Shown here: piece after piece, positions 1 to 64,000 of the stretch
Layout of the letters: each line of letters opens with the position of its first letter
Position numbering within the stretch: the stretch's first letter is position 1
Assembly: GCF_002934265.1 (NCBI RefSeq)
Contig: NZ_PTIX01000010.1
Location: 62,001 to 126,000 of the forward strand
Length of the DNA stretch: 64,000 nucleotides
DNA from: Actinokineospora auranticolor
Lineage (GTDB): Bacteria > Actinomycetota > Actinomycetes > Mycobacteriales > Pseudonocardiaceae
Direction: 5' to 3'
The notes under the pieces: model-generated
Database searches by the model: none
Seen by the model: the letters and a program-made list of their open reading frames with translations, nothing else
What the model was told of the DNA's origin: nothing
Position numbers and translations under genes: made by a program

Positions 1-58
1 GGTGACCACCCTGCACGTCATCCACGCCGACCCGCTGCCGGAGGCGCTGCGGTTCTAG
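1..58 (+). CDS. 3' end of an unidentified gene (partial)
   Basis: An open frame enters from the left edge and stops at TAG 56-58. The 18 visible residues end in PLPEALRF, too few to identify a family. Its stop overlaps the stop of the convergent CorA gene (55-57), so the two genes meet tail to tail with no spacer. Codon use fits the rest of the window. Confidence 0.45.
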   Translation, partial: VTTLHVIHADPLPEALRF

Positions 59-999
59 AGCCAGTCCTTGCGGCGGAACATGGCGTAGAGGCCGCCGCCG
101 ATGGCGATGATGGCGGCGGTGGAGGCCCAGAAGCCCCAGGGCTGGTCGTAGCCGGGGTAGGGGACGTTCTGGCCGTAGAAGCCGGTGATGGCGGTGGGGA
201 TCGCGATCACCGCGGCCCAGCCGGTGACCTTCTTCATGATCATGTTGAGCTGGTTGCTCTGGATGTTGAGCTGGGTCTCGCGCAGCGCGGTGATGTGGTC
301 GCGCAGGGACTCGGTCCACTCGGCGGCGTGGGCGACGTGGTCGCGGATGTCGCCGAAGTAGGGCTGCAGCTCGGCGTCGACCAGGTTCTTGTCGCGCGGC
401 AGCTCGGTCATGATGTCGCGCATCGGCAGCACGACCCGGCGCAGGCCCGCGAGGGCGCGGCGCACCCGGACGGAGTGCCGCTGGAGTTCGCGGACGTCGG
501 GGCGCTCCTCGAAGACCACGCCCTCCAGATCCTCGATCAGCTCGTCGAGCCGCGAGGTGGCCTCCAGGTGGCCGTCGACCACGATGTCGAGCACCGCGTG
601 CAGCAGCACCCCGACCCGGTCGCAGGGCAGCGCGGAGGCGTCCCAGCGGCGGGTCACGGCGGCCATGTCGAAGCCGTCGCGCACGGTGACCAGGGTGTTC
701 GGGGTGACGAACATCGACAACTCGTGGCACTCGAGGGTGCCGTCGGCGGCCACGGACACCCCGTAGACCGAGACGAACTGGTGGGTGCGGTAGTGGTCGA
801 GCTTGGGCCGCTGGTGGCGCTCCTGGCTGTCCTCCAGCGCCAGCTCGTGCAGGCCGAGCTCGCGGCCGACGACCTCCAGCGCCTTGTCGTCGGAGATGTC
901 GACCCAGGCGACCCCGCCGCCCGCCAGCCGCTCCGCCAGCTGGTCGAGCGGGAAGTCCTCCTCGACGGAGCCGTCCCGGTACAGCCGCGTCCGACTCAC
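55..999 (-). CDS. corA: CorA-family magnesium/cobalt transporter
   Basis: 314-residue CorA-type divalent cation channel subunit; the family forms pentamers that let Mg2+ or Co2+ into the cell. A long cytoplasmic N-terminal part rich in charged helices (about 1-255) is followed by two membrane helices (about 258-275 and 288-306). The signature loop between them reads Y-G-Q-N (residues 275-278), a variant of the classical Y/F-G-M-N seen in many actinobacterial members. The protein ends in a short basic tail (FRRKDWL). It starts with GTG at 999, which overlaps the stop of the upstream polyketide synthase gene (GTGA), so the two are probably co-transcribed. The actual ion is not readable from sequence. 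Confidence 0.9.
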   Translation of the reverse strand: MSRTRLYRDGSVEEDFPLDQLAERLAGGGVAWVDISDDKALEVVGRELGLHELALEDSQERHQRPKLDHYRTHQFVSVYGVSVAADGTLECHELSMFVTPNTLVTVRDGFDMAAVTRRWDASALPCDRVGVLLHAVLDIVVDGHLEATSRLDELIEDLEGVVFEERPDVRELQRHSVRVRRALAGLRRVVLPMRDIMTELPRDKNLVDAELQPYFGDIRDHVAHAAEWTESLRDHITALRETQLNIQSNQLNMIMKKVTGWAAVIAIPTAITGFYGQNVPYPGYDQPWGFWASTAAIIAIGGGLYAMFRRKDWL

Positions 1000-2021
1000 G
1001 CCGACCGCCTCAGCAACACCGCGTACAGGGTCAACCCCGGGCCGAACGCCATCGCCACCACCAGCTCTCCCGGCCGCGCGGACAGTTCGCGCAGCACCAG
1101 CAACACCGTCGCCGACGAGCAGTTCCCGCGCTCGGCGAGCACCCCTCGCGAGGCGGCCAGCGCCGCGGGCGGCAGGCCCAGTCCGGCGGCCACAGTGTCC
1201 AGCACGCGCGGCCCGCCGGGGTGCACCGCCCAGCCCGCCACGCCGTCGACGTCGGCGCCGTGCCGGGCCAGCATCTTCTCCACGACCGGGCGCACCGCCA
1301 CCGCCAGCACGTCCGGCACCCGCGCGGACAGGCCCATCCGGAAGCCGTGGTCGGTGATCCGCCAGGTCATCAGGTCGCGGGTGTCGGTGTCGGTGTGCGA
1401 CACGACGTCGAGGACCTCCCAGCCGGGCGCGTCGGGGTGCACCACGGCCGCCGCCGCGGCGTCACCGAACAGCGCGTGCGCCACCACCTGCTCGGGGTCG
1501 CGGTCGGGTGGCTGGATGTGCAACGACGTCAGCTCGACGCACACGAGCGCGGCGGGCAGGCCGCGCGCGGTGGCGAAGTCGGACACCGCGCCCAGGCCGG
1601 GCAGCGCGGCGTAGCAGCCCATGTGGCCGATGGCGAGCCGTTGCGCGTCGGCGGCCAGGCCGAGGTCGGCGGCGAGGCCGATGTCGAGGCCGGGGGTGCC
1701 GTAGCCGGTGCAGGACACGACCGCGACGAGCCCGAGGTCGCCGGGGGCGAGGTTCGCGTCGTCGAGCGCCTCGCGCAGGGCCGCCCGGGCCAGCGGTGGG
1801 GCCTCCCGGTCGAACCGGGCCATCCGCTGCGCGGTGGACCACCCGGCGACACCCTCCGCGAACGGGTCCACGACGGTGTGTCGCGAGCGGACACCGGACC
1901 CGGCGAACACCCGCCGGGCGAAGCCGCTGTCGCCGAAGTGCGCGCGGAAACCGCGCTCCCACAGGGCTTCCTGGTCCACCGACCGGGGCAGTGCCGTGCC
2001 GAGCCCGGTCACCGCGGCCAT
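996..2021 (-). CDS. Type III polyketide synthase (chalcone/stilbene synthase family)
   Basis: 341-residue homodimeric ketosynthase that condenses malonyl-CoA units onto a starter CoA without an acyl carrier protein. The catalytic triad is visible: Cys136 in GHMGCYAALPG, His267 in AVHPGGPRVLD and Asn300 in ERGNCSSATVL. The C-terminal GFGPG-like loop reads AFGPGLTLY. ATG 2021 has a near-perfect ribosome binding site (AAGGAGG, 2025-2031). The start overlaps the end of the upstream methyltransferase gene by 13 bp and the stop overlaps corA, so this is one operon. With the methyltransferase and the divergent UbiA gene it suggests a methylated, possibly prenylated phenolic or quinone-like product. 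Starter unit and product cannot be read; alkylresorcinol-type chemistry is one option. Confidence 0.9.
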   Translation of the reverse strand: MAAVTGLGTALPRSVDQEALWERGFRAHFGDSGFARRVFAGSGVRSRHTVVDPFAEGVAGWSTAQRMARFDREAPPLARAALREALDDANLAPGDLGLVAVVSCTGYGTPGLDIGLAADLGLAADAQRLAIGHMGCYAALPGLGAVSDFATARGLPAALVCVELTSLHIQPPDRDPEQVVAHALFGDAAAAAVVHPDAPGWEVLDVVSHTDTDTRDLMTWRITDHGFRMGLSARVPDVLAVAVRPVVEKMLARHGADVDGVAGWAVHPGGPRVLDTVAAGLGLPPAALAASRGVLAERGNCSSATVLLVLRELSARPGELVVAMAFGPGLTLYAVLLRRSA

Positions 2022-2701
2022 CGGGCCTCCTTCGTGCCGGTCCCCTGGAACAGGACCGCGGTCGTCGGGACGGGCCGCAGGCGCACGTCCCGGCGCAGGC
2101 CCAGCGCCCAGCCGAGCAGGTCGGCCGCCGACGGGCGGATACCCCGCAGCCGCAGGCGCACACCTCGCCGGGCGCACTCGCGCACCAGCAGCGCCCGGTC
2201 CACCAGCAGACCGGGCTCGTGCACGCCGCGCGGCACGCCGGGCAGCCGTTCGGCCACCGTGATCGCCAGGAACCGGCACAGCGCGGTGTTCGCCAATGTA
2301 TCGATCACCAGGAGGCCGCCCGGGCGCAAGAGTCCACAGGCTTGTTCCACGGCGCGGGGTAGGTCCGGGACGTGTTCGAGGATTTCTCCCGCCACCACTA
2401 CGTCCGCGCATTCGGGCCGTAGTGGCACACGCAGTACATCGGCCCTGACCGCGTGGACACCGTGCTCGGACGCTAAGCGTGGTCCGGTTAGGGATAGATC
2501 GATACCTATGTGTAGGTAGCCTTTTCGCGCTATGTGCGGCGCGAGAAGGCCCCCGCCGCAACCGAGGTCCACGAGCACCGCGCCTCGACGTGGCGCGGGT
2601 GGGACGAGCCGCGCGCGGGCGGCGGCGAGCCAGTGCAGCATGGCGAATGGCCCCCTGGGCTGCCACCACCGGTCGGCCAGGTCGTCGTAGATCGCGGTCA
2701 C
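2009..2701 (-). CDS. Class I SAM-dependent methyltransferase (UbiG/UbiE-like)
   Basis: 230-residue methyltransferase. The SAM-binding motif I reads VLVDLGCGGG (about residues 42-51), followed by an acidic motif II (GIDLS, about 71) and the post-I motif (AGEILEHVPD) common in quinone and polyketide O- or C-methyltransferases. GTG start at 2701. It overlaps the downstream type III polyketide synthase gene by 13 bp, so translation is probably coupled and the substrate is likely the polyketide product. This mirrors known type III PKS operons in which a methyltransferase modifies the phenolic ring; the assignment to this pathway is inference from context. Confidence 0.85.
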   Translation of the reverse strand: MTAIYDDLADRWWQPRGPFAMLHWLAAARARLVPPAPRRGAVLVDLGCGGGLLAPHIARKGYLHIGIDLSLTGPRLASEHGVHAVRADVLRVPLRPECADVVVAGEILEHVPDLPRAVEQACGLLRPGGLLVIDTLANTALCRFLAITVAERLPGVPRGVHEPGLLVDRALLVRECARRGVRLRLRGIRPSAADLLGWALGLRRDVRLRPVPTTAVLFQGTGTKEARWPR

Positions 2702-2748
2702 GCACCGAGGCTGGCACAGCGCGGCGGGCTCCGCCGTAGGCTGGACCG

Positions 2749-3546
2749 GTGACGCCCCTGCTGCGCGCCTCGCATCCGGAGCCCGCCGTCGCGGTGACGG
2801 TCGCCGCCGTGGCCTTGGCTCTCGGGCTGGGGCAGACGGTGTGGGGCGGGGTCGCGGTCGGGACGGCGGTCCTCGCGGGGCAGTTGTCGGTGGGGTGGCT
2901 CAACGACCTGGTCGACGCGCCGCGCGACGCGCGTGTGGGGCGGGCGGACAAGCCTGTCGCGTCCGGGAAGGTCTCGGCGTCGACCGTGCGGCTCTTGGTG
3001 TTGGTATCCGGTGTACTCGCGGTGGGGCTGTCGTTGTTGTCCGGGATGGTGGCCGGACTTATGCACGTAGTGGCTCTTGTGTCGGCGTGGGCCTACGACG
3101 TGAAGGTGAAGGAGACCGCGTTCTCGATCGTTCCCTACGCGGTCTCGTTTGGACTCTTGACGGCATTCGTCACTCTTGGGCTTCCCGACCCGTATTGGCC
3201 ACCGTGGTGGTTGGTGGCGACCGCGTCCCTCTTGGGCAGTGCGGCGCATTTCGCCAACACGCTCCCGGACTTCGCCGACGACCGCGCGACGGGTGTCGTG
3301 GGGCTGCCCCACCGCCTCGGGGAAGCCGCGTCACGGGCCGCCGCCGCGCTGTTGGTGCTGGCCGCGTCGGCGACCCTCGTCGCGGGGCTGCCGGGGCCGC
3401 TCGCCTACGCGGGGTTGGCGGTGGCACTCGCGGTGACCGTGGTGGGACTGGTGCTCGGCAGGCGCCCCGGCTCCCGCGCCGCGTTCCACGCCATGCTGGT
3501 CGTGGCGGTCATCGACGCCGGGGTACTCCTCGCCGCGACCCTCTGA
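2749..3546 (+). CDS. UbiA-family prenyltransferase
   Basis: 265-residue polytopic membrane enzyme that transfers a prenyl chain to an aromatic or other acceptor. Both Mg-diphosphate motifs are present: N-D-L-V-D-x-x-x-D (residues 52-60) and D-x-x-D-D (174-178). Eight or so hydrophobic helices surround them. GTG start at 2749, only 47 bp from the divergent methyltransferase start, so the two promoters share a short intergenic region and may be co-regulated. The variant first motif (NDLVDAPRD) is typical of the UbiA superfamily. Together with the type III PKS and methyltransferase it could make a prenylated phenolic compound (inference). No terminator was recognised before the next gene. Confidence 0.88.
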   Translation: MTPLLRASHPEPAVAVTVAAVALALGLGQTVWGGVAVGTAVLAGQLSVGWLNDLVDAPRDARVGRADKPVASGKVSASTVRLLVLVSGVLAVGLSLLSGMVAGLMHVVALVSAWAYDVKVKETAFSIVPYAVSFGLLTAFVTLGLPDPYWPPWWLVATASLLGSAAHFANTLPDFADDRATGVVGLPHRLGEAASRAAAALLVLAASATLVAGLPGPLAYAGLAVALAVTVVGLVLGRRPGSRAAFHAMLVVAVIDAGVLLAATL

Positions 3547-3803
3547 CGGGTGACACGGCCCGCTTTCACCCGATCGGCGGCGGCGTCACCGATAGCGGCG
3601 CACCGGCCACCCCGCTGCGTGTGCACCTGCCCGTGCTGTCCGGTGCCACACCACGCGAATGGGGCTGACCAGCGGTTATGCGGGAACGGATGCGCTGAAC
3701 TGCTTGCGGAGTCACACAAGGTGCCGGGCTGGTCACGGGCCGTTGTCGCTGCTAGCTCTAGGGCAGCCCGAGTACCTCGTTGACCGACCAGAAAGGGCGC
3801 CCC

Positions 3804-4217
3804 TTGAAGAGGACCCCGCTGCCGCGCACCGCGACGGCCGTGCTCGCCGCCGCCGTCTCCGCGCTGCTGATCATCCCTACCGCGACTGCCGCCGAGGCGA
3901 ACCCGATGGACCGGCTGACCGCCATCACCCACGAGCTGACCGACGCCGAGTCGCCGGGCGAGCTGCACCAGGCCCTCGCCGACCTGCCCCCGGTCCTCGA
4001 GGACCTGCGCGGCCTCACCGACAGCCAGGGCGTCCTGCACCTGCTGGTCGACGCCCAGGCGCTCGCGCACTCGGCCGCCTCCGCGCTGTCACCGCAGATC
4101 GCGGCCGCGGCCCTGCCCGGGCTGCTGAACCTCATCCGGCAGCTGATGACCCAGCAGTCCGCGCCCCAGCGCCCGCTGCTCCCCCAGCTCCCCCAGCTGC
4201 CCCTGGCGATCCCGTAG
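3804..4217 (+). CDS. Small secreted protein, unknown function
   Basis: 137 residues from TTG 3804, chosen because AGAAAGGG lies 7 bases upstream at 3790-3797; an in-frame TTG at 3780 would add eight residues but lacks such a site. The N-terminus is a clear Sec signal peptide: basic start (LKRTPLPR), Ala/Val/Leu-rich core and an ATAAEANP cleavage region. The mature part is short and helical, with a region rich in Leu and Asp ([20 protein letters not shown]) and a C-terminal Pro/Leu/Gln tail with repeated PQLPQL. No Cys and no domain recognised. About 260 bp separate it from the UbiA gene, so it is probably transcribed alone. Confidence 0.6.
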
Positions 4218-4564
4218 CCGACACCGGTCGTCGCCGGAGCCCTGACCCCGCCCCGACGACGACCACCCAGGGCCCCGCGACCCCGATGCTCCCGGTCGAC
4301 TCGCGGGCCCACCGCCCCGCTTCCGGCCCCCGGCCCGGGAGCGGGGCACTTTTTCGCCCGGGAGTCCCAGCCCCGCCCGGGGTCGCGCCGCGGGCTCAGG
4401 AAGTCGACCTCCGCGTCGAGGCACGAGCACCTTCGCGATCGCCCCTCCGCCACCTCCCTACCCACCGGGCACCCGAACCGCTCCCGGCAAGCCACTTTCG
4501 AGTGATGCGCCCGGGTGGACTCCGGCGTTTTACTGGGGGGCCATCCGGTAGGCTGGCGTCCGAT
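4218..4564. other. metH leader and upstream intergenic stretch
   Basis: About 350 bp without a gene. It contains several GC-rich inverted segments (two CCCGGG blocks either side of a CTTTTTC run near 4335-4360) that may terminate transcription of the small secreted gene, followed by the presumed metH promoter. No recognisable -10/-35 pair could be fixed by eye. It leads directly into the riboswitch at 4565. Confidence 0.4.
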
Positions 4565-4634
4565 GCCGAGAGGCGCTGCGACGGGCCACGGCGGCCCGCC
4601 ACGCTCGGCTCGCGACGACTTCCAAGGGCGCCTC
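4565..4634 (+). promoter_or_regulatory. S-adenosylhomocysteine (SAH) riboswitch, metH leader
   Basis: The leader RNA matches the SAH riboswitch fold. P1 pairs GCCGAG (4565-4570) with CTCGGC (4604-4609). The conserved core AGGCGCTGCGAC follows P1. P2 pairs GGGCC (4583-4587) with GGCCC (4593-4597). The conserved CCAnGCTCGG segment closes P1. The pseudoknot helix pairs AGGCGC (4571-4576) with GCGCCT (4628-4633). The ribosome binding site GGAGG (4645-4649) and GTG start (4655) are just downstream. SAH riboswitches are known ahead of ahcY, metE and metH, and switch expression on when SAH builds up. The fold and motif are seen directly; the regulatory sense is from family knowledge. Confidence 0.85.
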
Positions 4635-4654
4635 CGGGACAACTGGAGGTGTGC

Positions 4655-8263
<3,609 letters not shown>

Positions 8264-8266
8264 GCT

Positions 8267-8306
8267 GTGCTCCACCTCCTCAGGGTTTCCCGAGGAGGTG
8301 GAGCAC
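8267..8306. terminator. Strong bidirectional terminator hairpin
   Basis: A perfect 14-bp inverted repeat (8267-8280 with 8293-8306) has a 12-base loop that can itself pair GGG with CCC. It starts 3 bp after the metH stop. Its right arm lies inside the last codons of the convergent isochorismatase-like gene. There is no T run, as is usual in high-GC actinobacteria. Confidence 0.75.
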
Positions 8307-8942
8307 CGACTCGGTGGAGCGGACGTCGCCGAACGAGCGGTAGACGGTGTGCAGGGTCGCGTTGTGGTCGGCGTCGCGGCGCGCGGCGTTGGCGTCGGCG
8401 ACCATGACCACCCGGTAGCCGAGGGTGGCGGCGTCCCTGGCCGAGGACTCGCAACAGACGTTGGTGACCGTGCCGGTGATGAGCACCGTGTCGATTCCCT
8501 TGTCGCGCAACAGGTCCGGTAACGGGCAGTGGCCGGGGAAGAACGCGCTGTACGCCGTCTTGTCCGCCACCAGGTCGCCCTCTTCGTGCCGCAGGCCCGA
8601 CCACAACCGGTCCGCGGGCGCGCCCGCTCCCCCGGACGCCGCCAGCACCCGCGCGACCCGTTCGCCGTAGAAGTCCGCGGGCATCGGCGACCGCGGTCCC
8701 GGCAGCACCCACGCCACCACACCGCCCGCCGCCCGGACGCCCACGGCCAGCGCGTCGATGTTGGGCACGATGCCCAGGCCGTAGCCGCTCTCCGCGACGA
8801 AGAACGGCACCATGTCGATCACCACCAGCGCGGTCTTCGCGCCGTTCAGGCTCGGGTAGGCGTAGCGCCTGCCACGCCGCTGCTCCTGTCGGGCGTACTC
8901 GCGATCCTCGATGTGCCACCGGTGCTTCCTCGGTTCCACCAC
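8280..8942 (-). CDS. Isochorismatase-family cysteine hydrolase
   Basis: 220-residue alpha/beta hydrolase of the isochorismatase-like (nicotinamidase/amidohydrolase) superfamily. The catalytic triad is Asp43 (VVIDM), Lys128 (ADKTAYSAF) and Cys163 (TNVCCES), with the usual cis-peptide loop before the nucleophile. The N-terminus carries about 30 extra polar residues. Start GTG 8942, or GTG 8939; neither has a strong ribosome binding site. The substrate cannot be read; members hydrolyse isochorismate, nicotinamide, carbamoyl compounds or ureidoacrylate. It stands alone between metH (convergent) and dinB. Its last codons are shared with the bidirectional terminator. Confidence 0.82.
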   Translation of the reverse strand: MVEPRKHRWHIEDREYARQEQRRGRRYAYPSLNGAKTALVVIDMVPFFVAESGYGLGIVPNIDALAVGVRAAGGVVAWVLPGPRSPMPADFYGERVARVLAASGGAGAPADRLWSGLRHEEGDLVADKTAYSAFFPGHCPLPDLLRDKGIDTVLITGTVTNVCCESSARDAATLGYRVVMVADANAARRDADHNATLHTVYRSFGDVRSTESVLHLLGKP

Positions 8943-8972
8943 CCACCGATCATCTCGGCGGGCGCAAGACCG

Positions 8973-10169
8973 TCAGTCCGGCAGCATCGGCATCTCGATG
9001 CCCGGGGACCGGCCGAGCAACGTCGCGCGGGTGACCGAGGTGGCGCCGAAGCGTTCGCGCAGGGAGTCCAGGGTCGCGTCGAGTGCGCGCGGATCCGTTC
9101 CCTCGAAAGGGAGTTCCAGCTGGAGCGGGCCGTCGTCATCCAAATTGGACAGTGAAAGGCCGATCAGCGTGACACCGCGGTCGGTGATCATCGGCCAGGC
9201 GTCGGCGAGCAGGGACCGCGCGGTCGCCAGCACGTCCTCGGTGGCGGTCGTCGCGCGGCGCATCGTCCGCGCGCGGCTGGCGCGGGTGTAGTCGGCGAAG
9301 CGCAGCCGCAGCGTCACCGTCCGGCACCGCCGATCGGCCGCGCGCAACCGGCGGGCCAGTCGGTCGACCAGCGCCGCGACCGTCGCGTCCAGTTCCGCCA
9401 GCGTCCGACGGCGCGACCCCAGGGCCCGTTGCGCGCCAAGGGATCCGCGCCGCCGTCCCACCCGGACTTTCCGGGGATCGCGGTTGTGCGCCAACGCGTG
9501 CAGGTGACGACCCGCGGCCACCCCCAGCATCGAGACCAGTTCGCGGACGTCGAACGCCGCGACCTGGCCGACGGTCGCGATCCCGTACGCGCGGAGCTTG
9601 GCCGAGGTCACCGCTCCGACGCCCCACAGGCGTTCCACCGGGAGCGGGTGCAGGAAGTCCAGTTCGCCGCCGTGCGGCACCACCAGGAGCCCGTCCGGCT
9701 TGGCCACACCGCTGGCCACCTTGGCCAGGAACTTGGTCCGCGCGACGCCCACGGTGATCGGCAGGCCGACCCGGTCGACCACCGCCGCGCGCAGCCGGGC
9801 CGCGATCTCCGACGGGCTGCCCGCGATCTTGCGCAGCCCACCCACGTCGAGGAACGCCTCGTCGATGGAGATGCCCTCGACCAGCGGGGTGGTGTCGCGG
9901 AAGACCTCGAAGACGGCCTTGGAGGCCGCCGAGTACGCCGCCATCCGAGGCCGTACGACGATCGCCTCCGGGCACAGCGCCCGGGCCTGGCGGCCACCCA
10001 TGGCCGTGCGCACGCCCCGCGCCTTGGCCTCGTAACTGGCCGCCAGGACCACGCCCGTGCCCACCACCACCGGCCGCCCCCGGAGCGCGGGGTCGTCGCG
10101 CTGCTCGACCGACGCATAGAAGGCGTCCAGGTCGGCGTGCAGGATCGGACCCTCGTTCGACACGAACAC
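8973..10169 (-). CDS. dinB: DNA polymerase IV (Y-family, DinB)
   Basis: 398-residue error-prone translesion polymerase. Palm metal ligands are seen in ILHADLDAFYASVEQ and SIDEAFLDV. The S-Y-E-A-K-A-R-G-V-R motif of the finger domain and helix-hairpin-helix segments (LWGVGAVTSAKLRAYGI) are present. A little-finger domain follows, and QLELPF near the C-terminus looks like a sliding-clamp-binding peptide. Start GTG 10169 (MFVSNEGP...) chosen from family knowledge; GTG 10163 is two codons on. No ribosome binding site precedes either, so the mRNA may be leaderless. A LexA box sits on the start, implying SOS control. The protein is full length. Confidence 0.92.
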   Translation of the reverse strand: MFVSNEGPILHADLDAFYASVEQRDDPALRGRPVVVGTGVVLAASYEAKARGVRTAMGGRQARALCPEAIVVRPRMAAYSAASKAVFEVFRDTTPLVEGISIDEAFLDVGGLRKIAGSPSEIAARLRAAVVDRVGLPITVGVARTKFLAKVASGVAKPDGLLVVPHGGELDFLHPLPVERLWGVGAVTSAKLRAYGIATVGQVAAFDVRELVSMLGVAAGRHLHALAHNRDPRKVRVGRRRGSLGAQRALGSRRRTLAELDATVAALVDRLARRLRAADRRCRTVTLRLRFADYTRASRARTMRRATTATEDVLATARSLLADAWPMITDRGVTLIGLSLSNLDDDGPLQLELPFEGTDPRALDATLDSLRERFGATSVTRATLLGRSPGIEMPMLPD

Positions 10170-10176
10170 ATGTTCG
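10163..10176 (-). promoter_or_regulatory. LexA (SOS) box overlapping the dinB start
   Basis: The palindrome CGAACACATGTTCG fits the actinobacterial/Gram-positive LexA consensus CGAAC-R-N-R-Y-GTTYG at every position. It covers the start codon of dinB, where bound LexA would block a leaderless transcript. The match is seen directly; SOS control is inference. Confidence 0.75.
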
Positions 10177-10261
10177 CATCGATACCGGTCTCCGCAGGTC
10201 ACGATGTCGCACGCGCGAAGGTCCGGCGGGTGGGACGCCCCGCCGGATCCTCAACACCCGA

Positions 10262-10810
10262 TTACGGCGCGTAGACCTGCGTGCTCGCGACGGACTGCGC
10301 GATCCGGCCGCCCGCGAACAGCTGGTTCACCCGACTCGCCTCCTGCGAGTTCGGGTTGGGGTTGCGGCACGAGGTGCCCGCGCTGCCACCCGACATCAGG
10401 TAGGAGCAGACGCCGTTGTAGTTGTCGGGCAGGCCGAGGCCGTGGCCCATCTCGTGGGCGACGATGCGCAGCGCGTCGTTGCCCGCGGCGACGTCGCGGG
10501 TGTCGATGTAGATGGTGGCGCAGCCCAGGCCGCAGGGGTAGGCCCGGGAGCCGCCGCCGGTGGTGGCGGAGATGCGGATCGTGGCGCTGCCGCCGCGCAC
10601 CAGGCGCAGGTTCGGCACCCGCGAGTTCCAGATCTGGGCGGCCTGGTCGGCCTGGGCCGAGTAGCTGGACGCGCTGTAGTAGACGGTGCGCGCCGCCGCG
10701 GCGGCCGGGGCCGCCTCGGGGGCCGCGTTGGCCGCGGTGGCCGTGCCCGCTAAGCCGAGGACGAGCGCCGCACCCATCACCAGGGCGCGTGTGTAACCGC
10801 GCAAAGACAT
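10262..10810 (-). CDS. Secreted snapalysin-type metalloprotease (M7)
   Basis: 182-residue small neutral zinc protease of the snapalysin family, until now best known from Streptomyces. A Sec signal peptide covers about residues 1-29 (cleavage near ANAAP). The extended zinc motif reads H119-E-M-G-H123-G-L-G-L-P-D129, where the third ligand is Asp, as in snapalysins. A Met-turn follows (YLMSGG, about 139). Four Cys (93, 97, 135, 148) probably form two disulphides. ATG 10810 has a good ribosome binding site (AAGGAG). It is normally made as a proprotein that digests milk proteins. No LysR regulator lies beside it, unlike in Streptomyces. A palindrome upstream may be an operator. Confidence 0.9.
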   Translation of the reverse strand: MSLRGYTRALVMGAALVLGLAGTATAANAAPEAAPAAAAARTVYYSASSYSAQADQAAQIWNSRVPNLRLVRGGSATIRISATTGGGSRAYPCGLGCATIYIDTRDVAAGNDALRIVAHEMGHGLGLPDNYNGVCSYLMSGGSAGTSCRNPNPNSQEASRVNQLFAGGRIAQSVASTQVYAP

Positions 10811-10905
10811 AGAATCTCCTTGCTGTGCAGGGTTTCCGGTGGCTTCGCGTTCACCGGTAGGCCGAGTGTAGGCAGCGCTATCACACTCAGATATAAGACG
10901 GGCAC

Positions 10906-10920
10906 ATAAGGTGACCTTAT
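10906..10920. promoter_or_regulatory. Perfect 15-bp palindrome upstream of the snapalysin gene
   Basis: ATAAGGTGACCTTAT is perfectly symmetric around one base, about 95 bp upstream of the protease start, in an AT-rich intergenic stretch (10811-11035) that must hold its promoter. The protein that binds it is unknown. Confidence 0.35.
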
Positions 10921-11035
10921 TGCCGTGCGCAACACCGGTATCACCGCAGGTAAGGGTGTGAAGTCACCAGATGAATAACCCATTAAGTGGGGATTTCCCA
11001 GATTTTACCTTCGGTTGTCCGGTGCCGGACGGGCG

Positions 11036-11395
11036 CTAGCCGGTCTCCGACGAGCGGGACTGCGCCGCCAAGAGCTCGTCGCCGTGCTCGTCGATCCAGT
11101 CGGCGAACGCCAGCAGCGGCCCGTCCACCAGGCTCTGCCCCAACGCGCTCAACCGGTACTCCACCCGCGGTGGCGAGCCGTCGCGCTCGATCAACCCGTT
11201 GTGCGCCAACCGGCGCAGCGACTCGGCGAGGACCTTGTCGCTGAGGCCGCCGATGGCCGCCCGCAGCCTACCGCGGCGCAGCGGCCCGGCCATCAGCCCG
11301 GCCAGCACCACCGGGTCCCAGCGGTGGGTGAACAGGTCGGTCGCCGCGCGCACCCGGCAGTCGGCCAACCACTCCTCGCCACTCATGGACCCCAT
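11036..11395 (-). CDS. HxlR-family transcriptional regulator
   Basis: 119-residue winged-helix DNA-binding protein of the HxlR (MarR-like) type, the usual short length. The recognition part (GPLRRGRLRAAIGGLSDKVLAESLRRLAHNGL region) and the wing (PPRVEYRLSALGQSL) are clear. The family conserved Cys near the N-terminus, which often senses redox or aldehydes, is present (WLADCRVRAATDLF). ATG 11395 chosen because GGGGG lies upstream; ATG 11386 is possible. It is divergent from the oxidoreductase gene 85 bp away, and HxlR proteins very often control such a divergent reductase gene. Confidence 0.85.
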   Translation of the reverse strand: MGSMSGEEWLADCRVRAATDLFTHRWDPVVLAGLMAGPLRRGRLRAAIGGLSDKVLAESLRRLAHNGLIERDGSPPRVEYRLSALGQSLVDGPLLAFADWIDEHGDELLAAQSRSSETG

Positions 11396-11479
11396 TGTGG
11401 CCCCCAATCGCCTACCGAGCGGTGCGTGTCCACTTCTCTACCGTTCCAGCGGGATCGGAACTCTCGAGTTGGAGGCAGG

Positions 11480-12079
11480 ATGCGGATCGGGGTCATCGGC
11501 GCGGGCAACGTGGGCTCGGCGCTGGCGGCGGTGTGGGCGCGGGCCGGGCACGAGATCGTCGTCGGCAGCCGCACGCACGACCGGGCCAAGGAAGTGGCGG
11601 AGCGGGTCGGCGGCACGGCCGTACCGGTGCGGGAGGTGGGGGCGGCCGGTGACGCGGTGCTGCTGGCCGTGCCGTGGGCGAGCGTCGACGAGGCGCTGGC
11701 CGCCGCGGGCGCGGCCGAGGGGGTGTTCGCCGGGAAGCCGCTCATCGACCCGACGAACGCGGTGAACCACGGCAAGGGCGAGGTGCTCGTGGAGTCGGCC
11801 GCCGCGCACGTCGCCGGGATCGCCACCGGCGCGCACGTGGTGAAGGCGTTCAACCTGCTCCCGGCCGCCGCCTGGGGCACCACGGCGCCGGTGGTCCCCG
11901 TCTGCGGTGACGACCCGGCGGCGGTCTCGACCGTCCTGGGGCTCGTCGGCGACGTCGGTGCCACCGGCGTGCACCTCGGTGGTCTGGACCGGGCCCGGCA
12001 GGTCGAGCAGGTGGCGGGGTTCGTCATCGGCCTGATCTTCCAGGGCATCGACCCGACGCGCGCGCTACCCCGGGAATAG
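11480..12079 (+). CDS. NADPH-dependent F420 reductase-like oxidoreductase
   Basis: 199-residue Rossmann protein of the F420H2:NADP oxidoreductase/NAD-binding family. The dinucleotide fold begins at once with IGVIGAGNVGSALA. SR-x-H after the second strand (VVGSRTHDRA) suggests preference for NADP(H). A conserved HVVKAFN motif lies mid-protein. ATG 11480 follows GGAGG (11471-11475). True F420 reductases and the related NADPH:quinone or dinucleotide-binding proteins cannot be told apart here. The divergent HxlR regulator is probably its controller. Confidence 0.8.
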   Translation: MRIGVIGAGNVGSALAAVWARAGHEIVVGSRTHDRAKEVAERVGGTAVPVREVGAAGDAVLLAVPWASVDEALAAAGAAEGVFAGKPLIDPTNAVNHGKGEVLVESAAAHVAGIATGAHVVKAFNLLPAAAWGTTAPVVPVCGDDPAAVSTVLGLVGDVGATGVHLGGLDRARQVEQVAGFVIGLIFQGIDPTRALPRE

Positions 12080-12118
12080 ACCGTTCCCCCCAGGAGTGGA
12101 GCCCTTGGGGGGAACGGT
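12080..12118 (+). terminator. Rho-independent terminator after the oxidoreductase gene
   Basis: A perfect 12-bp inverted repeat (12080-12091 with 12107-12118, ACCGTTCCCCCC and its complement) with a 15-base loop starts at the stop codon of the oxidoreductase gene. No T run. Confidence 0.7.
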
Positions 12119-12202
12119 GGTTGGACCGCGGTGCGGCCGCCGGGCCGGGTACACCGGCGACCGCTCCGCGTGGTCTATTCGGTTATCGGTTGTTCAGCCG
12201 AC

Positions 12203-14626
12203 TCAGCACGGGCCGAGGTCGGTCCAGACGCCCCACTGACCGCTCAGGTCCGGCCGGTCGCCCTGGGTCCACCACTTGTTGCGGTACTGCCTGCCGTTGT
12301 AGGACACGGTCTGGCCACCGTTGTAGACCTTCGCGGCGTCCCACGGAGCGGCGGTGCAGTTGCTCGGCGGGGTGCTGCTGCTGGGCGGGGTCGACGAGCT
12401 CGGCGGGGTCGACGAGCTGGGCGGCGTACTGCTGCTCGGCGGCGTCGACGAACTCGGCGGGGTGCTGCTGCTCGGCGGGGTGGTGCTCGACGACGGCGGC
12501 GTGGTGCCGCCGGTGCCGCGCAGCCAGTCCTGCTTCGCGGTGTAGCTCTTGCCGCCGAAGGTGATGGTGATGTTCGACGGGGTCGCGATCGGGAGGTAGT
12601 AGGAGAACTGGACCTCCGCGCTGGCACCGGGGGCCAGGCTCTGCCACGAGGGCAGCTTCAGCGAGAACCGGTGCAGGTCGCCCTTCAGGCCACCGATGTT
12701 GTTGCCGCTGTGCTCGGTGGAGATGGTCGACAGGCTCCAGCCGGACTGCTGGCCGATGGTCGGCGGCGCCGAGGTCCCGTAGTCGAACTGGAGCTCGGTG
12801 CCACCCGGCAGGGTCTGGGTGGAGTTGTTGATGACCTTGGCCTTGGGGGTGATCGGGTAGTTCGAGTCACCCACCGGGAAGCCGCCGAACTCGAACTTCA
12901 CGTCCAGCACGTCGGTCGGCATGGTGCGCTTGGCCTTGGTGTTGCCGTAGGGCGCGGCGGTCTTGAACTTGTTGTACAGCAGCGTGGTCAGGGTGTCGCC
13001 CATGAACCACTCGCCCTTGGTCTGGTCGTAGGCGTAGTCACCCGCCAGCTCCCAGATCATGATCCCGCCGAGGCCCTTGTCGGCGACGTACTGCGCCTTG
13101 GTGCCGAGCGACTGCTCGTCCTCAGTGGACAGGAAGACCTTCTTCTCGGCGTTCCACAGCCACGGCGCGACCAGCGTCGAGTCGTAGTTGCGGGTGTAGG
13201 TGCCGGTGACGCGGTCCGCCGGGTTCTTCACCGGGTCGAGGCCGTAGGAGGCGGCGTAGCTGCCGAGCTTGCCCTCCTGCAGGTTCTTGGTGTGCCACAG
13301 CGGGTTGGAGCCCGCGGGCACCTCGGAACCCTTGGTGTCCTGGTCGTGCCAGAGGTTGTCGGCGCCGATGGCGCCGTTGCCGCAGGAGACCTTGGAGCCG
13401 ACGGTTCCGCCGGTTCCCGGTGGGCACTTGGTCTGGTCCGGCAGTGGCGCCGAACCCCAGAGGCCGTTGGTGCCGCCGGTGACGCCCTGCCAACCGCGGG
13501 TGTAGTACGGGACGCCGAGGTTGATCCGGCCCGCGCCCATCGCGCCGCGGAAGTAGTGGTACGCCCAGTCGCTGTTCAGGTAACCGAGCTGACCGTATTG
13601 CGCGGTGGTGTAGTACTGCCAGAAGTTCAGCTCCGCGTCCTTGCCGTCGTCGTAGAGGGCGGCGTTCGGACCGACGAAGTTGTTCCACGCACCGTGCAGG
13701 TCGTAGGTCATCATGTTCAGGTAGTCCAGGTACTGAGTGACCTGGTAGGTGTCCATGCCGCGCAGCATGTAGCCCGAGGACGGGGCGGCGACCGACAGCG
13801 AGTAGTACTTGTTGTCGGCGACGGCGGCCGCGTCCAGCTTCTCCCGCAGCGTCTTCATCAGCGTGACGTAGTTGGCCATCAGCTTGGCGCGGCGCGGGTT
13901 GGAGATGGAGAAGTCGTCCGGGTTGCCGGAGTTGTTCATCGACGTGGCGTACTCGTAGTCGATGTCCACGCCGTTGAACCCGTACTTGCGGATGAAGTCG
14001 ACCGCCGAGTCCGCGAAGGTGTTGATCTTCGCCGGGCTGTCGGTCATGGTGTAGAAGCCGCCGTCGGCCACGCGCTTGCCGTCGTCACCGATGTAGCCAC
14101 CGGTCTCGGCCCAGCCGCCGATGGAGATCAGCGTCTTCACGTTCGGGTGCTGCTTCTTGTACTTGTTCAGCAGGTTGAAGTGACCCTTGTACGGCAGCGT
14201 CGGGTCCATCTCGGCGCCGGGGATGCCGGGCCACTCCATGCCGGTCGCGGCGTTGTCGGGGCCGTCGCCACCCACCGAGACCTTGCCCTGCCCGTCGATG
14301 TGGGCGAAGGCGTAGTTGATGTGGGTGATCTTGTCCCACGGGATGTTGCTGGCCAGGTAGGCGGGCTGCCCGTTCTTGCCGGTGCGCCAGCTGGTGAAGT
14401 AGCCGATCACTCGGCGGGGGTGGTCGGCGCCCATCTTCTCGCGGCCGTCGGTGTCGTACGCGAGGCAGTAGGGGACGGCCAGGTTGCCGGTCTGCGCCAG
14501 GCCGTCGGGACGGCACTGGGAGTTGTCGGCGGCCTGGGCGGGGTTGCTTGGCGACGCGGCGATTGCCACGGTGATGCCGGAGAGCAGAGTCAGCAAGAGG
14601 AGCAGGGGAAGGCTCTTTCTGACCAC
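12203..14626 (-). CDS. Secreted GH18 chitinase with carbohydrate-binding modules
   Basis: 807-residue secreted endochitinase. Signal peptide about 1-33. The GH18 barrel (about 70-560) carries the catalytic signature D221-I-D223-Y-E225 after GFNGV, with the SIGGW strand motif at about 168-172, and a large insertion before the barrel ends. A beta-sandwich module follows (about 565-705). Then comes a linker built from repeated T-P-P-S-S-S units (about 708-755). Last is a CBM5/12 chitin-binding module with the WWTQGD aromatic signature. GTG 14626 has AGGAGG upstream. Two DasR operators lie 60-95 bp upstream, so it is very likely induced by chitin-derived GlcNAc. The linker repeats are slippage-prone but intact. 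Confidence 0.93.
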   Translation of the reverse strand: MVRKSLPLLLLLTLLSGITVAIAASPSNPAQAADNSQCRPDGLAQTGNLAVPYCLAYDTDGREKMGADHPRRVIGYFTSWRTGKNGQPAYLASNIPWDKITHINYAFAHIDGQGKVSVGGDGPDNAATGMEWPGIPGAEMDPTLPYKGHFNLLNKYKKQHPNVKTLISIGGWAETGGYIGDDGKRVADGGFYTMTDSPAKINTFADSAVDFIRKYGFNGVDIDYEYATSMNNSGNPDDFSISNPRRAKLMANYVTLMKTLREKLDAAAVADNKYYSLSVAAPSSGYMLRGMDTYQVTQYLDYLNMMTYDLHGAWNNFVGPNAALYDDGKDAELNFWQYYTTAQYGQLGYLNSDWAYHYFRGAMGAGRINLGVPYYTRGWQGVTGGTNGLWGSAPLPDQTKCPPGTGGTVGSKVSCGNGAIGADNLWHDQDTKGSEVPAGSNPLWHTKNLQEGKLGSYAASYGLDPVKNPADRVTGTYTRNYDSTLVAPWLWNAEKKVFLSTEDEQSLGTKAQYVADKGLGGIMIWELAGDYAYDQTKGEWFMGDTLTTLLYNKFKTAAPYGNTKAKRTMPTDVLDVKFEFGGFPVGDSNYPITPKAKVINNSTQTLPGGTELQFDYGTSAPPTIGQQSGWSLSTISTEHSGNNIGGLKGDLHRFSLKLPSWQSLAPGASAEVQFSYYLPIATPSNITITFGGKSYTAKQDWLRGTGGTTPPSSSTTPPSSSTPPSSSTPPSSSTPPSSSTPPSSSTPPSSSTPPSNCTAAPWDAAKVYNGGQTVSYNGRQYRNKWWTQGDRPDLSGQWGVWTDLGPC

Positions 14627-14684
14627 GCTTCACCTCCTGGGGGACAAGTGGAGCCTGGGACGCAGGGTTGAAGAGGATCGTAAG

Positions 14685-14696
14685 TGGTCTAAACCA
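14685..14696. promoter_or_regulatory. DasR-responsive element (dre), distal copy, chitinase promoter
   Basis: TGGTCTAAACCA differs from the dre core TGGTCTAGACCA at one position and has AG flanks (AGTGGTCT...). It lies about 60 bp upstream of the GH18 chitinase start, in the intergenic region shared with the M14 gene. DasR is a GntR-family repressor released by phosphorylated amino sugars. Confidence 0.7.
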
Positions 14697-14707
14697 ACTA
14701 ACTCAAC

Positions 14708-14719
14708 CGGTCTAGACCA
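14708..14719. promoter_or_regulatory. DasR-responsive element (dre), second copy
   Basis: CGGTCTAGACCA has one mismatch to the dre core. Its centre is 23 bp from that of the first copy, about two helical turns. The pair suggests cooperative binding at the chitinase promoter. The rest of the 14627-15047 gap shows no gene. Confidence 0.7.
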
Positions 14720-15047
14720 ATTATTCTTTCCCACTCTGACCGGACAAACGTCCCACGATCACCTGAATGGCCGCACCGGAGCACTCCCCAATAGTCCTAG
14801 ATGGACGATCAGCCCGGGTGATCGCGGCACCCGGCAGCGGCCCCCGACGAGCCCTGATCCCAGTTTTCCCAAAGGATCCATAGGAACTCGCTATGCATTG
14901 TTGGGATGGGTGGAGACCGGATGGCGTAGGGCACGCTCTGTGAGTTCCGATCGCGCGCTGTGCACCGCGGCGCGCGCACCGATCAGCGGCGATCGGGCCC
15001 ACCCTGCCTCGGGCTCGGCCGTCGCGAACCGCGAGGAGGTGCGAAGG

Positions 15048-16457
15048 GTGACCATCACCCGCCGCTCCGCGCTGGCGCTGACCGCGGCCGTTGCCGCCGG
15101 GTCCGCGCTGTTCGCCGGAGCACTGCCAGGGGCCACCGCGGCCCCGTCCCAGCCGTCGCAGGCGGTCGCCGACCAGTCCCCCGGCGTCGTCTACCGGGTC
15201 GCGGGCGGCGCGCTGCGCGCCGAGGCCCTGCTGCGCGCCGGGTACGACGTGCTGGAGGACCGCGACGGCGACGACCTGTTCGTCCTCGGCCGGTCCGACA
15301 CCGCGAACCGGTTGCGCGCGGACGGTTTCCGCGCGTCGGTGGAGTCCGTGCTGCCGCCGCTGACGTGGGCCCCGCCCGCGCGCAGCGGCCAGGCCGCCGT
15401 GCTCGACGCGGCGGTCGCCGAGGAGACCTACTACGGCGGCTACCGGACCGTGAACGCCCAGTACGCCCACCTCGACCAGGTGGCCCGCGACCACGCGGCA
15501 CTGGCCACGGTGGTCGACTACGGCGACTCGTGGCGCAAGTCCCGGGGGTCCGGCGGCTACGACCTCAAGGCGATCTGCCTGACGAAGAAGAACGCGGGCG
15601 ACTGCGCGCTCAACCCGAACGCGCCCAAGCCCCGGCTGTTCGTCATGGGCCAGCTGCACGCCCGCGAGATCACCACCGGTGACGTGGCCTACCGCTGGAT
15701 CGACCACCTGACCGACAACTACGGCACCGACGCCCAGGTGACCCAGCTCCTCGACAAGATCGAGGTGTGGGTGGTGCCGATCGCCAACCCGGACGGCGTG
15801 GACATCGTCCAGCGCGGCGGCGGGCGGCCGTACCTGCAGCGCAAGAACGGCAACAACACCAACGGCGCGGGCTGCGGCACCACCGGCGGCTCCAGCCAGG
15901 TCGGCATCGACCTCAACCGCAACACCAGCTCCGGCTTCGGCACCGGCAGCAGCACCCAGCCGTGCTCGGAGACCTACCGCGGCCCCAGCGCCAACTCGGA
16001 GGCGGAGACCAAGGCGCTGCAATCGCTGTGGCGCTCGCTCTACCGCGACCGCCGGGCCACCGGCACGTCCGCGCCCGCACCGGCGGACACCACGGGCATG
16101 GTCATCAGCATGCACAGCTACTCCAACATGGTGCTGTTCCCGTGGGGCTTCAACTCCTCGGTGAAATCGGGCAACGACACCGCGCTGCGCGGCATCGCCA
16201 GGCAGATGGCCTCGCTGGCCGGTGGCTGGCAGTACGGGCAGCCCGGCGAGATCCTCTACAACGCGGGCGGCGCCACCGACGACTGGGTCTACGACGACCT
16301 GGGCGTGTCCAGCTTCGTCTGGGAGATCGGCGGGTCCAGCGGTGCGTGCTCCGGGTTCACCCCGGCCTACTCCTGCCAGACCAGCACGTTCTGGCCGAAG
16401 GTGAAGTCGATGCTGACCTACGCCGCCACCAAGGCCCCGGCGCCGTACGGGAGCTGA
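15048..16457 (+). CDS. Secreted M14 zinc carboxypeptidase
   Basis: 469-residue exported metallocarboxypeptidase of the carboxypeptidase A/T type (M14), which trims C-terminal residues from peptides outside the cell. A long signal peptide with RR (TITRRSALALTAAV) ends near ATAAP. An N-terminal propeptide-like region (about 35-125) precedes the catalytic domain. Zinc ligands are H204-x-x-E207 (QLHAREI) and His356 (SMHSYSN). The catalytic Glu is Glu426 (FVWEIGG). Paired Cys suggest disulphides. GTG 15048 is chosen because AGGAGG sits 8 bases upstream at 15034-15039; the frame stays open further upstream without a ribosome binding site. A terminator follows about 100 bp downstream. Confidence 0.92.
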   Translation: MTITRRSALALTAAVAAGSALFAGALPGATAAPSQPSQAVADQSPGVVYRVAGGALRAEALLRAGYDVLEDRDGDDLFVLGRSDTANRLRADGFRASVESVLPPLTWAPPARSGQAAVLDAAVAEETYYGGYRTVNAQYAHLDQVARDHAALATVVDYGDSWRKSRGSGGYDLKAICLTKKNAGDCALNPNAPKPRLFVMGQLHAREITTGDVAYRWIDHLTDNYGTDAQVTQLLDKIEVWVVPIANPDGVDIVQRGGGRPYLQRKNGNNTNGAGCGTTGGSSQVGIDLNRNTSSGFGTGSSTQPCSETYRGPSANSEAETKALQSLWRSLYRDRRATGTSAPAPADTTGMVISMHSYSNMVLFPWGFNSSVKSGNDTALRGIARQMASLAGGWQYGQPGEILYNAGGATDDWVYDDLGVSSFVWEIGGSSGACSGFTPAYSCQTSTFWPKVKSMLTYAATKAPAPYGS

Positions 16458-16563
16458 GGCGAGGCGAGAAGTCCCATCGGATGGGGAGCGGGTCGAGACA
16501 GGGGCGCCCGCTCCCCCACCTCCACGCGGGCGATGCCTGCGTCCGCGCGGAGGCCCCGGCGGG

Positions 16564-16591
16564 GGCCGGGCGCACCCTCACGCGCCCGGCC
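16564..16591 (+). terminator. Terminator after the M14 carboxypeptidase gene
   Basis: GGCCGGGCGC (16564-16573) pairs perfectly with GCGCCCGGCC (16582-16591) over a 7-base loop, followed by T-rich DNA (CTTTTCC and TTTTTT near 16599-16615). It is one of the few classical-looking terminators here. The remaining gap to 16815 shows no gene. Confidence 0.75.
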
Positions 16592-16815
16592 CTCGCGCTT
16601 TTCCGAAGTTTTTTCTCCACACGCGTGCCCGCAGCCCTTATGGTGTACGCGTTCGGCGGGTCCCAAGCCCTCGCTGTGACCCGCGAGCCGCCGGGCTTGG
16701 CCGTGTCGTGCAGGGGCGCGGCCAAGCCCCGCGGCCGGTTGACCGGTCGTCCGGGGTTTCGCGCACGGGATCCGGCGAGCGCGGTCGCGGGGCGTCACTG
16801 TGCGACAGTGGCCCT

Positions 16816-17301
16816 GTGGACACCCTTGCCGTGGACCTCGCCACCGGTGGCGGCCCCTGGGACGCCGTCGGCGTGCTGTCGGCCGCCGCGGCGGTCTCGT
16901 CCGGACTGGTCGCCGGGATCTTCTTCGCCTTCTCCGTGTTCGTGATGCGCGCGCTCGGCGCGGTGCCCCCGGAGTCGGGCGTGGCCGCCATGCGGTCGAT
17001 CAACCGGGTGATCATCACACCGCTGTTCATCGCCGTGTTCCTCGGCGCGGGCGCGCTCGGCGTCGCGCTCGCGGTGCTCGGCCCGTGGCCGCACGCGGTC
17101 GCGGCGGCGCTCTACGTGGTGGGCGTGTTCGGCGTGACCGGCGCGCGCAACGTGCCGTGGAACAACGAGCTCGACGCGCTGACGCCGGGCACCGCCGAGG
17201 CAGCCGCGTACTGGGCGGGCTACCTGCGGCGGTGGACGGCGTGGAACCACGTTCGAACGGTCGCCTCGACAGGAGCGACCGTGCTGTACGTGATCACGTG
17301 A
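16816..17301 (+). CDS. DUF1772-family membrane protein (anthrone-oxygenase-like)
   Basis: 161-residue integral membrane protein with four predicted helices (about 18-40, 55-75, 80-100 and the C-terminus) and the DUF1772 hallmarks: GIFFAFSVFVMRAL, a conserved MRSINRVI segment and NVPWNNELDAL in the second half. Members are annotated as anthrone oxygenases in fungi, but bacterial ones are mostly uncharacterised. GTG 16816 is chosen because the conserved family N-terminus begins there; no ribosome binding site is visible, so the transcript may be leaderless. It stands alone. Confidence 0.75.
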   Translation: MDTLAVDLATGGGPWDAVGVLSAAAAVSSGLVAGIFFAFSVFVMRALGAVPPESGVAAMRSINRVIITPLFIAVFLGAGALGVALAVLGPWPHAVAAALYVVGVFGVTGARNVPWNNELDALTPGTAEAAAYWAGYLRRWTAWNHVRTVASTGATVLYVIT

Positions 17302-17438
17302 CCCACGATCAGATGACTATCGGACACCCCGGTGCCAACCGGAAAGCCGCAGAGCGAAACGCCTGACCCCCAGGCCCCCGCGTTCCCCCACCGGGCGCAG
17401 TGGACCACCCCGGTCGGCCCACACCCGCTCCGGCTCGC

Positions 17439-17678
17439 TCAGTCGCACTCGATCATCGGCGGCGCCGCGGGCGCGGGCACCCGGCGGGCGTCGCGCAGTC
17501 TTCGGCACAGCTCCTCGACGAGGTAGTCGTTCGCGTCGTGGTCGTTGACGTCGGCGTTGGCGAGGAAGAACCCCAGCAGCGCCTCGGCCGCGTCGTCGCG
17601 GTCGACGATCACCGGGTCGGCGACCGATCGCACGGAGCCGGAACCGAACTCGGCGGCCCGGTAACCATTCTCGTACAT
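17439..17678 (-). CDS. Small acidic hypothetical protein
   Basis: 79 residues from ATG 17678, preceded by a G-rich ribosome binding site (GAGGGGGTGGGGG). The protein is rich in Asp/Glu, with DRDDAAEALLGFFLANADVN as a likely helix and a Pro-rich end (RRVPAPAAPPMIECD). No signal peptide, membrane segment or known domain. The strong third-position G/C bias supports real coding. It is unrecognised and stands alone between the DUF1772 gene and the amylase cluster. Confidence 0.55.
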   Translation of the reverse strand: MYENGYRAAEFGSGSVRSVADPVIVDRDDAAEALLGFFLANADVNDHDANDYLVEELCRRLRDARRVPAPAAPPMIECD

Positions 17679-17875
17679 ATCCCCCACCCCCTCACGGTGT
17701 GACCGTGTGGCGGTCACGGTTCCAATATGCCACCCAAACGCCAGTCCGTGATCACGATCGGGTGAATTAGCCCGCACTTTTTCACCACCGGGCCGGAAGA
17801 ACCGGCGACGTTGGCCCGGTTCCCCGGCATAACGCCGCCAAACGGGGCATCACCCGGCTATTTCGCAAACACTGA

Positions 17876-17892
17876 TCTGCAACTTGCAGATT
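17876..17892. promoter_or_regulatory. Candidate LacI/MalR-type operator upstream of the GH13 gene
   Basis: ATCTGCAACTTGCAGAT is a perfect 17-bp palindrome in a 567-bp non-coding stretch (17679-18245), about 355 bp ahead of the alpha-glucosidase start. CTTGCAG/CTGCAAG elements of this kind are known in streptomycete amylase and maltose promoters bound by MalR. The match is seen; the regulator is inference. The remainder of the gap shows no convincing gene. Confidence 0.45.
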
Positions 17893-18245
17893 TACGTTCT
17901 CGCAGCTCAAGTCCATGACGAGGGCATAACGTCAGGTCATTACGCCGGTGGTATACCCGGAACGCAACGTCGGATCCGACTGTCCGGACACCGATATCCG
18001 AGAATCGTGCGCGCGGACCGAACCCTCCAAGAACCGACGGCGGGACGAATCACACGCGCCGCATACCGAAACTCGCGATGACCGCGACGGACGTATCCGC
18101 GAAGAATAGCGTCAGCCAAAAATGGCAAACGGGTGATCGAAATACACACCCGGGGGAACCAGCGGGTTGCGGACGGGCGAAGACTTCCTGCCCTCCGCGA
18201 CCGCTGCTAGCGTCGAACCACCCGCCCGCACGAGGAGGTAGCTCC

Positions 18246-19841
18246 ATGCACGGGACCGGCGAACCCCTGTCCGGGGACTGGTGGCGCGACGCGGTGCTGT
18301 ATGAAGTCTACATCCGTAGTTTTTCCGACGCCAACGGGGATGGCGTCGGCGACCTCCCCGGACTCCGTTCCCGCCTCGACCACCTCGCTGACCTGGGCGT
18401 GGACGCCCTGTGGGTCACCCCGTTCACCACCTCCCCGATGGCCGACGGCGGGTACGACGTGGCCGATTACCGCGACGTGGACCCGACTTTCGGTTCGCTG
18501 GACGACGCCAGGGGCCTGGTCGCCGACGCGCACGCGCGCGGGCTCAAGGTCGTCGTGGACCTGGTCCCCAACCACACCTCCTCGGCGCACGCGTGGTTCA
18601 CCGAGGCACTCGCCGCCGGTCCGGGCTCGCCCGCGCGGGCGCGGTACGTCTTCCGGGACGGGCGCGGCCCCGGTGGCGAGCGCCCGCCCAACGACTGGGA
18701 ATCGGTCTTCGGCGGCCTGGCCTGGACCCGCGTCCCGGACGGGCAGTGGTACCTGCACCTGTTCGACGTGACCCAGCCGGACTTGGACTGGACCAACGAG
18801 GAGGTGCGCGCGGAGTTCCGCGCCATCCTGCGGTTCTGGCTGGACCTGGGGGTGGACGGCTTCCGGGTGGACGTCGCGCACGGCATGGTCAAGCGCGACG
18901 GCCTGCCCGACGTCGGCGCGGCGGGCCAGCACGGGCTGCGGCACACCCGCGAGCTGCCGTACTGGGACCAGGACGGCGTGCACGAGATCTACCGCGACTG
19001 GCGCAAGGTCCTCGACACCTACCGGCCGCCGCGCGTGGCCGTGGCCGAGGCGTGGACCACCGGCGCCGACCGCACGGCCCGCTACGTGCGCCCCGACGAG
19101 CTGCACCAGGCCTTCAACTTCCACTACCTGACCGCCGAGTGGGACGCCGCGGCGCTCCGCGCGGTGATCACCGGGTCGATCGCCGCGATGGCCCCGGTCG
19201 GCGCGCCCGCCACCTGGGTGCTGTCCAACCACGACGTCACCCGGCACGTGACCCGCTACGGCGGCGGCGCGACCGGGCTGCGCCGGGCCAGGGCCGCCGC
19301 GCTGCTGACGCTGGCGCTGCCGGGCTCGGTCTACCTCTACCAAGGGGAGGAGCTCGGTCTGCCGGAGGTGACCGACCTGCCCGACGAGGTGCTGCGCGAC
19401 CCGACCTGGGCGCGCTCGGGGCACACCGACCGGGGCCGAGACGGCTGCCGCGTGCCGCTGCCGTGGGACACCGGGGGCAGCGCGCTGGGCTTCGGCCCGG
19501 ACGGGTCGACGCCGTGGCTGCCGCAGCCCGCCGACTGGGCCGGGCTGTCCGTGGCCGCGCAGAGCCGTGAGCACGGCTCGACTCTCGAGCTGTACCGGGC
19601 GGCACTGCGGCTGCGCCGGGAGTCGCCGGAGTTGCGCTCGGACACGCCGCTCACGTGGCTCGACGCGGGGCCGGAGGTGCTGGCGCTGCGCCGGGGCGGG
19701 TTCGGCTGCGCGGTCAACCTGGGCGCGGCACCGGCGCGGATGCCCGCGTCCGGTGTGCTGCTCGCCTCGGGACCGTACACAGTGGACGGTCCGGACGTGG
19801 TGCTGCCGCCCGACACCGCCGTGTGGTGGCGCGCCGGGTGA
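18246..19841 (+). CDS. GH13 alpha-glucosidase / oligo-glucosidase
   Basis: 531-residue cytoplasmic GH13 enzyme (no signal peptide), of the oligo-1,6-glucosidase/alpha-glucosidase subfamily that splits short alpha-glucosides. Region I reads DLVPNHTS. The nucleophile is Asp209 in GFRVDVAHG, the acid/base Glu268 in VAEAW, and the transition-state stabiliser Asp330 in SNHDVTRH. The C-terminal beta domain is short. ATG 18246 is preceded by GAGGAGG. It lies ahead of an alpha-glucoside-type ABC importer on the same strand, so it probably hydrolyses what that importer brings in. A palindromic operator candidate lies upstream at 17876. Confidence 0.92.
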   Translation: MHGTGEPLSGDWWRDAVLYEVYIRSFSDANGDGVGDLPGLRSRLDHLADLGVDALWVTPFTTSPMADGGYDVADYRDVDPTFGSLDDARGLVADAHARGLKVVVDLVPNHTSSAHAWFTEALAAGPGSPARARYVFRDGRGPGGERPPNDWESVFGGLAWTRVPDGQWYLHLFDVTQPDLDWTNEEVRAEFRAILRFWLDLGVDGFRVDVAHGMVKRDGLPDVGAAGQHGLRHTRELPYWDQDGVHEIYRDWRKVLDTYRPPRVAVAEAWTTGADRTARYVRPDELHQAFNFHYLTAEWDAAALRAVITGSIAAMAPVGAPATWVLSNHDVTRHVTRYGGGATGLRRARAAALLTLALPGSVYLYQGEELGLPEVTDLPDEVLRDPTWARSGHTDRGRDGCRVPLPWDTGGSALGFGPDGSTPWLPQPADWAGLSVAAQSREHGSTLELYRAALRLRRESPELRSDTPLTWLDAGPEVLALRRGGFGCAVNLGAAPARMPASGVLLASGPYTVDGPDVVLPPDTAVWWRAG

Positions 19842-20067
19842 CCGGCCGACGTTCCAGGATGCCCCAGGTCCCGCCGCCGCACCAGGGTGGTTGATCTCTT
19901 TCCTGGGAAAGCGTCATCCGGTTGTCGCACTGGGCGTCACGAAACAGTAACAACGTGCCACGGTGCATGTTCACGGCCCGGGCCGGGCGAGAACAGTTCG
20001 ACCATCACCTAGCCCACGCCCACGGCGAGCGGAACCCGGGGCGCGGCAACGCTTTCCGGGAGGCGTC

Positions 20068-21354
20068 GTGGCAAGGCAGGGTCTGATCGGCCGCATCGGC
20101 ATCGCGGCGGTACTGGTGCTCACCGCGAGCGCGTGCGGGACCGACTCCGGTTCGCGCCCGACCCCCCCGCAGGCCGCGCTCGACGGTGTCGGGCCGATCA
20201 CCCTGGCGACCGGCAAGGACACCTCGGGCAACCTGCAGAACCAGATCGACGGCTGGAACTCGGCGCACCCGGACCAGCGGGTGAGCCTGATCGAGCTGCC
20301 GGAGAACGCCGACGCGCAGCGCCAGCAGATGGTGCAGAACGCGCAGACCCGCTCGGACACCTACGCGGTGCTCAACCTCGATGTCATCTGGACCGCGGAG
20401 TTCGCCGCGAACCAGTGGGTGGTGCAGCTGCCGGAGGCGGAGTTCCCGCTGGACAAGCTGCTGCCCGCGACCGTCGAGACCGGCACGTACTTCAACCGGC
20501 TCTACGCGGTGCCGACCAACTCCGACGGCGGGTTGCTCTACTACCGCAAGGACCTGCTGGACGCGGCGGGTCTGACGCCGCCGAAGACGTGGGCCGAGCT
20601 GTCGGCGGCGTGCGCGAAGGTCCTGCCCGCCAACCCCGGGACCTCCTGCTACGCCGGGCAGTTCGAGAAGTACGAGGGCCTGACGGTCAACTTCTCCGAG
20701 GCGGTGAACTCGGCGGGCGGCGCGGTGGTCGGCCCGGACGGCAAGCCCACGCTGGACACCGAGGCCGCGCGCAAGGGCCTGGAGTTCCTGGTGAACGGCG
20801 TCAAGTCCGGCGAGATCCCGGGGAAGGCGCGCACGTTCAAGGAGGAGGAGGGGCGGCGCGCGTTCCAGGCGGGCGAGCTGGTGTTCCACCGGCAGTGGCC
20901 GTACCAGTACCTGAAGGCCGCCGCGACGGACGGTTCCTCGGCGGTGGCGGGGAAGTTCGCGGTGGCGCCGCTGCCGGGGCTCACCGGTCCCGGGTCGTCC
21001 ACTTTGGGCGGTCACAACCTGGCGGTGAGCGCGTTCGCGAAGAACAAGAAGACGGCGCTGGAGTTCATCAAGTACCTGTCCAGCGAGGAGCAGCAGCGGG
21101 CGAACCTGGAGAAGTCGTCGCAGGCGCCGACCTGGGCCGCGCTCTACGACGACCCGGCGCTGACCGCGCGCTTCCCGTACCTGCCGACGCTCAAGCAGAG
21201 CATCCTCGGCGCCAAGCGGCGGCCCGCGGTGGTGAAGTACCAGGAGGTGTCCACCGCGATCCAGAACGCGGTCTACGACGCCATGGGCGGGAAGGGTGAC
21301 GTCGGTGGCGCGCTGACGGGTCTGCAGGCGCGGCTGTCCGAGCTGACCAAGTGA
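20068..21354 (+). CDS. ABC transporter sugar-binding lipoprotein (alpha-glucoside/trehalose type)
   Basis: 428-residue extracellular solute-binding protein of family 1 (MalE/LpqY-like). A lipoprotein signal ends at LTASAC. The mature part begins the binding fold with ITLATGKDTSGNLQNQIDGWN and contains the family motifs YAVPTNSDGGLLYYRKDLL and KTALEFIKYLSSEEQQ. Overall pattern is closest to LpqY/ThuE trehalose-maltose binders (judged by eye). GTG 20068 follows GGGAGG; earlier in-frame codons lack a site. The stop overlaps the next gene (GTGA). A 6-2-6 inverted repeat (CTTTCC/GGAAAG) at 19898-19911 upstream may be regulatory. No ATPase gene is present; actinobacteria often use a shared MsiK elsewhere. 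Confidence 0.88.
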   Translation: MARQGLIGRIGIAAVLVLTASACGTDSGSRPTPPQAALDGVGPITLATGKDTSGNLQNQIDGWNSAHPDQRVSLIELPENADAQRQQMVQNAQTRSDTYAVLNLDVIWTAEFAANQWVVQLPEAEFPLDKLLPATVETGTYFNRLYAVPTNSDGGLLYYRKDLLDAAGLTPPKTWAELSAACAKVLPANPGTSCYAGQFEKYEGLTVNFSEAVNSAGGAVVGPDGKPTLDTEAARKGLEFLVNGVKSGEIPGKARTFKEEEGRRAFQAGELVFHRQWPYQYLKAAATDGSSAVAGKFAVAPLPGLTGPGSSTLGGHNLAVSAFAKNKKTALEFIKYLSSEEQQRANLEKSSQAPTWAALYDDPALTARFPYLPTLKQSILGAKRRPAVVKYQEVSTAIQNAVYDAMGGKGDVGGALTGLQARLSELTK

Positions 21355-22292
21355 CAGCCGTCGCCGACCCACCGAGATCCCGTCGGCGCGCGGGGACCGG
21401 GCGGCTGGCCGCCGCCCTGGTCTCCCCCACGCTGGTCGTGCTGGGTCTGGTGGTGGCGTACCCGATCGTCTCGGCCGTCCGGCTGGCGTTCTACCAGCGC
21501 AACGACGGCGTGGACCCGGAAACCGGCCTGCTGGAGACCGGCTACCGGTTCGTCGGCATCGACAACTTCGCCGACATGGTCACCGGCGCCACCGCGGGCC
21601 GCTTCCTCAACGCGCTGTGGAACACCACGACGTTCACGGTGGTCGGGGTCGCGGTCGAGGTCGTGCTCGGTGTGCTGATGGCCCTGGTGATGCACCACGC
21701 GTTCCGGGGCAGGGCGCTGGTGCGGGCGAGCATCCTGGTGCCGTGGGCGGTGCCGACGGCGATCGCGGGTCTGCTGTGGAACTGGGTGTTCCAGGCCGAC
21801 GGCGTGGCCAACGACCTGCTGCCGGGCCCGGCGATCCTGTGGACCACCGACGGGCTGCAGGCGTGGTTCGCGGTGATCATCGCCGACACCTGGAAGACGG
21901 CCCCGTTCATCGGCCTGCTCGTGCTGGCCGGGCTCCAGGTCATCCCCCAGGAGGTCTACGAGGCCGCGCGGCTGGACGGGGCCTCGCCGTGGCGGCAGTT
22001 CTCCTCGGTCACGCTGCCGCTGGTGCGGCCGACGCTGCTGGTGGCGGTGCTGTTCCGGATCCTCGACACGCTGCGGATGTTCGACCTGCCGTACACGCTG
22101 GTGGGGCCGGGCAAGGACGCCACGGACACGGTGACGGTGCTGGCGTTCGAGGAGGCCGTGCGGTTCGGGCGGTACGGCCCGGCGTCGGCGTACGCGGTGT
22201 TCCTGTTCCTGTACGTGGCGGTGGTGGCCTTCGTGTTCGTCCGGCTGCTGGGCGCGGACGTCGTGGGGGCGCGGGTGGGGAGGAACCGGTGA
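21351..22292 (+). CDS. ABC transporter permease (MalF-type)
   Basis: 313-residue inner-membrane permease with six predicted helices. The EAA loop that contacts the ATPase reads YEAARLDGASPWRQFSSVTLP (near residues 203-223), with conserved E-A-A, G and L-P. It starts with GTG overlapping the binding-protein stop by 4 bp and ends overlapping the next permease by 4 bp, so translation is coupled. It forms the import channel with the following permease. Confidence 0.9.
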   Translation: MTAVADPPRSRRRAGTGRLAAALVSPTLVVLGLVVAYPIVSAVRLAFYQRNDGVDPETGLLETGYRFVGIDNFADMVTGATAGRFLNALWNTTTFTVVGVAVEVVLGVLMALVMHHAFRGRALVRASILVPWAVPTAIAGLLWNWVFQADGVANDLLPGPAILWTTDGLQAWFAVIIADTWKTAPFIGLLVLAGLQVIPQEVYEAARLDGASPWRQFSSVTLPLVRPTLLVAVLFRILDTLRMFDLPYTLVGPGKDATDTVTVLAFEEAVRFGRYGPASAYAVFLFLYVAVVAFVFVRLLGADVVGARVGRNR

Positions 22293-23116
22293 GCACCCGT
22301 CTGCGCTCGGCGCTGCCGTACCTGGGGATCGCGGCGATCGTGGCGTACTGCCTGGCGCCGTTCTACTGGATGCTGGTCTCCAGCCTCCGCCGCACCAGCG
22401 ACATCTTCGACTCGGGCCCCATCCCCTCCCCACTCTCGTTCGAGTCCTACACCGCCGCCTTCGACGACCGCAACGGCTTCCTGCGGTCACTGCTGAACAG
22501 CTTCATCGTCGCGGGCGCCACCACGGTCCTGGTGCTGCTCTTCGCCACCTTCGCCGCGTACGCGTTGGCCCGGTTGACCTTCCGGTTCAAGAACGCGGTG
22601 CTGGCGCTGATCATCGCCACCAGCATGTTCCCGGGCATCTCCCTGCTGATCCCCCTGCTGGACCTGTTCTCGGACATCGACTGGATCAACACCTACCAGG
22701 CCATGATCGTCCCCAACGTCGGCTACGTCCTCCCCCTCGCCGTCTGGAACCTCACGGCCTTCTTCCGCCAGATGCCGGGAGAACTGGAGGAAGCGGCCCA
22801 AATAGACGGTTGCACCCCGGCCCAAGCCTTCCGAAAGGTCATCCTCCCCATCGCCACCCCCGGCGTGTTCACCACCGCGATCATCACCTTCATCGCGGCC
22901 TGGAACGAGTTCATCATCGCGCTGTCGGTGGTGAACCGGGAGGAGCTGAAGACGGCCCCGGTCATCACGAGCCAGTTCACCGGGACGACGCAGTTCGACT
23001 CGCCGTTCGGCACGCAGATGGCGGCGGGCGTCATCGTGACGATCCCACTGGTGATCCTCGTCCTGCTCTTCCAGCGCCGCATCGTGGCGGGCTTGACGGC
23101 AGGAGGGGTCAAATGA
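22289..23116 (+). CDS. ABC transporter permease (MalG-type)
   Basis: 275-residue permease, the usual partner of a MalF-type protein. Six helices; the EAA loop has EEAAQIDGC then P-x-x-A-F-R-K-V-I-L-P. The first helix PYLGIAAIVAYCLAPFYWML is followed by the periplasmic S-L-R/K segment. GTG 22289 overlaps the upstream stop. The operon appears to end here; no terminator is visible before the next open frame 16 bp on, which is of different base composition. Confidence 0.9.
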   Translation: MSTRLRSALPYLGIAAIVAYCLAPFYWMLVSSLRRTSDIFDSGPIPSPLSFESYTAAFDDRNGFLRSLLNSFIVAGATTVLVLLFATFAAYALARLTFRFKNAVLALIIATSMFPGISLLIPLLDLFSDIDWINTYQAMIVPNVGYVLPLAVWNLTAFFRQMPGELEEAAQIDGCTPAQAFRKVILPIATPGVFTTAIITFIAAWNEFIIALSVVNREELKTAPVITSQFTGTTQFDSPFGTQMAAGVIVTIPLVILVLLFQRRIVAGLTAGGVK

Positions 23117-23132
23117 TTCCACGGAAGGTATT

Positions 23133-25442
23133 GTGAGCGAGAATACACTAGTCACAATCGGGCGCTTCATCACTCACTGCCTACTGCCGAACGGGTACCA
23201 TTTTCCGGAAGAGTTCGGGAAAGCGATCAACCTTACCCCAACCGGCTCCGAGATCATCGGCCAGATCGCAGGCGAGCACCCGGACTTTCTTGACTCCGAC
23301 TTGAAGGCAGCAGCTTTGGGCCGATTCACGGCCCGCAATTCACTGCTTATCGATTGCGACCGAAGCGGCGCAGCTGCCGCCCTTGAATCCATCAGTGTAG
23401 AGGTGGCCGAAAAACGGATTAGATACCCGTGGATTTTGGGCCAGGGCCTCGACCAGAGGTATGCGAAGCTGTACAGCACCGACCTGATACAGGAGTCACT
23501 TCCCCCGATACAGTCGTATCAGCTGCTGGACCCACTACCACAGGGAGTGTTCCAACTTCGCAACCTGGTGTGCGGACCATTCGGGTTGCAGGAGTCGGCG
23601 TCGGCACGCTACTTCGCACCTCTGACCTGCGGCCCAACCTATCTGTGCCCCCGAGTCGAGTGCACCACAGGCCACCACGTCGGCCTGAGGACGGGCGACA
23701 CCGACGCGGGCCAGGCGTGGCAGATCATCGAACGGCGTTACCCGACCGGCGGCGTACTGTCGAACCACGTCATTGACATCCTTCGTCCAGATGATGACTA
23801 CTACGACGTGTTCAACGCCGACAACCTCCCGTGGCTCGTCGGCAACGGATTGACGCCCGACGAACAGCGCACCCTGGTCCAAACTCTGATCCGCAAGGAT
23901 CGACTGATGATCACCGACCGGCTGTCCGGGGCGCACGGGATGCCGACCAACAAGAATGCCGTGATCAAAATGATCACATCCTACGACGACGCGCGTTGCC
24001 TTCAACTAACCCTGCTCTACCCCACTACCGATATCGTCGAGGCGATTGAAGAACTCGTGGACGACGACGCGATCCACCTGACACCTACCGAACTCAGAAA
24101 GGCTGTCGCGGTACGCCACAAGGCGGGTGGATCGTTCCATGTGGAGCAGGAACTGAGCCGGAACGGAATCCGCTTCACCGGGAACACTCAACCGCTCAAC
24201 CTGCGAACGTTTCTACAGTCGATCTACGCGACCGAAGAGCAGCGAGAAGAGCTCGGCTATTTGTTGCGCGAATACCAGAGCGGCACCCCCTACGACAAGC
24301 TCGACTACTTCCTGCGCGATGCCGACGAGAACGAACTGCTGAGTCGGCTGGTGCTTTCCACACGTGGCTCCTTGATGCGCTCGTTCAAGGAGTTGAGGTA
24401 CGGCAGGTTCGAGGTGCCCGCAGGTCCGGAGGACGAGCAGAGACTTCGCGGCCGGTTGCTGTGGAAGTTGGGGCGCACCCAGGAGCCGCCGCCCAGCAAT
24501 GACCAAGCGGTGTTGCGCCACATCGATCGGATACGGGAGGTGGAGAACGTCGAGTACGCCGCCGGCACCGAGTGGGCAACCGTCGCGCGCAGCGCCGGGC
24601 TCGACCTCTTCGTCGAAGCGGAGTCGTTCCTGGCGTCGGCGACCGAGTTCGCCTGCTGGCTCCTCACCAACGATCACTGCGGCCGCAAGGAGGAGCTCTT
24701 CGTCTACAGCAGAGCCAAGTCGAGGGCGTGGAGCGCCTCGGTCCTCTCCCAGGAGTCCGACAACTTCACCTACGACCCGGCGGGCCGGAACTCCCTCGGG
24801 GTGCTGATCGAGTCTTTGCTCCGAGTCGCGCAGGTAGCCGAACGGACAGTCGAGAACGCCGACATGTACGTCAAACAGTCGGACGGCCCGACGTACAGCA
24901 AGTACACGCAGTTGCGCATCTACCCGTTCAACCACTCACGAATGGTCTGCGACCTGACCCGTCAGAGCCAGTCCACCCTGATCGATGCCTTGCGCGAGGC
25001 GCACTCGACGCTGGTGCGGGCCAAGGTCGCCGAGGTGCGCAACCGCCTGGGGCACGCCCCGTCGACCTTCCCGACATTGACGGACCTCATCCGGGCAGCG
25101 GAGGGTGTCTCAGCCGCGGCGACCACCCTGACCTCCGCCGGCCTCACTCCCACGGTGTTCGGCTTCGAGTCCTCGCTGCGCACCGCGTCAGGCAGGACGA
25201 AGAAGACCTATCGCGACGGCAGCAACCGGGAGGCCCACCTCTACCTGCCGTCGCCGCTCACCGGCACGGGCATCCCCGACGGCGACCACCAGATGATCAT
25301 CTGTGGTTCCGCCATCGTCGCCAACACCACCGAACCGCTTCGGTTCCTGGTCGAGGAGGACACCGTGTTCGCCGACTACTGGCGTGGATACCGTGACCGC
25401 GACACCAGTGGCCCCGCGGCGCATTCGACAGGCGCCCGCTAG
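23133..25442 (+). CDS. Large orphan protein of unknown function (possible HEPN-like motif)
   Basis: 769-residue protein I do not recognise. GTG 23133 follows GGAAGGT. Base composition is visibly lower than its neighbours (34 of 60 bases G/C at 23161-23220), codon use is mixed, and several A/T-ending codons occur; the last third is closer to the host. No signal peptide or membrane helix. A Cys/His cluster (Cys166, Cys172, Cys177, His181-182) could bind zinc. Residues 636-641 read R-N-R-L-G-H inside a helical region, which fits the RX4-6H motif of HEPN ribonucleases; this is suggestive only. It sits 16 bp after the ABC permease and converges on the GlcNAc-kinase-like gene. Probably acquired; a stand-alone defence role is speculation. 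Confidence 0.7.
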   Translation: MSENTLVTIGRFITHCLLPNGYHFPEEFGKAINLTPTGSEIIGQIAGEHPDFLDSDLKAAALGRFTARNSLLIDCDRSGAAAALESISVEVAEKRIRYPWILGQGLDQRYAKLYSTDLIQESLPPIQSYQLLDPLPQGVFQLRNLVCGPFGLQESASARYFAPLTCGPTYLCPRVECTTGHHVGLRTGDTDAGQAWQIIERRYPTGGVLSNHVIDILRPDDDYYDVFNADNLPWLVGNGLTPDEQRTLVQTLIRKDRLMITDRLSGAHGMPTNKNAVIKMITSYDDARCLQLTLLYPTTDIVEAIEELVDDDAIHLTPTELRKAVAVRHKAGGSFHVEQELSRNGIRFTGNTQPLNLRTFLQSIYATEEQREELGYLLREYQSGTPYDKLDYFLRDADENELLSRLVLSTRGSLMRSFKELRYGRFEVPAGPEDEQRLRGRLLWKLGRTQEPPPSNDQAVLRHIDRIREVENVEYAAGTEWATVARSAGLDLFVEAESFLASATEFACWLLTNDHCGRKEELFVYSRAKSRAWSASVLSQESDNFTYDPAGRNSLGVLIESLLRVAQVAERTVENADMYVKQSDGPTYSKYTQLRIYPFNHSRMVCDLTRQSQSTLIDALREAHSTLVRAKVAEVRNRLGHAPSTFPTLTDLIRAAEGVSAAATTLTSAGLTPTVFGFESSLRTASGRTKKTYRDGSNREAHLYLPSPLTGTGIPDGDHQMIICGSAIVANTTEPLRFLVEEDTVFADYWRGYRDRDTSGPAAHSTGAR

Positions 25443-25472
25443 GCGGCAACCGTTCTCGGTGCCAACCACCGC

Positions 25473-26420
25473 TCAGGAGAAGCTCGCCAGCACCCGCTCG
25501 TACGCGGCCGGTTCGGCCTTGAGCTGGTCCAGCCCCAACCGGGCCGCCCCCAGGATCGGCGGGTTCCGCGCCACGTGCAGGCGCGCGCGGGGGGCTCGGG
25601 TCGCGTAGCCCGACTCCACGGCCGCCATGAACCTCGGCGAACCACCCGTCAGCACCCCACCGCCCAGGATCACGTCCGCGGGCGTGTCCAGGAGGTCCAG
25701 GCGGTCCAGGATCGCGCAGCCCAGGAGGCAGGCCTCCTCCGCCATGCGGGCCGCCAGGCCCAGGGCCACGGGGTCCGACGACTCCAGCAGCCGCGGTGCC
25801 AGCTCACCCAGCCGGTGCCGGGGGATCTCGCCGTTGTGGATCGCCACGGCCGCCGCGGTCGCGCTGGGCGTGTGGAAGTGGTCGCACACCAGGGAAACCA
25901 GTTCCGTCGGCACGCCCCGGCCGTCTTCCGCGCGGACCGCGTGCCACAGCGCTTCCTCGCCCAGGTGCTGCCCGCCGCCCCAGTCGCCCGTCAGCTTGCC
26001 CAGGGCCGGGAAGCGGGCGACGCGCCCGTCCGGGCCGATGCCCGCCGCGTTCACGCCCGCGCCGCACACCACCGCGACGCCCCACCCGCGCGTGGTTCCC
26101 GCGCGCAGCAAGGCAAACGTATCGTTGCCGACCTCCACCGACGGCGCGATCCCGCGCCGCAGGAACTCGTCGCGGAGGGCGGTTTCCTCCTCCGGGAGGT
26201 CCGCGCCCGCCAGGTAGGCCGCGACGTGGTCCGCGTACGGCGGCGGGACGCCGAGCATCTCCGCCGCCGTACGGGCCACTACGTCCACCGCTGCCTCGAC
26301 ACCGACGGTCTGCGGTTCGAAACCGGCGCCGCGGCCCCGGGCGAGGACGGTGCCGTCCTCGCGGACCAGGGCCACGTCGGTTTTGCTGTTCCCGCCGTCG
26401 ATGGCGAGGACCGTCCTCAT
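25473..26420 (-). CDS. BadF/BadG/BcrA/BcrD-type ATPase, N-acetylglucosamine kinase-like
   Basis: 315-residue ASKHA-fold kinase. Phosphate-1 loop at the start (AIDGGNSKTDVALV), adenosine/phosphate-2 region (VAVVCGAGVNAAG), a GDWGGG motif (KLTGDWGGGQHLGEEAL) typical of GlcNAc kinases, and a late ILGGGVLTGG motif. ATG 26420 overlaps the stop of the GH4 gene by 4 bp, making it the last gene of the Ngc operon. It probably phosphorylates GlcNAc (or a related hexosamine) released in the cytoplasm, giving GlcNAc-6-phosphate for the DasR-controlled Nag pathway. Substrate inferred from context and family. Confidence 0.85.
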   Translation of the reverse strand: MRTVLAIDGGNSKTDVALVREDGTVLARGRGAGFEPQTVGVEAAVDVVARTAAEMLGVPPPYADHVAAYLAGADLPEEETALRDEFLRRGIAPSVEVGNDTFALLRAGTTRGWGVAVVCGAGVNAAGIGPDGRVARFPALGKLTGDWGGGQHLGEEALWHAVRAEDGRGVPTELVSLVCDHFHTPSATAAAVAIHNGEIPRHRLGELAPRLLESSDPVALGLAARMAEEACLLGCAILDRLDLLDTPADVILGGGVLTGGSPRFMAAVESGYATRAPRARLHVARNPPILGAARLGLDQLKAEPAAYERVLASFS

Positions 26421-27679
26421 CGGACGGAGGCCCACGGGAGGAAGTCGCGGTTGACCTCGATCAGCCTGCCCGCCAGCCGCTCGGCCACCGAGATCTGGCC
26501 GACCAGCGGGTGCGCCAGCAGCGCCTCGGTCACCAGGTCCTCGCCGCCGGTGATGGCCGCGCGGACCGCCAGCGACTCGTACGCCGACACGTGCCCGATC
26601 AGACCGGCCAGCAGCGGTGAAACCGGTGCCACGGGCCAGGTCTGGGCGCCCGCCGAGGTCACCGTGGCGGGTACCTCGACGACGGCGTTGTCCGGCAGGA
26701 ACGGCAGGGTGCCGTTGTTGCGGACGTTGACCACGTGCACGTCCCCGCCCTCGCCGAACAGCGACGCGAGCAGCGCCACCGCGGCCTCGGAGTAGAACGC
26801 GCCGCCGCGGCTGGTCAGCAGGTCGGGCTTGGTGTCGACGCTCGGGTCGGCGTAGAGCTCGAGGAGCTTGTCCTCGACCTCCTTGACCGCGCTGGCCCGC
26901 GACGTCCCAACCTTCTGCTCGGCGACGACCGCGTCGTGCTCGTAGTAGTACCGCAGGTAGTACGACGGCACGACGCCCAGCCGGTGCAGCACCGGCTCCG
27001 GCAGCCCGATCTGCTTGGCGATGGCCTCGCCGTGCTGGTCGATCAGCCGGGGCAGGACGTCCTCGCCGCGCAGGTAGACCGCGCGGATCCAGGTCAGGTG
27101 GTTGAGCCCGACGTGGTCGAGGGCGATCCGCGACGGTTCGACGTCGAGCAGCGCGGCGAAGCGCCGCTGGAAGCCGATCGCCACGTTGCACAGGCCGATC
27201 GCCCGGTGCCCGGCGTCGAGCAGCGCCTTGGTGACGATGCCGACCGGGTTGGTGAAGTCCACGATCCACGCCTTCGGCGCGACCGCGGCGACCCGCTCGG
27301 CGACGTCGAGCACGACCCGCACGGTGCGCATGGCCATGGCCAGGCCGCCCGCGCCGACGGTCTCCTGCCCGACGCACCCGCACTCCAACGGGACCGTCTC
27401 GTCCTGGTGGCGCATGGCCTGCCCGCCGACGCGGAGCTGGATCAGCACCGCGTCCGCGCCCGCCACGCCCTTCTCCAGCTCGGTGGCGGTGGACAACCGG
27501 GCCGGGTGGCCCGCGCGGTTGAGGATCCGCGCGGACACCCCGGCCACCAGGCCGAGCCGGTGCTCGTCGGTGTCGATCAGCACCAGCTCGGTGACCGGCA
27601 ACTCGGCGCGCAGTCTGGCGATGCCGTCGACCAGCTCCGGGGTGTAGGTCGAGCCTCCGCCGACGACCGCGAGTTTCAC
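26417..27679 (-). CDS. GH4 family NAD-dependent glycosidase (6-phospho-beta-glucosidase-like)
   Basis: 420-residue GH4 enzyme, which needs NAD and a divalent metal and cleaves glycosides by a redox-elimination route. The Rossmann start reads LAVVGGGSTYTPEL. The metal/catalytic part has VGLCNVAIGF (the C-N pair) and GLNHLTW (Asn-His). VGQETVGAGG is the conserved loop after the NAD fold. GTG 27679 overlaps the upstream permease stop (GTGA). GH4 6-phospho-glucosidases usually partner PTS systems; here it lies in an ABC operon, so it may act on imported beta-linked disaccharides such as chitobiose or cellobiose, perhaps after phosphorylation. Substrate uncertain. Confidence 0.88.
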   Translation of the reverse strand: MKLAVVGGGSTYTPELVDGIARLRAELPVTELVLIDTDEHRLGLVAGVSARILNRAGHPARLSTATELEKGVAGADAVLIQLRVGGQAMRHQDETVPLECGCVGQETVGAGGLAMAMRTVRVVLDVAERVAAVAPKAWIVDFTNPVGIVTKALLDAGHRAIGLCNVAIGFQRRFAALLDVEPSRIALDHVGLNHLTWIRAVYLRGEDVLPRLIDQHGEAIAKQIGLPEPVLHRLGVVPSYYLRYYYEHDAVVAEQKVGTSRASAVKEVEDKLLELYADPSVDTKPDLLTSRGGAFYSEAAVALLASLFGEGGDVHVVNVRNNGTLPFLPDNAVVEVPATVTSAGAQTWPVAPVSPLLAGLIGHVSAYESLAVRAAITGGEDLVTEALLAHPLVGQISVAERLAGRLIEVNRDFLPWASVR

Positions 27680-28593
27680 TTGAGCGCTCCCGAGGTGAGC
27701 CCGGCTTGGATCTGCCGCTGGAAGATCAGGTAGACCACCAGCGCCGGGATGATCGTCATGGTCAGCGCCGCGAACAGGCCCGGCCAGTCGGCCTGGTAGC
27801 CGGCGTTGGTCGAGATGTTCGCGATGCCCTGGGTCAGCACCCACTTCTTGTCGTCGCCCGCGAGCAGCACGATCGGCAGCAGGTACTGGTTCCACTGCCC
27901 GATCACGTTGAAGACCGTGATGCTGATCAGGCCCGGCTTGGCCATCGGCACCATGATCTGGAAGAACGTGCGGGTGTGCGACGCGCCGTCGATCATGGCG
28001 GCCTCGGCGATCGGCACCGGGAGGGTGCGGAAGAACGCCGAGAGGAAGAACACCGTGAACGGCAGTGAGTACGCGATGTAGACCAGGATCAGGCCCAGGT
28101 GCGTGTTCAGCAACCCGAGGTTGCGGACCACGAAGAACAGCGGCACCAGGGCCAGGAACACCGGGAACACCATGCCGGAGACGAACAGCGTGTAGATGAA
28201 CCGGTTGCCCCGGAAGGAGAACCGGGACAGCACGTACGCCGCCATCGCCCCGAGCAGCATCGTGCCCGCTGTGCCGCAGGCGACCACGATGACGCTGTTG
28301 AACAGGTAGGTCCCGACGTTGGCCTTCTCCCACGCCCGGCCCCACGAGTCCCAGCTGATCGAACTCGGCAGGCCGAGCGGATCGGTGAAGATCTGGGTGT
28401 TCGTCTTGAACGAGGCCAGGAACGTCCACAGGATCGGCAGGATCACGGTGAGCGCCCAGACGAACAGCGCCAGGTGCGAGAGCCCCTTGAACGCGGGGTT
28501 GCCCCGGTCGTGCTTGTTGCGGCGCACCGGGGGCGGACCGGAACCGTTGTCCGGTCCGCCTTCGGTGCGCTCGACGGTGAGGTTGGCGCTCAT
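27676..28593 (-). CDS. ngcG: ABC transporter permease, NgcG-like
   Basis: 305-residue permease with six helices. A long polar N-terminal tail (about 30 residues) precedes helix 1. The EAA loop reads IAEAAMIDGASHTRTFFQIMVP. Its ATG (28593) shares bases with the upstream permease stop (TGATG). Name by analogy with the Streptomyces NgcEFG GlcNAc/chitobiose importer, supported by the neighbouring NgcE-like binding protein and the DasR operator. The ATPase must come from elsewhere (MsiK). Confidence 0.85.
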   Translation of the reverse strand: MSANLTVERTEGGPDNGSGPPPVRRNKHDRGNPAFKGLSHLALFVWALTVILPILWTFLASFKTNTQIFTDPLGLPSSISWDSWGRAWEKANVGTYLFNSVIVVACGTAGTMLLGAMAAYVLSRFSFRGNRFIYTLFVSGMVFPVFLALVPLFFVVRNLGLLNTHLGLILVYIAYSLPFTVFFLSAFFRTLPVPIAEAAMIDGASHTRTFFQIMVPMAKPGLISITVFNVIGQWNQYLLPIVLLAGDDKKWVLTQGIANISTNAGYQADWPGLFAALTMTIIPALVVYLIFQRQIQAGLTSGALK

Positions 28594-29495
28594 CAGTACT
28601 CGATCCGTTCCCGCCTGGTCACCCGGAGGGTGAGCACGGCGAAGGTGAGGCTGAGGACGAACAGCGCGACACCCATGGCTGAGGCGTAACCGTACTTGGA
28701 GAAGGTGAACGCGTTGCGCCAGATCTCCAGCGGCAGCACGGTCGTCGAGCCGTCCGGGCCACCCCGGTCGACCGAGAGGACCTGCACGATGGCGAACCCG
28801 TCGAACGCGGCGATGCCCAGGTACACCCAGGCGACCTGCATGGTGTCCCACAGCAGCGGCAGCGTGACCTGGAAGAACATCCGGCCCTTGCTGCAGCCGT
28901 CGAGCTGCGCGGCCTCGACGATCTCCTTGGGGATGGAGGCCATGCCCGCGGCGAAGAGCACCACGTAGAAGCCGACCGCCTGCCACACCAGCACCGCGAT
29001 CAGCATCCACAGCGCCAGGTTCGGCTTGGTGAGCCAGCCGATCGGCTCGACGCCGACCAGGTCGAGCAGGCCGTTGAGCACACCGCCCTTGTCGGGGCGG
29101 TACATGGCCTGGAACAGCACGCCGATCACGGCGACCGCGAGGACCTGCGGGAAGAAGAACACCGCCTGGTAGAAGCGCGATCCCCGCACGCCCTTGGTCC
29201 CGGCGCCCATGTTGAGCAGGAACGCGAAGAACAGCGCGATGATCAGCGTCACCAGCGGCAGCACCAGCAGCAGGATGCCGTGGTGCAGCACCGCCTTCCA
29301 GAAGACGCTGTCGGAGAACAGCACCTCGAAGTTCTTGAAGCCCACGAACTTCGGGGAGGCGGTGATGCCCTTCCAGTCGGTCAGCGCCAGGTAGAACGCC
29401 TGCAGGTACGGCGCGATGACGAAGATGACGTAGATGATGATCGGCAGCGCCAGGAACGAGATGACGAACCTGGCGCCGCCGCGGGGCATCCTCAT
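28593..29495 (-). CDS. ngcF: ABC transporter permease, NgcF-like
   Basis: 300-residue permease. Six helices; the EAA loop reads IVEAAQLDGCSKGRMFFQVTLP. The first periplasmic region contains TDWKGITASPKFVGFKNF, typical of MalF-type partners. ATG 29495 overlaps the NgcE stop by 4 bp. It pairs with the following permease to form the channel of the GlcNAc/chitobiose importer. Function by family and context. Confidence 0.86.
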   Translation of the reverse strand: MRMPRGGARFVISFLALPIIIYVIFVIAPYLQAFYLALTDWKGITASPKFVGFKNFEVLFSDSVFWKAVLHHGILLLVLPLVTLIIALFFAFLLNMGAGTKGVRGSRFYQAVFFFPQVLAVAVIGVLFQAMYRPDKGGVLNGLLDLVGVEPIGWLTKPNLALWMLIAVLVWQAVGFYVVLFAAGMASIPKEIVEAAQLDGCSKGRMFFQVTLPLLWDTMQVAWVYLGIAAFDGFAIVQVLSVDRGGPDGSTTVLPLEIWRNAFTFSKYGYASAMGVALFVLSLTFAVLTLRVTRRERIEY

Positions 29496-30916
29496 GAGGT
29501 GCGGTTCTGCTTGGTCACCGCCGAGTCGTTGCGCACGGCGTCGGCCTTGGCCTGCACGTCCTTGCAGAACTGGTCGGGGGTGATGCGGCCGAACATGAGC
29601 GCGTTGGTCTTCGCGCGCAGCTCGGTCTCGAACTCCTTGTACCAGTCCTCGAACAGGTTGTAGGTGATGATGTTGTCACCGGCCTTGTTCAGGGCGTCGT
29701 TGCTGGCCTTGGTGCCCGGCGACAGCGGGAGGCCGTCGGCGGCGCCCTTGACCACGGTGATGTTGCCGGTCTTCTCCGAGAAGCCGCGCGCGCCTTCCTT
29801 CGACAGCATCATGCGCATGTACTCGAGCCCGCCCTGGGGGTTCTTCGCCTTGGCCGGGATGATGTACGCCTCGCCCGCGGCCGCGCGGACGGCGCCGAAG
29901 GGCAGCTTGTCCGAGGAGGTGACGCTCGGGGTCGGGGTCAGCCCGTACTTGAACGTCGCGGGCGTCTGCTCCTTCTGCTCGTTCTCCAGCCACGAACCGC
30001 TGGGGTAGAAGCCGATCTGACCCTGGTTCTGCGCGGTCTGCACCTCGGTGTGGGTCAGGCCCTCGAAGGACGGGTCCAGGTACTTCTTGCCGATCTCGGC
30101 CCACGCGGTGGCGGCCTTGAGCACCGGCTCGGAGGTCCAGACGCCTTCCTTGAGGTTGTCCATGTCGATGAGCACCTGGTTGCCCGCGATCTTCGCGGCC
30201 GTGATGGCGATCATCCAGTACTGGTAGTACGAGGCGTTCTTGCCCGCGTAGGCGTAGGGCTTGAGGCCCGCGGCCTTGATCTTGCCGAGGAGCGCGTCGA
30301 ACTCCTCGAACGTGGTCGCGGGGGTCCAGCTGTTCTTCTCGAACAGCGCCTGGTCGTACCAGAGGCCGTACACGGTGTAGATGTACTTCATCAGGTACGG
30401 CTTGCCGCTGAGGATGCCCGCCTCGACGGTGCCGGGGAGCAGGCCGTCGCGGACCTTGCCCGAGCCGCCGATGGCCGGGGCGTCGAACAGCGGGGTCAGG
30501 TCCAGCAGCTGGCCCTCGCTGGCGAGCGCGCCGTTGTCCATCACGTCGCTGCCGGAGTTGGCGATCACGTCCGGCACGTCGCCGCTGGCGAACCGCGGCT
30601 GCATGGTCTGCGAGATCTGCTGGGTCGGCATGTGCTTGATGGTGGCCTCGGGGTAGGCCTTCTTGTACATCGGTTCGTGCACCTCGGTGGCGTACGCGTC
30701 ACCGAGACCGCCCTTGAAGATCACGACCTCGAGCGGCGCATTGGCCGCGACACCCAATGGGTTGTTCGCCGACACCGTGCCGGTGGGGCCGTTGTTGGCG
30801 GGCTTGTCATCGGAGCCGAACGCGCAGGCGGACAGCGGGCCGGCCGCTAGCACGGCCATTCCGAGCCCCTTGAGCACTGATCGGCGACTGGGGTTCTGCG
30901 GAAGCGCAGCGGACAT
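29492..30916 (-). CDS. ngcE: NgcE-like N-acetylglucosamine/chitobiose-binding lipoprotein
   Basis: 474-residue solute-binding lipoprotein. The N-terminus has a twin-arginine pattern (SRRSVLKGLG) followed by a hydrophobic stretch and a lipobox (PLSAC), so it is probably Tat-exported and lipid-anchored. The mature start (NPLGVAANAPLEVVIFKGGLGDAY) is the hallmark of the NgcE family, which binds GlcNAc and diacetylchitobiose. Other family segments include YLMKYIYTVYGLWYDQALF and GSWLENEQ. ATG 30916 has AAGGAG upstream. First gene of a five-gene operon with 1-4 bp overlaps throughout. A perfect DasR operator lies about 100 bp upstream. Confidence 0.9.
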   Translation of the reverse strand: MSAALPQNPSRRSVLKGLGMAVLAAGPLSACAFGSDDKPANNGPTGTVSANNPLGVAANAPLEVVIFKGGLGDAYATEVHEPMYKKAYPEATIKHMPTQQISQTMQPRFASGDVPDVIANSGSDVMDNGALASEGQLLDLTPLFDAPAIGGSGKVRDGLLPGTVEAGILSGKPYLMKYIYTVYGLWYDQALFEKNSWTPATTFEEFDALLGKIKAAGLKPYAYAGKNASYYQYWMIAITAAKIAGNQVLIDMDNLKEGVWTSEPVLKAATAWAEIGKKYLDPSFEGLTHTEVQTAQNQGQIGFYPSGSWLENEQKEQTPATFKYGLTPTPSVTSSDKLPFGAVRAAAGEAYIIPAKAKNPQGGLEYMRMMLSKEGARGFSEKTGNITVVKGAADGLPLSPGTKASNDALNKAGDNIITYNLFEDWYKEFETELRAKTNALMFGRITPDQFCKDVQAKADAVRNDSAVTKQNRTS

Positions 30917-31011
30917 GTGGAGACTCCTTCGACCGTCACGCGACCGGTTCGCGAGGCCCGCCCACTATCGGCGCGGAGCCCTGAGCCGGGCAATCGGACA
31001 GATGGGTGATT

Positions 31012-31023
31012 TGGTCTAGACCA
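31012..31023. promoter_or_regulatory. DasR-responsive element (dre), perfect core, ngc operon
   Basis: TGGTCTAGACCA is identical to the dre core consensus, about 100 bp upstream of ngcE. Bound DasR would repress the importer operon until phosphorylated amino sugars release it. Match seen directly; regulator inferred. Confidence 0.8.
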
Positions 31024-31732
31024 TACTCCGGCGATATGCCGCTTGGCCAGCACTGATACCGAACTCGATCATGGCAGATTTGGGCCTATAACGATGTGGC
31101 AGCCCTGCTCGATCCACCCTTGACCGGACTACCCCGAGGTACCAGAGTTGCCCGGTTTGGGGGTCGGGACCGGGAGCGCTCCATGTCCGATTCGCACCGG
31201 CGACCCCACCAGGGCAACGATTTAGTTTGTACGGGCAACCGCGATGGTACGGAAGGGCAAAAGCAAAGGTCGAGACGAATAGTGATGATGTCCGACCCGC
31301 GGCGCCGCGATTACCGGACACCACTTCGCGGCGCGCCTATTGCCCTGAAACGCTCCAGCCTGATAATGCGAGCCCGGCACGCGTTCGCCCTCGCCGCGCG
31401 ACACGCCGGTGGTGGCACCCGCACGACCAAGATCCCGAGTTGTGCACAGGGCTCTCGGGTGAGTTGTCGGTTTTGTCGGTCCCCCGCAGCAGCGTGGAAT
31501 CTCGGGGGATCCCCGGGCCCGGGCGGGGACGTCGCCGGTGGGCTGCGCGGGGCGCGGCGGCCCGGAGCAGTGGGTGAACGCGGGCTCACCCGCGGTGCGG
31601 AACGACCTGGGGTCGACCGCGCGCGGCCGCTGTTCGGTGACGCCATGAGCCGACGCTATATGTACTGTGCCCGCGCGATATGTACTGTGCCCGCGCGCAG
31701 GCGGACCGGGTGGCAGGGGCGGGGACGCCGGG
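31024..31732. other. Non-coding stretch upstream of the ngc operon
   Basis: About 700 bp without a convincing gene. Open frames here lack ribosome binding sites, have mixed codon positions and read as Arg/Pro/Ser-rich low-complexity protein. The only structure seen is a tandem 20-bp duplication at 31658-31697. It may be a decayed gene or long promoter region. Confidence 0.5.
31658..31697. repeat. Tandem duplication of a 20-bp unit
   Basis: ATATGTACTGTGCCCGCGCG occurs twice back to back (31658-31677 and 31678-31697) with no mismatch, just downstream of the end of the LRR-like gene. Probably a recent slippage product. Confidence 0.85.
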
Positions 31733-32656
31733 TTAGCGGTCCACTCCGGACAGTGCGCGGGCCGCGCCGTCGACGTTGGTCTCACCCGCGACGGTGAGCG
31801 TGAGGTGGGCGAACGCCGGGGCGAGCGCGGTCAGCGCGCCGATCGGGTCGTCGGCCTCGTGGTCGTTGACGCGCAGGGCGCCGAGCGTGAGCGTCGCCAG
31901 CTGGGGCACGATCCGGGACTCGGCGAGCGCCCGCACGGTGGCGAGGTCGCTCGGGTCGAACTCGGCGCGGCTCAGGTCGAGGTGGCGCAGCGCGGGCCAG
32001 CCCCGGGGGCCGAGTTCGGCCAGGTGGTCGACCGGGCAGGCGACCCCGAAGACGTCCGTGCCGCTGTCGACGACGAGCGAGACGACCCCGGGCGCCTCGT
32101 GCGGGAAGACGGCGCCGTCGGCGAGGACCGCGCCGCGCAGCCGCAGGTCGGTGAGCGCGGCGCCGCCGATCTCGTCGAAGAGCAGGCCGCCCTCGGCGGT
32201 CAGCTCCCGCAGCGCGGGCAGCGCGGCCCACAGGCCGTGCCGGATGTCGTCGGCGAAGCCCTCGTGCAGCCTGCTCAGCGGGTCGAAGCGGCCGCCGGTC
32301 GAGGTGTGGGCGTCCTCGTAGAGGAACTCGAAGTCGTGGCCGAAGTACAGGGTGGTCAGCCGGTCGCGGCGGTGCGCGGCCAGCGCGGCCGCGGCGCGGC
32401 TCGCGGAGTGGTGGAAGTCGGTGAGGCGCAGCTCCAGTCGACGCAGGTCGGCCGAGGCCGGGTCGGTCAGCACCGCCTCGACCAGCGCGGACTCCCACCG
32501 CTCCGGGTCGGTCGGGTCGGCCCCGAGCCGCTCGACCAGGTCGCGGCGGTCGGCGGCGGTGTCGGGGTCGAGCCGGAACACGGCCTCGTCGAGCCGCCCG
32601 TCGGTCCAGGTGAGCTGCCAGGAGCGGTCGGCGCGCAGGGCCGCTGAGTCGATCAC
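31733..32656 (-). CDS. Leucine-rich-repeat-like hypothetical protein
   Basis: 307 residues from GTG 32656 (VIDSAALRADRSWQL...); a GTG ten codons earlier (32686) would run into the divergent gene. The C-terminal half shows irregular repeats of 20-30 residues with the pattern LrhLdLSraeFdpsdL and LatLtLGaLrv, resembling bacterial LRR or pentapeptide-like ladders found in uncharacterised actinobacterial proteins. The N-terminal half is helical and charged, rich in Asp/Arg. No signal peptide, so cytoplasmic. Function unknown. It is divergent from the DUF2750-like gene 23 bp away. Confidence 0.6.
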   Translation of the reverse strand: MIDSAALRADRSWQLTWTDGRLDEAVFRLDPDTAADRRDLVERLGADPTDPERWESALVEAVLTDPASADLRRLELRLTDFHHSASRAAAALAAHRRDRLTTLYFGHDFEFLYEDAHTSTGGRFDPLSRLHEGFADDIRHGLWAALPALRELTAEGGLLFDEIGGAALTDLRLRGAVLADGAVFPHEAPGVVSLVVDSGTDVFGVACPVDHLAELGPRGWPALRHLDLSRAEFDPSDLATVRALAESRIVPQLATLTLGALRVNDHEADDPIGALTALAPAFAHLTLTVAGETNVDGAARALSGVDR

Positions 32657-32679
32657 AGCGGGGATGATAGGCAGTGCCC

Positions 32680-33348
32680 ATGACACCTTCGGGCGAAGGC
32701 GCCCCCCTGGCGGAGGACGAGGCGCGGCGGGTGTGGGGCCTCGACAGCCGTGCGCGCAAGGAGTACTTCTTCGCCGCCGTGGCCGCGACCGGGGTGGTGT
32801 GGGCGTGGGACGAGTCGACCGTCTTCCAACTCGACGACGACGTCACGCAGGTGCCGCTCTGGCCGCACCGGCGCTTGGCGGAGCTGTCGGCGGAGGCGAT
32901 GGAGTGGGCCGAGCCGCCGGTCGCGATCGCCGTCGACGACCTGCTCGACGAGTACTTCGAGCGCTACGACCTGGAGAACCACGAGATAGCCGTGCTGCCG
33001 ACCGACGGCGCGTTCACCCCGTTCCTGTCTCTCGAGCGGTTCCGCGTCGAGGTCTTCGAGGCCCGGCTGCTGCTCCGCGCGGAGGGGAGGCCGGACTCGT
33101 ACCGCCGCGCGGAGCGCGAGGCGTTCCACGAGGACTGCCGCCGCCGGGCCGACGCGCGGCTCGGGCTGGACCCGGCTGCCCGCCGTGACCTGGCGGCTCA
33201 CCTGCGTGCGCACCTCGCGGAGTGCGACGACCGGCTCCCCCTGACCGGGCAGTGGGCGGCGAGCCGCGATCTGCCGTGGCGGCGGTTGGCCCGGGCGCTG
33301 AACGTACTGTCGGTCACGTGCGACTGCGCGGCCCGGGAGTACTTCTGA
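32680..33348 (+). CDS. DUF2750-like protein
   Basis: 222 residues from ATG 32680 (GTG 32674 also possible). The first 120 residues match the DUF2750 pattern: YFFAAVAATGVVWAWDES, then VPLWPHRRLAE, then VDDLLDEYFERYDLENHEIAVLPT. DUF2750 proteins are small cytoplasmic proteins of unknown role, often beside immunity or accessory genes. The second half is Arg/Glu-rich and helical, ending with a CDCAAREYF tail, and is not recognised. The 3' end overlaps the convergent GNAT gene by 35 bp. Confidence 0.65.
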   Translation: MTPSGEGAPLAEDEARRVWGLDSRARKEYFFAAVAATGVVWAWDESTVFQLDDDVTQVPLWPHRRLAELSAEAMEWAEPPVAIAVDDLLDEYFERYDLENHEIAVLPTDGAFTPFLSLERFRVEVFEARLLLRAEGRPDSYRRAEREAFHEDCRRRADARLGLDPAARRDLAAHLRAHLAECDDRLPLTGQWAASRDLPWRRLARALNVLSVTCDCAAREYF

Positions 33349-33862
33349 GCGCCTTGCGGAAGATCGTCGTCGGCTGGCGGGCACCGGCCGGGTCGAGCGC
33401 GTGGTCGGGCACCACGCCGACTTCCACCCAGCCCGCCGACCGGTACAGGTGGTCAGCGGGACTACCGGATTGGGTGTCCAACAGGAGAAGGGTCATGCCG
33501 AGTTCGGTCGCGGCCTGTTCGACGGTCGTGAGCAGGGCCCGCCCGAGCCCTCTCCCCCGGGCGTCGCGGTGCACGAGGAGCTTGGCGACCTCGCCGCGGT
33601 GGCGCCCGTTCTCGTAGTCGGTGCGCCGCAGCTGCGCGGTCCCCACCACGCGACCCGCGTGGCGGGTGGTCCAGAGCAGGAGGCGCCCGGTGGCCAGGTC
33701 GGGTTCGAGGGAGCGCCACCACTCGCGGGCCCGCGCGGCGGCCAGAGGATGCAGGAAACCGACGGAGGCCCCGCCCGCGACCGCGTCGACGAGGAGGTCC
33801 GCCAGGTCCGGCACCAGGGCGGACAGCCCGCGGGCGTCGACGCGTTCCATGCCGCCGATCAT
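33314..33862 (-). CDS. GNAT-family N-acetyltransferase
   Basis: 182-residue acetyl-CoA-dependent acetyltransferase. The acetyl-CoA pyrophosphate loop reads RDARGRGLGRALL (Q/R-x-x-G-x-G/A), preceded by the strand VAKLLVH and followed by TLLLLDTQSGSPADHLYRSAGW, the usual motif B. ATG 33862 is used; ATG 33850 is a possible alternative. The acceptor is unknown; the closest well-known relatives acetylate small amines or antibiotics. Its end overlaps the convergent DUF2750-like gene, and its start lies 69 bp from the divergent crcB. Confidence 0.82.
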   Translation of the reverse strand: MIGGMERVDARGLSALVPDLADLLVDAVAGGASVGFLHPLAAARAREWWRSLEPDLATGRLLLWTTRHAGRVVGTAQLRRTDYENGRHRGEVAKLLVHRDARGRGLGRALLTTVEQAATELGMTLLLLDTQSGSPADHLYRSAGWVEVGVVPDHALDPAGARQPTTIFRKALRSTPGPRSRT

Positions 33863-33931
33863 CCACTAGGGAACGGCGCCCCGTTGGCCCACAACGGTTA
33901 CACCCGTGTTTCGTGTGGCACGGTAGACGCC

Positions 33932-34279
33932 GTGTGGAGAGAAGCAGCCGCCGTCGCGGCGGGTGGTGTCCTCGGTGCCGTGGCCAGGTACGGCATCGGC
34001 ACCGCCTGGCCCGGCGCGTGGACGACCCTGGTGATCAACGTGGTCGGCTGCTTCGCCATGGGCTGCCTGATGGTGACCGAACTACACAGGACCACCCAAC
34101 TCTTCCTGGGCACCGGCGTCCTGGGCGGCTTCACCACGTTCTCGGCCTACACCGGCGACTTCCAGCACCTGGTCACCACCGCGCCCGTCGCGGGCATCGC
34201 CTACCTGGCAGGCACCCTCGTCGCCGCCCTGGCAGCCGTGACCACCGGCGCCACCCTGACCCGACGGCTGACCCGGTGA
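33932..34279 (+). CDS. crcB: Fluoride channel CrcB/Fluc, first subunit
   Basis: 115-residue, four-helix fluoride exporter subunit. The family motif reads GVLGGFTTFSAYTGDF, with conserved Asn in TLVINVVGCF. GTG 33932 (VWREAAAV) has no clear ribosome binding site. Fluc channels form antiparallel dimers; the second, slightly different gene downstream (34599) suggests a heterodimer, as is common in Gram-positive bacteria. No fluoride riboswitch could be recognised upstream. Confidence 0.88.
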   Translation: MWREAAAVAAGGVLGAVARYGIGTAWPGAWTTLVINVVGCFAMGCLMVTELHRTTQLFLGTGVLGGFTTFSAYTGDFQHLVTTAPVAGIAYLAGTLVAALAAVTTGATLTRRLTR

Positions 34280-34598
34280 ACGGCGTACCGCCCGCGGCGC
34301 TCAGCCTGCCCTCAGCGCCCAGCCCACGAAACCACCCCGGGGCAGGTAGTCCGATGATCGGCGTTCACCTCGCGGCGCTCGGCCAAGCGGCCACCCCGAC
34401 CCGCGCCCACCCGCACCACGGTGGCGGCGGCCCGCCCGCCGCACTCGACCCGCGAAACCACTCCGGAGCAGATGCTCCGGTGAACGGCTTCCAGCGCACC
34501 GCACCCAGGCACGCGGCCACCCCAGCTCACCCTCGAACCGCCCGCGGCTTCCAGCTCATCGCGTCCGGCTGCGGAACCGGGCCGGGGCGGGTGGCGCG
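34277..34598 (+). repeat. Degenerate repeats of a crcB-like 5' end
   Basis: Between the two crcB genes the DNA contains degenerate copies of the start of the second one. GTGAACGGC occurs at 34277, 34481 and 34599, and related GGCGTTCACCTCGCGGCGCTC at about 34361. Shared spacers read GAAACCACYCCGGRGCAG near 34330 and 34450. The frame encodes Pro/Ala/His-rich low-complexity sequence without CrcB helices. It looks like decayed tandem duplication; alignments were judged by eye. Confidence 0.45.
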
Positions 34599-34949
34599 GT
34601 GAACGGCGTCCTGCTCACCGCGCTCGGCGCGGCCGTCGGGGCGCCCGCGCGGTACCTGGTCGACCGGGGGATGCGGCGGTGGCTCGGGGAGCGGTTCCCG
34701 TGGGGGACGCTGGTGGTGAACGTCGTCGGCAGCCTGGTGCTCGGCGGTGTCGTGGCGGCGGCCGGGCCGGACCTGCGCGTGCTGCTCGGAACCGGCTTCT
34801 GCGGTGCCCTCACCACCTTCTCCACCTTCTCCGCCGACACCCTCCGCCTGGTGGAGTCCGCGCGGCGCGGGGCGGGGGCGGTGTACGTCGGGGTGTCGCT
34901 GGTCGCCGGGATCGGGGCATTCTGGCTGGGACTGGTTTGCCTGGGCTGA
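34599..34949 (+). CDS. crcB: Fluoride channel CrcB/Fluc, second subunit
   Basis: 116-residue Fluc subunit with four helices. Motifs: GTLVVNVVGSLVLGG and GTGFCGALTTFSTFSADT, including the TTFSTF Phe/Thr track. GTG 34599; the upstream DNA is G-rich. It probably pairs with the subunit at 33932. Its start region is echoed in the degenerate repeats just upstream. The next gene begins 8 bp after its stop. Confidence 0.9.
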   Translation: MNGVLLTALGAAVGAPARYLVDRGMRRWLGERFPWGTLVVNVVGSLVLGGVVAAAGPDLRVLLGTGFCGALTTFSTFSADTLRLVESARRGAGAVYVGVSLVAGIGAFWLGLVCLG

Positions 34950-34957
34950 GGAGCGAG

Positions 34958-35575
34958 ATGAAGGTCTACGCCGAACGCGCCGCCCGCCGGGGCAGGCAGT
35001 TGGTGGCGGACGTCGTCGCGGGGGCGGTCGCGGTGGGCGCGATCCTGGTGGCGCTGCGGGTACGCGATGTCGTGCTGGGTCTGCGCGCCCCCGGCGACCG
35101 CCTGGTCGACGCGGGTACCGCGTTGCGCGGCACCTTCGACACCGCCGCCGCCAAGGCCGACGGCGTCCCGCTCGTGGGCGACTCGCTGGCGAACGCGCTG
35201 CTGTCCGGCTCGAACGCGGGCATCCGCATCGCCGACGCGGGGTGGCGCCAGATCCACGCCGTGGAGAACCTGGCCACCTGGCTCACCAGCGTGCTGATCG
35301 CGGTCCCGCTGGCCTTCCTCCTGGTGACCTGGTTACCCCTGCGGGTCCACTACGCCCGCCAGGCCACCGGCGCGGCGCGCCTCCGCGACCTCGGCCCGGC
35401 GGGCCACGACGTCCTCGCCCTCCGCGCGCTGGCCACCCAGCCCCACACCCGCCTCGCCGCCACCGGCGCCACCGCCACCGCCTGGCGCGACGCCGACCCG
35501 GCCGCCGTGGCTCTGCTCGCCAACCTCGAACTCCACCGCCTCGGCCTCAACCCGACACCCCCGCTGCCGCGCTGA
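34958..35575 (+). CDS. Membrane protein of unknown function
   Basis: 205 residues from ATG 34958 (GAGGAG upstream). Two hydrophobic segments: about 22-40 (VAGAVAVGAILVAL) and about 113-132 (SVLIAVPLAFLLVTWLPL). Between them lies an extracytoplasmic-like helical region (TAAAKADGVPLVGDSLANALL). The cytoplasmic C-terminus is Ala/Arg-rich. No domain recognised; similar two-helix proteins are common in Pseudonocardiales. It follows crcB by 8 bp and may be co-transcribed. A decayed copy of its 3' end occurs at 36044-36178. Confidence 0.7.
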   Translation: MKVYAERAARRGRQLVADVVAGAVAVGAILVALRVRDVVLGLRAPGDRLVDAGTALRGTFDTAAAKADGVPLVGDSLANALLSGSNAGIRIADAGWRQIHAVENLATWLTSVLIAVPLAFLLVTWLPLRVHYARQATGAARLRDLGPAGHDVLALRALATQPHTRLAATGATATAWRDADPAAVALLANLELHRLGLNPTPPLPR

Positions 35576-36020
35576 CCCCGCCGCCTCAGCCCCGCACCAA
35601 ACACCCCCGCTGCCGCTGACCCCACGCACTCCCGGCACCACCGCCAGCTCCAGGCCACCCATGCCCACCTCGCCCCGCCCCGGCCCGCCACCGCGCAGCC
35701 ACGCTGACCCAGCGCTTCAGCCCCGCACCAGGCGCCCACAGACGCGCTGATCCCTCCCACCCCCCGCACCACCGCCACCTCCGCACACCTCGCCCCCACC
35801 CGACTTCCCCTCAGCCACGCTGACCCCCATCACCTCAGCCCGCACCAGAACCCGTACTTCCGCCCTGGTCACTCCCGGCACCACCGCCGACTCCCGCACA
35901 CACCCGGCACCACCGAAGTCGCTTCGCCCTCCGCCGCACCGGTACCGACGCGGACTCCGAGCCACGGCGGGATCACCGCCACCAGCTCCGCGCCAGGCAG
36001 GCCCGCACCTCGAACCTCCC
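35576..36020. repeat. Degenerate direct-repeat region
   Basis: Non-coding, C-rich DNA carrying decayed repeats. CACCACCGCC recurs near 35637, 35769 and 35881, each followed by similar CTCCGCACACCTCGCCCC-like text. CGCTGACCC plus TCAGCCCCGCACCA recurs near 35571, 35704 and 35817, echoing the stop-codon region of the upstream gene. Unit length is about 110-130 bp, and copies differ widely. No gene seen. Confidence 0.5.
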
Positions 36021-36043
36021 GCGCTTCGCAGGGGTCCCCTCAC
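36010..36043. repeat. Half copy of the palindromic repeat element
   Basis: GCGCTTCGCAGGGGTCCCCT (36021-36040) is identical to the left half of the full element at 36206-36254 and has a similar flank (CGAACCTCCC vs CGAAAGTCCC). The right half is missing; the decayed gene fragment begins at once. Confidence 0.6.
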
Positions 36044-36178
36044 CGCTCTGGCCACCCACACCCGCCTCGCAGGCACCGGTGCCACCGCCTGGCGCGACGC
36101 CGGCCCGGCCGCCGTGGCACCGCTCGCCGACCTCGAACTCCACTACCCCGGCCAGAGCCCGACTCCCCGCTGCCGCGC
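36044..36178 (+). pseudogene. Decayed copy of the 3' end of the 34958-35575 gene
   Basis: About 135 bp align with 35427-35573, the last 49 codons of the membrane-protein gene. CTGGCCACCC, CACACCCGCCTCGC, CCACCGCCTGGCGCGACGCC, GACCTCGAACTCCA and CCCCGCTGCCGCGC are shared, with several substitutions and a small deletion. There is no start codon or 5' part. The fragment lies between two copies of the palindromic repeat, suggesting recombination or duplication through them. Confidence 0.7.
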
Positions 36179-36205
36179 CCGGCCGACCCAAGCCTCGAAA
36201 GTCCC

Positions 36206-36254
36206 GCGCTTCGCAGGGGTCCCCTCGCCGGGGGAACCCCTGTTTTCCACGCTA
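36206..36254. repeat. Palindromic intergenic repeat (REP-like), interrupted by the IS
   Basis: The element has a hairpin CAGGGGTCCCC...GGGGGAACCCCTG (36213-36242) followed by TTTTCCACGCTA. A second copy lies at 39125-39168 and ends ...AAGTCTAGTGG. Here the IS element follows directly after CTA, and GTGG resumes on its far side at 36941, so the IS is inserted in the CTAG of this copy. Confidence 0.65.
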
Positions 36255-36937
36255 GGGATGTCTCGTAACTGATGTTGTGGTTGGTTCCAGTGGCTCGGTG
36301 TTCAGTCGGTGATGGTGAGGTTGTGGCGGAAGGCGATGCCCGCCGCGGTGGTGGCGAGGGTGTGGCCTGCGCGGCGGTAGTCGCGCAGGATCTTCCAGTT
36401 CTTCATGCGGGCCAGGGCGTGTTCGACCCGGGCTCGGATGACGCGGTGAACGGTGTTGAGTTGTTGTTGCCACTCGGGCCGTTCCCGACCCTCGCGGGGT
36501 TTGCGGTAGGGCATGATCACCTCGGGATTGCCCTGGTAGCCGCTGTCGGCCATGACCGGCCGCCCGGCGAGCGTGTCGGCGATGCCGGAATCGCGGTAGG
36601 CGGTGCAGTCATTGCGGTTGCCCGGCTTCGGGTCGCCGGTGGCGAGCACGAGTCGGGTGTCGGCGTCGATGGCGACCTGCGGGTTGGTGGAGTAGCGGCA
36701 GTTCTTCGACCGTTCGGCGACGCGGTGGTCACGGGTCGGGACCAGGGTGCCGCCGACGATCGCGACCTGGTCAACGCGGCGTTTGCGCACCGGCGCCAGT
36801 GCCGGCGGCGGGCCCAGCGAATCCACCACGCGGTGCGCGGCGGAGTGCGAGACACCGAACAGTGGTCCGATCTGGCGCATCGTGAGGTTCGTGCGCCAGT
36901 ACACCGCCACCAACAGCACCCGGTAACGAGACATCCC
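36255..36937 (-). mobile_element. IS5-type insertion sequence, about 683 bp
   Basis: Terminal inverted repeats start GGGATGTCTCGT (36255-36266) and its complement (36926-36937). TA dinucleotides on both sides (36253-36254 and 36939-36940) fit a short target duplication. One transposase gene fills it. The element is short for the family, and the transposase start codon lies inside the right inverted repeat. Confidence 0.75.
36302..36934 (-). CDS. IS5-family transposase (DDE_Tnp_4 type), probably inactive
   Basis: 210-residue transposase. An N-terminal helix-turn-helix (LTMRQIGPLFGVSHSAAHRVVD) is followed by the DDE domain. The second Asp (MADSGYQG) and the Glu (RARVEHALARMK) are present. The first catalytic Asp, expected in a V-D-G-T-L-V-P motif, is Gly here (IVGGTLVPTRD, about residue 61), explained by a single GAC to GGC change. 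It is therefore predicted to be unable to cut DNA. ATG 36934 lies within the inverted repeat; an earlier start may have been lost. Confidence 0.8.
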   Translation of the reverse strand: MSRYRVLLVAVYWRTNLTMRQIGPLFGVSHSAAHRVVDSLGPPPALAPVRKRRVDQVAIVGGTLVPTRDHRVAERSKNCRYSTNPQVAIDADTRLVLATGDPKPGNRNDCTAYRDSGIADTLAGRPVMADSGYQGNPEVIMPYRKPREGRERPEWQQQLNTVHRVIRARVEHALARMKNWKILRDYRRAGHTLATTAAGIAFRHNLTITD

Positions 36938-36974
36938 TTAGTGGACCGCGGCGCGGGTTTTCGTGGCGTGTGTG

Positions 36975-37057
36975 GGGCTGTGGACAGGTTCGCGGTATGG
37001 GGATGCGCTGGCCGAGCCGCCATCGGCTGGGCTGTGGACAACCTCGCGGTATGGGGA
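36975..37057. repeat. Pair of 29-bp direct repeats upstream of the amylase gene
   Basis: GGGCTGTGGACA followed by a variable dinucleotide pair, then CGCGGTATGGGGA, occurs at 36975-37003 and 37029-37057, 54 bp apart. They lie about 125-205 bp upstream of the amylase start in its promoter region. They may be regulator sites or a local duplication. The remaining 36938-37181 DNA shows no gene. Confidence 0.6.
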
Positions 37058-37181
37058 AGGTGCCGTGTGGCGGGGCGACTGTCGGCCGGTCGGGGGACCC
37101 CGCCGGTCGGCCCTATGCGGTGGGCGGCGGGGCGTGGTTCGGTCGAGGGTCGGCGGTGGCGGACCGGTGCGGGAGGTTGGC

Positions 37182-40100
37182 ATGGGGCGGGGCTGGCTAC
37201 TGGGCGCGGTGATCACGTTGGCCCTCGCGGTACCCGCGCCACCCGCGGCCGCGACCCCATCAGCCACGCGGCTGGCCGTCGGGGACGTCGTCGACATCGC
37301 GCCGGGGGTTCGGGGGGATGATCGGTGGTTGGCGCGGGGGGCGGTGCGGGACGACCTGGTCGGGGAGCGGTTCTACTTCGTCATGCCGGACCGCTTCGCG
37401 AACGGGGACGCGCGCAACGACCGGGGCGGGTCGGGCGAGACCGATCGGTTGCGCACCGGGTTCGACCCGGCCGACAAGGGGTTCTACCACGGCGGCGACC
37501 TGGCGGGTCTGCGGTCGCAGCTCGGGTACCTGCGGGACATGGGCATCACGGCGATCTGGATGACACCGATGTTCGCCAACAGGTGGGTGCAGGGCATCGG
37601 TGCGGATGTGTCCGCCGCGTACCACGGCTACTGGACCACCGACTTCACCCGCCTGGACCCGCATTTCGGTACCACGGAAGAGATGCGCGGAGTGATCGCG
37701 GAGGCGCACCGGCGCGGCATGAAGGTCTTCTTCGACATCGTTGCGAACCACACCGCCGACGTCATCGACTATGCGGAGGGCAGCCACGAGTACCGCAACA
37801 CCCGCGCGTACCCGTACCGCGATGCGTCCGGCAACCCGGTGGACATCAAGGCGCACGCGGGAAAGCAAGACTTCCCGCGAATCGCGACGTTCCCCTACAC
37901 CCCCGTGGTGACCGACCCGACCGCCAAGTCCCCGACCTGGCTCAACGACCCGACCCTCTACCACAACCGCGGCGACTCGACCTTCACCGGCGAGTCCACC
38001 GAGTACGGCGACTTCTCCGGCCTCGACGACCTGATGACCGAGGACCCGAGGGTCGTGGCCGGGATGCGGGACATCTTCACCAGCTGGGTCGACACCCTCG
38101 ACATCGACGGCTACCGGGTGGACACCGTCAAGCACGTCAACCTGGAGTTCTGGCAGGCGCTGGCCCCGCACGTGCGGGCGTACGCGAAGGCGCGCGGCAA
38201 GAAGGACTTCTTCGTCTTCGGGGAGGTGTACGACGCCGACCCGGCGAAGACCTCGACATACACGACGACCGGCCGCATGCAGGCCGTGCTGGACTTCCCG
38301 TTCCAGGCGGGTGCGCTGGACCTGTTGTCCGGCAAGGGTTCCACGACCATCGCCAACGCCCTGCTGGCCGACGACCGCTACACCGACCCCGACTCCAACG
38401 CCGCCGCCCTGCCGACCTTCCTCGGCAACCACGACATGGGCCGCCTCGCCTGGCTGATCCGCGACCGCCGACCGGGCGTCACCGACACCGAACTCCTGCG
38501 CAGGCTGGAGCTGGGCAACGCGCTGATGTACCTGTGGCGCGGCAACCCCGTCGTGTACTACGGCGACGAGCAGGGTTTCGCGGGCACCGGCGGCGACAAG
38601 CTCGCGCGGCAGGACATGTTCGCCAGCCGGACCCCGGAGTACGCGGCGGAGGTGTTCATCGGTGCGGGCCGGACGGGCGCGCAGGACAACTTCAACCGGA
38701 ACCACCCGCTGTACCGCCAACTGGCCGACCTTGCGTCCTTTGTCGACAAAGACCGCGTCTGGTCCGGTGGCGCGCAAACGCTTCGCTACACCTCCGGCGA
38801 CGTCCTCGCCTTCAGCCGCACCGACGCCCGGGACCGCCGCGAGCACGTCGTCGTCGCGAACGCGGGCACCACCGAGACCACAGTGGACATTCCGGTGAGC
38901 GCGGGCCGCTACCGCGTCGAACTGCGCACCGCGGCGACCGCACCCGGCGGCACCCGACCCGGGCCGACCGCCCCGCACACCGGAATCGCGGAAACCGACC
39001 CCGCAGGCCCCGACCACACCCGACCCGGCCCGCAGCGCGAATCCGCGACCGAACTCGAATCCGGGGGCACGAAAGCCACAAATCCCGCAGGCACCCTCGG
39101 CCGAACCGCGCCCGCCGAAGCTGACGCAGGGGTCCCCGACCAGGGGGAACCCCTGATTTCAAGTCTAGTGGCGGAGGTGGGCGGGAATCGAGGGGCGACG
39201 GCCGGGCCTGTGGATAACTCACCGGTAACCCGAGGTCGGTCGGTACGGGTGACGGTGCCCGCGCTGGGGGTCGTGGTCCTGCGCGCGGACGAGCGGCTGC
39301 CCGCGACGACGCCCGCGCCGCGGCTGGTGGTGCCCGGGGTCGGGACCGCGCTCGACGGACGGGTCGAGCTGCGGGCCGAGGGGGTCTCGACAGCGTTCGC
39401 GCAGGTGAGCTTCGCGGCGCGGGTCGCGGGGAGCCGGCAGTGGACGCCGCTGGGGACCGACGACGCGGCGCCCTACCGGGTGTTCGCCGACGTGGGCGCG
39501 CTGCCCGGCGCCGGGGTCGGCAAGCGGGTGGAGTTCCGGGTCGTCGCGCGGGACGGGGGTGGGGCGCTGGGGGCCGACGGGGCGGAGATCGGGCTCGTCG
39601 CGGCGCCGCCGCCACCGGTCGGGCCGGACTGGCTGGTCGTGCACTACAACCGACCGGCGGGCGACTACGCGGGGTGGGGTCTGCACGTGTGGGGTGATGT
39701 GGAGTCGCCGACCTCGTGGACGTCGCCCCTGCCCTTCGCCGGGGAGACGCCGTACGGCCGGTTCGCCTGGGTGCGGTTGCTGCCCGGCGCGCGGCAGGTC
39801 GGGTTCATCGTGCACAACGGTGACGAGAAGGACGGCGCCGATCGCACGGCCGACCCGGCGGCGCAACCACAGGTGTGGCTGAAGAGCGGTGCGCAAACCC
39901 AGTACTCGTCGGAGATCGAGGCCACCGGCACCGCAACGGTGCACTACCGCACCGCCGACACCACCGGCCTCGCGGTACGCGTGCCTGGACGACCCGACGC
40001 ACCGATGAGCACCGAGGACGACTTCGGTGTCTTCGCCACGGTCCCCGCCGCACCGGAGGTCACCATCGTCCGCGACGGCGCAACGGTGCGCACCGTGCGG

Positions 40101-40490
40101 GTGTCGTCGGCACGGCTGTGGGTACGGGAAGGCGACCAGGCCGTGTACGTCTCGCGGGCGGCGGCCGACAACCGCGCGGTGATCCACTACTCGAGACCGG
40201 ACGGCGCCTACGCGGGGTGGACGCTCTACCACTGGGCTGGATCACTGGAGCCGAGCCCGAGCTGGCAGGAGTCACGCCCACCCGACGGTGTGGACACGTT
40301 CGGGGTGTACTGGTCGGTCCCACTCACGCAGGGTGCGGGCGGGCTGAGCCACATCATCCACCGCGGCGACGAGAAAGACCCCGGCAACGACCAGTTCCTC
40401 GACGTCAACGCGGTCGGCCACGAGGTCTGGTGCACCTCCGGCGCCACTCACCCGGACGGCTCGGCGTCCTACGTGCTGCCGAACACCTGA
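37182..40490 (+). CDS. Secreted alpha-amylase/pullulanase with two CBM41-like modules
   Basis: 1102-residue extracellular GH13 enzyme. Signal peptide about 1-26 (MGRGWLLGAV... AAAT). The barrel (about 55-560) has DIVANHTAD, nucleophile Asp314 (GYRVDTVKH), acid/base Glu348 (FGEVYD) and Asp418 (GNHDMGR). The C-terminal beta domain (about 560-710) is split by about 100 residues of low-complexity sequence (585-685) that contain a copy of the palindromic repeat. Two pullulanase-associated (CBM41) modules follow (about 815-915 and 995-1100), each with H-Y-x-R-P-x-G-x-Y-A-G-W and an H-x-G-D-E-K-D motif. ATG 37182 follows GGGAGG. Likely acts on starch, glycogen or pullulan. Confidence 0.9.
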   Translation: MGRGWLLGAVITLALAVPAPPAAATPSATRLAVGDVVDIAPGVRGDDRWLARGAVRDDLVGERFYFVMPDRFANGDARNDRGGSGETDRLRTGFDPADKGFYHGGDLAGLRSQLGYLRDMGITAIWMTPMFANRWVQGIGADVSAAYHGYWTTDFTRLDPHFGTTEEMRGVIAEAHRRGMKVFFDIVANHTADVIDYAEGSHEYRNTRAYPYRDASGNPVDIKAHAGKQDFPRIATFPYTPVVTDPTAKSPTWLNDPTLYHNRGDSTFTGESTEYGDFSGLDDLMTEDPRVVAGMRDIFTSWVDTLDIDGYRVDTVKHVNLEFWQALAPHVRAYAKARGKKDFFVFGEVYDADPAKTSTYTTTGRMQAVLDFPFQAGALDLLSGKGSTTIANALLADDRYTDPDSNAAALPTFLGNHDMGRLAWLIRDRRPGVTDTELLRRLELGNALMYLWRGNPVVYYGDEQGFAGTGGDKLARQDMFASRTPEYAAEVFIGAGRTGAQDNFNRNHPLYRQLADLASFVDKDRVWSGGAQTLRYTSGDVLAFSRTDARDRREHVVVANAGTTETTVDIPVSAGRYRVELRTAATAPGGTRPGPTAPHTGIAETDPAGPDHTRPGPQRESATELESGGTKATNPAGTLGRTAPAEADAGVPDQGEPLISSLVAEVGGNRGATAGPVDNSPVTRGRSVRVTVPALGVVVLRADERLPATTPAPRLVVPGVGTALDGRVELRAEGVSTAFAQVSFAARVAGSRQWTPLGTDDAAPYRVFADVGALPGAGVGKRVEFRVVARDGGGALGADGAEIGLVAAPPPPVGPDWLVVHYNRPAGDYAGWGLHVWGDVESPTSWTSPLPFAGETPYGRFAWVRLLPGARQVGFIVHNGDEKDGADRTADPAAQPQVWLKSGAQTQYSSEIEATGTATVHYRTADTTGLAVRVPGRPDAPMSTEDDFGVFATVPAAPEVTIVRDGATVRTVRVSSARLWVREGDQAVYVSRAAADNRAVIHYSRPDGAYAGWTLYHWAGSLEPSPSWQESRPPDGVDTFGVYWSVPLTQGAGGLSHIIHRGDEKDPGNDQFLDVNAVGHEVWCTSGATHPDGSASYVLPNT
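39125..39168. repeat. Copy of the palindromic repeat inside the amylase coding frame
   Basis: The hairpin CAGGGGTCCCC (39127-39137) and GGGGGAACCCCTG (39143-39155), with trailing ATTTCAAGTCTAG, closely matches the intergenic copy at 36206-36254. It is read through in frame and encodes AGVPDQGEPLIS. See the amylase entry. Confidence 0.65.
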
Positions 40491-40563
40491 CCCGTCAGGC
40501 GTGGTCAGGGCGGATTGTGGGTACTTCCGCAGGCGCGCACCCTATGTGAGGAGCCCGCCGAAG

Positions 40564-40890
40564 GTGAAGACCGATCCCCACGCCCTGGCCATCACCCGCC
40601 GCGACGACGGCGGACTGTCCCTGCGCGGCGACCTCGACTACACCACCGCCCCCGAGTTCACGGCGGCGCTCGCCGCGTTGCCGCTGCCCGAGGGCGCGAC
40701 CCTCACCCTCGACCTCGGCGGACTCGGCTTCTGCGACTCCAGCGGCCTGTCGGTGCTGCTCAACGCCTACAAGAAGGCCAGCGCCGTCGGCGGCACGCTC
40801 GCGGTCAGCGCGATCGACCCCAACCTGGAGCGGATGCTGATGATCACGGGCCTGGCCCACCTGTTCCTGCCCCAGCACCACGACGCCTAG
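40564..40890 (+). CDS. STAS-domain anti-sigma-factor antagonist
   Basis: 108-residue STAS protein of the SpoIIAA/RsbV type. In this family an unphosphorylated antagonist binds the anti-sigma kinase and frees a sigma factor. The phosphorylation site lies in GLGFCDSSGLSVLL (Ser at about residue 60). The core strand/helix order is complete. GTG 40564 has GAGGAG upstream. No RsbW-type kinase or sigma factor gene lies next to it, so its partner is elsewhere. No membrane segment. Confidence 0.85.
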   Translation: MKTDPHALAITRRDDGGLSLRGDLDYTTAPEFTAALAALPLPEGATLTLDLGGLGFCDSSGLSVLLNAYKKASAVGGTLAVSAIDPNLERMLMITGLAHLFLPQHHDA

Positions 40891-40907
40891 CCCGTACAGT
40901 GACCCGC

Positions 40908-41246
40908 GTGCGGGTCGAGCCGTCGAGGACGCTGGTGCGGTGGGCGCTGCTGTGCGCCGTGGCGTTCGGCGTGCTCGGCATGCACCACCTGCCCGGCCCC
41001 GTGGGACACGGGCCCGCGGTCAGCGTGTCGGTGGAGCACCACGACGCCCCCGCGCACGACGGCGACCTGTGGGGGCACGCGTGCCTGGCGGTGCTCGTCG
41101 CCGCCGTCGGTTTCGGCCTGCTGGTCCTGCTGGGCCGTCGTCCGGCGCAGGAAGCACGACCCGGCGGGCAGCGGGTCGTCGCCCACGGTTCCCCGCGTTC
41201 GCCACCACGTCCTCGGTTGGCCATGCTCTGCGTGCTGCGGCAGTGA
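40908..41246 (+). CDS. DUF6153-like His-rich membrane protein
   Basis: 112-residue protein. Helix 1 (about 10-25, VRWALLCAVAFGVLGM) is followed by a His-rich exposed loop (HHLPGPVGHG then EHHDAPAHDGD) that could bind metal. Helix 2 (about 61-80) is followed by a basic cytoplasmic tail. Such small proteins are typically found just before a DUF305 gene, as here (49 bp apart). A role with copper or other metal stress is inferred only from His content and partner. GTG 40908, weak ribosome binding site. Confidence 0.65.
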   Translation: MRVEPSRTLVRWALLCAVAFGVLGMHHLPGPVGHGPAVSVSVEHHDAPAHDGDLWGHACLAVLVAAVGFGLLVLLGRRPAQEARPGGQRVVAHGSPRSPPRPRLAMLCVLRQ

Positions 41247-41295
41247 TCGGGAGCCGCTCCCGCACCCCGTAGGCAACCACCCGAGGAACCACACC

Positions 41296-41802
41296 ATGAC
41301 CAGGAAGAACCTGGTCAGGTCGGCGCTCGCCGTCCTGACCTCATCAGTCGTGCTCGCCGCGTGCGGCACGGCGCACAACACCGCCGACGTCACCTTCGCC
41401 CAGGGGATGGTCCCCCACCACCGCCAGGCCGTGGCGATGGCCGAGCTGGTCGAGGGTCGCGGGGCGGGCCCGGCGGTCGTCGACTTGGCCGAGCGGATCA
41501 AGCGGGCACAGGCCCCGGAGATCACCACCCTCACCGAACGGCTGAACGCCTGGGGCGAGCCGACCGAGCACCCGGCGGGGCACGGCGGGTCCGAGATGGC
41601 CGACCTGGGCACCGCCACCGGCCCGGACTTCGACCGGCGCTGGCTGTCGATGATGATCACGCACCACGAGGGCGCGGTGCGGATGGCCGAGACCGAGCTG
41701 GCCGACGGGGCCGACCCCGACACCAGGGAATTGGCTGGGCGGATCGTCGCGGCGCAGAAGGCCGAGATCGACGAGATGCGGGCTTTGCTGCCGCGGAGCT
41801 GA
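41296..41802 (+). CDS. DUF305 lipoprotein
   Basis: 168-residue exported lipoprotein. Lipobox VLAAC at about residues 19-23. Two DUF305 half-repeats (four-helix ferritin-like arrangement) carry the twin signatures MVPHHRQAVAMAE and MITHHEGAVRMAE, whose His-His and Met/Glu residues probably bind metal, likely copper. The family is uncharacterised and often near copper genes. ATG 41296 has GAGGAA upstream. It pairs with the DUF6153-like gene. A hairpin terminator follows. Confidence 0.85.
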   Translation: MTRKNLVRSALAVLTSSVVLAACGTAHNTADVTFAQGMVPHHRQAVAMAELVEGRGAGPAVVDLAERIKRAQAPEITTLTERLNAWGEPTEHPAGHGGSEMADLGTATGPDFDRRWLSMMITHHEGAVRMAETELADGADPDTRELAGRIVAAQKAEIDEMRALLPRS

Positions 41803-41808
41803 GCACCG

Positions 41809-41840
41809 GGGGTGTGTCCCGGGCGTCCGGGGCACACCCC
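41809..41840 (+). terminator. Terminator after the DUF305 gene
   Basis: GGGGTGTGTCCC (41809-41820) pairs with GGGGCACACCCC (41829-41840) with one G-T pair and an 8-base loop, 6 bp after the stop codon. Confidence 0.7.
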
Positions 41841-41994
41841 TCCCGCGCCGGTTCCGTCGCCCGGCCAAGATCGAGGGAATCAAGACATGCGAGGCAGCGA
41901 GGTGATCACCGCATGCCTCCGGCCCCCGGTATCCATTCTACCGAATAGGGCCGACGGTTCCGGGCGGAGATGATCAAGCCTGTGCACAACCCGG

Positions 41995-42834
41995 CTACTG
42001 GCTGAACAGGCCCGAAGGTGGCACCGGCGGCGGTGTGGGGTCGTTGTCGGTCAACGGGGTCGCGGGGCCGACCAGGGCCCTCAGCTCCGCCGCGGTCACG
42101 CACCGCGCCGGGAACGGCGCCGCCGCCTCCTTGGCGGCGATCTCCGCCACCGGCAGACCGGTCGCCGCGGCGGCCAGGACGATGTTGCCGTGCCTGCGCC
42201 CCCTCAGCACCGGGGGTTCGGCCAGGAGGAGGACCGAGCCGAAGACCGCCGACAGGGTCGCCACCGCTCGGCTGGTGAACTTCAGGTCCGGGCCGTCCGA
42301 CAGGTTCGCCATGTACAGCCCGTCCGCCCGCAGCACCCGGGAGATGTCACGGGTTGCCTCCAACCCGTAGAGCGCCCCGGCGAGCGTCCCCCGCTCGAAC
42401 GCGTCCACCACCACGACATCCGCCGACGCGTCCGGGAGGCAGGAGACCGCGGCCCTCCCATCCGCCACCGTCAACTCCAGGCCCGGGATCGAGTCCACCC
42501 CGAACTGCCCGCGGACCAGCTCCACCATCCCCTCGTCGGCGTCGAACACCCGCTGACGGGACCCCGGCCGGACCGCCGCGATGTACCGGGGCAGGGTGCA
42601 CGCGCCGCCACCGAGGTGCACGGCTTCGACCGGCGTGCCCGGCTCGCCGTGGCTGTCCACCACCTCCGCCAGCCTTCGCACGTAGTCGAACTCCAGGTGC
42701 CGGGGGTTCGCCGTGTCCACGTACGACTGGGCAACCCCGTCGACGCTCAGCAGCCAGCCCGTGGGGTGGTCGAGGTCGCGCAGGATCTCGGCGGTGCCGA
42801 AGCGGACGGGGTAGCGGCCCTGGGTGGGGTTCAC
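41995..42834 (-). CDS. Spermidine-synthase-like methyltransferase-fold protein
   Basis: 279-residue protein of the spermine/spermidine synthase superfamily. The nucleotide-binding motif reads VEAVHLGGGACTLPRYI, followed by QRVFDADEGMVELVRGQF and VVVVDAFERGTLAG. The N-terminal beta strands carry GWLLSVDGVAQSYVDT, the counterpart of the aminopropyl acceptor region. Such stand-alone actinobacterial members may not make polyamines; no S-adenosylmethionine decarboxylase lies nearby. GTG 42834. The tail (TPPPVPPSGLFSQ) is disordered. Confidence 0.8.
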   Translation of the reverse strand: MNPTQGRYPVRFGTAEILRDLDHPTGWLLSVDGVAQSYVDTANPRHLEFDYVRRLAEVVDSHGEPGTPVEAVHLGGGACTLPRYIAAVRPGSRQRVFDADEGMVELVRGQFGVDSIPGLELTVADGRAAVSCLPDASADVVVVDAFERGTLAGALYGLEATRDISRVLRADGLYMANLSDGPDLKFTSRAVATLSAVFGSVLLLAEPPVLRGRRHGNIVLAAAATGLPVAEIAAKEAAAPFPARCVTAAELRALVGPATPLTDNDPTPPPVPPSGLFSQ

Positions 42835-42858
42835 CCGTCAAGCAGACCACGCCGGTGG

Positions 42859-43383
42859 TCAGGGTTCGGTGACCAGGTGGACGGTCAGCGCCGTCCACGC
42901 ACCGAGGAACACCCGGTCACTGTCGCGCAGTTCGACGGGGACCTCGGCGGGGATCGGGTTCGCGCAGTCGTTGACGTACGTCCGGTTCGTCGAGCGCAGG
43001 TCCACCACCGCCCACGTGCCGTCCCCCGTCGGGACGAACATCGCGTGCGCCCGCCCGATCGCCCGGTCCTCCGGTGGGCCCGTCAGGTCGATGTCCGGCG
43101 CTATCCCCCGGTTCACGTCCGCCCGCCCCACCAGCACCGACTCGCCCCGCAGCGGGAACCGGCGCGGGGGTAGGAAAAGGGGGTAGTCGATGCTCAGGTC
43201 CTCCGTAGTGGCCCGGGTGACCTCGTAGTACTCGCGGTCGGCCGCGACCGTGATCGACCAGCCCTTCTCCCCTACCACCGGTGCCGACAGGTGGGCGTCC
43301 AGGTGCGAGTCGTACCCGTCCACCTCGCAGTAGCGGCCGACCTGCCCGGGGTGGCCGTTCGGGCAGTCCCACGGTTCGGTCAC
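42859..43383 (-). CDS. FHA-domain phosphothreonine-binding protein
   Basis: 174 residues. A short N-terminal Cys-containing segment (CPNGHPGQVGRYCEVDG) resembles half a zinc ribbon. The FHA domain (about 75-174) has the conserved VGRAD, R-x-x-G/S-R-x-H (AIGRAHAMF) and S-T-N-R-T-Y-V-N-D motifs that bind phosphothreonine. GTG 43383 overlaps the vWA gene stop (GTGA), making it the last gene of the PknG operon. In mycobacteria PknG phosphorylates the FHA protein GarA; this protein could be the local reader or target, but it lacks GarA's architecture. Confidence 0.85.
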   Translation of the reverse strand: MTEPWDCPNGHPGQVGRYCEVDGYDSHLDAHLSAPVVGEKGWSITVAADREYYEVTRATTEDLSIDYPLFLPPRRFPLRGESVLVGRADVNRGIAPDIDLTGPPEDRAIGRAHAMFVPTGDGTWAVVDLRSTNRTYVNDCANPIPAEVPVELRDSDRVFLGAWTALTVHLVTEP

Positions 43384-44660
43384 CGGTCGTCCCGGAGCCG
43401 GGTGGTGAGCTTGGACTCGATCTTGGCCATCTCCGCCAGGTAGCCCGTCATGTCCCCGTCGCGCACGCGGACCGTGCCCGCCGGGTCGGTGTCGAGCAGG
43501 TTGCGCAGGTGGGCGGCCGCTTTCGCGTTGCCGTGCGCGTCCGCGACGGCGATGGCGCGGTCCAGCCGGTCGGTGGCCAGGCCGCGGTCGCCCGCCGCCA
43601 CCGCGCTCAGGCACTCGTCCAGCAGCTCCGGGACCCGGGACTGGCCGGCGTAGTGCGCGACGTTCTCGTTGATCGACGTGGCCAACTGCTGGTCGTCGGT
43701 CCACTTGACGTGCACGGTCCGCTCCGCGGAGCGCTCGTCGCCGACCGCCATGTGGACGCGGGCGGCGATCAGGCCCTTGTCGCCGACGCGGCCCGCCTCG
43801 ACGCGCACGCTGAGGTGGTACTCGCGGGCCTCGGCGGACCAGTTGCCGGTCGGGTGGGCCCGCACCCGCGGGGTGACCTGGGTGCCGCGGCCGGTGAGGT
43901 CGACGAAGCGCGGGAAGACCTGTTTGAAGAACCGCACCTCGGCGTGCGCGGGCGTCCACAGCAGCAGGTCGGCGTCGACCGCGGCGGTGCCCATGAGGCG
44001 CTCGGTGACCTCGCGGAACTCGGCGGCCAGCGCGGCCGGGTCGGGCAGGCCGCGGGCGGCGCCGAGCAGGCCGTCGGCGACGCGCTCGAGGGTGTCGGCC
44101 TGCCAGGTGCCTTCGCCGACGCCGAGCGCGTCGCAGGTGAAGGCGCCCTCGCAGTCGCGCACCACCTCGGCCAACCGCTCCGGGGTCTCGTGCTCGTCGC
44201 GGCCGTCGGTGAGCAGCAGGGCGTGGCGCACGGCCGCGCTGTGGTCAGCGAGCAGCCGCTTGGCCAGGGCCAGCCAGCTGCCGATGGCGGTGCCGCCGCC
44301 CGCGCCGAGCCTGCGCACCGCGTCCTTGGCCTCGCCGCGGGTGCGGTCGCCCGCGATGGCCAGTTCGGGGGCGACGGGGTAGACCATGCCCGCGACGTCG
44401 GTGCCGCGGACCACGGCGAACGCGGCACCGTCGGGCAACGCGTCGACGAAGGCGGTGACGGCCCGCTTGGCCTGGGTGAGCCTGCTGCCGGACATCGAGC
44501 CGGAGCAGTCGAGCAGCACGACCCTGGCCACGCCGCGGTCGCGGCCGGTGCTGCCGGGGTCGTCGCCGGTGAGGCGGACGGTGATGATCGCGTCCATCAC
44601 CCGGCCGCCCGCGGGCAGGTACTCGTTCTGGTCGACGGTGATCTCGAAGCCGTGGCCCAT
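43380..44660 (-). CDS. von Willebrand factor A domain protein
   Basis: 426-residue cytoplasmic protein. The vWA domain (about 45-230) has the metal-ion-dependent adhesion site D-C-S-G-S-M-S, the Thr and the LLLTDGRDE motif. A beta-rich domain follows (about 230-340), then helical repeats (VPELLDECLSAVAAGDRG and after). ATG 44660 has GGAGG 6 bases upstream. In similar operons vWA proteins act as scaffolds or phospho-controlled partners of kinases; that role here is inference. Overlaps the FHA gene by 4 bp; 11 bp separate it from the phosphatase gene. Confidence 0.88.
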   Translation of the reverse strand: MGHGFEITVDQNEYLPAGGRVMDAIITVRLTGDDPGSTGRDRGVARVVLLDCSGSMSGSRLTQAKRAVTAFVDALPDGAAFAVVRGTDVAGMVYPVAPELAIAGDRTRGEAKDAVRRLGAGGGTAIGSWLALAKRLLADHSAAVRHALLLTDGRDEHETPERLAEVVRDCEGAFTCDALGVGEGTWQADTLERVADGLLGAARGLPDPAALAAEFREVTERLMGTAAVDADLLLWTPAHAEVRFFKQVFPRFVDLTGRGTQVTPRVRAHPTGNWSAEAREYHLSVRVEAGRVGDKGLIAARVHMAVGDERSAERTVHVKWTDDQQLATSINENVAHYAGQSRVPELLDECLSAVAAGDRGLATDRLDRAIAVADAHGNAKAAAHLRNLLDTDPAGTVRVRDGDMTGYLAEMAKIESKLTTRLRDDR

Positions 44661-44671
44661 GGTTGCCTCCT

Positions 44672-45562
44672 TCACCCTTGCGCGACGGCGATGGCCGCCA
44701 CGGTGACGTTGTCGTGGCCGCCCGCGGCGAGTGCGCGGCCGAGCAGGGCGCGCGCCGCGGCGGCGGGGGCGGCGCGGTGGTCGGCGGGGGCGACGACGCC
44801 CGCGTCGAGGTAGTGGGACAGGCCGTCGCTGCACACCAGGAGCAGCCCGGGTGCCGCCGGGTCGACGCGCACCCGGGGTTCGACGGGGCCGGAGTCGGCG
44901 CCGAGCCAGCGTTCCAGCGCGTGCGCGGCGGGGTCGGCGAGCCGGGGGTCGTCCGGCTCGGCGCCGTCGGCGGCCAGGCGCCCGGCGGCGGAGTCGTCGA
45001 CGGTGAGCCTGCGGGCACCGGTCGGGTCGACCAGGTAGGCGGGGCTGTCGCCGACCCAACCGACCACGGTGGCGTCGCGGGTGACGACGGCGGAGACGTA
45101 GGTGCAGCAGGGCGGGTTGCCCGGGTCGGGCGCGGACACCGCCGTCGCGGCGGCTGCGGCGGCCAACGCCCCGGCGGTGGTCGCGGCCACGGCGTCGTCG
45201 CCGCGGTCGAGGGCGGCGAGGAGGCCGTGCAGCCCGGCCACCGCGGCGTCGGTGGCGGCGCGGGCGGACCCGGGGGCGGACGCGACCCCGTCGCAGACGA
45301 CGGCCGCCGCGACGTCGCCGAGCACACCGATGGCCACGGCGTCCTCGTTGCGCGGGCGCCGCAGCCCCCGGTCGGTCACGGCCGCGACGACCCCGAGGTC
45401 GAGGTCGTCGGCGGACTCGGAGGTGCGCACCCGGGCCGCGCCGTCGGCCCGGGCGAGCCGGTCGGCGCCGCAGCCCTCGCAGAACCGCCAGCCCGGTTCC
45501 AGCGGTACCCCGCACCGCGCGCAGGGGCTCGCGGGGTCGGCGGCGGGCGGGTTCGGCTCCAC
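44672..45562 (-). CDS. PP2C-type Ser/Thr protein phosphatase
   Basis: 296 residues. An N-terminal zinc ribbon (C-A-R-C...C-E-G-C, about 14-32) precedes a PP2C domain: RPRNEDAVAIG, VVCDGVAS, VGWVGDSPAYL, LLVCSDGLS and GGHDNVTVAAI supply the metal-binding Asp residues. No membrane helix, unlike mycobacterial PstP. It lies 4 bp after pknG on the same strand, so it probably dephosphorylates PknG targets. GTG 45562. Confidence 0.92.
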   Translation of the reverse strand: MEPNPPAADPASPCARCGVPLEPGWRFCEGCGADRLARADGAARVRTSESADDLDLGVVAAVTDRGLRRPRNEDAVAIGVLGDVAAAVVCDGVASAPGSARAATDAAVAGLHGLLAALDRGDDAVAATTAGALAAAAAATAVSAPDPGNPPCCTYVSAVVTRDATVVGWVGDSPAYLVDPTGARRLTVDDSAAGRLAADGAEPDDPRLADPAAHALERWLGADSGPVEPRVRVDPAAPGLLLVCSDGLSHYLDAGVVAPADHRAAPAAAARALLGRALAAGGHDNVTVAAIAVAQG

Positions 45563-45566
45563 GGCG

Positions 45567-47735
45567 TCACACCAGGGTCCACGGCCGGACCTCGTTGGCC
45601 CGGTCCACCAGGGCGGAGCGGGTGTCGCGGTCGGGGGTGAGCTTGGCGAGCGCGCGGTAGGCCTGTTCGAGGCGGCGGCGCAGGGCGGTCTCCGCTTCCT
45701 CCTCGGCCGCGCCCCGGTGGTCGGTCGGGTGGTCGGCGCGGGCGGCGAGCGCGGCGCCGTGCACCTCGATGTTGAGCCGGGCGGTGCGCTCGGCGTCGAG
45801 GGTGAGCGCGTCGAGCCGGGTGGCGGCGTCCGGGAGCAGGTCCGCGCGGACCAGGGCGCGGATGGCGGCGACCTGGGCGGCGGTGTGGTGGTTGGAGCTG
45901 TCCGGGACCTGGTCGAGCACGGCGACCGCGGCCCGGTGGTCGTCCTGGGCGGCGTGGGCGCGGGCCAGGCCGAACGCGGCGCTGACGTAGGTGCGGTCGG
46001 TGTCCCAGACCCGGGCGTAGAGGGCTCGCGCGCGGGCCGGGTCGCCGGTCCGCTCCACCGCGGCGGCCAGCGCCAGTTTCGCGGCGGGTTCGCCGGGCAG
46101 CGCCGAGTAGACCGCGTCGAAGCGGTCCGCGGCGGCCGCGGGGTCGTCGGCGATGGCGGCCAGCCCGAGGTACCAGTCGGTGCGCCAGTCGTCGGGCAGC
46201 GCCTCGGCGAACTCGGCCAACACCGCGCGCGCCGCCCCGGGCTCGCCGGCCAGCACGTGCGCCTCCGCCAGGCGCAGCAACAGTTCCGGGGTGCGTTCCC
46301 CGGCGCCCAGCAGGGTCTCGACCAACCGGTCCGGGGCGACGCCCGCGAGGGTCGCGAGGAACCCCGCCGCCGGGTCGGCCGGGTCCACCAGGGGGCTGGG
46401 CAGGCAGGCGGGCACCTCCCGCCACTCGACCGCTTCCGCCGCCACCGCGCGCACCACGCCCGCGCCCGTGCCGAACACCCGGCGCTCACGGGTGAACAGC
46501 GCCGAGTTCACCCCGTACGGCTCGGCGTCGGCGCGCGACAGCGTCTCCGCGAGCACGCCGACGACCTGGTCGCGCATGTCCTCCGCCGCGGTGAAGCGGG
46601 CGCGCGGGTTCGGGTTGGCCGCGCGGCGCAGCAGCCGGACGAACGACTCCTCGCCTGCCAGGTACGGGATGTCGGCGGGCAGGCGGTGCCGGTAGGCGTC
46701 GGAGAAGCCGAGGAACGGGAACGTCAGCGCGGCCATGGTGCGGCCGAGGGTGTAGAGGTCGGAGTGCGGGGTCGGCTGGTGCTCGCCGGTCTCCACCTCG
46801 GGCGCCATGAACCCGACCGTGCCGTAGGAGGCGGTGTCGCTGTCGGCCCGCATGACGGCGCCGAGGTCGATCAGCTTGACCCGCTGCTCGACCTGCATCA
46901 CGTTGTGCTGCTTGAGGTCGCAGTACACCAGGTCGCGGCGGTGCAGGTAGCCGAGCGCGTCGAGCAGGTCGTCGGCGTAGCGCAGCACGACCGGTACCGG
47001 CAGCGGTTCCGGCTCGGCCGGGTCGACCAGCACCTGGTGCAGGGTCCGGCCCGGCAGGTACTCCATGACGATGTAGCCCGCCACGACCCCGGTGCGCGGG
47101 TCGGTGTGCTCGACGAAGTCGGAGATCTGGACGACGTTCGGGTGGTCGACGGTGACCAGGTACTGCCGTTCCCTGGTGGCCGCCGCCACCGCGTCCGGGT
47201 CGTGCGAGTTGATCAGTCCTTTGAGGACTACCCAGCGCTCGGTGCGGTCGTCGCCCAGGTGCGAGTCGCGGGCCAGGTAGATCCAGCCGAGCCCGCCGTA
47301 GGTGAGGCAGCCGAACACCTCGTAGCGCTCGACGTAGGCGTGCCGGGCCAGCGCGGGGACGTAGGAGAACGGCGTGCGGTCGCGCGGGCAGAACCCGCTG
47401 TCGAGCCCGGGCCGGTCGCCGCGCGGCTGCCCGACCGGCTCACCGCAGTTCGGGCACTTCCTGCGGTGGTATGGGACCTTGGGGTCGGTGAGCACCGCGG
47501 CGGCCGGGTTCGGCACGGCGATCGGCGGGAGCGTGACCCGGTCGACCACGGTGCGCGCGGCCCGCGTCCGGTTGCCGGTGGAACGCCCCGATGGCATGGG
47601 CTCGGTCCGCGCGGAGGCGGGCGGTGCCGCGGGCGGTGTCGCCTCGGACGCGGTCGGGGCGAAGAAGCCGCACTCGTCGCAGGACCCGTCCGGCAGGTAG
47701 GTCCCGTCGCACCCGTCCCGCACGCACGCCGTCAT
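45567..47735 (-). CDS. pknG: PknG-type Ser/Thr protein kinase
   Basis: 722-residue soluble kinase. N-terminal zinc ribbon (Cys4, Cys9, Cys19, Cys22). A rubredoxin-like metal site has Cys94/Cys97 (CPNC) but only Cys116 in the second knuckle, where the usual CxxC is C-P-R-D (Asp119). The kinase domain (about 138-400) has VVLKG (Lys172), YCDLKQHN (catalytic Asp) and IDLGA. A C-terminal TPR-like helical region follows (about 430-722). Known PknG relays amino-acid status to GarA and central nitrogen metabolism. ATG 47735 overlaps the caspase-like gene stop by 4 bp. Full length; the altered metal site is unusual. Confidence 0.93.
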   Translation of the reverse strand: MTACVRDGCDGTYLPDGSCDECGFFAPTASEATPPAAPPASARTEPMPSGRSTGNRTRAARTVVDRVTLPPIAVPNPAAAVLTDPKVPYHRRKCPNCGEPVGQPRGDRPGLDSGFCPRDRTPFSYVPALARHAYVERYEVFGCLTYGGLGWIYLARDSHLGDDRTERWVVLKGLINSHDPDAVAAATRERQYLVTVDHPNVVQISDFVEHTDPRTGVVAGYIVMEYLPGRTLHQVLVDPAEPEPLPVPVVLRYADDLLDALGYLHRRDLVYCDLKQHNVMQVEQRVKLIDLGAVMRADSDTASYGTVGFMAPEVETGEHQPTPHSDLYTLGRTMAALTFPFLGFSDAYRHRLPADIPYLAGEESFVRLLRRAANPNPRARFTAAEDMRDQVVGVLAETLSRADAEPYGVNSALFTRERRVFGTGAGVVRAVAAEAVEWREVPACLPSPLVDPADPAAGFLATLAGVAPDRLVETLLGAGERTPELLLRLAEAHVLAGEPGAARAVLAEFAEALPDDWRTDWYLGLAAIADDPAAAADRFDAVYSALPGEPAAKLALAAAVERTGDPARARALYARVWDTDRTYVSAAFGLARAHAAQDDHRAAVAVLDQVPDSSNHHTAAQVAAIRALVRADLLPDAATRLDALTLDAERTARLNIEVHGAALAARADHPTDHRGAAEEEAETALRRRLEQAYRALAKLTPDRDTRSALVDRANEVRPWTLV

Positions 47736-48865
47736 CCGCGCCTCCGCCGCACCGCGTCCTGGTAGGCCTCGACCGCCGACGCCGCCGCGGCCAGGTCGCT
47801 CGGCGCCGTCCACAGCAGCCCGTGCGCGCGCCGGTGGCACGCGACCGCGTCGGGGTCCTCGGCCACCCCGAGGCGCACCGCCATCGCCTGGTACGCGTCG
47901 AGCCGACCGCGGAGTTCGGCGCGCTGCTCCAACAGCCGGGCCGCCTCCGCGCGCAACGCGCCGAGTGCCTCCACGGCCGCGTTGGCGTCCTGGTCGATCA
48001 CCGCCAGTTCCTCGGCCACGGCCGTCCACTGCCCGGCGACGGTCCGCTCCCCCAGCGCCGCGAGCCGCCGTCGCAGGTCGTCGGCGAACCCGGGCACGAC
48101 CAACCCGTCCGACCCCGCGACCCGGATCCGGACGTCGGCGACCGACCGTGCGGTCGTCGCCTCGTCCTCGGCGACCATGGCCAGCCAGGCGTCCGCCTTG
48201 GCCAGCCGCGACCGCAGGTCCAGCACCCGCTCGGCCTGGTTGCGCAGCAGCGGCGCGGTCGCGATGCCGCCGTCGCGGACCGTCGCGCCTGCCGACCCCG
48301 CCACGACCTCGGCCAGGTCCGCCAGGGTGAGCACCGGTCCCCGGCCGGGCAGGCCGTCGCGCAGGGCGGCCACCAGCGCCGGGGTGTGCCCGGGCGCGAT
48401 GAGCACGAACGCGCCGTCGACGTCGAGCCCGGCGCCGACCAGGTGGCCCGGCAGGCCGTCGACGAGCAGCACGCGGGTCGCGGCCTGGCCGCGGCGCAGC
48501 ACCCGGCGGAGTTCGGCGCACGGCAACGCGGTCGACGACACGTACCGCGCGTCGGTGCCTGCCGTGGCCAGGTAGGGCTCGCCGCCGTCGTCCGCGCACA
48601 GCACGCGGCCCGCGTAGTGCACGAGCAACAGGTCCTCGGCCGCGGTGGCGGCCTCGTCGACGGCGTGGACGACCTGCGCGGCCGAAGACGGGTCGGTCAG
48701 CACCTCGCAGCCCGCGACACCGAGGCCGTCCGGCGAGGTGACCACGGCGCGCAACGCGGCCAGGCGAGCCGTGGCGGCGGGCAGCGGCGGCAGGGTCGCG
48801 TACCGGCCGACGCCGACCAGCACGGCCCTGGACCGCGCCGGGTCCGGTGGGGTGAGCGACCGCAC
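47732..48865 (-). CDS. Caspase-fold (C14) protein lacking catalytic residues
   Basis: 377 residues. The first 190 resemble the caspase/metacaspase fold: start SRAVLVGVGRYATLPPLPAA, the strand DLLLVHYAGRV, and VLLVDGLPGH. The catalytic His expected in a S-G-H-G motif is Arg87 (AGRV), and the Cys expected in D-C-C is Gly137 (VDGLPG), so it should not cleave peptides. The C-terminal half is a helical coiled region (residues about 200-377). It sits between glnH (6 bp) and pknG (4-bp overlap), pointing to a binding or scaffold role in this pathway (inference). Confidence 0.8.
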   Translation of the reverse strand: MRSLTPPDPARSRAVLVGVGRYATLPPLPAATARLAALRAVVTSPDGLGVAGCEVLTDPSSAAQVVHAVDEAATAAEDLLLVHYAGRVLCADDGGEPYLATAGTDARYVSSTALPCAELRRVLRRGQAATRVLLVDGLPGHLVGAGLDVDGAFVLIAPGHTPALVAALRDGLPGRGPVLTLADLAEVVAGSAGATVRDGGIATAPLLRNQAERVLDLRSRLAKADAWLAMVAEDEATTARSVADVRIRVAGSDGLVVPGFADDLRRRLAALGERTVAGQWTAVAEELAVIDQDANAAVEALGALRAEAARLLEQRAELRGRLDAYQAMAVRLGVAEDPDAVACHRRAHGLLWTAPSDLAAAASAVEAYQDAVRRRRG

Positions 48866-48871
48866 GGCCGA

Positions 48872-49885
48872 TCACCCACCCTCGTAGTCGGCGGGCGGCA
48901 TCCGCCGCGTGGTCGCCTGCCCGAACCACTTGCGGTACAGGGCGTCCATCTCGCCGCGGCGCATCCGCTCCAGCACGGCGTTGACCACGCGCAGCAGGTC
49001 CTCGTCCTGTCGGGCGACGGCGACGGCGGCCACGTCGACGTCGTCGACGAACCCGGGGAAGATCTCGGTGTTCGGGTCCTGGTCGTGGAAGCCCTCGAGG
49101 ATCACGTCGTCGGTGGACACCGCCTCGACCTGGTGGCGCTGCAACTGGACCAGGCAGTCGGTGGTGTCCACGGCGGGTACGGCGATGCCGCCGCGCTGGG
49201 TGATCCGGTCGATGTTGATCGTGCCCGCGCCGGAGCAGACCCGCTTGCCCGCCACGCCCTGGCGCGGGTCCCACACGCCGTCGGTGCCGCGCCAGGTGAG
49301 CAGGCCCTGCCGGGTTTCCAGGTACGGCACGGAGAACCGGGCGCCGTAGGTGTCCACGCGCTGGCAGGTGACGCTGGCGTCGGCGACGATCATGTCCACG
49401 GTGGCCACGGTGGTCGCGGACGGCGCCCGGTGGTTCTCGTCGGTGTCCAGCGCGATGAACCGGTCCCTGGTGGGCATGGCGATGTACTGGATCTGCGCCC
49501 GGACCTGGCCGGGGTCGCGGTCGGGCCAGATCGCGCGGGCGATCTCGAAGGCGATGTCGGCCTCCAGCCCGGACACCTCGCCGGTCTGCAGGTTGCGCGA
49601 GCTGAGCCTGCCCGCGGTCTGGCTGACCCCGACCCGCAGCCCGCGGGCGCGGATCTCGGCGACGGTGGTGCCGCTCGGGATCCCGGTCAGCTCGGTGCCG
49701 GTCGGGCGGATGGTCTTGGTCGTGCCGCGGCAGGGCTCCGGGGCGGGCGCGGGGGCCGCCGAGGTGAGCGTCGGCATCTGCGGTTCCGGCGCGGTCGGCC
49801 GGGGCAGCGCGGCCCTCGGCGCCACGGCGCAAGCGCTCGCGGCGAGCGCGCACAGCAGCGCCGCCAGTCGGCGCGCGGCCGTCAC
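48872..49885 (-). CDS. glnH: GlnH-type amino-acid-binding lipoprotein
   Basis: 337 residues. Lipobox LAASAC with Cys19. A Pro-rich stretch (about 25-50) precedes a family 3 solute-binding domain: LRVGVSQTAG, GLEADIAFEIARAIW, VDMIVADASVT, GKRVCSGAGT and VDTTDCLVQLQ. In mycobacteria GlnH binds Asp, Glu and Asn and signals through GlnX to PknG. GTG 49885 overlaps the glnX stop by 4 bp. No importer permease is encoded beside it, which favours sensing over transport. Confidence 0.9.
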   Translation of the reverse strand: MTAARRLAALLCALAASACAVAPRAALPRPTAPEPQMPTLTSAAPAPAPEPCRGTTKTIRPTGTELTGIPSGTTVAEIRARGLRVGVSQTAGRLSSRNLQTGEVSGLEADIAFEIARAIWPDRDPGQVRAQIQYIAMPTRDRFIALDTDENHRAPSATTVATVDMIVADASVTCQRVDTYGARFSVPYLETRQGLLTWRGTDGVWDPRQGVAGKRVCSGAGTINIDRITQRGGIAVPAVDTTDCLVQLQRHQVEAVSTDDVILEGFHDQDPNTEIFPGFVDDVDVAAVAVARQDEDLLRVVNAVLERMRRGEMDALYRKWFGQATTRRMPPADYEGG

Positions 49886-51240
49886 CGGTACTCCGCGATC
49901 CGGGGCCACAGGCCCGCCACCCCGGCCAGCGCGGCCAGGGCCATCAGCACGACGACCCCGGCGCCGGTGCCGGACACCGCGGTGCGGGCGTCCAGGATGG
50001 ACCCGTCGACGTCGGCGCCCGCCTGCGCGATGACCGCGTCCAGGGTCTCCTTGAGCTCCTCGTGCGCGGTGATGTCGGCGGCGATCTCGCCGTAGCCGGG
50101 CCGGTCGGGGGAGAAGTCGCGCTCGATCGAGCGGCGCCAGTCGGTCACGGTGCGCGCGGCGCCCTCCAGGGTGCGGGCGGTGCCCGCGTCGAGGTCGCCG
50201 CCGCGCACCTGGTTGAGCTTGTTGTCGATGGCGTCGAGCTTGGCGGTCAGCGTCACCGTGTCCCCGATCAACGGGAAGATCAGCGCGCGGGCCTCGTCGC
50301 CGTCGAGGCCGCGGGCCTCCGCGCGGACCTCGGTGAGCGGTTCGAGCAGCCGCGCCGACCGCTGCGCGCTGGCCGTGGCGTGCGCGGCGGCCACGGTCGA
50401 GGCGATGAGCAGCCAGCCGAAGGCGACGGCGGTGAGCGCGGTGGCCGCGACCATGCCCGCGTTGAACCGCCTGCGGGTGCGGCGGGCCAGGAACCGCTGG
50501 CACCACAGCAGCACGGCCAGCACCAGCAGGCCGACGGTGGTGGCGAACCACGGGAAGTCGTTGACCCCCGACGGCGGTTCGGCGTCGCGCAGCCGCTTGG
50601 CGATCTCCAGCATGGTGCCGCGCACCATCAGCGACGCCTCGTTGAGGTACGACGTGCCGACGGGGTCGACGCGACTGGTGTAGACCCACCCGGACTCGAC
50701 CATGCCGGTGTAGATCGGCAGCAGGCTCGACAGCACCGCCAGCGCCTCGGACGGGGTGAGCGCCGCGGTCGCGAGCTGACCGCGGAAACCCTGGCTGGTC
50801 AGCTGGTTGAGCCGGGTCACCGGGGTCACCTCGGGGACGACCTTGGCCGCGTAGTCCAGCGCGGCGGTGGCGGCGACGACGTCGTCGCGGAAGGCCTGCC
50901 GCTGCACCGCGACCCGCTCGCCGGTGACCAGCACGACGGAGAACGCGGTGGCGTCGGCGTCGGCCAGCGCCCGGTAGACCTCGCCCGCCGCGGTGTTGAG
51001 GCCGCCGCGCCGGTAGGCCATGTCGTCGAGCAGGTCGGCGCGGTCGTGGGCGCTCAGCGCCCCGGTCAGGCCCGCGACCACGGCGCAGACCAGCACGCCC
51101 ACCACCACCAGGGTCAGTTTGCCCTCGGTCCGCCGGAAGTGGGCGGCGACCGCGGACCGCCACGACGACACGCGCGTTCGTCTCCCCTCCCGCCCGGGTT
51201 CCCGGGCGACCACCCTCGCCCCGGGTGATCGCTCGGTCAC
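49882..51240 (-). CDS. glnX: GlnX-type membrane sensor
   Basis: 452 residues. Four predicted membrane helices: about 41-63, 231-248, 262-283 and 427-446. Extracytoplasmic helical sensor domains lie between helices 1-2 (about 64-230) and 3-4 (about 284-426). It matches the mycobacterial GlnX layout that couples GlnH to PknG. GTG 51240. First gene of a seven-gene, tightly spaced operon (glnX-glnH-caspase-like-pknG-PP2C-vWA-FHA). The promoter should lie in the 51241-51479 gap, where no gene is seen. Confidence 0.88.
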   Translation of the reverse strand: MTERSPGARVVAREPGREGRRTRVSSWRSAVAAHFRRTEGKLTLVVVGVLVCAVVAGLTGALSAHDRADLLDDMAYRRGGLNTAAGEVYRALADADATAFSVVLVTGERVAVQRQAFRDDVVAATAALDYAAKVVPEVTPVTRLNQLTSQGFRGQLATAALTPSEALAVLSSLLPIYTGMVESGWVYTSRVDPVGTSYLNEASLMVRGTMLEIAKRLRDAEPPSGVNDFPWFATTVGLLVLAVLLWCQRFLARRTRRRFNAGMVAATALTAVAFGWLLIASTVAAAHATASAQRSARLLEPLTEVRAEARGLDGDEARALIFPLIGDTVTLTAKLDAIDNKLNQVRGGDLDAGTARTLEGAARTVTDWRRSIERDFSPDRPGYGEIAADITAHEELKETLDAVIAQAGADVDGSILDARTAVSGTGAGVVVLMALAALAGVAGLWPRIAEYR

Positions 51241-51409
51241 GGCGACGGTGTTATCCGAACACGCCGGTGATCACCCTTTCGGACGCTTCGGCGGAAAAGG
51301 CGATTTCCCGCTATTGGCCTCTGCAAATAGCGGACGGGCCGCGCCGAAAGGACGACCGGGGCACGGACGGGGTTGATCGACATTCTCGCGGAATTGTCCG
51401 GCGAACGGC

Positions 51410-51462
51410 CGAACGGCCGGTCCCGCCCGCGCCCGGTGGGCGGAAGTGGAACCGGCCGTTCG
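51410..51462 (-). terminator. Nested hairpin downstream of lsr2
   Basis: CGAACGGCCGGT (51410-51421) pairs perfectly with ACCGGCCGTTCG (51451-51462), and an inner stem pairs CCGCCC (51423-51428) with GGGCGG (51438-51443). It lies 18 bp past the lsr2 stop and separates lsr2 from glnX. Confidence 0.6.
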
Positions 51463-51479
51463 CCGGGTAGTGCGCGAGC

Positions 51480-51905
51480 TCAGCCCGAGAAGCTGGCTTT
51501 CTTCACCTTCGGGGCGCGCCGCGGCTTGGCCGGGGCGGGCTCCGGCTCGGGCTCCGGCACGGCGTGCGCGGCCTCGAACGCCTCGACCACGGCCGAGGGG
51601 ATCCGGCCGCGCTCGGAGATGTCGTGGCCGTTGCGCCGCGCCCAGTCCCGGATCGCCTTGGTCTGCTCCTTGCTGCGGCCCTCCGGCCGGGCACCCGCCG
51701 GGAGCACGGGCCGCTTGATCCGGCCGCCGGTGCGCCGCGCGGCGGCCACGAAATCGGCCAGCTCGTCGCGCAACCGCTGGGCGTTGGTCTCGGTCAGGTC
51801 GATCTCGTACTGCACGCCGTCCAGGCTGAACTCGACCGAGCGGATGTCATCGCTGGTGGAACCGTCGAGGTCGTCGTAGAGCTGGACGATGGTCTTCTGA
51901 GCCAT
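51480..51905 (-). CDS. lsr2: Lsr2 nucleoid-associated protein (H-NS analogue)
   Basis: 141 residues. The N-terminal dimerisation region (MAQKTIVQLYDDLDG... EIDLTETNAQRLRDELADFV) and the C-terminal DNA-binding domain (IRDWARRNGHDISERGRIP) with the R-G-R minor-groove clamp are complete. A middle basic linker and an acidic/Pro-rich tail (PEPEPEPAPAKPRRAPKVKK) extend it beyond the usual 110 or so residues. Lsr2 silences AT-rich, foreign DNA. ATG 51905 has GAGGT upstream. Stands alone. Confidence 0.95.
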   Translation of the reverse strand: MAQKTIVQLYDDLDGSTSDDIRSVEFSLDGVQYEIDLTETNAQRLRDELADFVAAARRTGGRIKRPVLPAGARPEGRSKEQTKAIRDWARRNGHDISERGRIPSAVVEAFEAAHAVPEPEPEPAPAKPRRAPKVKKASFSG

Positions 51906-52063
51906 GCGGCACCTCATTGCACAACGGGTTGCTGTTTGCTGGTTGGCGTGGAAGTTAGCAGCCCGAAGCACCGCGCGCGGAGCGACCCGGCCACGTGTCC
52001 ACAGCGGATCCGAAAAAGAACGCCGCGGCGACCGCGGCGAATCGGCTCCGATGTGGACCCGGG

Positions 52064-53167
52064 TCAGGCCGAGCGCCTGCCCGTCACGCCCACCGGCCAC
52101 CAGTACCGCCGCACCGGCTCGAACCCGCTGTGCTCGAACCAGCGCTCCACCTCCGCGGTGGTGTAGGTGTCGCGGTGACGGGGGGAGAGCACGTCGAACC
52201 AGGTCAGGGTGAGCTCGTCGTAGGCGCGGCGGCGGGTGAGGATGCGCGCGTGGGTGCTGCGGGCGGCGAGCCCGCGCACCCCCGGCAGGGCCGCGACCGC
52301 GTTGAGCGCGCGGACCCCGACCAGGGTCGGGAACGACAGCGCCCGGCACACCCGGTACACCGTGCGGTGCGACCAGCGGTGCAGGCCGAGGGGCCGCAGC
52401 AGGTCGCGCACCAGCACCAGCGGGCTCAGCTTGCGCTGGTACACCCAGACGAACAGCTCGCCGCCCGTGCGGACCAGCCTGGTCAGCGCGGCGAAGGCGA
52501 TCTCGGTGGCGCCGGTGTGGTGGATGACCCCGTTGCACCACAACCGGTCGACGCTCTGCTCCCGCACCGGCAGGGCGAACACGCTGGCCCGGACCACGTG
52601 CAGGTTCGGCAGGTCCCGGGCGGCGCGGGCGACCTCGGCGATGGCCGGGTTGACGTCCACGGCCAGGAAGGTGGTGCCGGGGTGGCGGCGGGCGAGTTCC
52701 ACGGTGAGCTTGCCGCTGCCGCAGCCGATGTCGGCGACGACCAGGCCCGCGAGCGGGTCGGGGGGCAGCGTGGCGGTCTTGGCGGCCGCCCCGCCGACCG
52801 CCTTGCCCGCGGCCTCGCCGACCGGCTTGGCGGCGGCCCCGGTGGACCGGTTGGTCTCCGGCCGGACACCGAAGACGTCGTGGAACTGGGCCACGTCCTC
52901 GTCGATGGTGCGGCCGAAGACGGTGTCGGACTCGAAGCCGCCGTCGTGGAAGGTCTGCCACTCGAAGCCGAAGCTGGCCGCGACGTGGCTCTCGCGCTCC
53001 CGCGCCGAGAGCAGCTGCGGCACCCCGTCGGCGATCGGGTACTCCAGCGCGCAATCCACACACAGCAGCGCCCCGGAGGTGACCTCAGCGGGCACGTCGT
53101 CGCGGGTCAGCCGCAACTTTCCCCCGCACGACGGGCAGACCAGCATTTCGATGAGACAGGTACGCAC
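52064..53167 (-). CDS. SAM-dependent methyltransferase with N-terminal zinc ribbon
   Basis: 367 residues from GTG 53167 (VRTCLIEMLVC), chosen because GAGGGGG lies upstream; ATG 53188 is possible. The N-terminal Trm112-like ribbon has C-P-S-C and C-V-D-C. The methyltransferase fold has VVADIGCGSGKLTVELA, AVDVNPA and GVIHHTG. An Ala/Lys/Gly-rich insertion (about 113-142) splits the two parts. A helical C-terminal extension (about 260-340) is typical of methyltransferases in glycan or secondary-metabolite loci. Acceptor unknown. Divergent from the PcaL gene. Confidence 0.82.
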   Translation of the reverse strand: MRTCLIEMLVCPSCGGKLRLTRDDVPAEVTSGALLCVDCALEYPIADGVPQLLSARERESHVAASFGFEWQTFHDGGFESDTVFGRTIDEDVAQFHDVFGVRPETNRSTGAAAKPVGEAAGKAVGGAAAKTATLPPDPLAGLVVADIGCGSGKLTVELARRHPGTTFLAVDVNPAIAEVARAARDLPNLHVVRASVFALPVREQSVDRLWCNGVIHHTGATEIAFAALTRLVRTGGELFVWVYQRKLSPLVLVRDLLRPLGLHRWSHRTVYRVCRALSFPTLVGVRALNAVAALPGVRGLAARSTHARILTRRRAYDELTLTWFDVLSPRHRDTYTTAEVERWFEHSGFEPVRRYWWPVGVTGRRSA

Positions 53168-53471
53168 AACGACCCCCTCGAAAACCATTGCGGGACAAGG
53201 GGTCCGTACACCGGTCGCCCCCGTTCGCCCCACGGGTGAGCTACGCCTTGGCATCCGTATCGCGTACGTACCGGCATCGTGTCACCACGCTGCGCGACAC
53301 CACCCGATAGGAGCACCCGACCGGTCCACTCCCCCGGCCGATCGGACGCGGCGGCTGGGGCGCACGGCGTCAGCAGGATCACGTCCCGGCGGGCGCGCCG
53401 CGGCCGCCCCGGCGGGTGAGGATGGTGCACCGGCCGCCGCGGTCGGGGCGGGACCGATCGGGAGGCAACGG
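53168..53471. other. Divergent intergenic region, nothing recognised
   Basis: About 300 bp between the methyltransferase and PcaL genes. It must hold both promoters. No clear palindromic operator, repeat or small gene was seen. Confidence 0.5.
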
Positions 53472-54566
53472 GTGATCGTCAACCACGAGGTGCGGGGGCG
53501 CGGGCCGGTGGCGGTCGTGCTGGCGGGGTCTGTGGGGACCGACCTCTCGCTGTGGGACGCGCAGGTCGACCCGCTGGTTGACGCCGGGTACCGGGTGATC
53601 CGCTACGACCACCGCGGCCACGGCTCCTCCCCGGTGCCCCCCGGCCCCTACCGGCTCGCGGACATCGCGGGGGACGTGCTCGCGCTGCTCGACCACCTCG
53701 GGGTGCGCACGGCGTCGGTGGTCGGGGTGTCCCTCGGCGGGATGGTCGGCATGTGGCTCGGCACCCACGCCCCGGAGCGCGTGCAGAACCTGGTGCTGTG
53801 CTGCACGTCCGCGGACCTGGGCCCGTCGGCGAACTGGCAGACCCGCGCCGACCTGGTGCGCGCGGAGGGCATGGCGTCGGTCGTCGACCAGACGATGGGG
53901 CGGTGGGTGACGGCGGGCTACGGCGACGACAGCGCACTGCGGGAGATGCTGCTGCGGGTGCCCGCGGAGGGGTACGCGGGGTGCTGCGAGGCGATCGGGT
54001 CGATGGACCTGGTCGGCGGACTGGGGCGGATCGCGGCGCCGACGCTGGTGGTGTCGGGGGCGCAGGACCCGGCGACCCCGCCGGAGCAGGGCGCGCGGAT
54101 CGCGGCGGCGATCCCGGGGGCGCGGCAGGCGGTGGTCCAGGGGGCCGCGCACCTGGGGGTGCTGGAGAAGCCCGAGGAGTTCACCCGGCTGATCCTGTCG
54201 GGGCTACCCCCGGCCACCGGCGACGCGATGCGGCGGTCGGTGTTGGGGGATGTGCACGTGGATCGGACGCGGGTGACGGAGTTCAACCGGCCGTTCCAGG
54301 AGTACATCACGGACTCGGTGTGGGGTTCGGTGTGGACTCGACCCGGCCTGGACCGCCGCACTCGTAGCGCGATCACGTTGGCGGTGCTGACTTCGCTGCG
54401 CGCGCACGATGAATTGACGATGCACGTGCGGGCCGCGCTGCGGCACGGGTTGAGCCGGGAGGAGATCGCGGAGGTGTTGCTGCACACGGGAGCCTATGTG
54501 GGCGTCCCGGCGGCCAACGCCGCTTTCGCTGCCGCGCAACGGGTTTTCGACGAGGACGACGCCTAG
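53472..54566 (+). CDS. pcaL: Fused 3-oxoadipate enol-lactonase / 4-carboxymuconolactone decarboxylase
   Basis: 364-residue fusion. Residues about 1-245 are an alpha/beta hydrolase (PcaD): nucleophile Ser in GVSLGG, Asp in SGAQDPATPP and His in GAAHLGV. Residues about 258-364 are the AhpD-like decarboxylase (PcaC) with RPFQEYITDSVWG, the conserved AVLTSLRAHDELTMH and VLLHTGAYVGVPAANAAF. It catalyses two consecutive steps of the beta-ketoadipate (protocatechuate) pathway. GTG 53472 follows GGAGG. The other pca genes are not in this window, which is unusual. A hairpin terminator follows. Confidence 0.92.
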   Translation: MIVNHEVRGRGPVAVVLAGSVGTDLSLWDAQVDPLVDAGYRVIRYDHRGHGSSPVPPGPYRLADIAGDVLALLDHLGVRTASVVGVSLGGMVGMWLGTHAPERVQNLVLCCTSADLGPSANWQTRADLVRAEGMASVVDQTMGRWVTAGYGDDSALREMLLRVPAEGYAGCCEAIGSMDLVGGLGRIAAPTLVVSGAQDPATPPEQGARIAAAIPGARQAVVQGAAHLGVLEKPEEFTRLILSGLPPATGDAMRRSVLGDVHVDRTRVTEFNRPFQEYITDSVWGSVWTRPGLDRRTRSAITLAVLTSLRAHDELTMHVRAALRHGLSREEIAEVLLHTGAYVGVPAANAAFAAAQRVFDEDDA

Positions 54567-54575
54567 ATCCACAAA

Positions 54576-54604
54576 GGACGCGGCCGGATGGTACGGCCGC
54601 GTCC
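54576..54604. terminator. Bidirectional terminator between pcaL and the TenA-like gene
   Basis: GGACGCGGCCG (54576-54586) pairs perfectly with CGGCCGCGTCC (54594-54604) over a 7-base loop, between convergent genes. Confidence 0.75.
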
Positions 54605-54630
54605 CGGGAAGTGCTTGTCGGAGGGGCCGT

Positions 54631-55290
54631 TCAGACGGCCAGGTCGGCGAGTGTGTTCCAGAACATCAGCTCGTACCCCTGCAACAACCGCCCGTAGCCG
54701 ATTGACGTTTCCGGGGTCCAGCCGGCGTCGAGGGCCTGTTGGAGCGCGACCACGTACAGCTCTTCCAACTCCGGGACCGGGGTGGCGAAGAAGTCGAAGA
54801 AGCCCGTGCCCACCTCGTCGAAGCCGTAGTGCTCGCGCAGGCCCGCCGAGATGGTGGCGCAGTAGCCGCCCCAGGCGGCGAAGTTGGCGAGGATCGCCAG
54901 GAGGGCGTCGCGGGGGTTGCCGTTGAGGGCGAGCCAGGCCAGGTAGGCGGGGTAGGCCTGGCAGCCCGGCTGGGGGCGGTAGGCGCGGATGTCGTCCTCG
55001 CTCAGGCCGCAGGCCTTGGCGAAGTCGCCCAGTTTGGCCAGGGCCAAGCCCTCGCCGGTGCCCAGCGAGGTGAAGACCTCCCGGGCGGCGGGGTCGACGG
55101 CCTGCGCGGCCAGGGTCAGGAAGGTGCGCCAGTCGCTGGCGATGATGCGGTGCTGCTCGGCGGCCAGCGCGCCGAGCACGGCCAGCGGGGCCTCCCCGCA
55201 GGCCACCAGGGGTACGAGTCGGTTGTCGTGTTCGCCGGGGAGCAGTTCGCGCTGCACCCGGTCCAGCAGTTCCTTGGCCGATTCGGCCAT
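54631..55290 (-). CDS. TenA/PqqC-fold (haem-oxygenase-like) protein
   Basis: 219 residues, all-helical. The pattern LAAEQHRIIASDWRTFLTLA near the start, YPAYLAWLALNGNPRDALLAILANFAAWGGYCATISAGL and the late VVALQQALDAG fit the TenA/THI-4/PqqC superfamily. Several members are transcription co-factors or thiaminases, but the Cys of thiaminase II is not obvious, so I leave the function open. ATG 55290 has AAGGAGG upstream (GTG 55293 just before). Stands alone. Confidence 0.7.
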   Translation of the reverse strand: MAESAKELLDRVQRELLPGEHDNRLVPLVACGEAPLAVLGALAAEQHRIIASDWRTFLTLAAQAVDPAAREVFTSLGTGEGLALAKLGDFAKACGLSEDDIRAYRPQPGCQAYPAYLAWLALNGNPRDALLAILANFAAWGGYCATISAGLREHYGFDEVGTGFFDFFATPVPELEELYVVALQQALDAGWTPETSIGYGRLLQGYELMFWNTLADLAV

Positions 55291-55383
55291 CACGTTCCTC
55301 CTTGGACGCCAGGCGGACCCGGCGGTCAGCGTAGATCATCTCCAGTCGGCGGGCGCGCGCCCGGACCGCCCACCGGCGGGCAG

Positions 55384-55395
55384 TGGTCTAGACCT
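55384..55395. promoter_or_regulatory. DasR-responsive element (dre), GH19 chitinase promoter
   Basis: TGGTCTAGACCT differs from the dre core only at the last base and has the AG 5' flank. It lies about 120 bp upstream of the GH19 start. It is the fourth dre site of the window. Confidence 0.72.
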
Positions 55396-55513
55396 TGACG
55401 CCGGTTGGCCCATCGGCTTAGGTGATTTTCACACGCGTTCCCGGGTGTCCCGGGTTCCGCGCGACCCCTGCACGCCGACCTCGTCCCCCGGTCGGCACCG
55501 AAGGAGTGATCAC

Positions 55514-56656
55514 GTGTCGAGGAACCGCATCGTGGCGGCGGTCGCCGCTGCGGCGGCCGCGGCCGGGCTGGCGTTCGTCCTGCCCTCCGTGACCGCCGAG
55601 GCCGCGGCCGACTGCGCCGCGCCGTGGGCCAGTGCCACGGTATACACCGGCGGCAAGACCGCCTCGTACAACGGCAAGAACTGGCAGGCCAAGTGGTGGA
55701 CCCAGGGCGAGACCCCGGGCGGCGCCCAGGTCTGGACCGACCAGGGCGCCTGCGGCGGCGGCACCCCGCCGACCACCACCACGACCCGCCCGACGACGAC
55801 CACCCCGCCCACCACCACCCTCCCCCCGGGCGGCTGCAACTACGCGGCCTGGGTCCAGGGCAAGAACTACGTCACCGGTGACATCGTCAAGTTCACCGAC
55901 GGCAAGTTCTACATCGCCGAGCACGACAACCCGGGCTACAGCCCCGTCGTGAGCACCTGGTACTGGGACCCGTACACCTGCGGCGACACCCCGCCCACCA
56001 GCACCACCTCGACCCCGCCCACCTCCATCCCGAACACCGGGTTCGTGGTGTCCGAGGCCCAGTTCAACCAGATGTTCCCCAGCCGGAACGCCTTCTACAC
56101 CTACAAGGGCCTCACCGACGCGCTCGCGGCCTACCCCGGCTTCGCCAACACCGGCACGGACACCGTGAAGCGGCAGGAGGCGGCGGCGTTCCTGGCCAAC
56201 GTCAACCACGAGACCGGCGGCTTGGTCTACATCAAGGAGATCAACGAGGCCAACTACCCGCACTACTGCGACGCCACCCAGTCCTACGGCTGCCCGGCGG
56301 GCCAGTCCGCGTACTACGGCCGCGGACCGATCCAGTTGAGCTGGAACTTCAACTACAAGGCCGCCGGTGACGCGCTGGGCATCGACCTGCTGCGCAACCC
56401 GTTCCTGGTCGAGCAGGACCCGGCCGTGGCGTGGAAGACCGCGCTCTGGTACTGGAACACGCAGAAGGGCCCCGGCACCATGACCCCGCACGACGCGATG
56501 GTCAACAGCCGCGGCTTCGGCGAGACGATCCGCAGCATCAACGGCGCCCTCGAGTGCAACGGCGGCAACCCGGCGCAGGTGCAGAGCCGGATCAACGCCT
56601 ACCAGAAGTTCACCCAGGTGCTGGGCACCACGCCCGGCAACAACCTGAGCTGCTGA
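55514..56656 (+). CDS. Secreted GH19 chitinase with two chitin-binding modules
   Basis: 380 residues. Signal peptide about 1-32. First CBM5/12 (about 34-79, WWTQGETPGG), Thr/Pro linker, second CBM5/12-like module (about 105-155, WYWDPYTCGD), a second Ser/Thr/Pro linker, then the GH19 domain (about 175-380). The catalytic Glu lies in NHETGG, with the second Glu in KEINEAN and the family signature YYGRGPIQLSWN. Cys pairs suggest disulphides. GTG 55514 has AAGGAG upstream. GH19 enzymes invert and prefer GlcNAc-containing sites, complementing the GH18 enzyme. The dre site implies induction by amino sugars. Confidence 0.94.
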   Translation: MSRNRIVAAVAAAAAAAGLAFVLPSVTAEAAADCAAPWASATVYTGGKTASYNGKNWQAKWWTQGETPGGAQVWTDQGACGGGTPPTTTTTRPTTTTPPTTTLPPGGCNYAAWVQGKNYVTGDIVKFTDGKFYIAEHDNPGYSPVVSTWYWDPYTCGDTPPTSTTSTPPTSIPNTGFVVSEAQFNQMFPSRNAFYTYKGLTDALAAYPGFANTGTDTVKRQEAAAFLANVNHETGGLVYIKEINEANYPHYCDATQSYGCPAGQSAYYGRGPIQLSWNFNYKAAGDALGIDLLRNPFLVEQDPAVAWKTALWYWNTQKGPGTMTPHDAMVNSRGFGETIRSINGALECNGGNPAQVQSRINAYQKFTQVLGTTPGNNLSC

Positions 56657-56669
56657 CCAGCTCAGGAGG

Positions 56670-56707
56670 CCGGTCGGGGGCGCGGCACACGCCGCGCCCC
56701 CGACCGG
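56670..56707 (+). terminator. Strong terminator after the GH19 chitinase
   Basis: A perfect 17-bp stem (56670-56686 with 56691-56707) with a 4-base ACAC loop begins 13 bp after the stop. It is the most stable hairpin noted in the window. Confidence 0.8.
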
Positions 56708-56885
56708 TACCCGAATGGCCCAACGACAACAGCCTGCGCCCCGGTCGGAATCCCGCTATGCCACTCTGTCCGGGTGGTCGACTTCGCCGCATGCGCCCGA
56801 TATCGGCGCTCCGCAACCGGATCCCGCGCCCGGGATCGACTACGGGCGGAGACGGCGCGCACCGGATCCGGGGTGGGGAGCGGGG

Positions 56886-58988
56886 ATGGCTGAGCCGGTC
56901 GAGCCGGGGAATCCCGCCCCGCGCTGGATGTGGCCCGCGTACCTGGCGGCGGGCGCCGCGCTGGTCGTCCTCTACTACCTGGCACCGGTGACCGCGGGCG
57001 GGTTCCCGCTGCGCGTCGTGCTGTACTGCCTGGTCAGCGCCTCGGCGGCGGTGGCGGTCTGCTACGGCGTGGTGCGCAACCGCCCGCAGCCGCGGCTGCC
57101 GTGGGTGATGATCGCGGCGAGCCAGCTGGTCTACGCGCTCGCCGACGCGATCTTCTACATCTCGCACTACGTCTTCGACGTCACCGCGTACCCGTCGCTG
57201 GCCGACCCGTTCTACCTGGCGCACTACCCGCTGGCGGTGGCGGGCATCGTGATGCTGATCCGCCGCCGCACCCCCGGCCACGACCTGTCCGGCCTGCTGG
57301 ACGCGGCCACCCTGGCCGTCGTCGCGGCGATGCTGTCGTGGCTGTACGTGATCGGCCCGCAGACCCGCAAGGGCTCGCCGCTGCTGGTGGAGCTGGCGTC
57401 GCTGGGCTACCCGGTCATGGACCTGGCGCTGCTGACCGTGGCGCTGGGTCTGGTGCTGGGCTCCGGCGCGCGGCCGCGGGCGTTCTTCCCGTTCATCGGC
57501 TGGCTCGCGGCGATCATGACCGCGGACACCATCTACGTGCTCCAGCAGCTCAACGGCACCTTCCAGGCGGGCAACTTCCTGGACGCGATCTGGCTGGCGG
57601 GCAACCTGGCGCTGGGCGCGAGCGCGCTGCACCCGACCATGGCGCGGCTGGCCGAGCCGTCACCGGTGCCGGACGCGCCGCTGAGCCCCGTGCGCATCGC
57701 CGGGCTGTCCGCGGCGGCGCTGATCGCGCCGGTCGTGCTGGTCGTGCAGTGGGCCGAGGGCACCGTGCGGGACGTGCCGGTGGTCGCCGGGGCGTGCGCG
57801 GTGCTGTTCGGGCTGACCATCGCCCGGTTGGCGGCGCTGGTGTCCGACCAGCGCAGGCTCGCCATCACCGACGCGCTGACCGGCCTGCACACCCGCCGGT
57901 TCTTCGAGGCACAGCTGCCACTGGAGATCGCCAGGGCGCGGCGCGCCGGGACGACGGTCGCGGTGCTGATCGCCGACGTCGACCACTTCAAGACCATCAA
58001 CGACCGGCACGGGCACCCCGCCGGGGACCAGGTGCTGGTGGAGATCGCGAGCAGGCTGCGCGACGCGGTCCGCGCCGGGGAGGTGCTGGCCCGCTTCGGC
58101 GGCGAGGAGTTCGCCGTGATCCTGCCGGGCGCCACCGCGGCCACCCTGCCGCTGATCGCCGACCGGCTGCGGGAGCGGGTCGCCGGTCAGCCGATCGAGC
58201 TGCCGGGCGGTCGGTGGGCGTCGGTGACGGTGTCGGTGGGCACGTCGGTGTTCCCGACCCACGACGACAACCCGGACGACCTGGTGTCGATCGCGGACCG
58301 GGCCCTGTACGCGGCGAAGGAGGCGGGCCGCGACCGGGTCGTCGTGGGACCCACCCGGGCGGCCGCCGCGCCGCGCGTGCCCTCCGGCGTGGAGTACCTG
58401 CAGCAGGCGGCGGACGAGGTCGACAGCCGGTTGTCCAGCCACGAGCACAGCCGCGCGGTCGCCCGCTGGGTGCGGCTGCTGGCGGTCGAGGCCGGGCTGG
58501 ACGCCGACCGGGTGCGCACCGCGGAGCTGGCCGGTCGGCTGCACGACATCGGGAAGATCGTGGTGCCCAGGGAGGTCCTGGCCAAGCCGGGTCCGCTGAC
58601 GCCGCGGGAGTGGGAGCTGATGCGGGCCCACCCGGACCACGGGTCCCGGATGGTGTCGGTGGTGCCCGGCTACTCGACGGTCGCCACCGTCATCCGCCAG
58701 CACCACGAGCGCTGGGACGGCGGCGGCTACCCGGATGGGTTGGGCGGCAACGACATCCGGGTGGAGTCGCGGCTGCTGGCGGTGTGCGACTCGTGGGCCG
58801 CCATGCGCTCGGACCGCGCGTACCAGCGCGGGTTGTCCGAAGAACAGGCTGTGGCCGAGGTGATACGGGGCCGGGGTTCGCAGTTCTGCCCGGACGCGGT
58901 GGAGTTGTTCCTGAGCCTGCATTCGCGCGGCCTCATCGGCGAACTCCGGGTCGTGCACCCGACCGGGATCCTGCCCGCCACACCGTGA
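56886..58988 (+). CDS. Membrane c-di-GMP protein with GGDEF and HD-GYP domains
   Basis: 700 residues from ATG 56886 (G-rich site upstream; an in-frame ATG at 56715 would add 57 polar residues). The N-terminus has about eight to ten membrane helices (about 15-315). A GGDEF domain (about 330-490) has the active RFGGEEFAVIL, but the usual inhibitory RxxD site upstream reads R-A-G-E. A C-terminal HD-GYP domain (about 510-690) has H-D-I-G-K and HHERWDGGGYPDG. It could both make and break c-di-GMP; EAL is absent. No regulator gene neighbours it. Combining the two domains in one membrane protein is rarer in actinobacteria than GGDEF-EAL. Confidence 0.9.
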   Translation: MAEPVEPGNPAPRWMWPAYLAAGAALVVLYYLAPVTAGGFPLRVVLYCLVSASAAVAVCYGVVRNRPQPRLPWVMIAASQLVYALADAIFYISHYVFDVTAYPSLADPFYLAHYPLAVAGIVMLIRRRTPGHDLSGLLDAATLAVVAAMLSWLYVIGPQTRKGSPLLVELASLGYPVMDLALLTVALGLVLGSGARPRAFFPFIGWLAAIMTADTIYVLQQLNGTFQAGNFLDAIWLAGNLALGASALHPTMARLAEPSPVPDAPLSPVRIAGLSAAALIAPVVLVVQWAEGTVRDVPVVAGACAVLFGLTIARLAALVSDQRRLAITDALTGLHTRRFFEAQLPLEIARARRAGTTVAVLIADVDHFKTINDRHGHPAGDQVLVEIASRLRDAVRAGEVLARFGGEEFAVILPGATAATLPLIADRLRERVAGQPIELPGGRWASVTVSVGTSVFPTHDDNPDDLVSIADRALYAAKEAGRDRVVVGPTRAAAAPRVPSGVEYLQQAADEVDSRLSSHEHSRAVARWVRLLAVEAGLDADRVRTAELAGRLHDIGKIVVPREVLAKPGPLTPREWELMRAHPDHGSRMVSVVPGYSTVATVIRQHHERWDGGGYPDGLGGNDIRVESRLLAVCDSWAAMRSDRAYQRGLSEEQAVAEVIRGRGSQFCPDAVELFLSLHSRGLIGELRVVHPTGILPATP

Positions 58989-58995
58989 CGCCGGG

Positions 58996-59011
58996 CCACC
59001 CCTAGGGGTGG
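58996..59011. terminator. Short palindromic hairpin after the GGDEF/HD-GYP gene
   Basis: CCACCCCTAGGGGTGG is a perfect palindrome 7 bp past the stop codon; a weak terminator or overlapping element. The CTAG at its centre is notable. Confidence 0.4.
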
Positions 59012-59078
59012 TTCCCGGGGCGGGCATCGGGAATGCGCACGATGCGGTCGCGCGGGTGCGCGCGGGACGGTCGGGGCC

Positions 59079-59750
59079 ATGAACGCCAAGGGTTCCGTGG
59101 TTCGCTGGCGGCGGTTGACCGTCTGGTTGCACGTCATCACGTCCGTCGGGTGGATGGCGCAGGCGCTCACCCTGGTGGCGCTCATGCTCGCCGGTCGCGC
59201 CAGCGCCGTCCCGGGGCGGCGGCACGCGCTGCTGGAGGTGGCGCACCTGATCGATGGGGTCCTGCTCGCGCCGTTCGCCAACGCGGCGGCGGCTACCGGG
59301 ATCGCGCTGGCGGGGGCGACCTCGTGGGGGTTCTTCCGGCACTGGTGGGTCACGATCAAGTTCGGGCTGACGCTGGTCCTCATCGGGCTCGGCATCGCCG
59401 TGCTGTCCTCCGCGCTGCGGCAGGCGGCAGCCGATGATCGGGTGTCCGGTGCCCTGGTCGTCGGGTCGGCGGCGATGGTGGCGGCCATCGCCGCGCAGGT
59501 GTGGCTGTCGGTGGCCAAGGCGGGCGGGCGGACGCCGTGGGCGGGGCGGGTCAAACCGGGCACCGCGCCCGCGTGGGTGTTCGCCGCCGCGGTGCTCGCG
59601 CCGGGGGCGGACATCGTCGTGTCGTGGGTCGTCGGGGTGCCGGTGCCCGCGCTGTCCCTGCTGCTCGTGGTGGTGGTCGTGGTGGTGGTCGTGGTCACCA
59701 CCGCCCAGCGGTCCACTATGGACCGCACCGGGGCGGAACAGGGGGTCTAG
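59079..59750 (+). CDS. Polytopic membrane protein (DUF2269-like)
   Basis: 223 residues with six or so helices: about 15-38, 55-75, 83-105, 120-142, 160-180 and a Val run (VVVVVVVVVV) at about 196-208. The start WLHVITSVGWMAQALTLVAL resembles DUF2269/DUF2214-type membrane proteins. No catalytic motif. ATG 59079. Function unknown. The long poly-Val stretch comes from a GTG/GTC repeat at about 59660-59700. Confidence 0.6.
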   Translation: MNAKGSVVRWRRLTVWLHVITSVGWMAQALTLVALMLAGRASAVPGRRHALLEVAHLIDGVLLAPFANAAAATGIALAGATSWGFFRHWWVTIKFGLTLVLIGLGIAVLSSALRQAAADDRVSGALVVGSAAMVAAIAAQVWLSVAKAGGRTPWAGRVKPGTAPAWVFAAAVLAPGADIVVSWVVGVPVPALSLLLVVVVVVVVVVTTAQRSTMDRTGAEQGV

Positions 59751-59919
59751 GCAGGGGTCCAGGTAACAGCCGGGGCACGACTGTGTCAAGATCGTTGATC
59801 TGCGGTCGCGCTGGGGGACCCCCGGGTGGACGCTCGCGCAGCGCGTCCGACAAAGTGCAACCACCCACGGCTCGAGATCGACCGCGTCATCCGCTGCCAG
59901 CCCGAGGAGGACCGCGCAG

Positions 59920-61215
59920 GTGAGTCCGAAGATCGACACCGACCCCACGCACACGGAGGCGCTGACCGCGCTGGCCACCCTGGCGGACAAGATCCGCTAC
60001 GCGTGCGAGAACGTCGACCCACCGACCACCCTCGGGGTCAAGCAATGGCTGGACGCCTACGGCATCCACGTCACGGCCACCTACGCCACCGGCATCATCA
60101 ACACCTGGCGCGGCGAGAACAAGATCGGCGACACCGGTGACCTGGTGGCGCTGAGCCCCGAGCTGCTCGCCGAGCTCGACGCGCTGCGCTCGCACGAGAG
60201 CGCCACCGACAGCCACGCGACGGCCGACCGGGCCGCCGCCGACGCGCCCACCGCGGTCATCCCGGCGGTCACCGCCGACGGACCGGCCGCCCCCACCCCG
60301 CCAAGCTCGACCGGATCGGACACCGACGCGAACACCGTGGACACCGACAGAACCGCCAGCGCCGCCGACTCCGGCGCCGTGGCCACCGAGACCCCCGCGG
60401 CGACCGAGTCCGCCGCCACCGCGACCCTGGTCGCGGACCCCGCACCGGACGCCGACACTGACGCCGACACCGACGGCGACGTCGTGGACGCCGACACCGA
60501 CGAGGTCGGGTCCACGTCCAGCGCCGTCGTGGTCGCCGAGCAGCCGACCGCGTCCAGCGCGGGTACCGCGCTCGACACCGTGCCCTACATCGAGGCGCGC
60601 GCCGAGCGGGTCGTGCCGCCGGAGGCGGAGCGGTCCGAGCCGCTGACGCCCCAGGTGCCGACCGTGCTGTCCTGGTCGGCGAACATGGCCTGGATCGTGG
60701 TGCTGGTGGCCGCGATGGGCATCTCCTGGTGGTCGCTGTTCGAGTACGCGCGCGCGTTCAGCATCCCCACCCCGCTGGCCGCCGTGGTGTCGCTGGTCTT
60801 CGACGCCTCCGCGCTCATCGTCGCAGGCCTGGCGCACCGCTACGCCCTCTCGCCCTACTCGGGCGCGGGCCCGAGGTTCGCGCTGCTGGCGCTGCTGGCG
60901 GGCAGCGTGTACCTGAACTGGGAGCACGCTGCGGGCAAGGGCTACGGCATCGAGGCGTCGATCATGTTCGCGGCGCCCGCCGCGGTCGGCATCCTGCTGT
61001 TCGAGCTGCACATCGGCTGGCACTCGCGCAGCGAGCGCCGGGCCCGGGGCCGGGTCGCCCGCTCGCTGCCGGTCATCGGCGCGTGGGGCTGGTTCCTGCA
61101 CCCGCTGCAGAGCGTGACCACGCTGTGGCGGGTCACCCACGCGCGCGGGCACTCGGTCCGTGAGGCCGAGCTGATCAGCATCGAGCAGCTGCGGCAGAGC
61201 GGTACCCCGGTCTAG
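59920..61215 (+). CDS. DUF2637-type membrane protein with repetitive linker
   Basis: 431 residues. N-terminal domain (about 1-80, TLADKIRYACENVDPPTTLGVKQWLDAYGI) looks helical and possibly DNA- or protein-binding. A long Ala/Thr/Asp/Ser-rich linker (about 85-240) contains D-A-D-T-D repeats. Four membrane helices follow (about 248-370): NMAWIVVLVAAMGISWW, VSLVFDASALIVAGLAHRYAL, FALLALLAGSVYLNW and AAPAAVGILLFELHIGW, matching DUF2637, found in SpdB/transfer proteins of actinobacterial plasmids. GTG 59920 has GAGGAGG upstream. No other transfer gene is nearby. Confidence 0.75.
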   Translation: MSPKIDTDPTHTEALTALATLADKIRYACENVDPPTTLGVKQWLDAYGIHVTATYATGIINTWRGENKIGDTGDLVALSPELLAELDALRSHESATDSHATADRAAADAPTAVIPAVTADGPAAPTPPSSTGSDTDANTVDTDRTASAADSGAVATETPAATESAATATLVADPAPDADTDADTDGDVVDADTDEVGSTSSAVVVAEQPTASSAGTALDTVPYIEARAERVVPPEAERSEPLTPQVPTVLSWSANMAWIVVLVAAMGISWWSLFEYARAFSIPTPLAAVVSLVFDASALIVAGLAHRYALSPYSGAGPRFALLALLAGSVYLNWEHAAGKGYGIEASIMFAAPAAVGILLFELHIGWHSRSERRARGRVARSLPVIGAWGWFLHPLQSVTTLWRVTHARGHSVREAELISIEQLRQSGTPV

Positions 61216-61239
61216 GCGAGCCCTGCGGGGAGTTGGATC

Positions 61240-61267
61240 GAGCCCGGGCCGAAAGTGGTCCGGGCTC
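61240..61267 (+). terminator. Terminator after the DUF2637 gene
   Basis: GAGCCCGGGCC (61240-61250) pairs with GGTCCGGGCTC (61257-61267) with one G-T pair and a 6-base loop. Confidence 0.7.
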
Positions 61268-61336
61268 ACCCGTACGCGGCGGTCGTATGCCGTACGTGGT
61301 CGGGTACGGTGTCCCCTGGAGGCGGAGAGGAGCACG

Positions 61337-61720
61337 ATGGCGCCGACGCGGCTCGGACCGACCCACGGGGCGGTCCCCCCGAGCACCCCACCGTCCACAC
61401 AGGACTCAGCGACCCGCGGTGGGGCCGGGCTGCCCGGTGGCCGCCCATCGGCACAATCCGGCAAGCCCGCCGGCGGACGCCACCACGACGACTCCGGCAA
61501 GCTGGTAACACCCGAAGGCGCACGCGCGGACCGCAACCGTGGCGATCACCGTACGACGCCACGGCCTGGGGGGCGAGACGAGATGAGGCAGCGGCTCCGC
61601 CGCCGCGGCGGGTCCACGGTCCACACGCGAACGCGCCGTCCGATCACGGTCGGTGACCCGACCGGAACCGAAGTGGCCCGGGCCGGCGAGTCCGCGACCA
61701 CCGCGAAGCGGACCAGTTAG
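61337..61720 (+). CDS. Possible small disordered hypothetical protein
   Basis: 127-codon frame with a fair ribosome binding site (GAGAGGAG, 61327-61334) before ATG 61337, ending 12 bp before the TetR gene. The protein is Pro/Arg/Gly/Thr-rich and disordered. Third-position G/C bias is clearly weaker than in neighbours, so it may be non-coding leader DNA. Nothing else is seen in this 61268-61732 stretch. Confidence 0.3.
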   Translation: MAPTRLGPTHGAVPPSTPPSTQDSATRGGAGLPGGRPSAQSGKPAGGRHHDDSGKLVTPEGARADRNRGDHRTTPRPGGRDEMRQRLRRRGGSTVHTRTRRPITVGDPTGTEVARAGESATTAKRTS

Positions 61721-61732
61721 GATCGGGCCACC

Positions 61733-62557
61733 ATGGCAAAGGACGCGACGAAGGACCACAGCGGGGGCGGTGACCCCACACGCAGCCTCATGCTGCTGTG
61801 GCGCAAGCAGAACCAGGCGCCGGTCCGCAACGGCAGGCGCGATCTCAGTGTCGACCGCATCGTCGGCGCGGCCATAGAGGTGGCCGACACCGAGGGCCTC
61901 ATCGCCCTGTCGATGCGCCGGGTCGCCGACAAGCTCAACGTCGGCACCATGTCGCTCTACACCTACGTGCCGGGCAAGGCCGAGCTGATAGACCTGATGC
62001 TGGACACCGTCTACGCCGAGACCGCGAAGTCCGGCGACGGCGCGGAGCCCGGCGGCGCGGGTTCGGGCGCGGGCGACGCGGCGGCACCGGGCTGGCGGGG
62101 CGAGCTGCACCGGGTCGCCCACGCGAACTGGGCGCTCTACCACCGGCACCCGTGGATGCTGCGGGTCGGCGTGAGCAGACCGCCGCTGGGCCCCAACGTG
62201 ATGGCCAAGTACGACCGGGAACTGGGCACGATCGCCGACATCGGGCTGACCGAGGTCGAGATGGACACCGTGCTGAACCTGGTGATCGGGCACGCGGAGA
62301 CCACGGCGCGGCGGGCGCTGGAGGCCACGGCGACCGAGAGCGACACCGGCGTCAGCGACGAGCAGTGGTGGCAGGCGCACAGCCCGGTGCTGAACACGCT
62401 GATGGACGCGAGCCAGTACCCGAGGGCGGCGGCGGTCGGCGCGGCCGTGGGCGCCGTGCACGGCACCGCCTACGACTCCTCGCACAACTTCGAGTTCGGC
62501 CTCGCCCGCATCCTCGACGGTGTCGAGGCACTGGTCGCCTCCCGCAAGTCGGAGTAG
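61733..62557 (+). CDS. TetR-family transcriptional regulator
   Basis: 274 residues. A polar N-terminal extension (about 1-38) precedes the helix-turn-helix (ALSMRRVADKLNVGTMSLYTYVPGKAELIDLML, about 62-94). The TetR_C-type ligand domain follows (about 120-265), interrupted by a Gly/Ala-rich stretch (about 103-122). This long form is common for actinobacterial tetracycline-repressor-like regulators of efflux or secondary metabolism. ATG 61733. Its target is unknown; no efflux pump adjoins it. Confidence 0.88.
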   Translation: MAKDATKDHSGGGDPTRSLMLLWRKQNQAPVRNGRRDLSVDRIVGAAIEVADTEGLIALSMRRVADKLNVGTMSLYTYVPGKAELIDLMLDTVYAETAKSGDGAEPGGAGSGAGDAAAPGWRGELHRVAHANWALYHRHPWMLRVGVSRPPLGPNVMAKYDRELGTIADIGLTEVEMDTVLNLVIGHAETTARRALEATATESDTGVSDEQWWQAHSPVLNTLMDASQYPRAAAVGAAVGAVHGTAYDSSHNFEFGLARILDGVEALVASRKSE

Positions 62558-62565
62558 CGCCCCGA

Positions 62566-62683
62566 GCGGCTTGCCGGGTGTCCGCCCGGCGGGCTTACCG
62601 GGTGTCCGCCCAGCGGCTTACCGGGTGTCCGCCCAGCGGCTTACCGGGTGTCCACTGTGGTCACTCGGTAAGCCCGCCGGGCG
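62566..62683 (+). repeat. Tandem repeat and long inverted repeat after the TetR gene
   Basis: Four units of about 23 bp (GCGGCTTACCGGGTGTCCGCCCA-like, starting near 62566, 62589, 62613 and 62636). In addition, CGCCCGGCGGGCTTACCG (62583-62600) has a perfect 18-bp inverted partner at 62666-62683. The RNA would form a large hairpin with the repeats in its loop, probably terminating the TetR transcript. Confidence 0.75.
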
Positions 62684-62738
62684 ACGCCGACGGCGAACAG
62701 GGCTGCGCGGCCGGGTCGCGAGCGGGCAGCATGGTCCC

Positions 62739-63533
62739 ATGACGGCGACAGCGGAGCGGGACCCGGGTTTCGGCGGCGAGGTACCGGACTTCTACCACCG
62801 GTTCCGGCGCGGTTACCCGGACCGGGTGGTCGACGTCGTCGTGGCGGCCTTCGACCTCACCCCGCTCGACGCGGTGGTCGACCTCGGCTGCGGCACAGGT
62901 CAGTTGACCCGACCGCTGGCACCGCGGGTCGGCAGCGTGCTGGGCGTCGACCCGGAACCGGACATGCTGGTCCGCGCTCGCGCGGTCGAGGAGAACCCGG
63001 CGAACGTCGGCTGGTTGCTGGGTTCCGACGCGGAATTGTCGGGGTTGGCGGCGCTGCTGCGGCCGTTGGGCGCGATCACCGTCGGTCAGGCCCTGCACTG
63101 GATGGACCGCACCAGGCTGTTCGCCACCGCGCACCCGCTGCTGCGACCGGGCGGCGGCGTCGCCGTCGTCACCAACGGCGTGCCGTTGTGGCAGCAGGAC
63201 AGCGACTGGTCGCGCGCGCTGCGCGGACACCTGTCCGCCTGGCTCGGCAAACCGCTGATCGACACCTGCGGCACCGACCCCGACAGCCAGCGCCGGGTCC
63301 GCGACGACCTCCGCGCCGCCGGGTACGCGATCGGCCTACAGGTCGTCGGCTACGCGGCCCACCCGACCGCCGACGAGATCATCGGCGGCGTGTACTCGGC
63401 GCTGCCCCACCAGCTCCTGCCCGCACCCGCCGACCGCCCGGACTTCGACGCACGGCTGCGCGCGGTGCTCGACCCGTTCGCCCCGTTCACCGAGTACGTG
63501 GAAGTCACCATCCTGACCGGCGCGCGCCGGTGA
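62739..63533 (+). CDS. Class I SAM-dependent methyltransferase
   Basis: 264 residues. The SAM motif reads VVDLGCGTGQLTRPLA, followed by VLGVDPEPDMLVRA and AITVGQALHWMDRT. The family (UbiE/Coq5-like) methylates small molecules; acceptor unknown. ATG 62739 has a weak site (GGGCAG). Probably independent of the TetR gene because of the intervening hairpin. Confidence 0.85.
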   Translation: MTATAERDPGFGGEVPDFYHRFRRGYPDRVVDVVVAAFDLTPLDAVVDLGCGTGQLTRPLAPRVGSVLGVDPEPDMLVRARAVEENPANVGWLLGSDAELSGLAALLRPLGAITVGQALHWMDRTRLFATAHPLLRPGGGVAVVTNGVPLWQQDSDWSRALRGHLSAWLGKPLIDTCGTDPDSQRRVRDDLRAAGYAIGLQVVGYAAHPTADEIIGGVYSALPHQLLPAPADRPDFDARLRAVLDPFAPFTEYVEVTILTGARR

Positions 63534-63575
63534 TGGGCCGGGCAGCCGTCACCCCCCTGCACTAGCCTCCGTCGG

Positions 63576-64000
63576 GTGAGCACCGAGCCGAGCGCCCTCC
63601 GCCTGCGGATCTTCACCGAGCCGCAGCAGGGCGCCACCTACGACGACCTCCTGCGCGTGGCCCGCCACGCGGAGGAGACCGGCTACGACGCGTTCTTCCG
63701 GTCCGACCACTACCTGAGCATGGGCTCGTCGACCGGTCTGCCCGGTCCCACCGACGCGTGGACCACCCTGGCGGGTCTGGCCAGGGAGACCACCACGATC
63801 CGGCTGGGCACGCTGATGACGGCGGCCACCTTCCGGCACCCGGGTCCGCTGGCGATCTCGGTGGCCCAGGTCGACCAGATGTCGGGTGGCCGGGTCGAGT
63901 TCGGGCTGGGCACCGGCTGGTACGCCGAGGAGCACACGGCCTACGGCATCCCGTTCCCGAGCCTCGGTGAGCGCTTCGACCGGTTCGCCGAGCAGCTGGA
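63576..64000 (+). CDS. F420-dependent LLM-class oxidoreductase (5' part)
   Basis: The first 141 codons of a luciferase-like monooxygenase-fold protein; it continues past the window. RIFTEPQQGATYDDLLRVARHAEETGYDAFFRSDHYL, then LPGPTDAWTTLAGLARETTTIRLGTLM and VEFGLGTGWYAEEHTAYGI are hallmarks of the actinobacterial F420-dependent subfamily. GTG 63576. Substrate unknown. Confidence 0.88.
   Translation, partial: MSTEPSALRLRIFTEPQQGATYDDLLRVARHAEETGYDAFFRSDHYLSMGSSTGLPGPTDAWTTLAGLARETTTIRLGTLMTAATFRHPGPLAISVAQVDQMSGGRVEFGLGTGWYAEEHTAYGIPFPSLGERFDRFAEQL

Follow-up and report, generated by a model that had tools for sequence, protein, structure and literature searches.

The evidence supports a genuine element of the S-adenosylhomocysteine (SAH) riboswitch class located directly before metH in Actinokineospora auranticolor, as judged by the score of an independent covariance model, covariation in P1, P2 and P4, the gene context and the anatomy of the output hairpin. 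The element lies in a 64,000-nt stretch of DNA, here called the window. We consider it very probable that it works as an ON switch, in which the ribosome-binding site would be hidden when SAH is low and freed by SAH through the P4 pseudoknot. For A. auranticolor, SAH as the ligand, the ON direction and translational control are what we infer from comparative sequence analysis. The element is one of a broad actinobacterial branch that is under-called by the Rfam cut-off. The locus and its details are new, and the kind of element is already known.

Anatomy of the element

The features of the locus are as follows (coordinates in the window, strand, description and basis).

4549-4554, +, -10-like hexamer TAGGCT; TAnnnT stands at the equivalent place in relatives and would put the transcript start near the start of P1
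4562-4640, +, putative SAH riboswitch aptamer; RF01057 match of 36.7 bits, R2 match of 70.5 bits over 4560-4636
4565-4569, +, P1 5' strand, partner 4605-4609; RF01057 alignment and covariation
4570-4576, +, P4 pseudoknot 5' strand GAGGCGC, inside the conserved J1/2 core; covariation
4573-4579, +, core GCGCTGC; read in the window sequence
4582-4587, +, P2 5' strand, partner 4593-4598; RF01057 alignment and covariation
4593-4598, +, P2 3' strand, partner 4582-4587; RF01057 alignment and covariation
4599-4604, +, J2/1 core CCACGC (Rfam consensus CCAGGC); RF01057 alignment
4599-4608, +, CCACGCTCGG, a conserved element named by the preliminary description; read in the window sequence
4605-4609, +, P1 3' strand, partner 4565-4569; RF01057 alignment and covariation
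4628-4634, +, P4 pseudoknot 3' strand GCGCCTC, the inner part of the anti-SD arm; covariation and output-stem analysis
4628-4637, +, anti-SD arm, pairing with 4643-4652 in the predicted unbound state
4643-4652, +, arm with the ribosome-binding site GGAGG (4645-4649); minimum-energy fold and output-stem analysis
4655-8263, +, metH, cobalamin-dependent methionine synthase, 1202 aa, GTG start; NF007024 1850 bits, TIGR02082 1520 bits

The preliminary description had claimed all helices and the core of a SAH riboswitch, and P1, P2, P4, GCGCTGC and CCACGCTCGG were all located. P1 has five pairs in the window, with mismatches where the Rfam helix has its two outer pairs, and all seven pairs of P4 are formed. 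The distance to the metH ribosome-binding site, previously given as 20 bp, had to be corrected, as GGAGG at 4645-4649 begins after a gap of 10 nt from the end of P4.

Covariance model searches

A covariance search with the Rfam SAH riboswitch model RF01057, which had been suggested as a check, was run on 4500-4720. The model aligned over its full length (positions 1-78) to 4562-4640 with 36.7 bits, corresponding to E = 1.2e-5 over this 221-base region and 1.1e-4 over the whole genome. This score is 0.3 bits below the gathering cut-off of 37 bits, which is a curators' filter and not a structural feature. The default Rfam scan of the window listed no entries because the score falls just under that cut-off. 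The search of 4500-4720 for other riboswitches gave five Rfam matches at E ≤10, and only RF01057 had E <1.

Since a shortfall of 0.3 bits was too thin a basis for judgement, a second covariance model (R2) was made from 28 sites, selected by their organism names so as to come from other families (Micromonosporaceae, Streptosporangiales, Frankia, Kribbella, Catenulispora and others). The training set excludes the window and, judging by names, its family. R2 matched the window element with 70.5 bits (E 1e-13), and the other seven R2 matches in the window all scored 15.3 bits or less. In the whole genome the next best match reached 23 bits, and the metH site is the sole element there. The 28 training sites come from a pattern scan with fixed core letters, so that agreement in these letters accounts for part of the R2 score, which nevertheless far exceeds chance.

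Among relatives, RF01057 scored over its cut-off in 8 of 61 genomes, and a site from the same genus scored 39.8 bits. All 33 relative sites from the RF01057 search (L001-L033) matched R2 at E <1e-6, and only nine of them passed the Rfam cut-off, which in its current form thus misses most of the sites examined. Three of 11 actinobacterial loci tested passed it. At E ≤10, RF01057 had matches in 57 of the 61 relatives; such weak matches were left unused because they also occur in 9 of 14 control genomes, none of which had a match over the cut-off. The fold energy of the leader gave a z of −1.92. Sequence and fold energy alone are weakly informative, because 10 of 200 shuffles fold equally well.

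Covariation in related sites

Pooling of the RF01057 search and the matches listed from the pattern scan gave 150 sites, of which 142 were distinct. Alignment A1 contains 93 of these, as sites with long loops or linkers and aptamers more than 90% alike were left out. Standard pairs in P1, P2 and P4 were formed in 94.5% of its cells and in at most 46.5% once the partner strand was slid. Double changes were found in 139 cells, compared with 50.5 in shuffles.

The search pattern fixes most P4 letters in A1, and a second alignment (A3) was therefore made from 42 loci, 33 found via RF01057, eight via a further model (R1) and one (L162) via BLAST. In A3, L027 and L162 are wrongly aligned at their 3' ends, and L028 and L029 are incomplete. 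Its 41 distinct rows contained 89 cells changed on both sides, against 25.2 when shuffled. P4, which is part of no model used, changed from C-G to U-A in eight distinct rows. This variant, GAGGCGT with GACGCCT, was found in L165-L172 and L030, all from one genus (g29 of family f8) that is probably Mycobacterium. Another variant, GAGAAGCGC with GCGCTTC, occurs at 9 of the 142 sites, in Lentzea and kin, and belongs to one lineage. The preliminary description had made its reading depend on covariation of the P1, P2 and pseudoknot pairs in related genomes, and both alignments contain such covariation. RNAalifold, which is unable to draw pseudoknots, preferred for A1 to pair the core with J2/1 in a nested helix rather than to form P4; the three pairs concerned never vary.

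The base after GCGCTGC (column 21 of A1) is A in 66 of 87 metH sites and G in 34 of 46 ahcY sites. It is possible that this is a tuning position or a mere lineage effect.

The output hairpin and the proposed switch

The minimum-energy fold contains a helix between 4628-4637 and 4643-4652 that covers GGAGG at 4645-4649. P4 and this anti-SD hairpin are mutually exclusive because both need 4628-4634. An output stem (score at least 6) was present at 84 of 87 metH sites (20% of shuffles), 37 of 46 ahcY sites (16%) and all nine other sites (26%). The sites that beat all 50 of their own shuffles numbered 42, 30 and 2, respectively. The metH sites L014, L020 and L024, which represent one sequence type, were without a good output stem.

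Because CCTCC and GGAGG pair by nature, the pairs further inward were also tested, with 3 of 87 metH sites and 9 of 46 ahcY sites omitted that had no GGAG in range. At the metH sites the first inward pair was Watson-Crick in 65 of 84 cases, where 35.3 were expected and the maximum in 1000 shuffles was 48. The second was weaker (40 of 83 against 26.8 expected, maximum 39), and the third showed no excess (12 of 61 against 13.9). The first inward pair of the ahcY sites stayed within the range of the shuffles (17 of 37 against 11.2, maximum 19).

When the P4 strands were withheld from pairing, the predicted accessibility of the ribosome-binding site rose from 0.01 to 0.42 in metH sites (control 0.02) and from 0.03 to 0.34 in ahcY sites (control 0.03); two metH sites and one ahcY site were omitted from the calculation. 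The rise exceeded 0.3 at 59 of 85 metH sites, with 26 of the 85 lacking such a rise, and at 21 of 45 ahcY sites. In a crude fold of the window itself, accessibility stayed at 0.0 with the P4 strands withheld, because the linker around CTTCC at 4619-4623 can pair with GGAGG too. This model result counts against a simple switch at the metH locus. In a real pseudoknot the same linker would be less free to do so.

In the proposed mechanism, the metH mRNA would begin at or near the aptamer. With little SAH, 4628-4637 would pair with 4643-4652, the ribosome-binding site would be hidden and metH would be off. With SAH bound, P4 (4570-4576 with 4628-4634) would be stabilised and the anti-SD strand withdrawn, so that translation could start and metH would be on. 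MetH would then consume homocysteine, a product of SAH hydrolysis. SAH riboswitches activate genes; the anatomy seen in relatives agrees with such activation, and the crude fold of the window itself is ambiguous in this respect. A direct methyl-cycle feedback had been proposed earlier for this locus; the anatomy, in which the P4 3' strand is set against the ribosome-binding site, instead predicts an SAH-activated ON switch and thus a feed-forward effect.

In the ahcY relatives, the P4 3' strand would form one arm of a longer terminator-like hairpin, and the arm often extends outward to AAGGGCGCCTCC...GGAGGTGCCCTT. A long hairpin followed by T-rich sequence, one arm of which consists of the P4 3' strand and its 5' flank, occurs at ahcY sites such as L002, L046, L032 and L117. 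The hairpin at those sites is likely a SAH-controlled terminator. Five or more T in the nine bases after the hairpin were found at 10 of 46 ahcY sites, which indicates transcription termination in a subset of them.

It is unlikely that, at the window locus, transcription or RNA stability is the main level at which the same SAH aptamer acts, or that the switch runs in the OFF direction. Such a role would agree with the ribosome-binding site that remains paired in the crude ON-state fold and with the terminator-like hairpin of the ahcY relatives, to which the P4 3' strand belongs. However, the window hairpin is followed by two T in nine bases and by no T-run, only 1 of 87 metH sites has five or more, and the hairpin covers GGAGG directly.

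Distribution and target genes

The preliminary description regarded a SAH riboswitch before an actinobacterial metH as notable. The riboswitch before metH is real, but it is not isolated: R1, a model trained partly on the window's own family, placed the element in at least 123 of 200 family genomes, and Mycobacteriaceae already appear with SAH riboswitches in the accessible part of an earlier paper (PMC3766115). R2 placed it in at least 92 of 298 genomes of the order; few candidates per genome were scored in both searches. In the phylum, R1 gave at least 13 of 396 genomes, three of them chance-like by eye. These three candidates (G104, G211 and G277, R1 31-34 bits) were not counted as elements. 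Scanning GTDB contigs for a pattern of the actinobacterial core yielded at least 120 stretches, 80 of them named. Amycolatopsis, Micromonospora, Actinoplanes, Streptosporangium, Frankia, Kribbella, Nocardia, Catenulispora and Lentzea were among the 80 named stretches listed, and Streptomyces was not among these 80. In the window genome, the stretch read at its own ahcY (L184) contained no element.

The targets of the 142 distinct sites were metH (87), ahcY (46), adenosine deaminase (4), metK (1) and other genes (4), so that 138 sites precede a gene of the SAH/methionine cycle. L005 and L006 were assigned to ahcY by eye. In the first 30 loci, metH was directly downstream at 21, ahcY at seven, and metK and a methyltransferase gene at one each. 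The adenosine deaminases were assigned by family models (L134, L147) or by similarity (L042, L062). Adenosine deaminase seems to be a SAH-cycle target, since SAH hydrolysis yields adenosine alongside homocysteine. A literature search that covered few subscription journals found no paper treating SAH riboswitch and adenosine deaminase together. The four other targets are a class I methyltransferase (L021), a MOSC-domain protein (L116), a frame without assigned identity (L075) and an incomplete gene (L053), whose first codons resemble those of adenosine deaminases and which is probably one.

At L012 (G036, − strand, riboswitch at about 1505-1580), an aptamer with an anti-SD stem stands before metK (TIGR01034). 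At L021 and at L078 (Nocardia carnea), the aptamer stands before a class I SAM-dependent methyltransferase gene.

A ligand of the SAH cycle fits these targets, given the predominance of metH and ahcY and the presence of adenosine deaminase. A fold of the same kind whose coordinated core changes shift its specificity to SAM or another adenosyl compound appears improbable. The core letters do depart from the Rfam consensus at J1/2, at J2/1 and just before P4, and the single metK site is unexpected under SAH control, as metK is said not to be controlled by SAH riboswitches in Proteobacteria in the available text of PMC4239095. Against such a shift, the core changes are compensatory in P4 and possibly also in the J2/1 contact, 133 of 142 targets are ahcY or metH, and an ON switch before ahcY is sensible for SAH.

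The metH gene and its leader

MetH scored over the cut-offs of both NF007024 and TIGR02082, and five Pfam domains were found in it. On the + strand the metH frame stays open from 3659 to 8263 and so reaches about 1 kb upstream of the start; this is an artefact of high GC content and might lead gene callers astray. That the stretch is itself coding sequence, conserved for the protein whose open frame crosses it, can hardly be entertained: the frame is indeed open upstream of GTG 4655, but the core-to-P4 lengths at the 87 metH sites divide 34/30/23 among the three remainders modulo 3, matches to the MetH family models begin at residues 2 and 12 after that GTG, and a -10-like hexamer precedes the core at every metH site.

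A TAnnnT hexamer was found 14-28 bases before the core at 107 of 142 sites; all 87 metH sites have it, compared with only 13 of the 46 ahcY sites. In 105 of those 107 it lies at −22 to −17, where about four would be expected. No full sigma-70 consensus promoter was found upstream of the window element, and a terminator-like hairpin is located upstream at 4314-4347. The -10-like hexamer TAGGCT at 4549-4554 and the upstream hairpin suggest that the riboswitch probably makes up nearly the whole metH leader.

Significance

The find is solid rather than revolutionary, because the element belongs to a widespread actinobacterial branch of a known family. The results indicate that SAH sensing by RNA is a common actinobacterial way to tie the enzymes methionine synthase and SAH hydrolase to the amount of by-product that methylation generates. 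The carriers include genera known for antibiotic production. With a single aptamer, output hairpins of two kinds and targets that include adenosine deaminase, these elements offer a clean comparative system for the sharing of a strand between ligand fold and output.

Comparison with known SAH riboswitches

The window element resembles RF01057 in P1, P2, the layout of J1/2 and J2/1, the position of P4 after the linker and the SAH/methionine-cycle gene context. A P4 pseudoknot between J1/2 and the strand after the linker is a feature of the SAH riboswitch family. The pseudoknot was proposed for RF01057 with Transat, as given in the consulted part of PMC2891591. Most conserved core letters are kept, and the four places that depart from the Rfam consensus do so in coordination and consistently across the actinobacterial branch. 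J1/2 is GAGGCGC instead of GGAGCGC, which is matched by GCGCCUC instead of GCGCUC in the P4 3' strand; J2/1 is CCACGC instead of CCAGGC, and AAGG replaces AACG before P4. The last two changes look like a G-C contact turned into C-G, with columns 50 and 82 of A1 as the proposed partners, and would amount to one lineage-level difference; this flip is read against the Rfam consensus and one proteobacterial sequence, L162. L162 is the ahcY leader of a Burkholderia glumae plasmid, which scores 55.2 bits and carries the Rfam core forms. It was the one place found with the Rfam consensus as a plasmid query, and the leader compared from the 82 records of a tblastn search for ahcY on plasmids. A scan of viral contigs for the element found none.

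We regard it as quite possible, if slightly doubtful, that the actinobacterial elements form a distinct SAH riboswitch subclass with the contact between J2/1 and the base preceding P4 flipped from G-C to C-G, permuted P4 pairs, a dual-use strand and a widened regulon. If so, one strand would serve both as pseudoknot strand and as anti-SD arm (metH) or terminator-like arm (ahcY), and the regulon would have come to include adenosine deaminase, a methyltransferase and, in one case, metK.

The SAM/SAH riboswitch RF01727, described in the part of PMC2864571 consulted as exclusive to Rhodobacterales and located upstream of metK, has a related ligand and was not among the Rfam matches at 4500-4720. 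Our literature search, with few subscription journals covered, found no fuller account of actinobacterial metH or ahcY SAH riboswitches. The accessible portions of PMC5070874 and PMC9232105 mention other riboswitches and no SAH one. SAH riboswitches in Mycobacteriaceae were noted in 2013 (PMC3766115). They share the phylum and the Rfam family with the window element, and the genus that is probably Mycobacterium has the element before metH; the available text of that paper gives no sequence, target or mechanism for these cases.

For Proteobacteria, the accessible sections of the 2014 survey (PMC4239095) describe a core regulon of ahcY and metF, with metH in Comamonadaceae and metK outside SAH riboswitch control. 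The actinobacterial set shares with these regulons ahcY as a core target and, with some of them (Comamonadaceae), metH. It differs from those regulons, as far as that text describes them, in that metF is core in Proteobacteria, whereas metH is the most frequent target in the actinobacterial set, which also includes adenosine deaminase and one metK.
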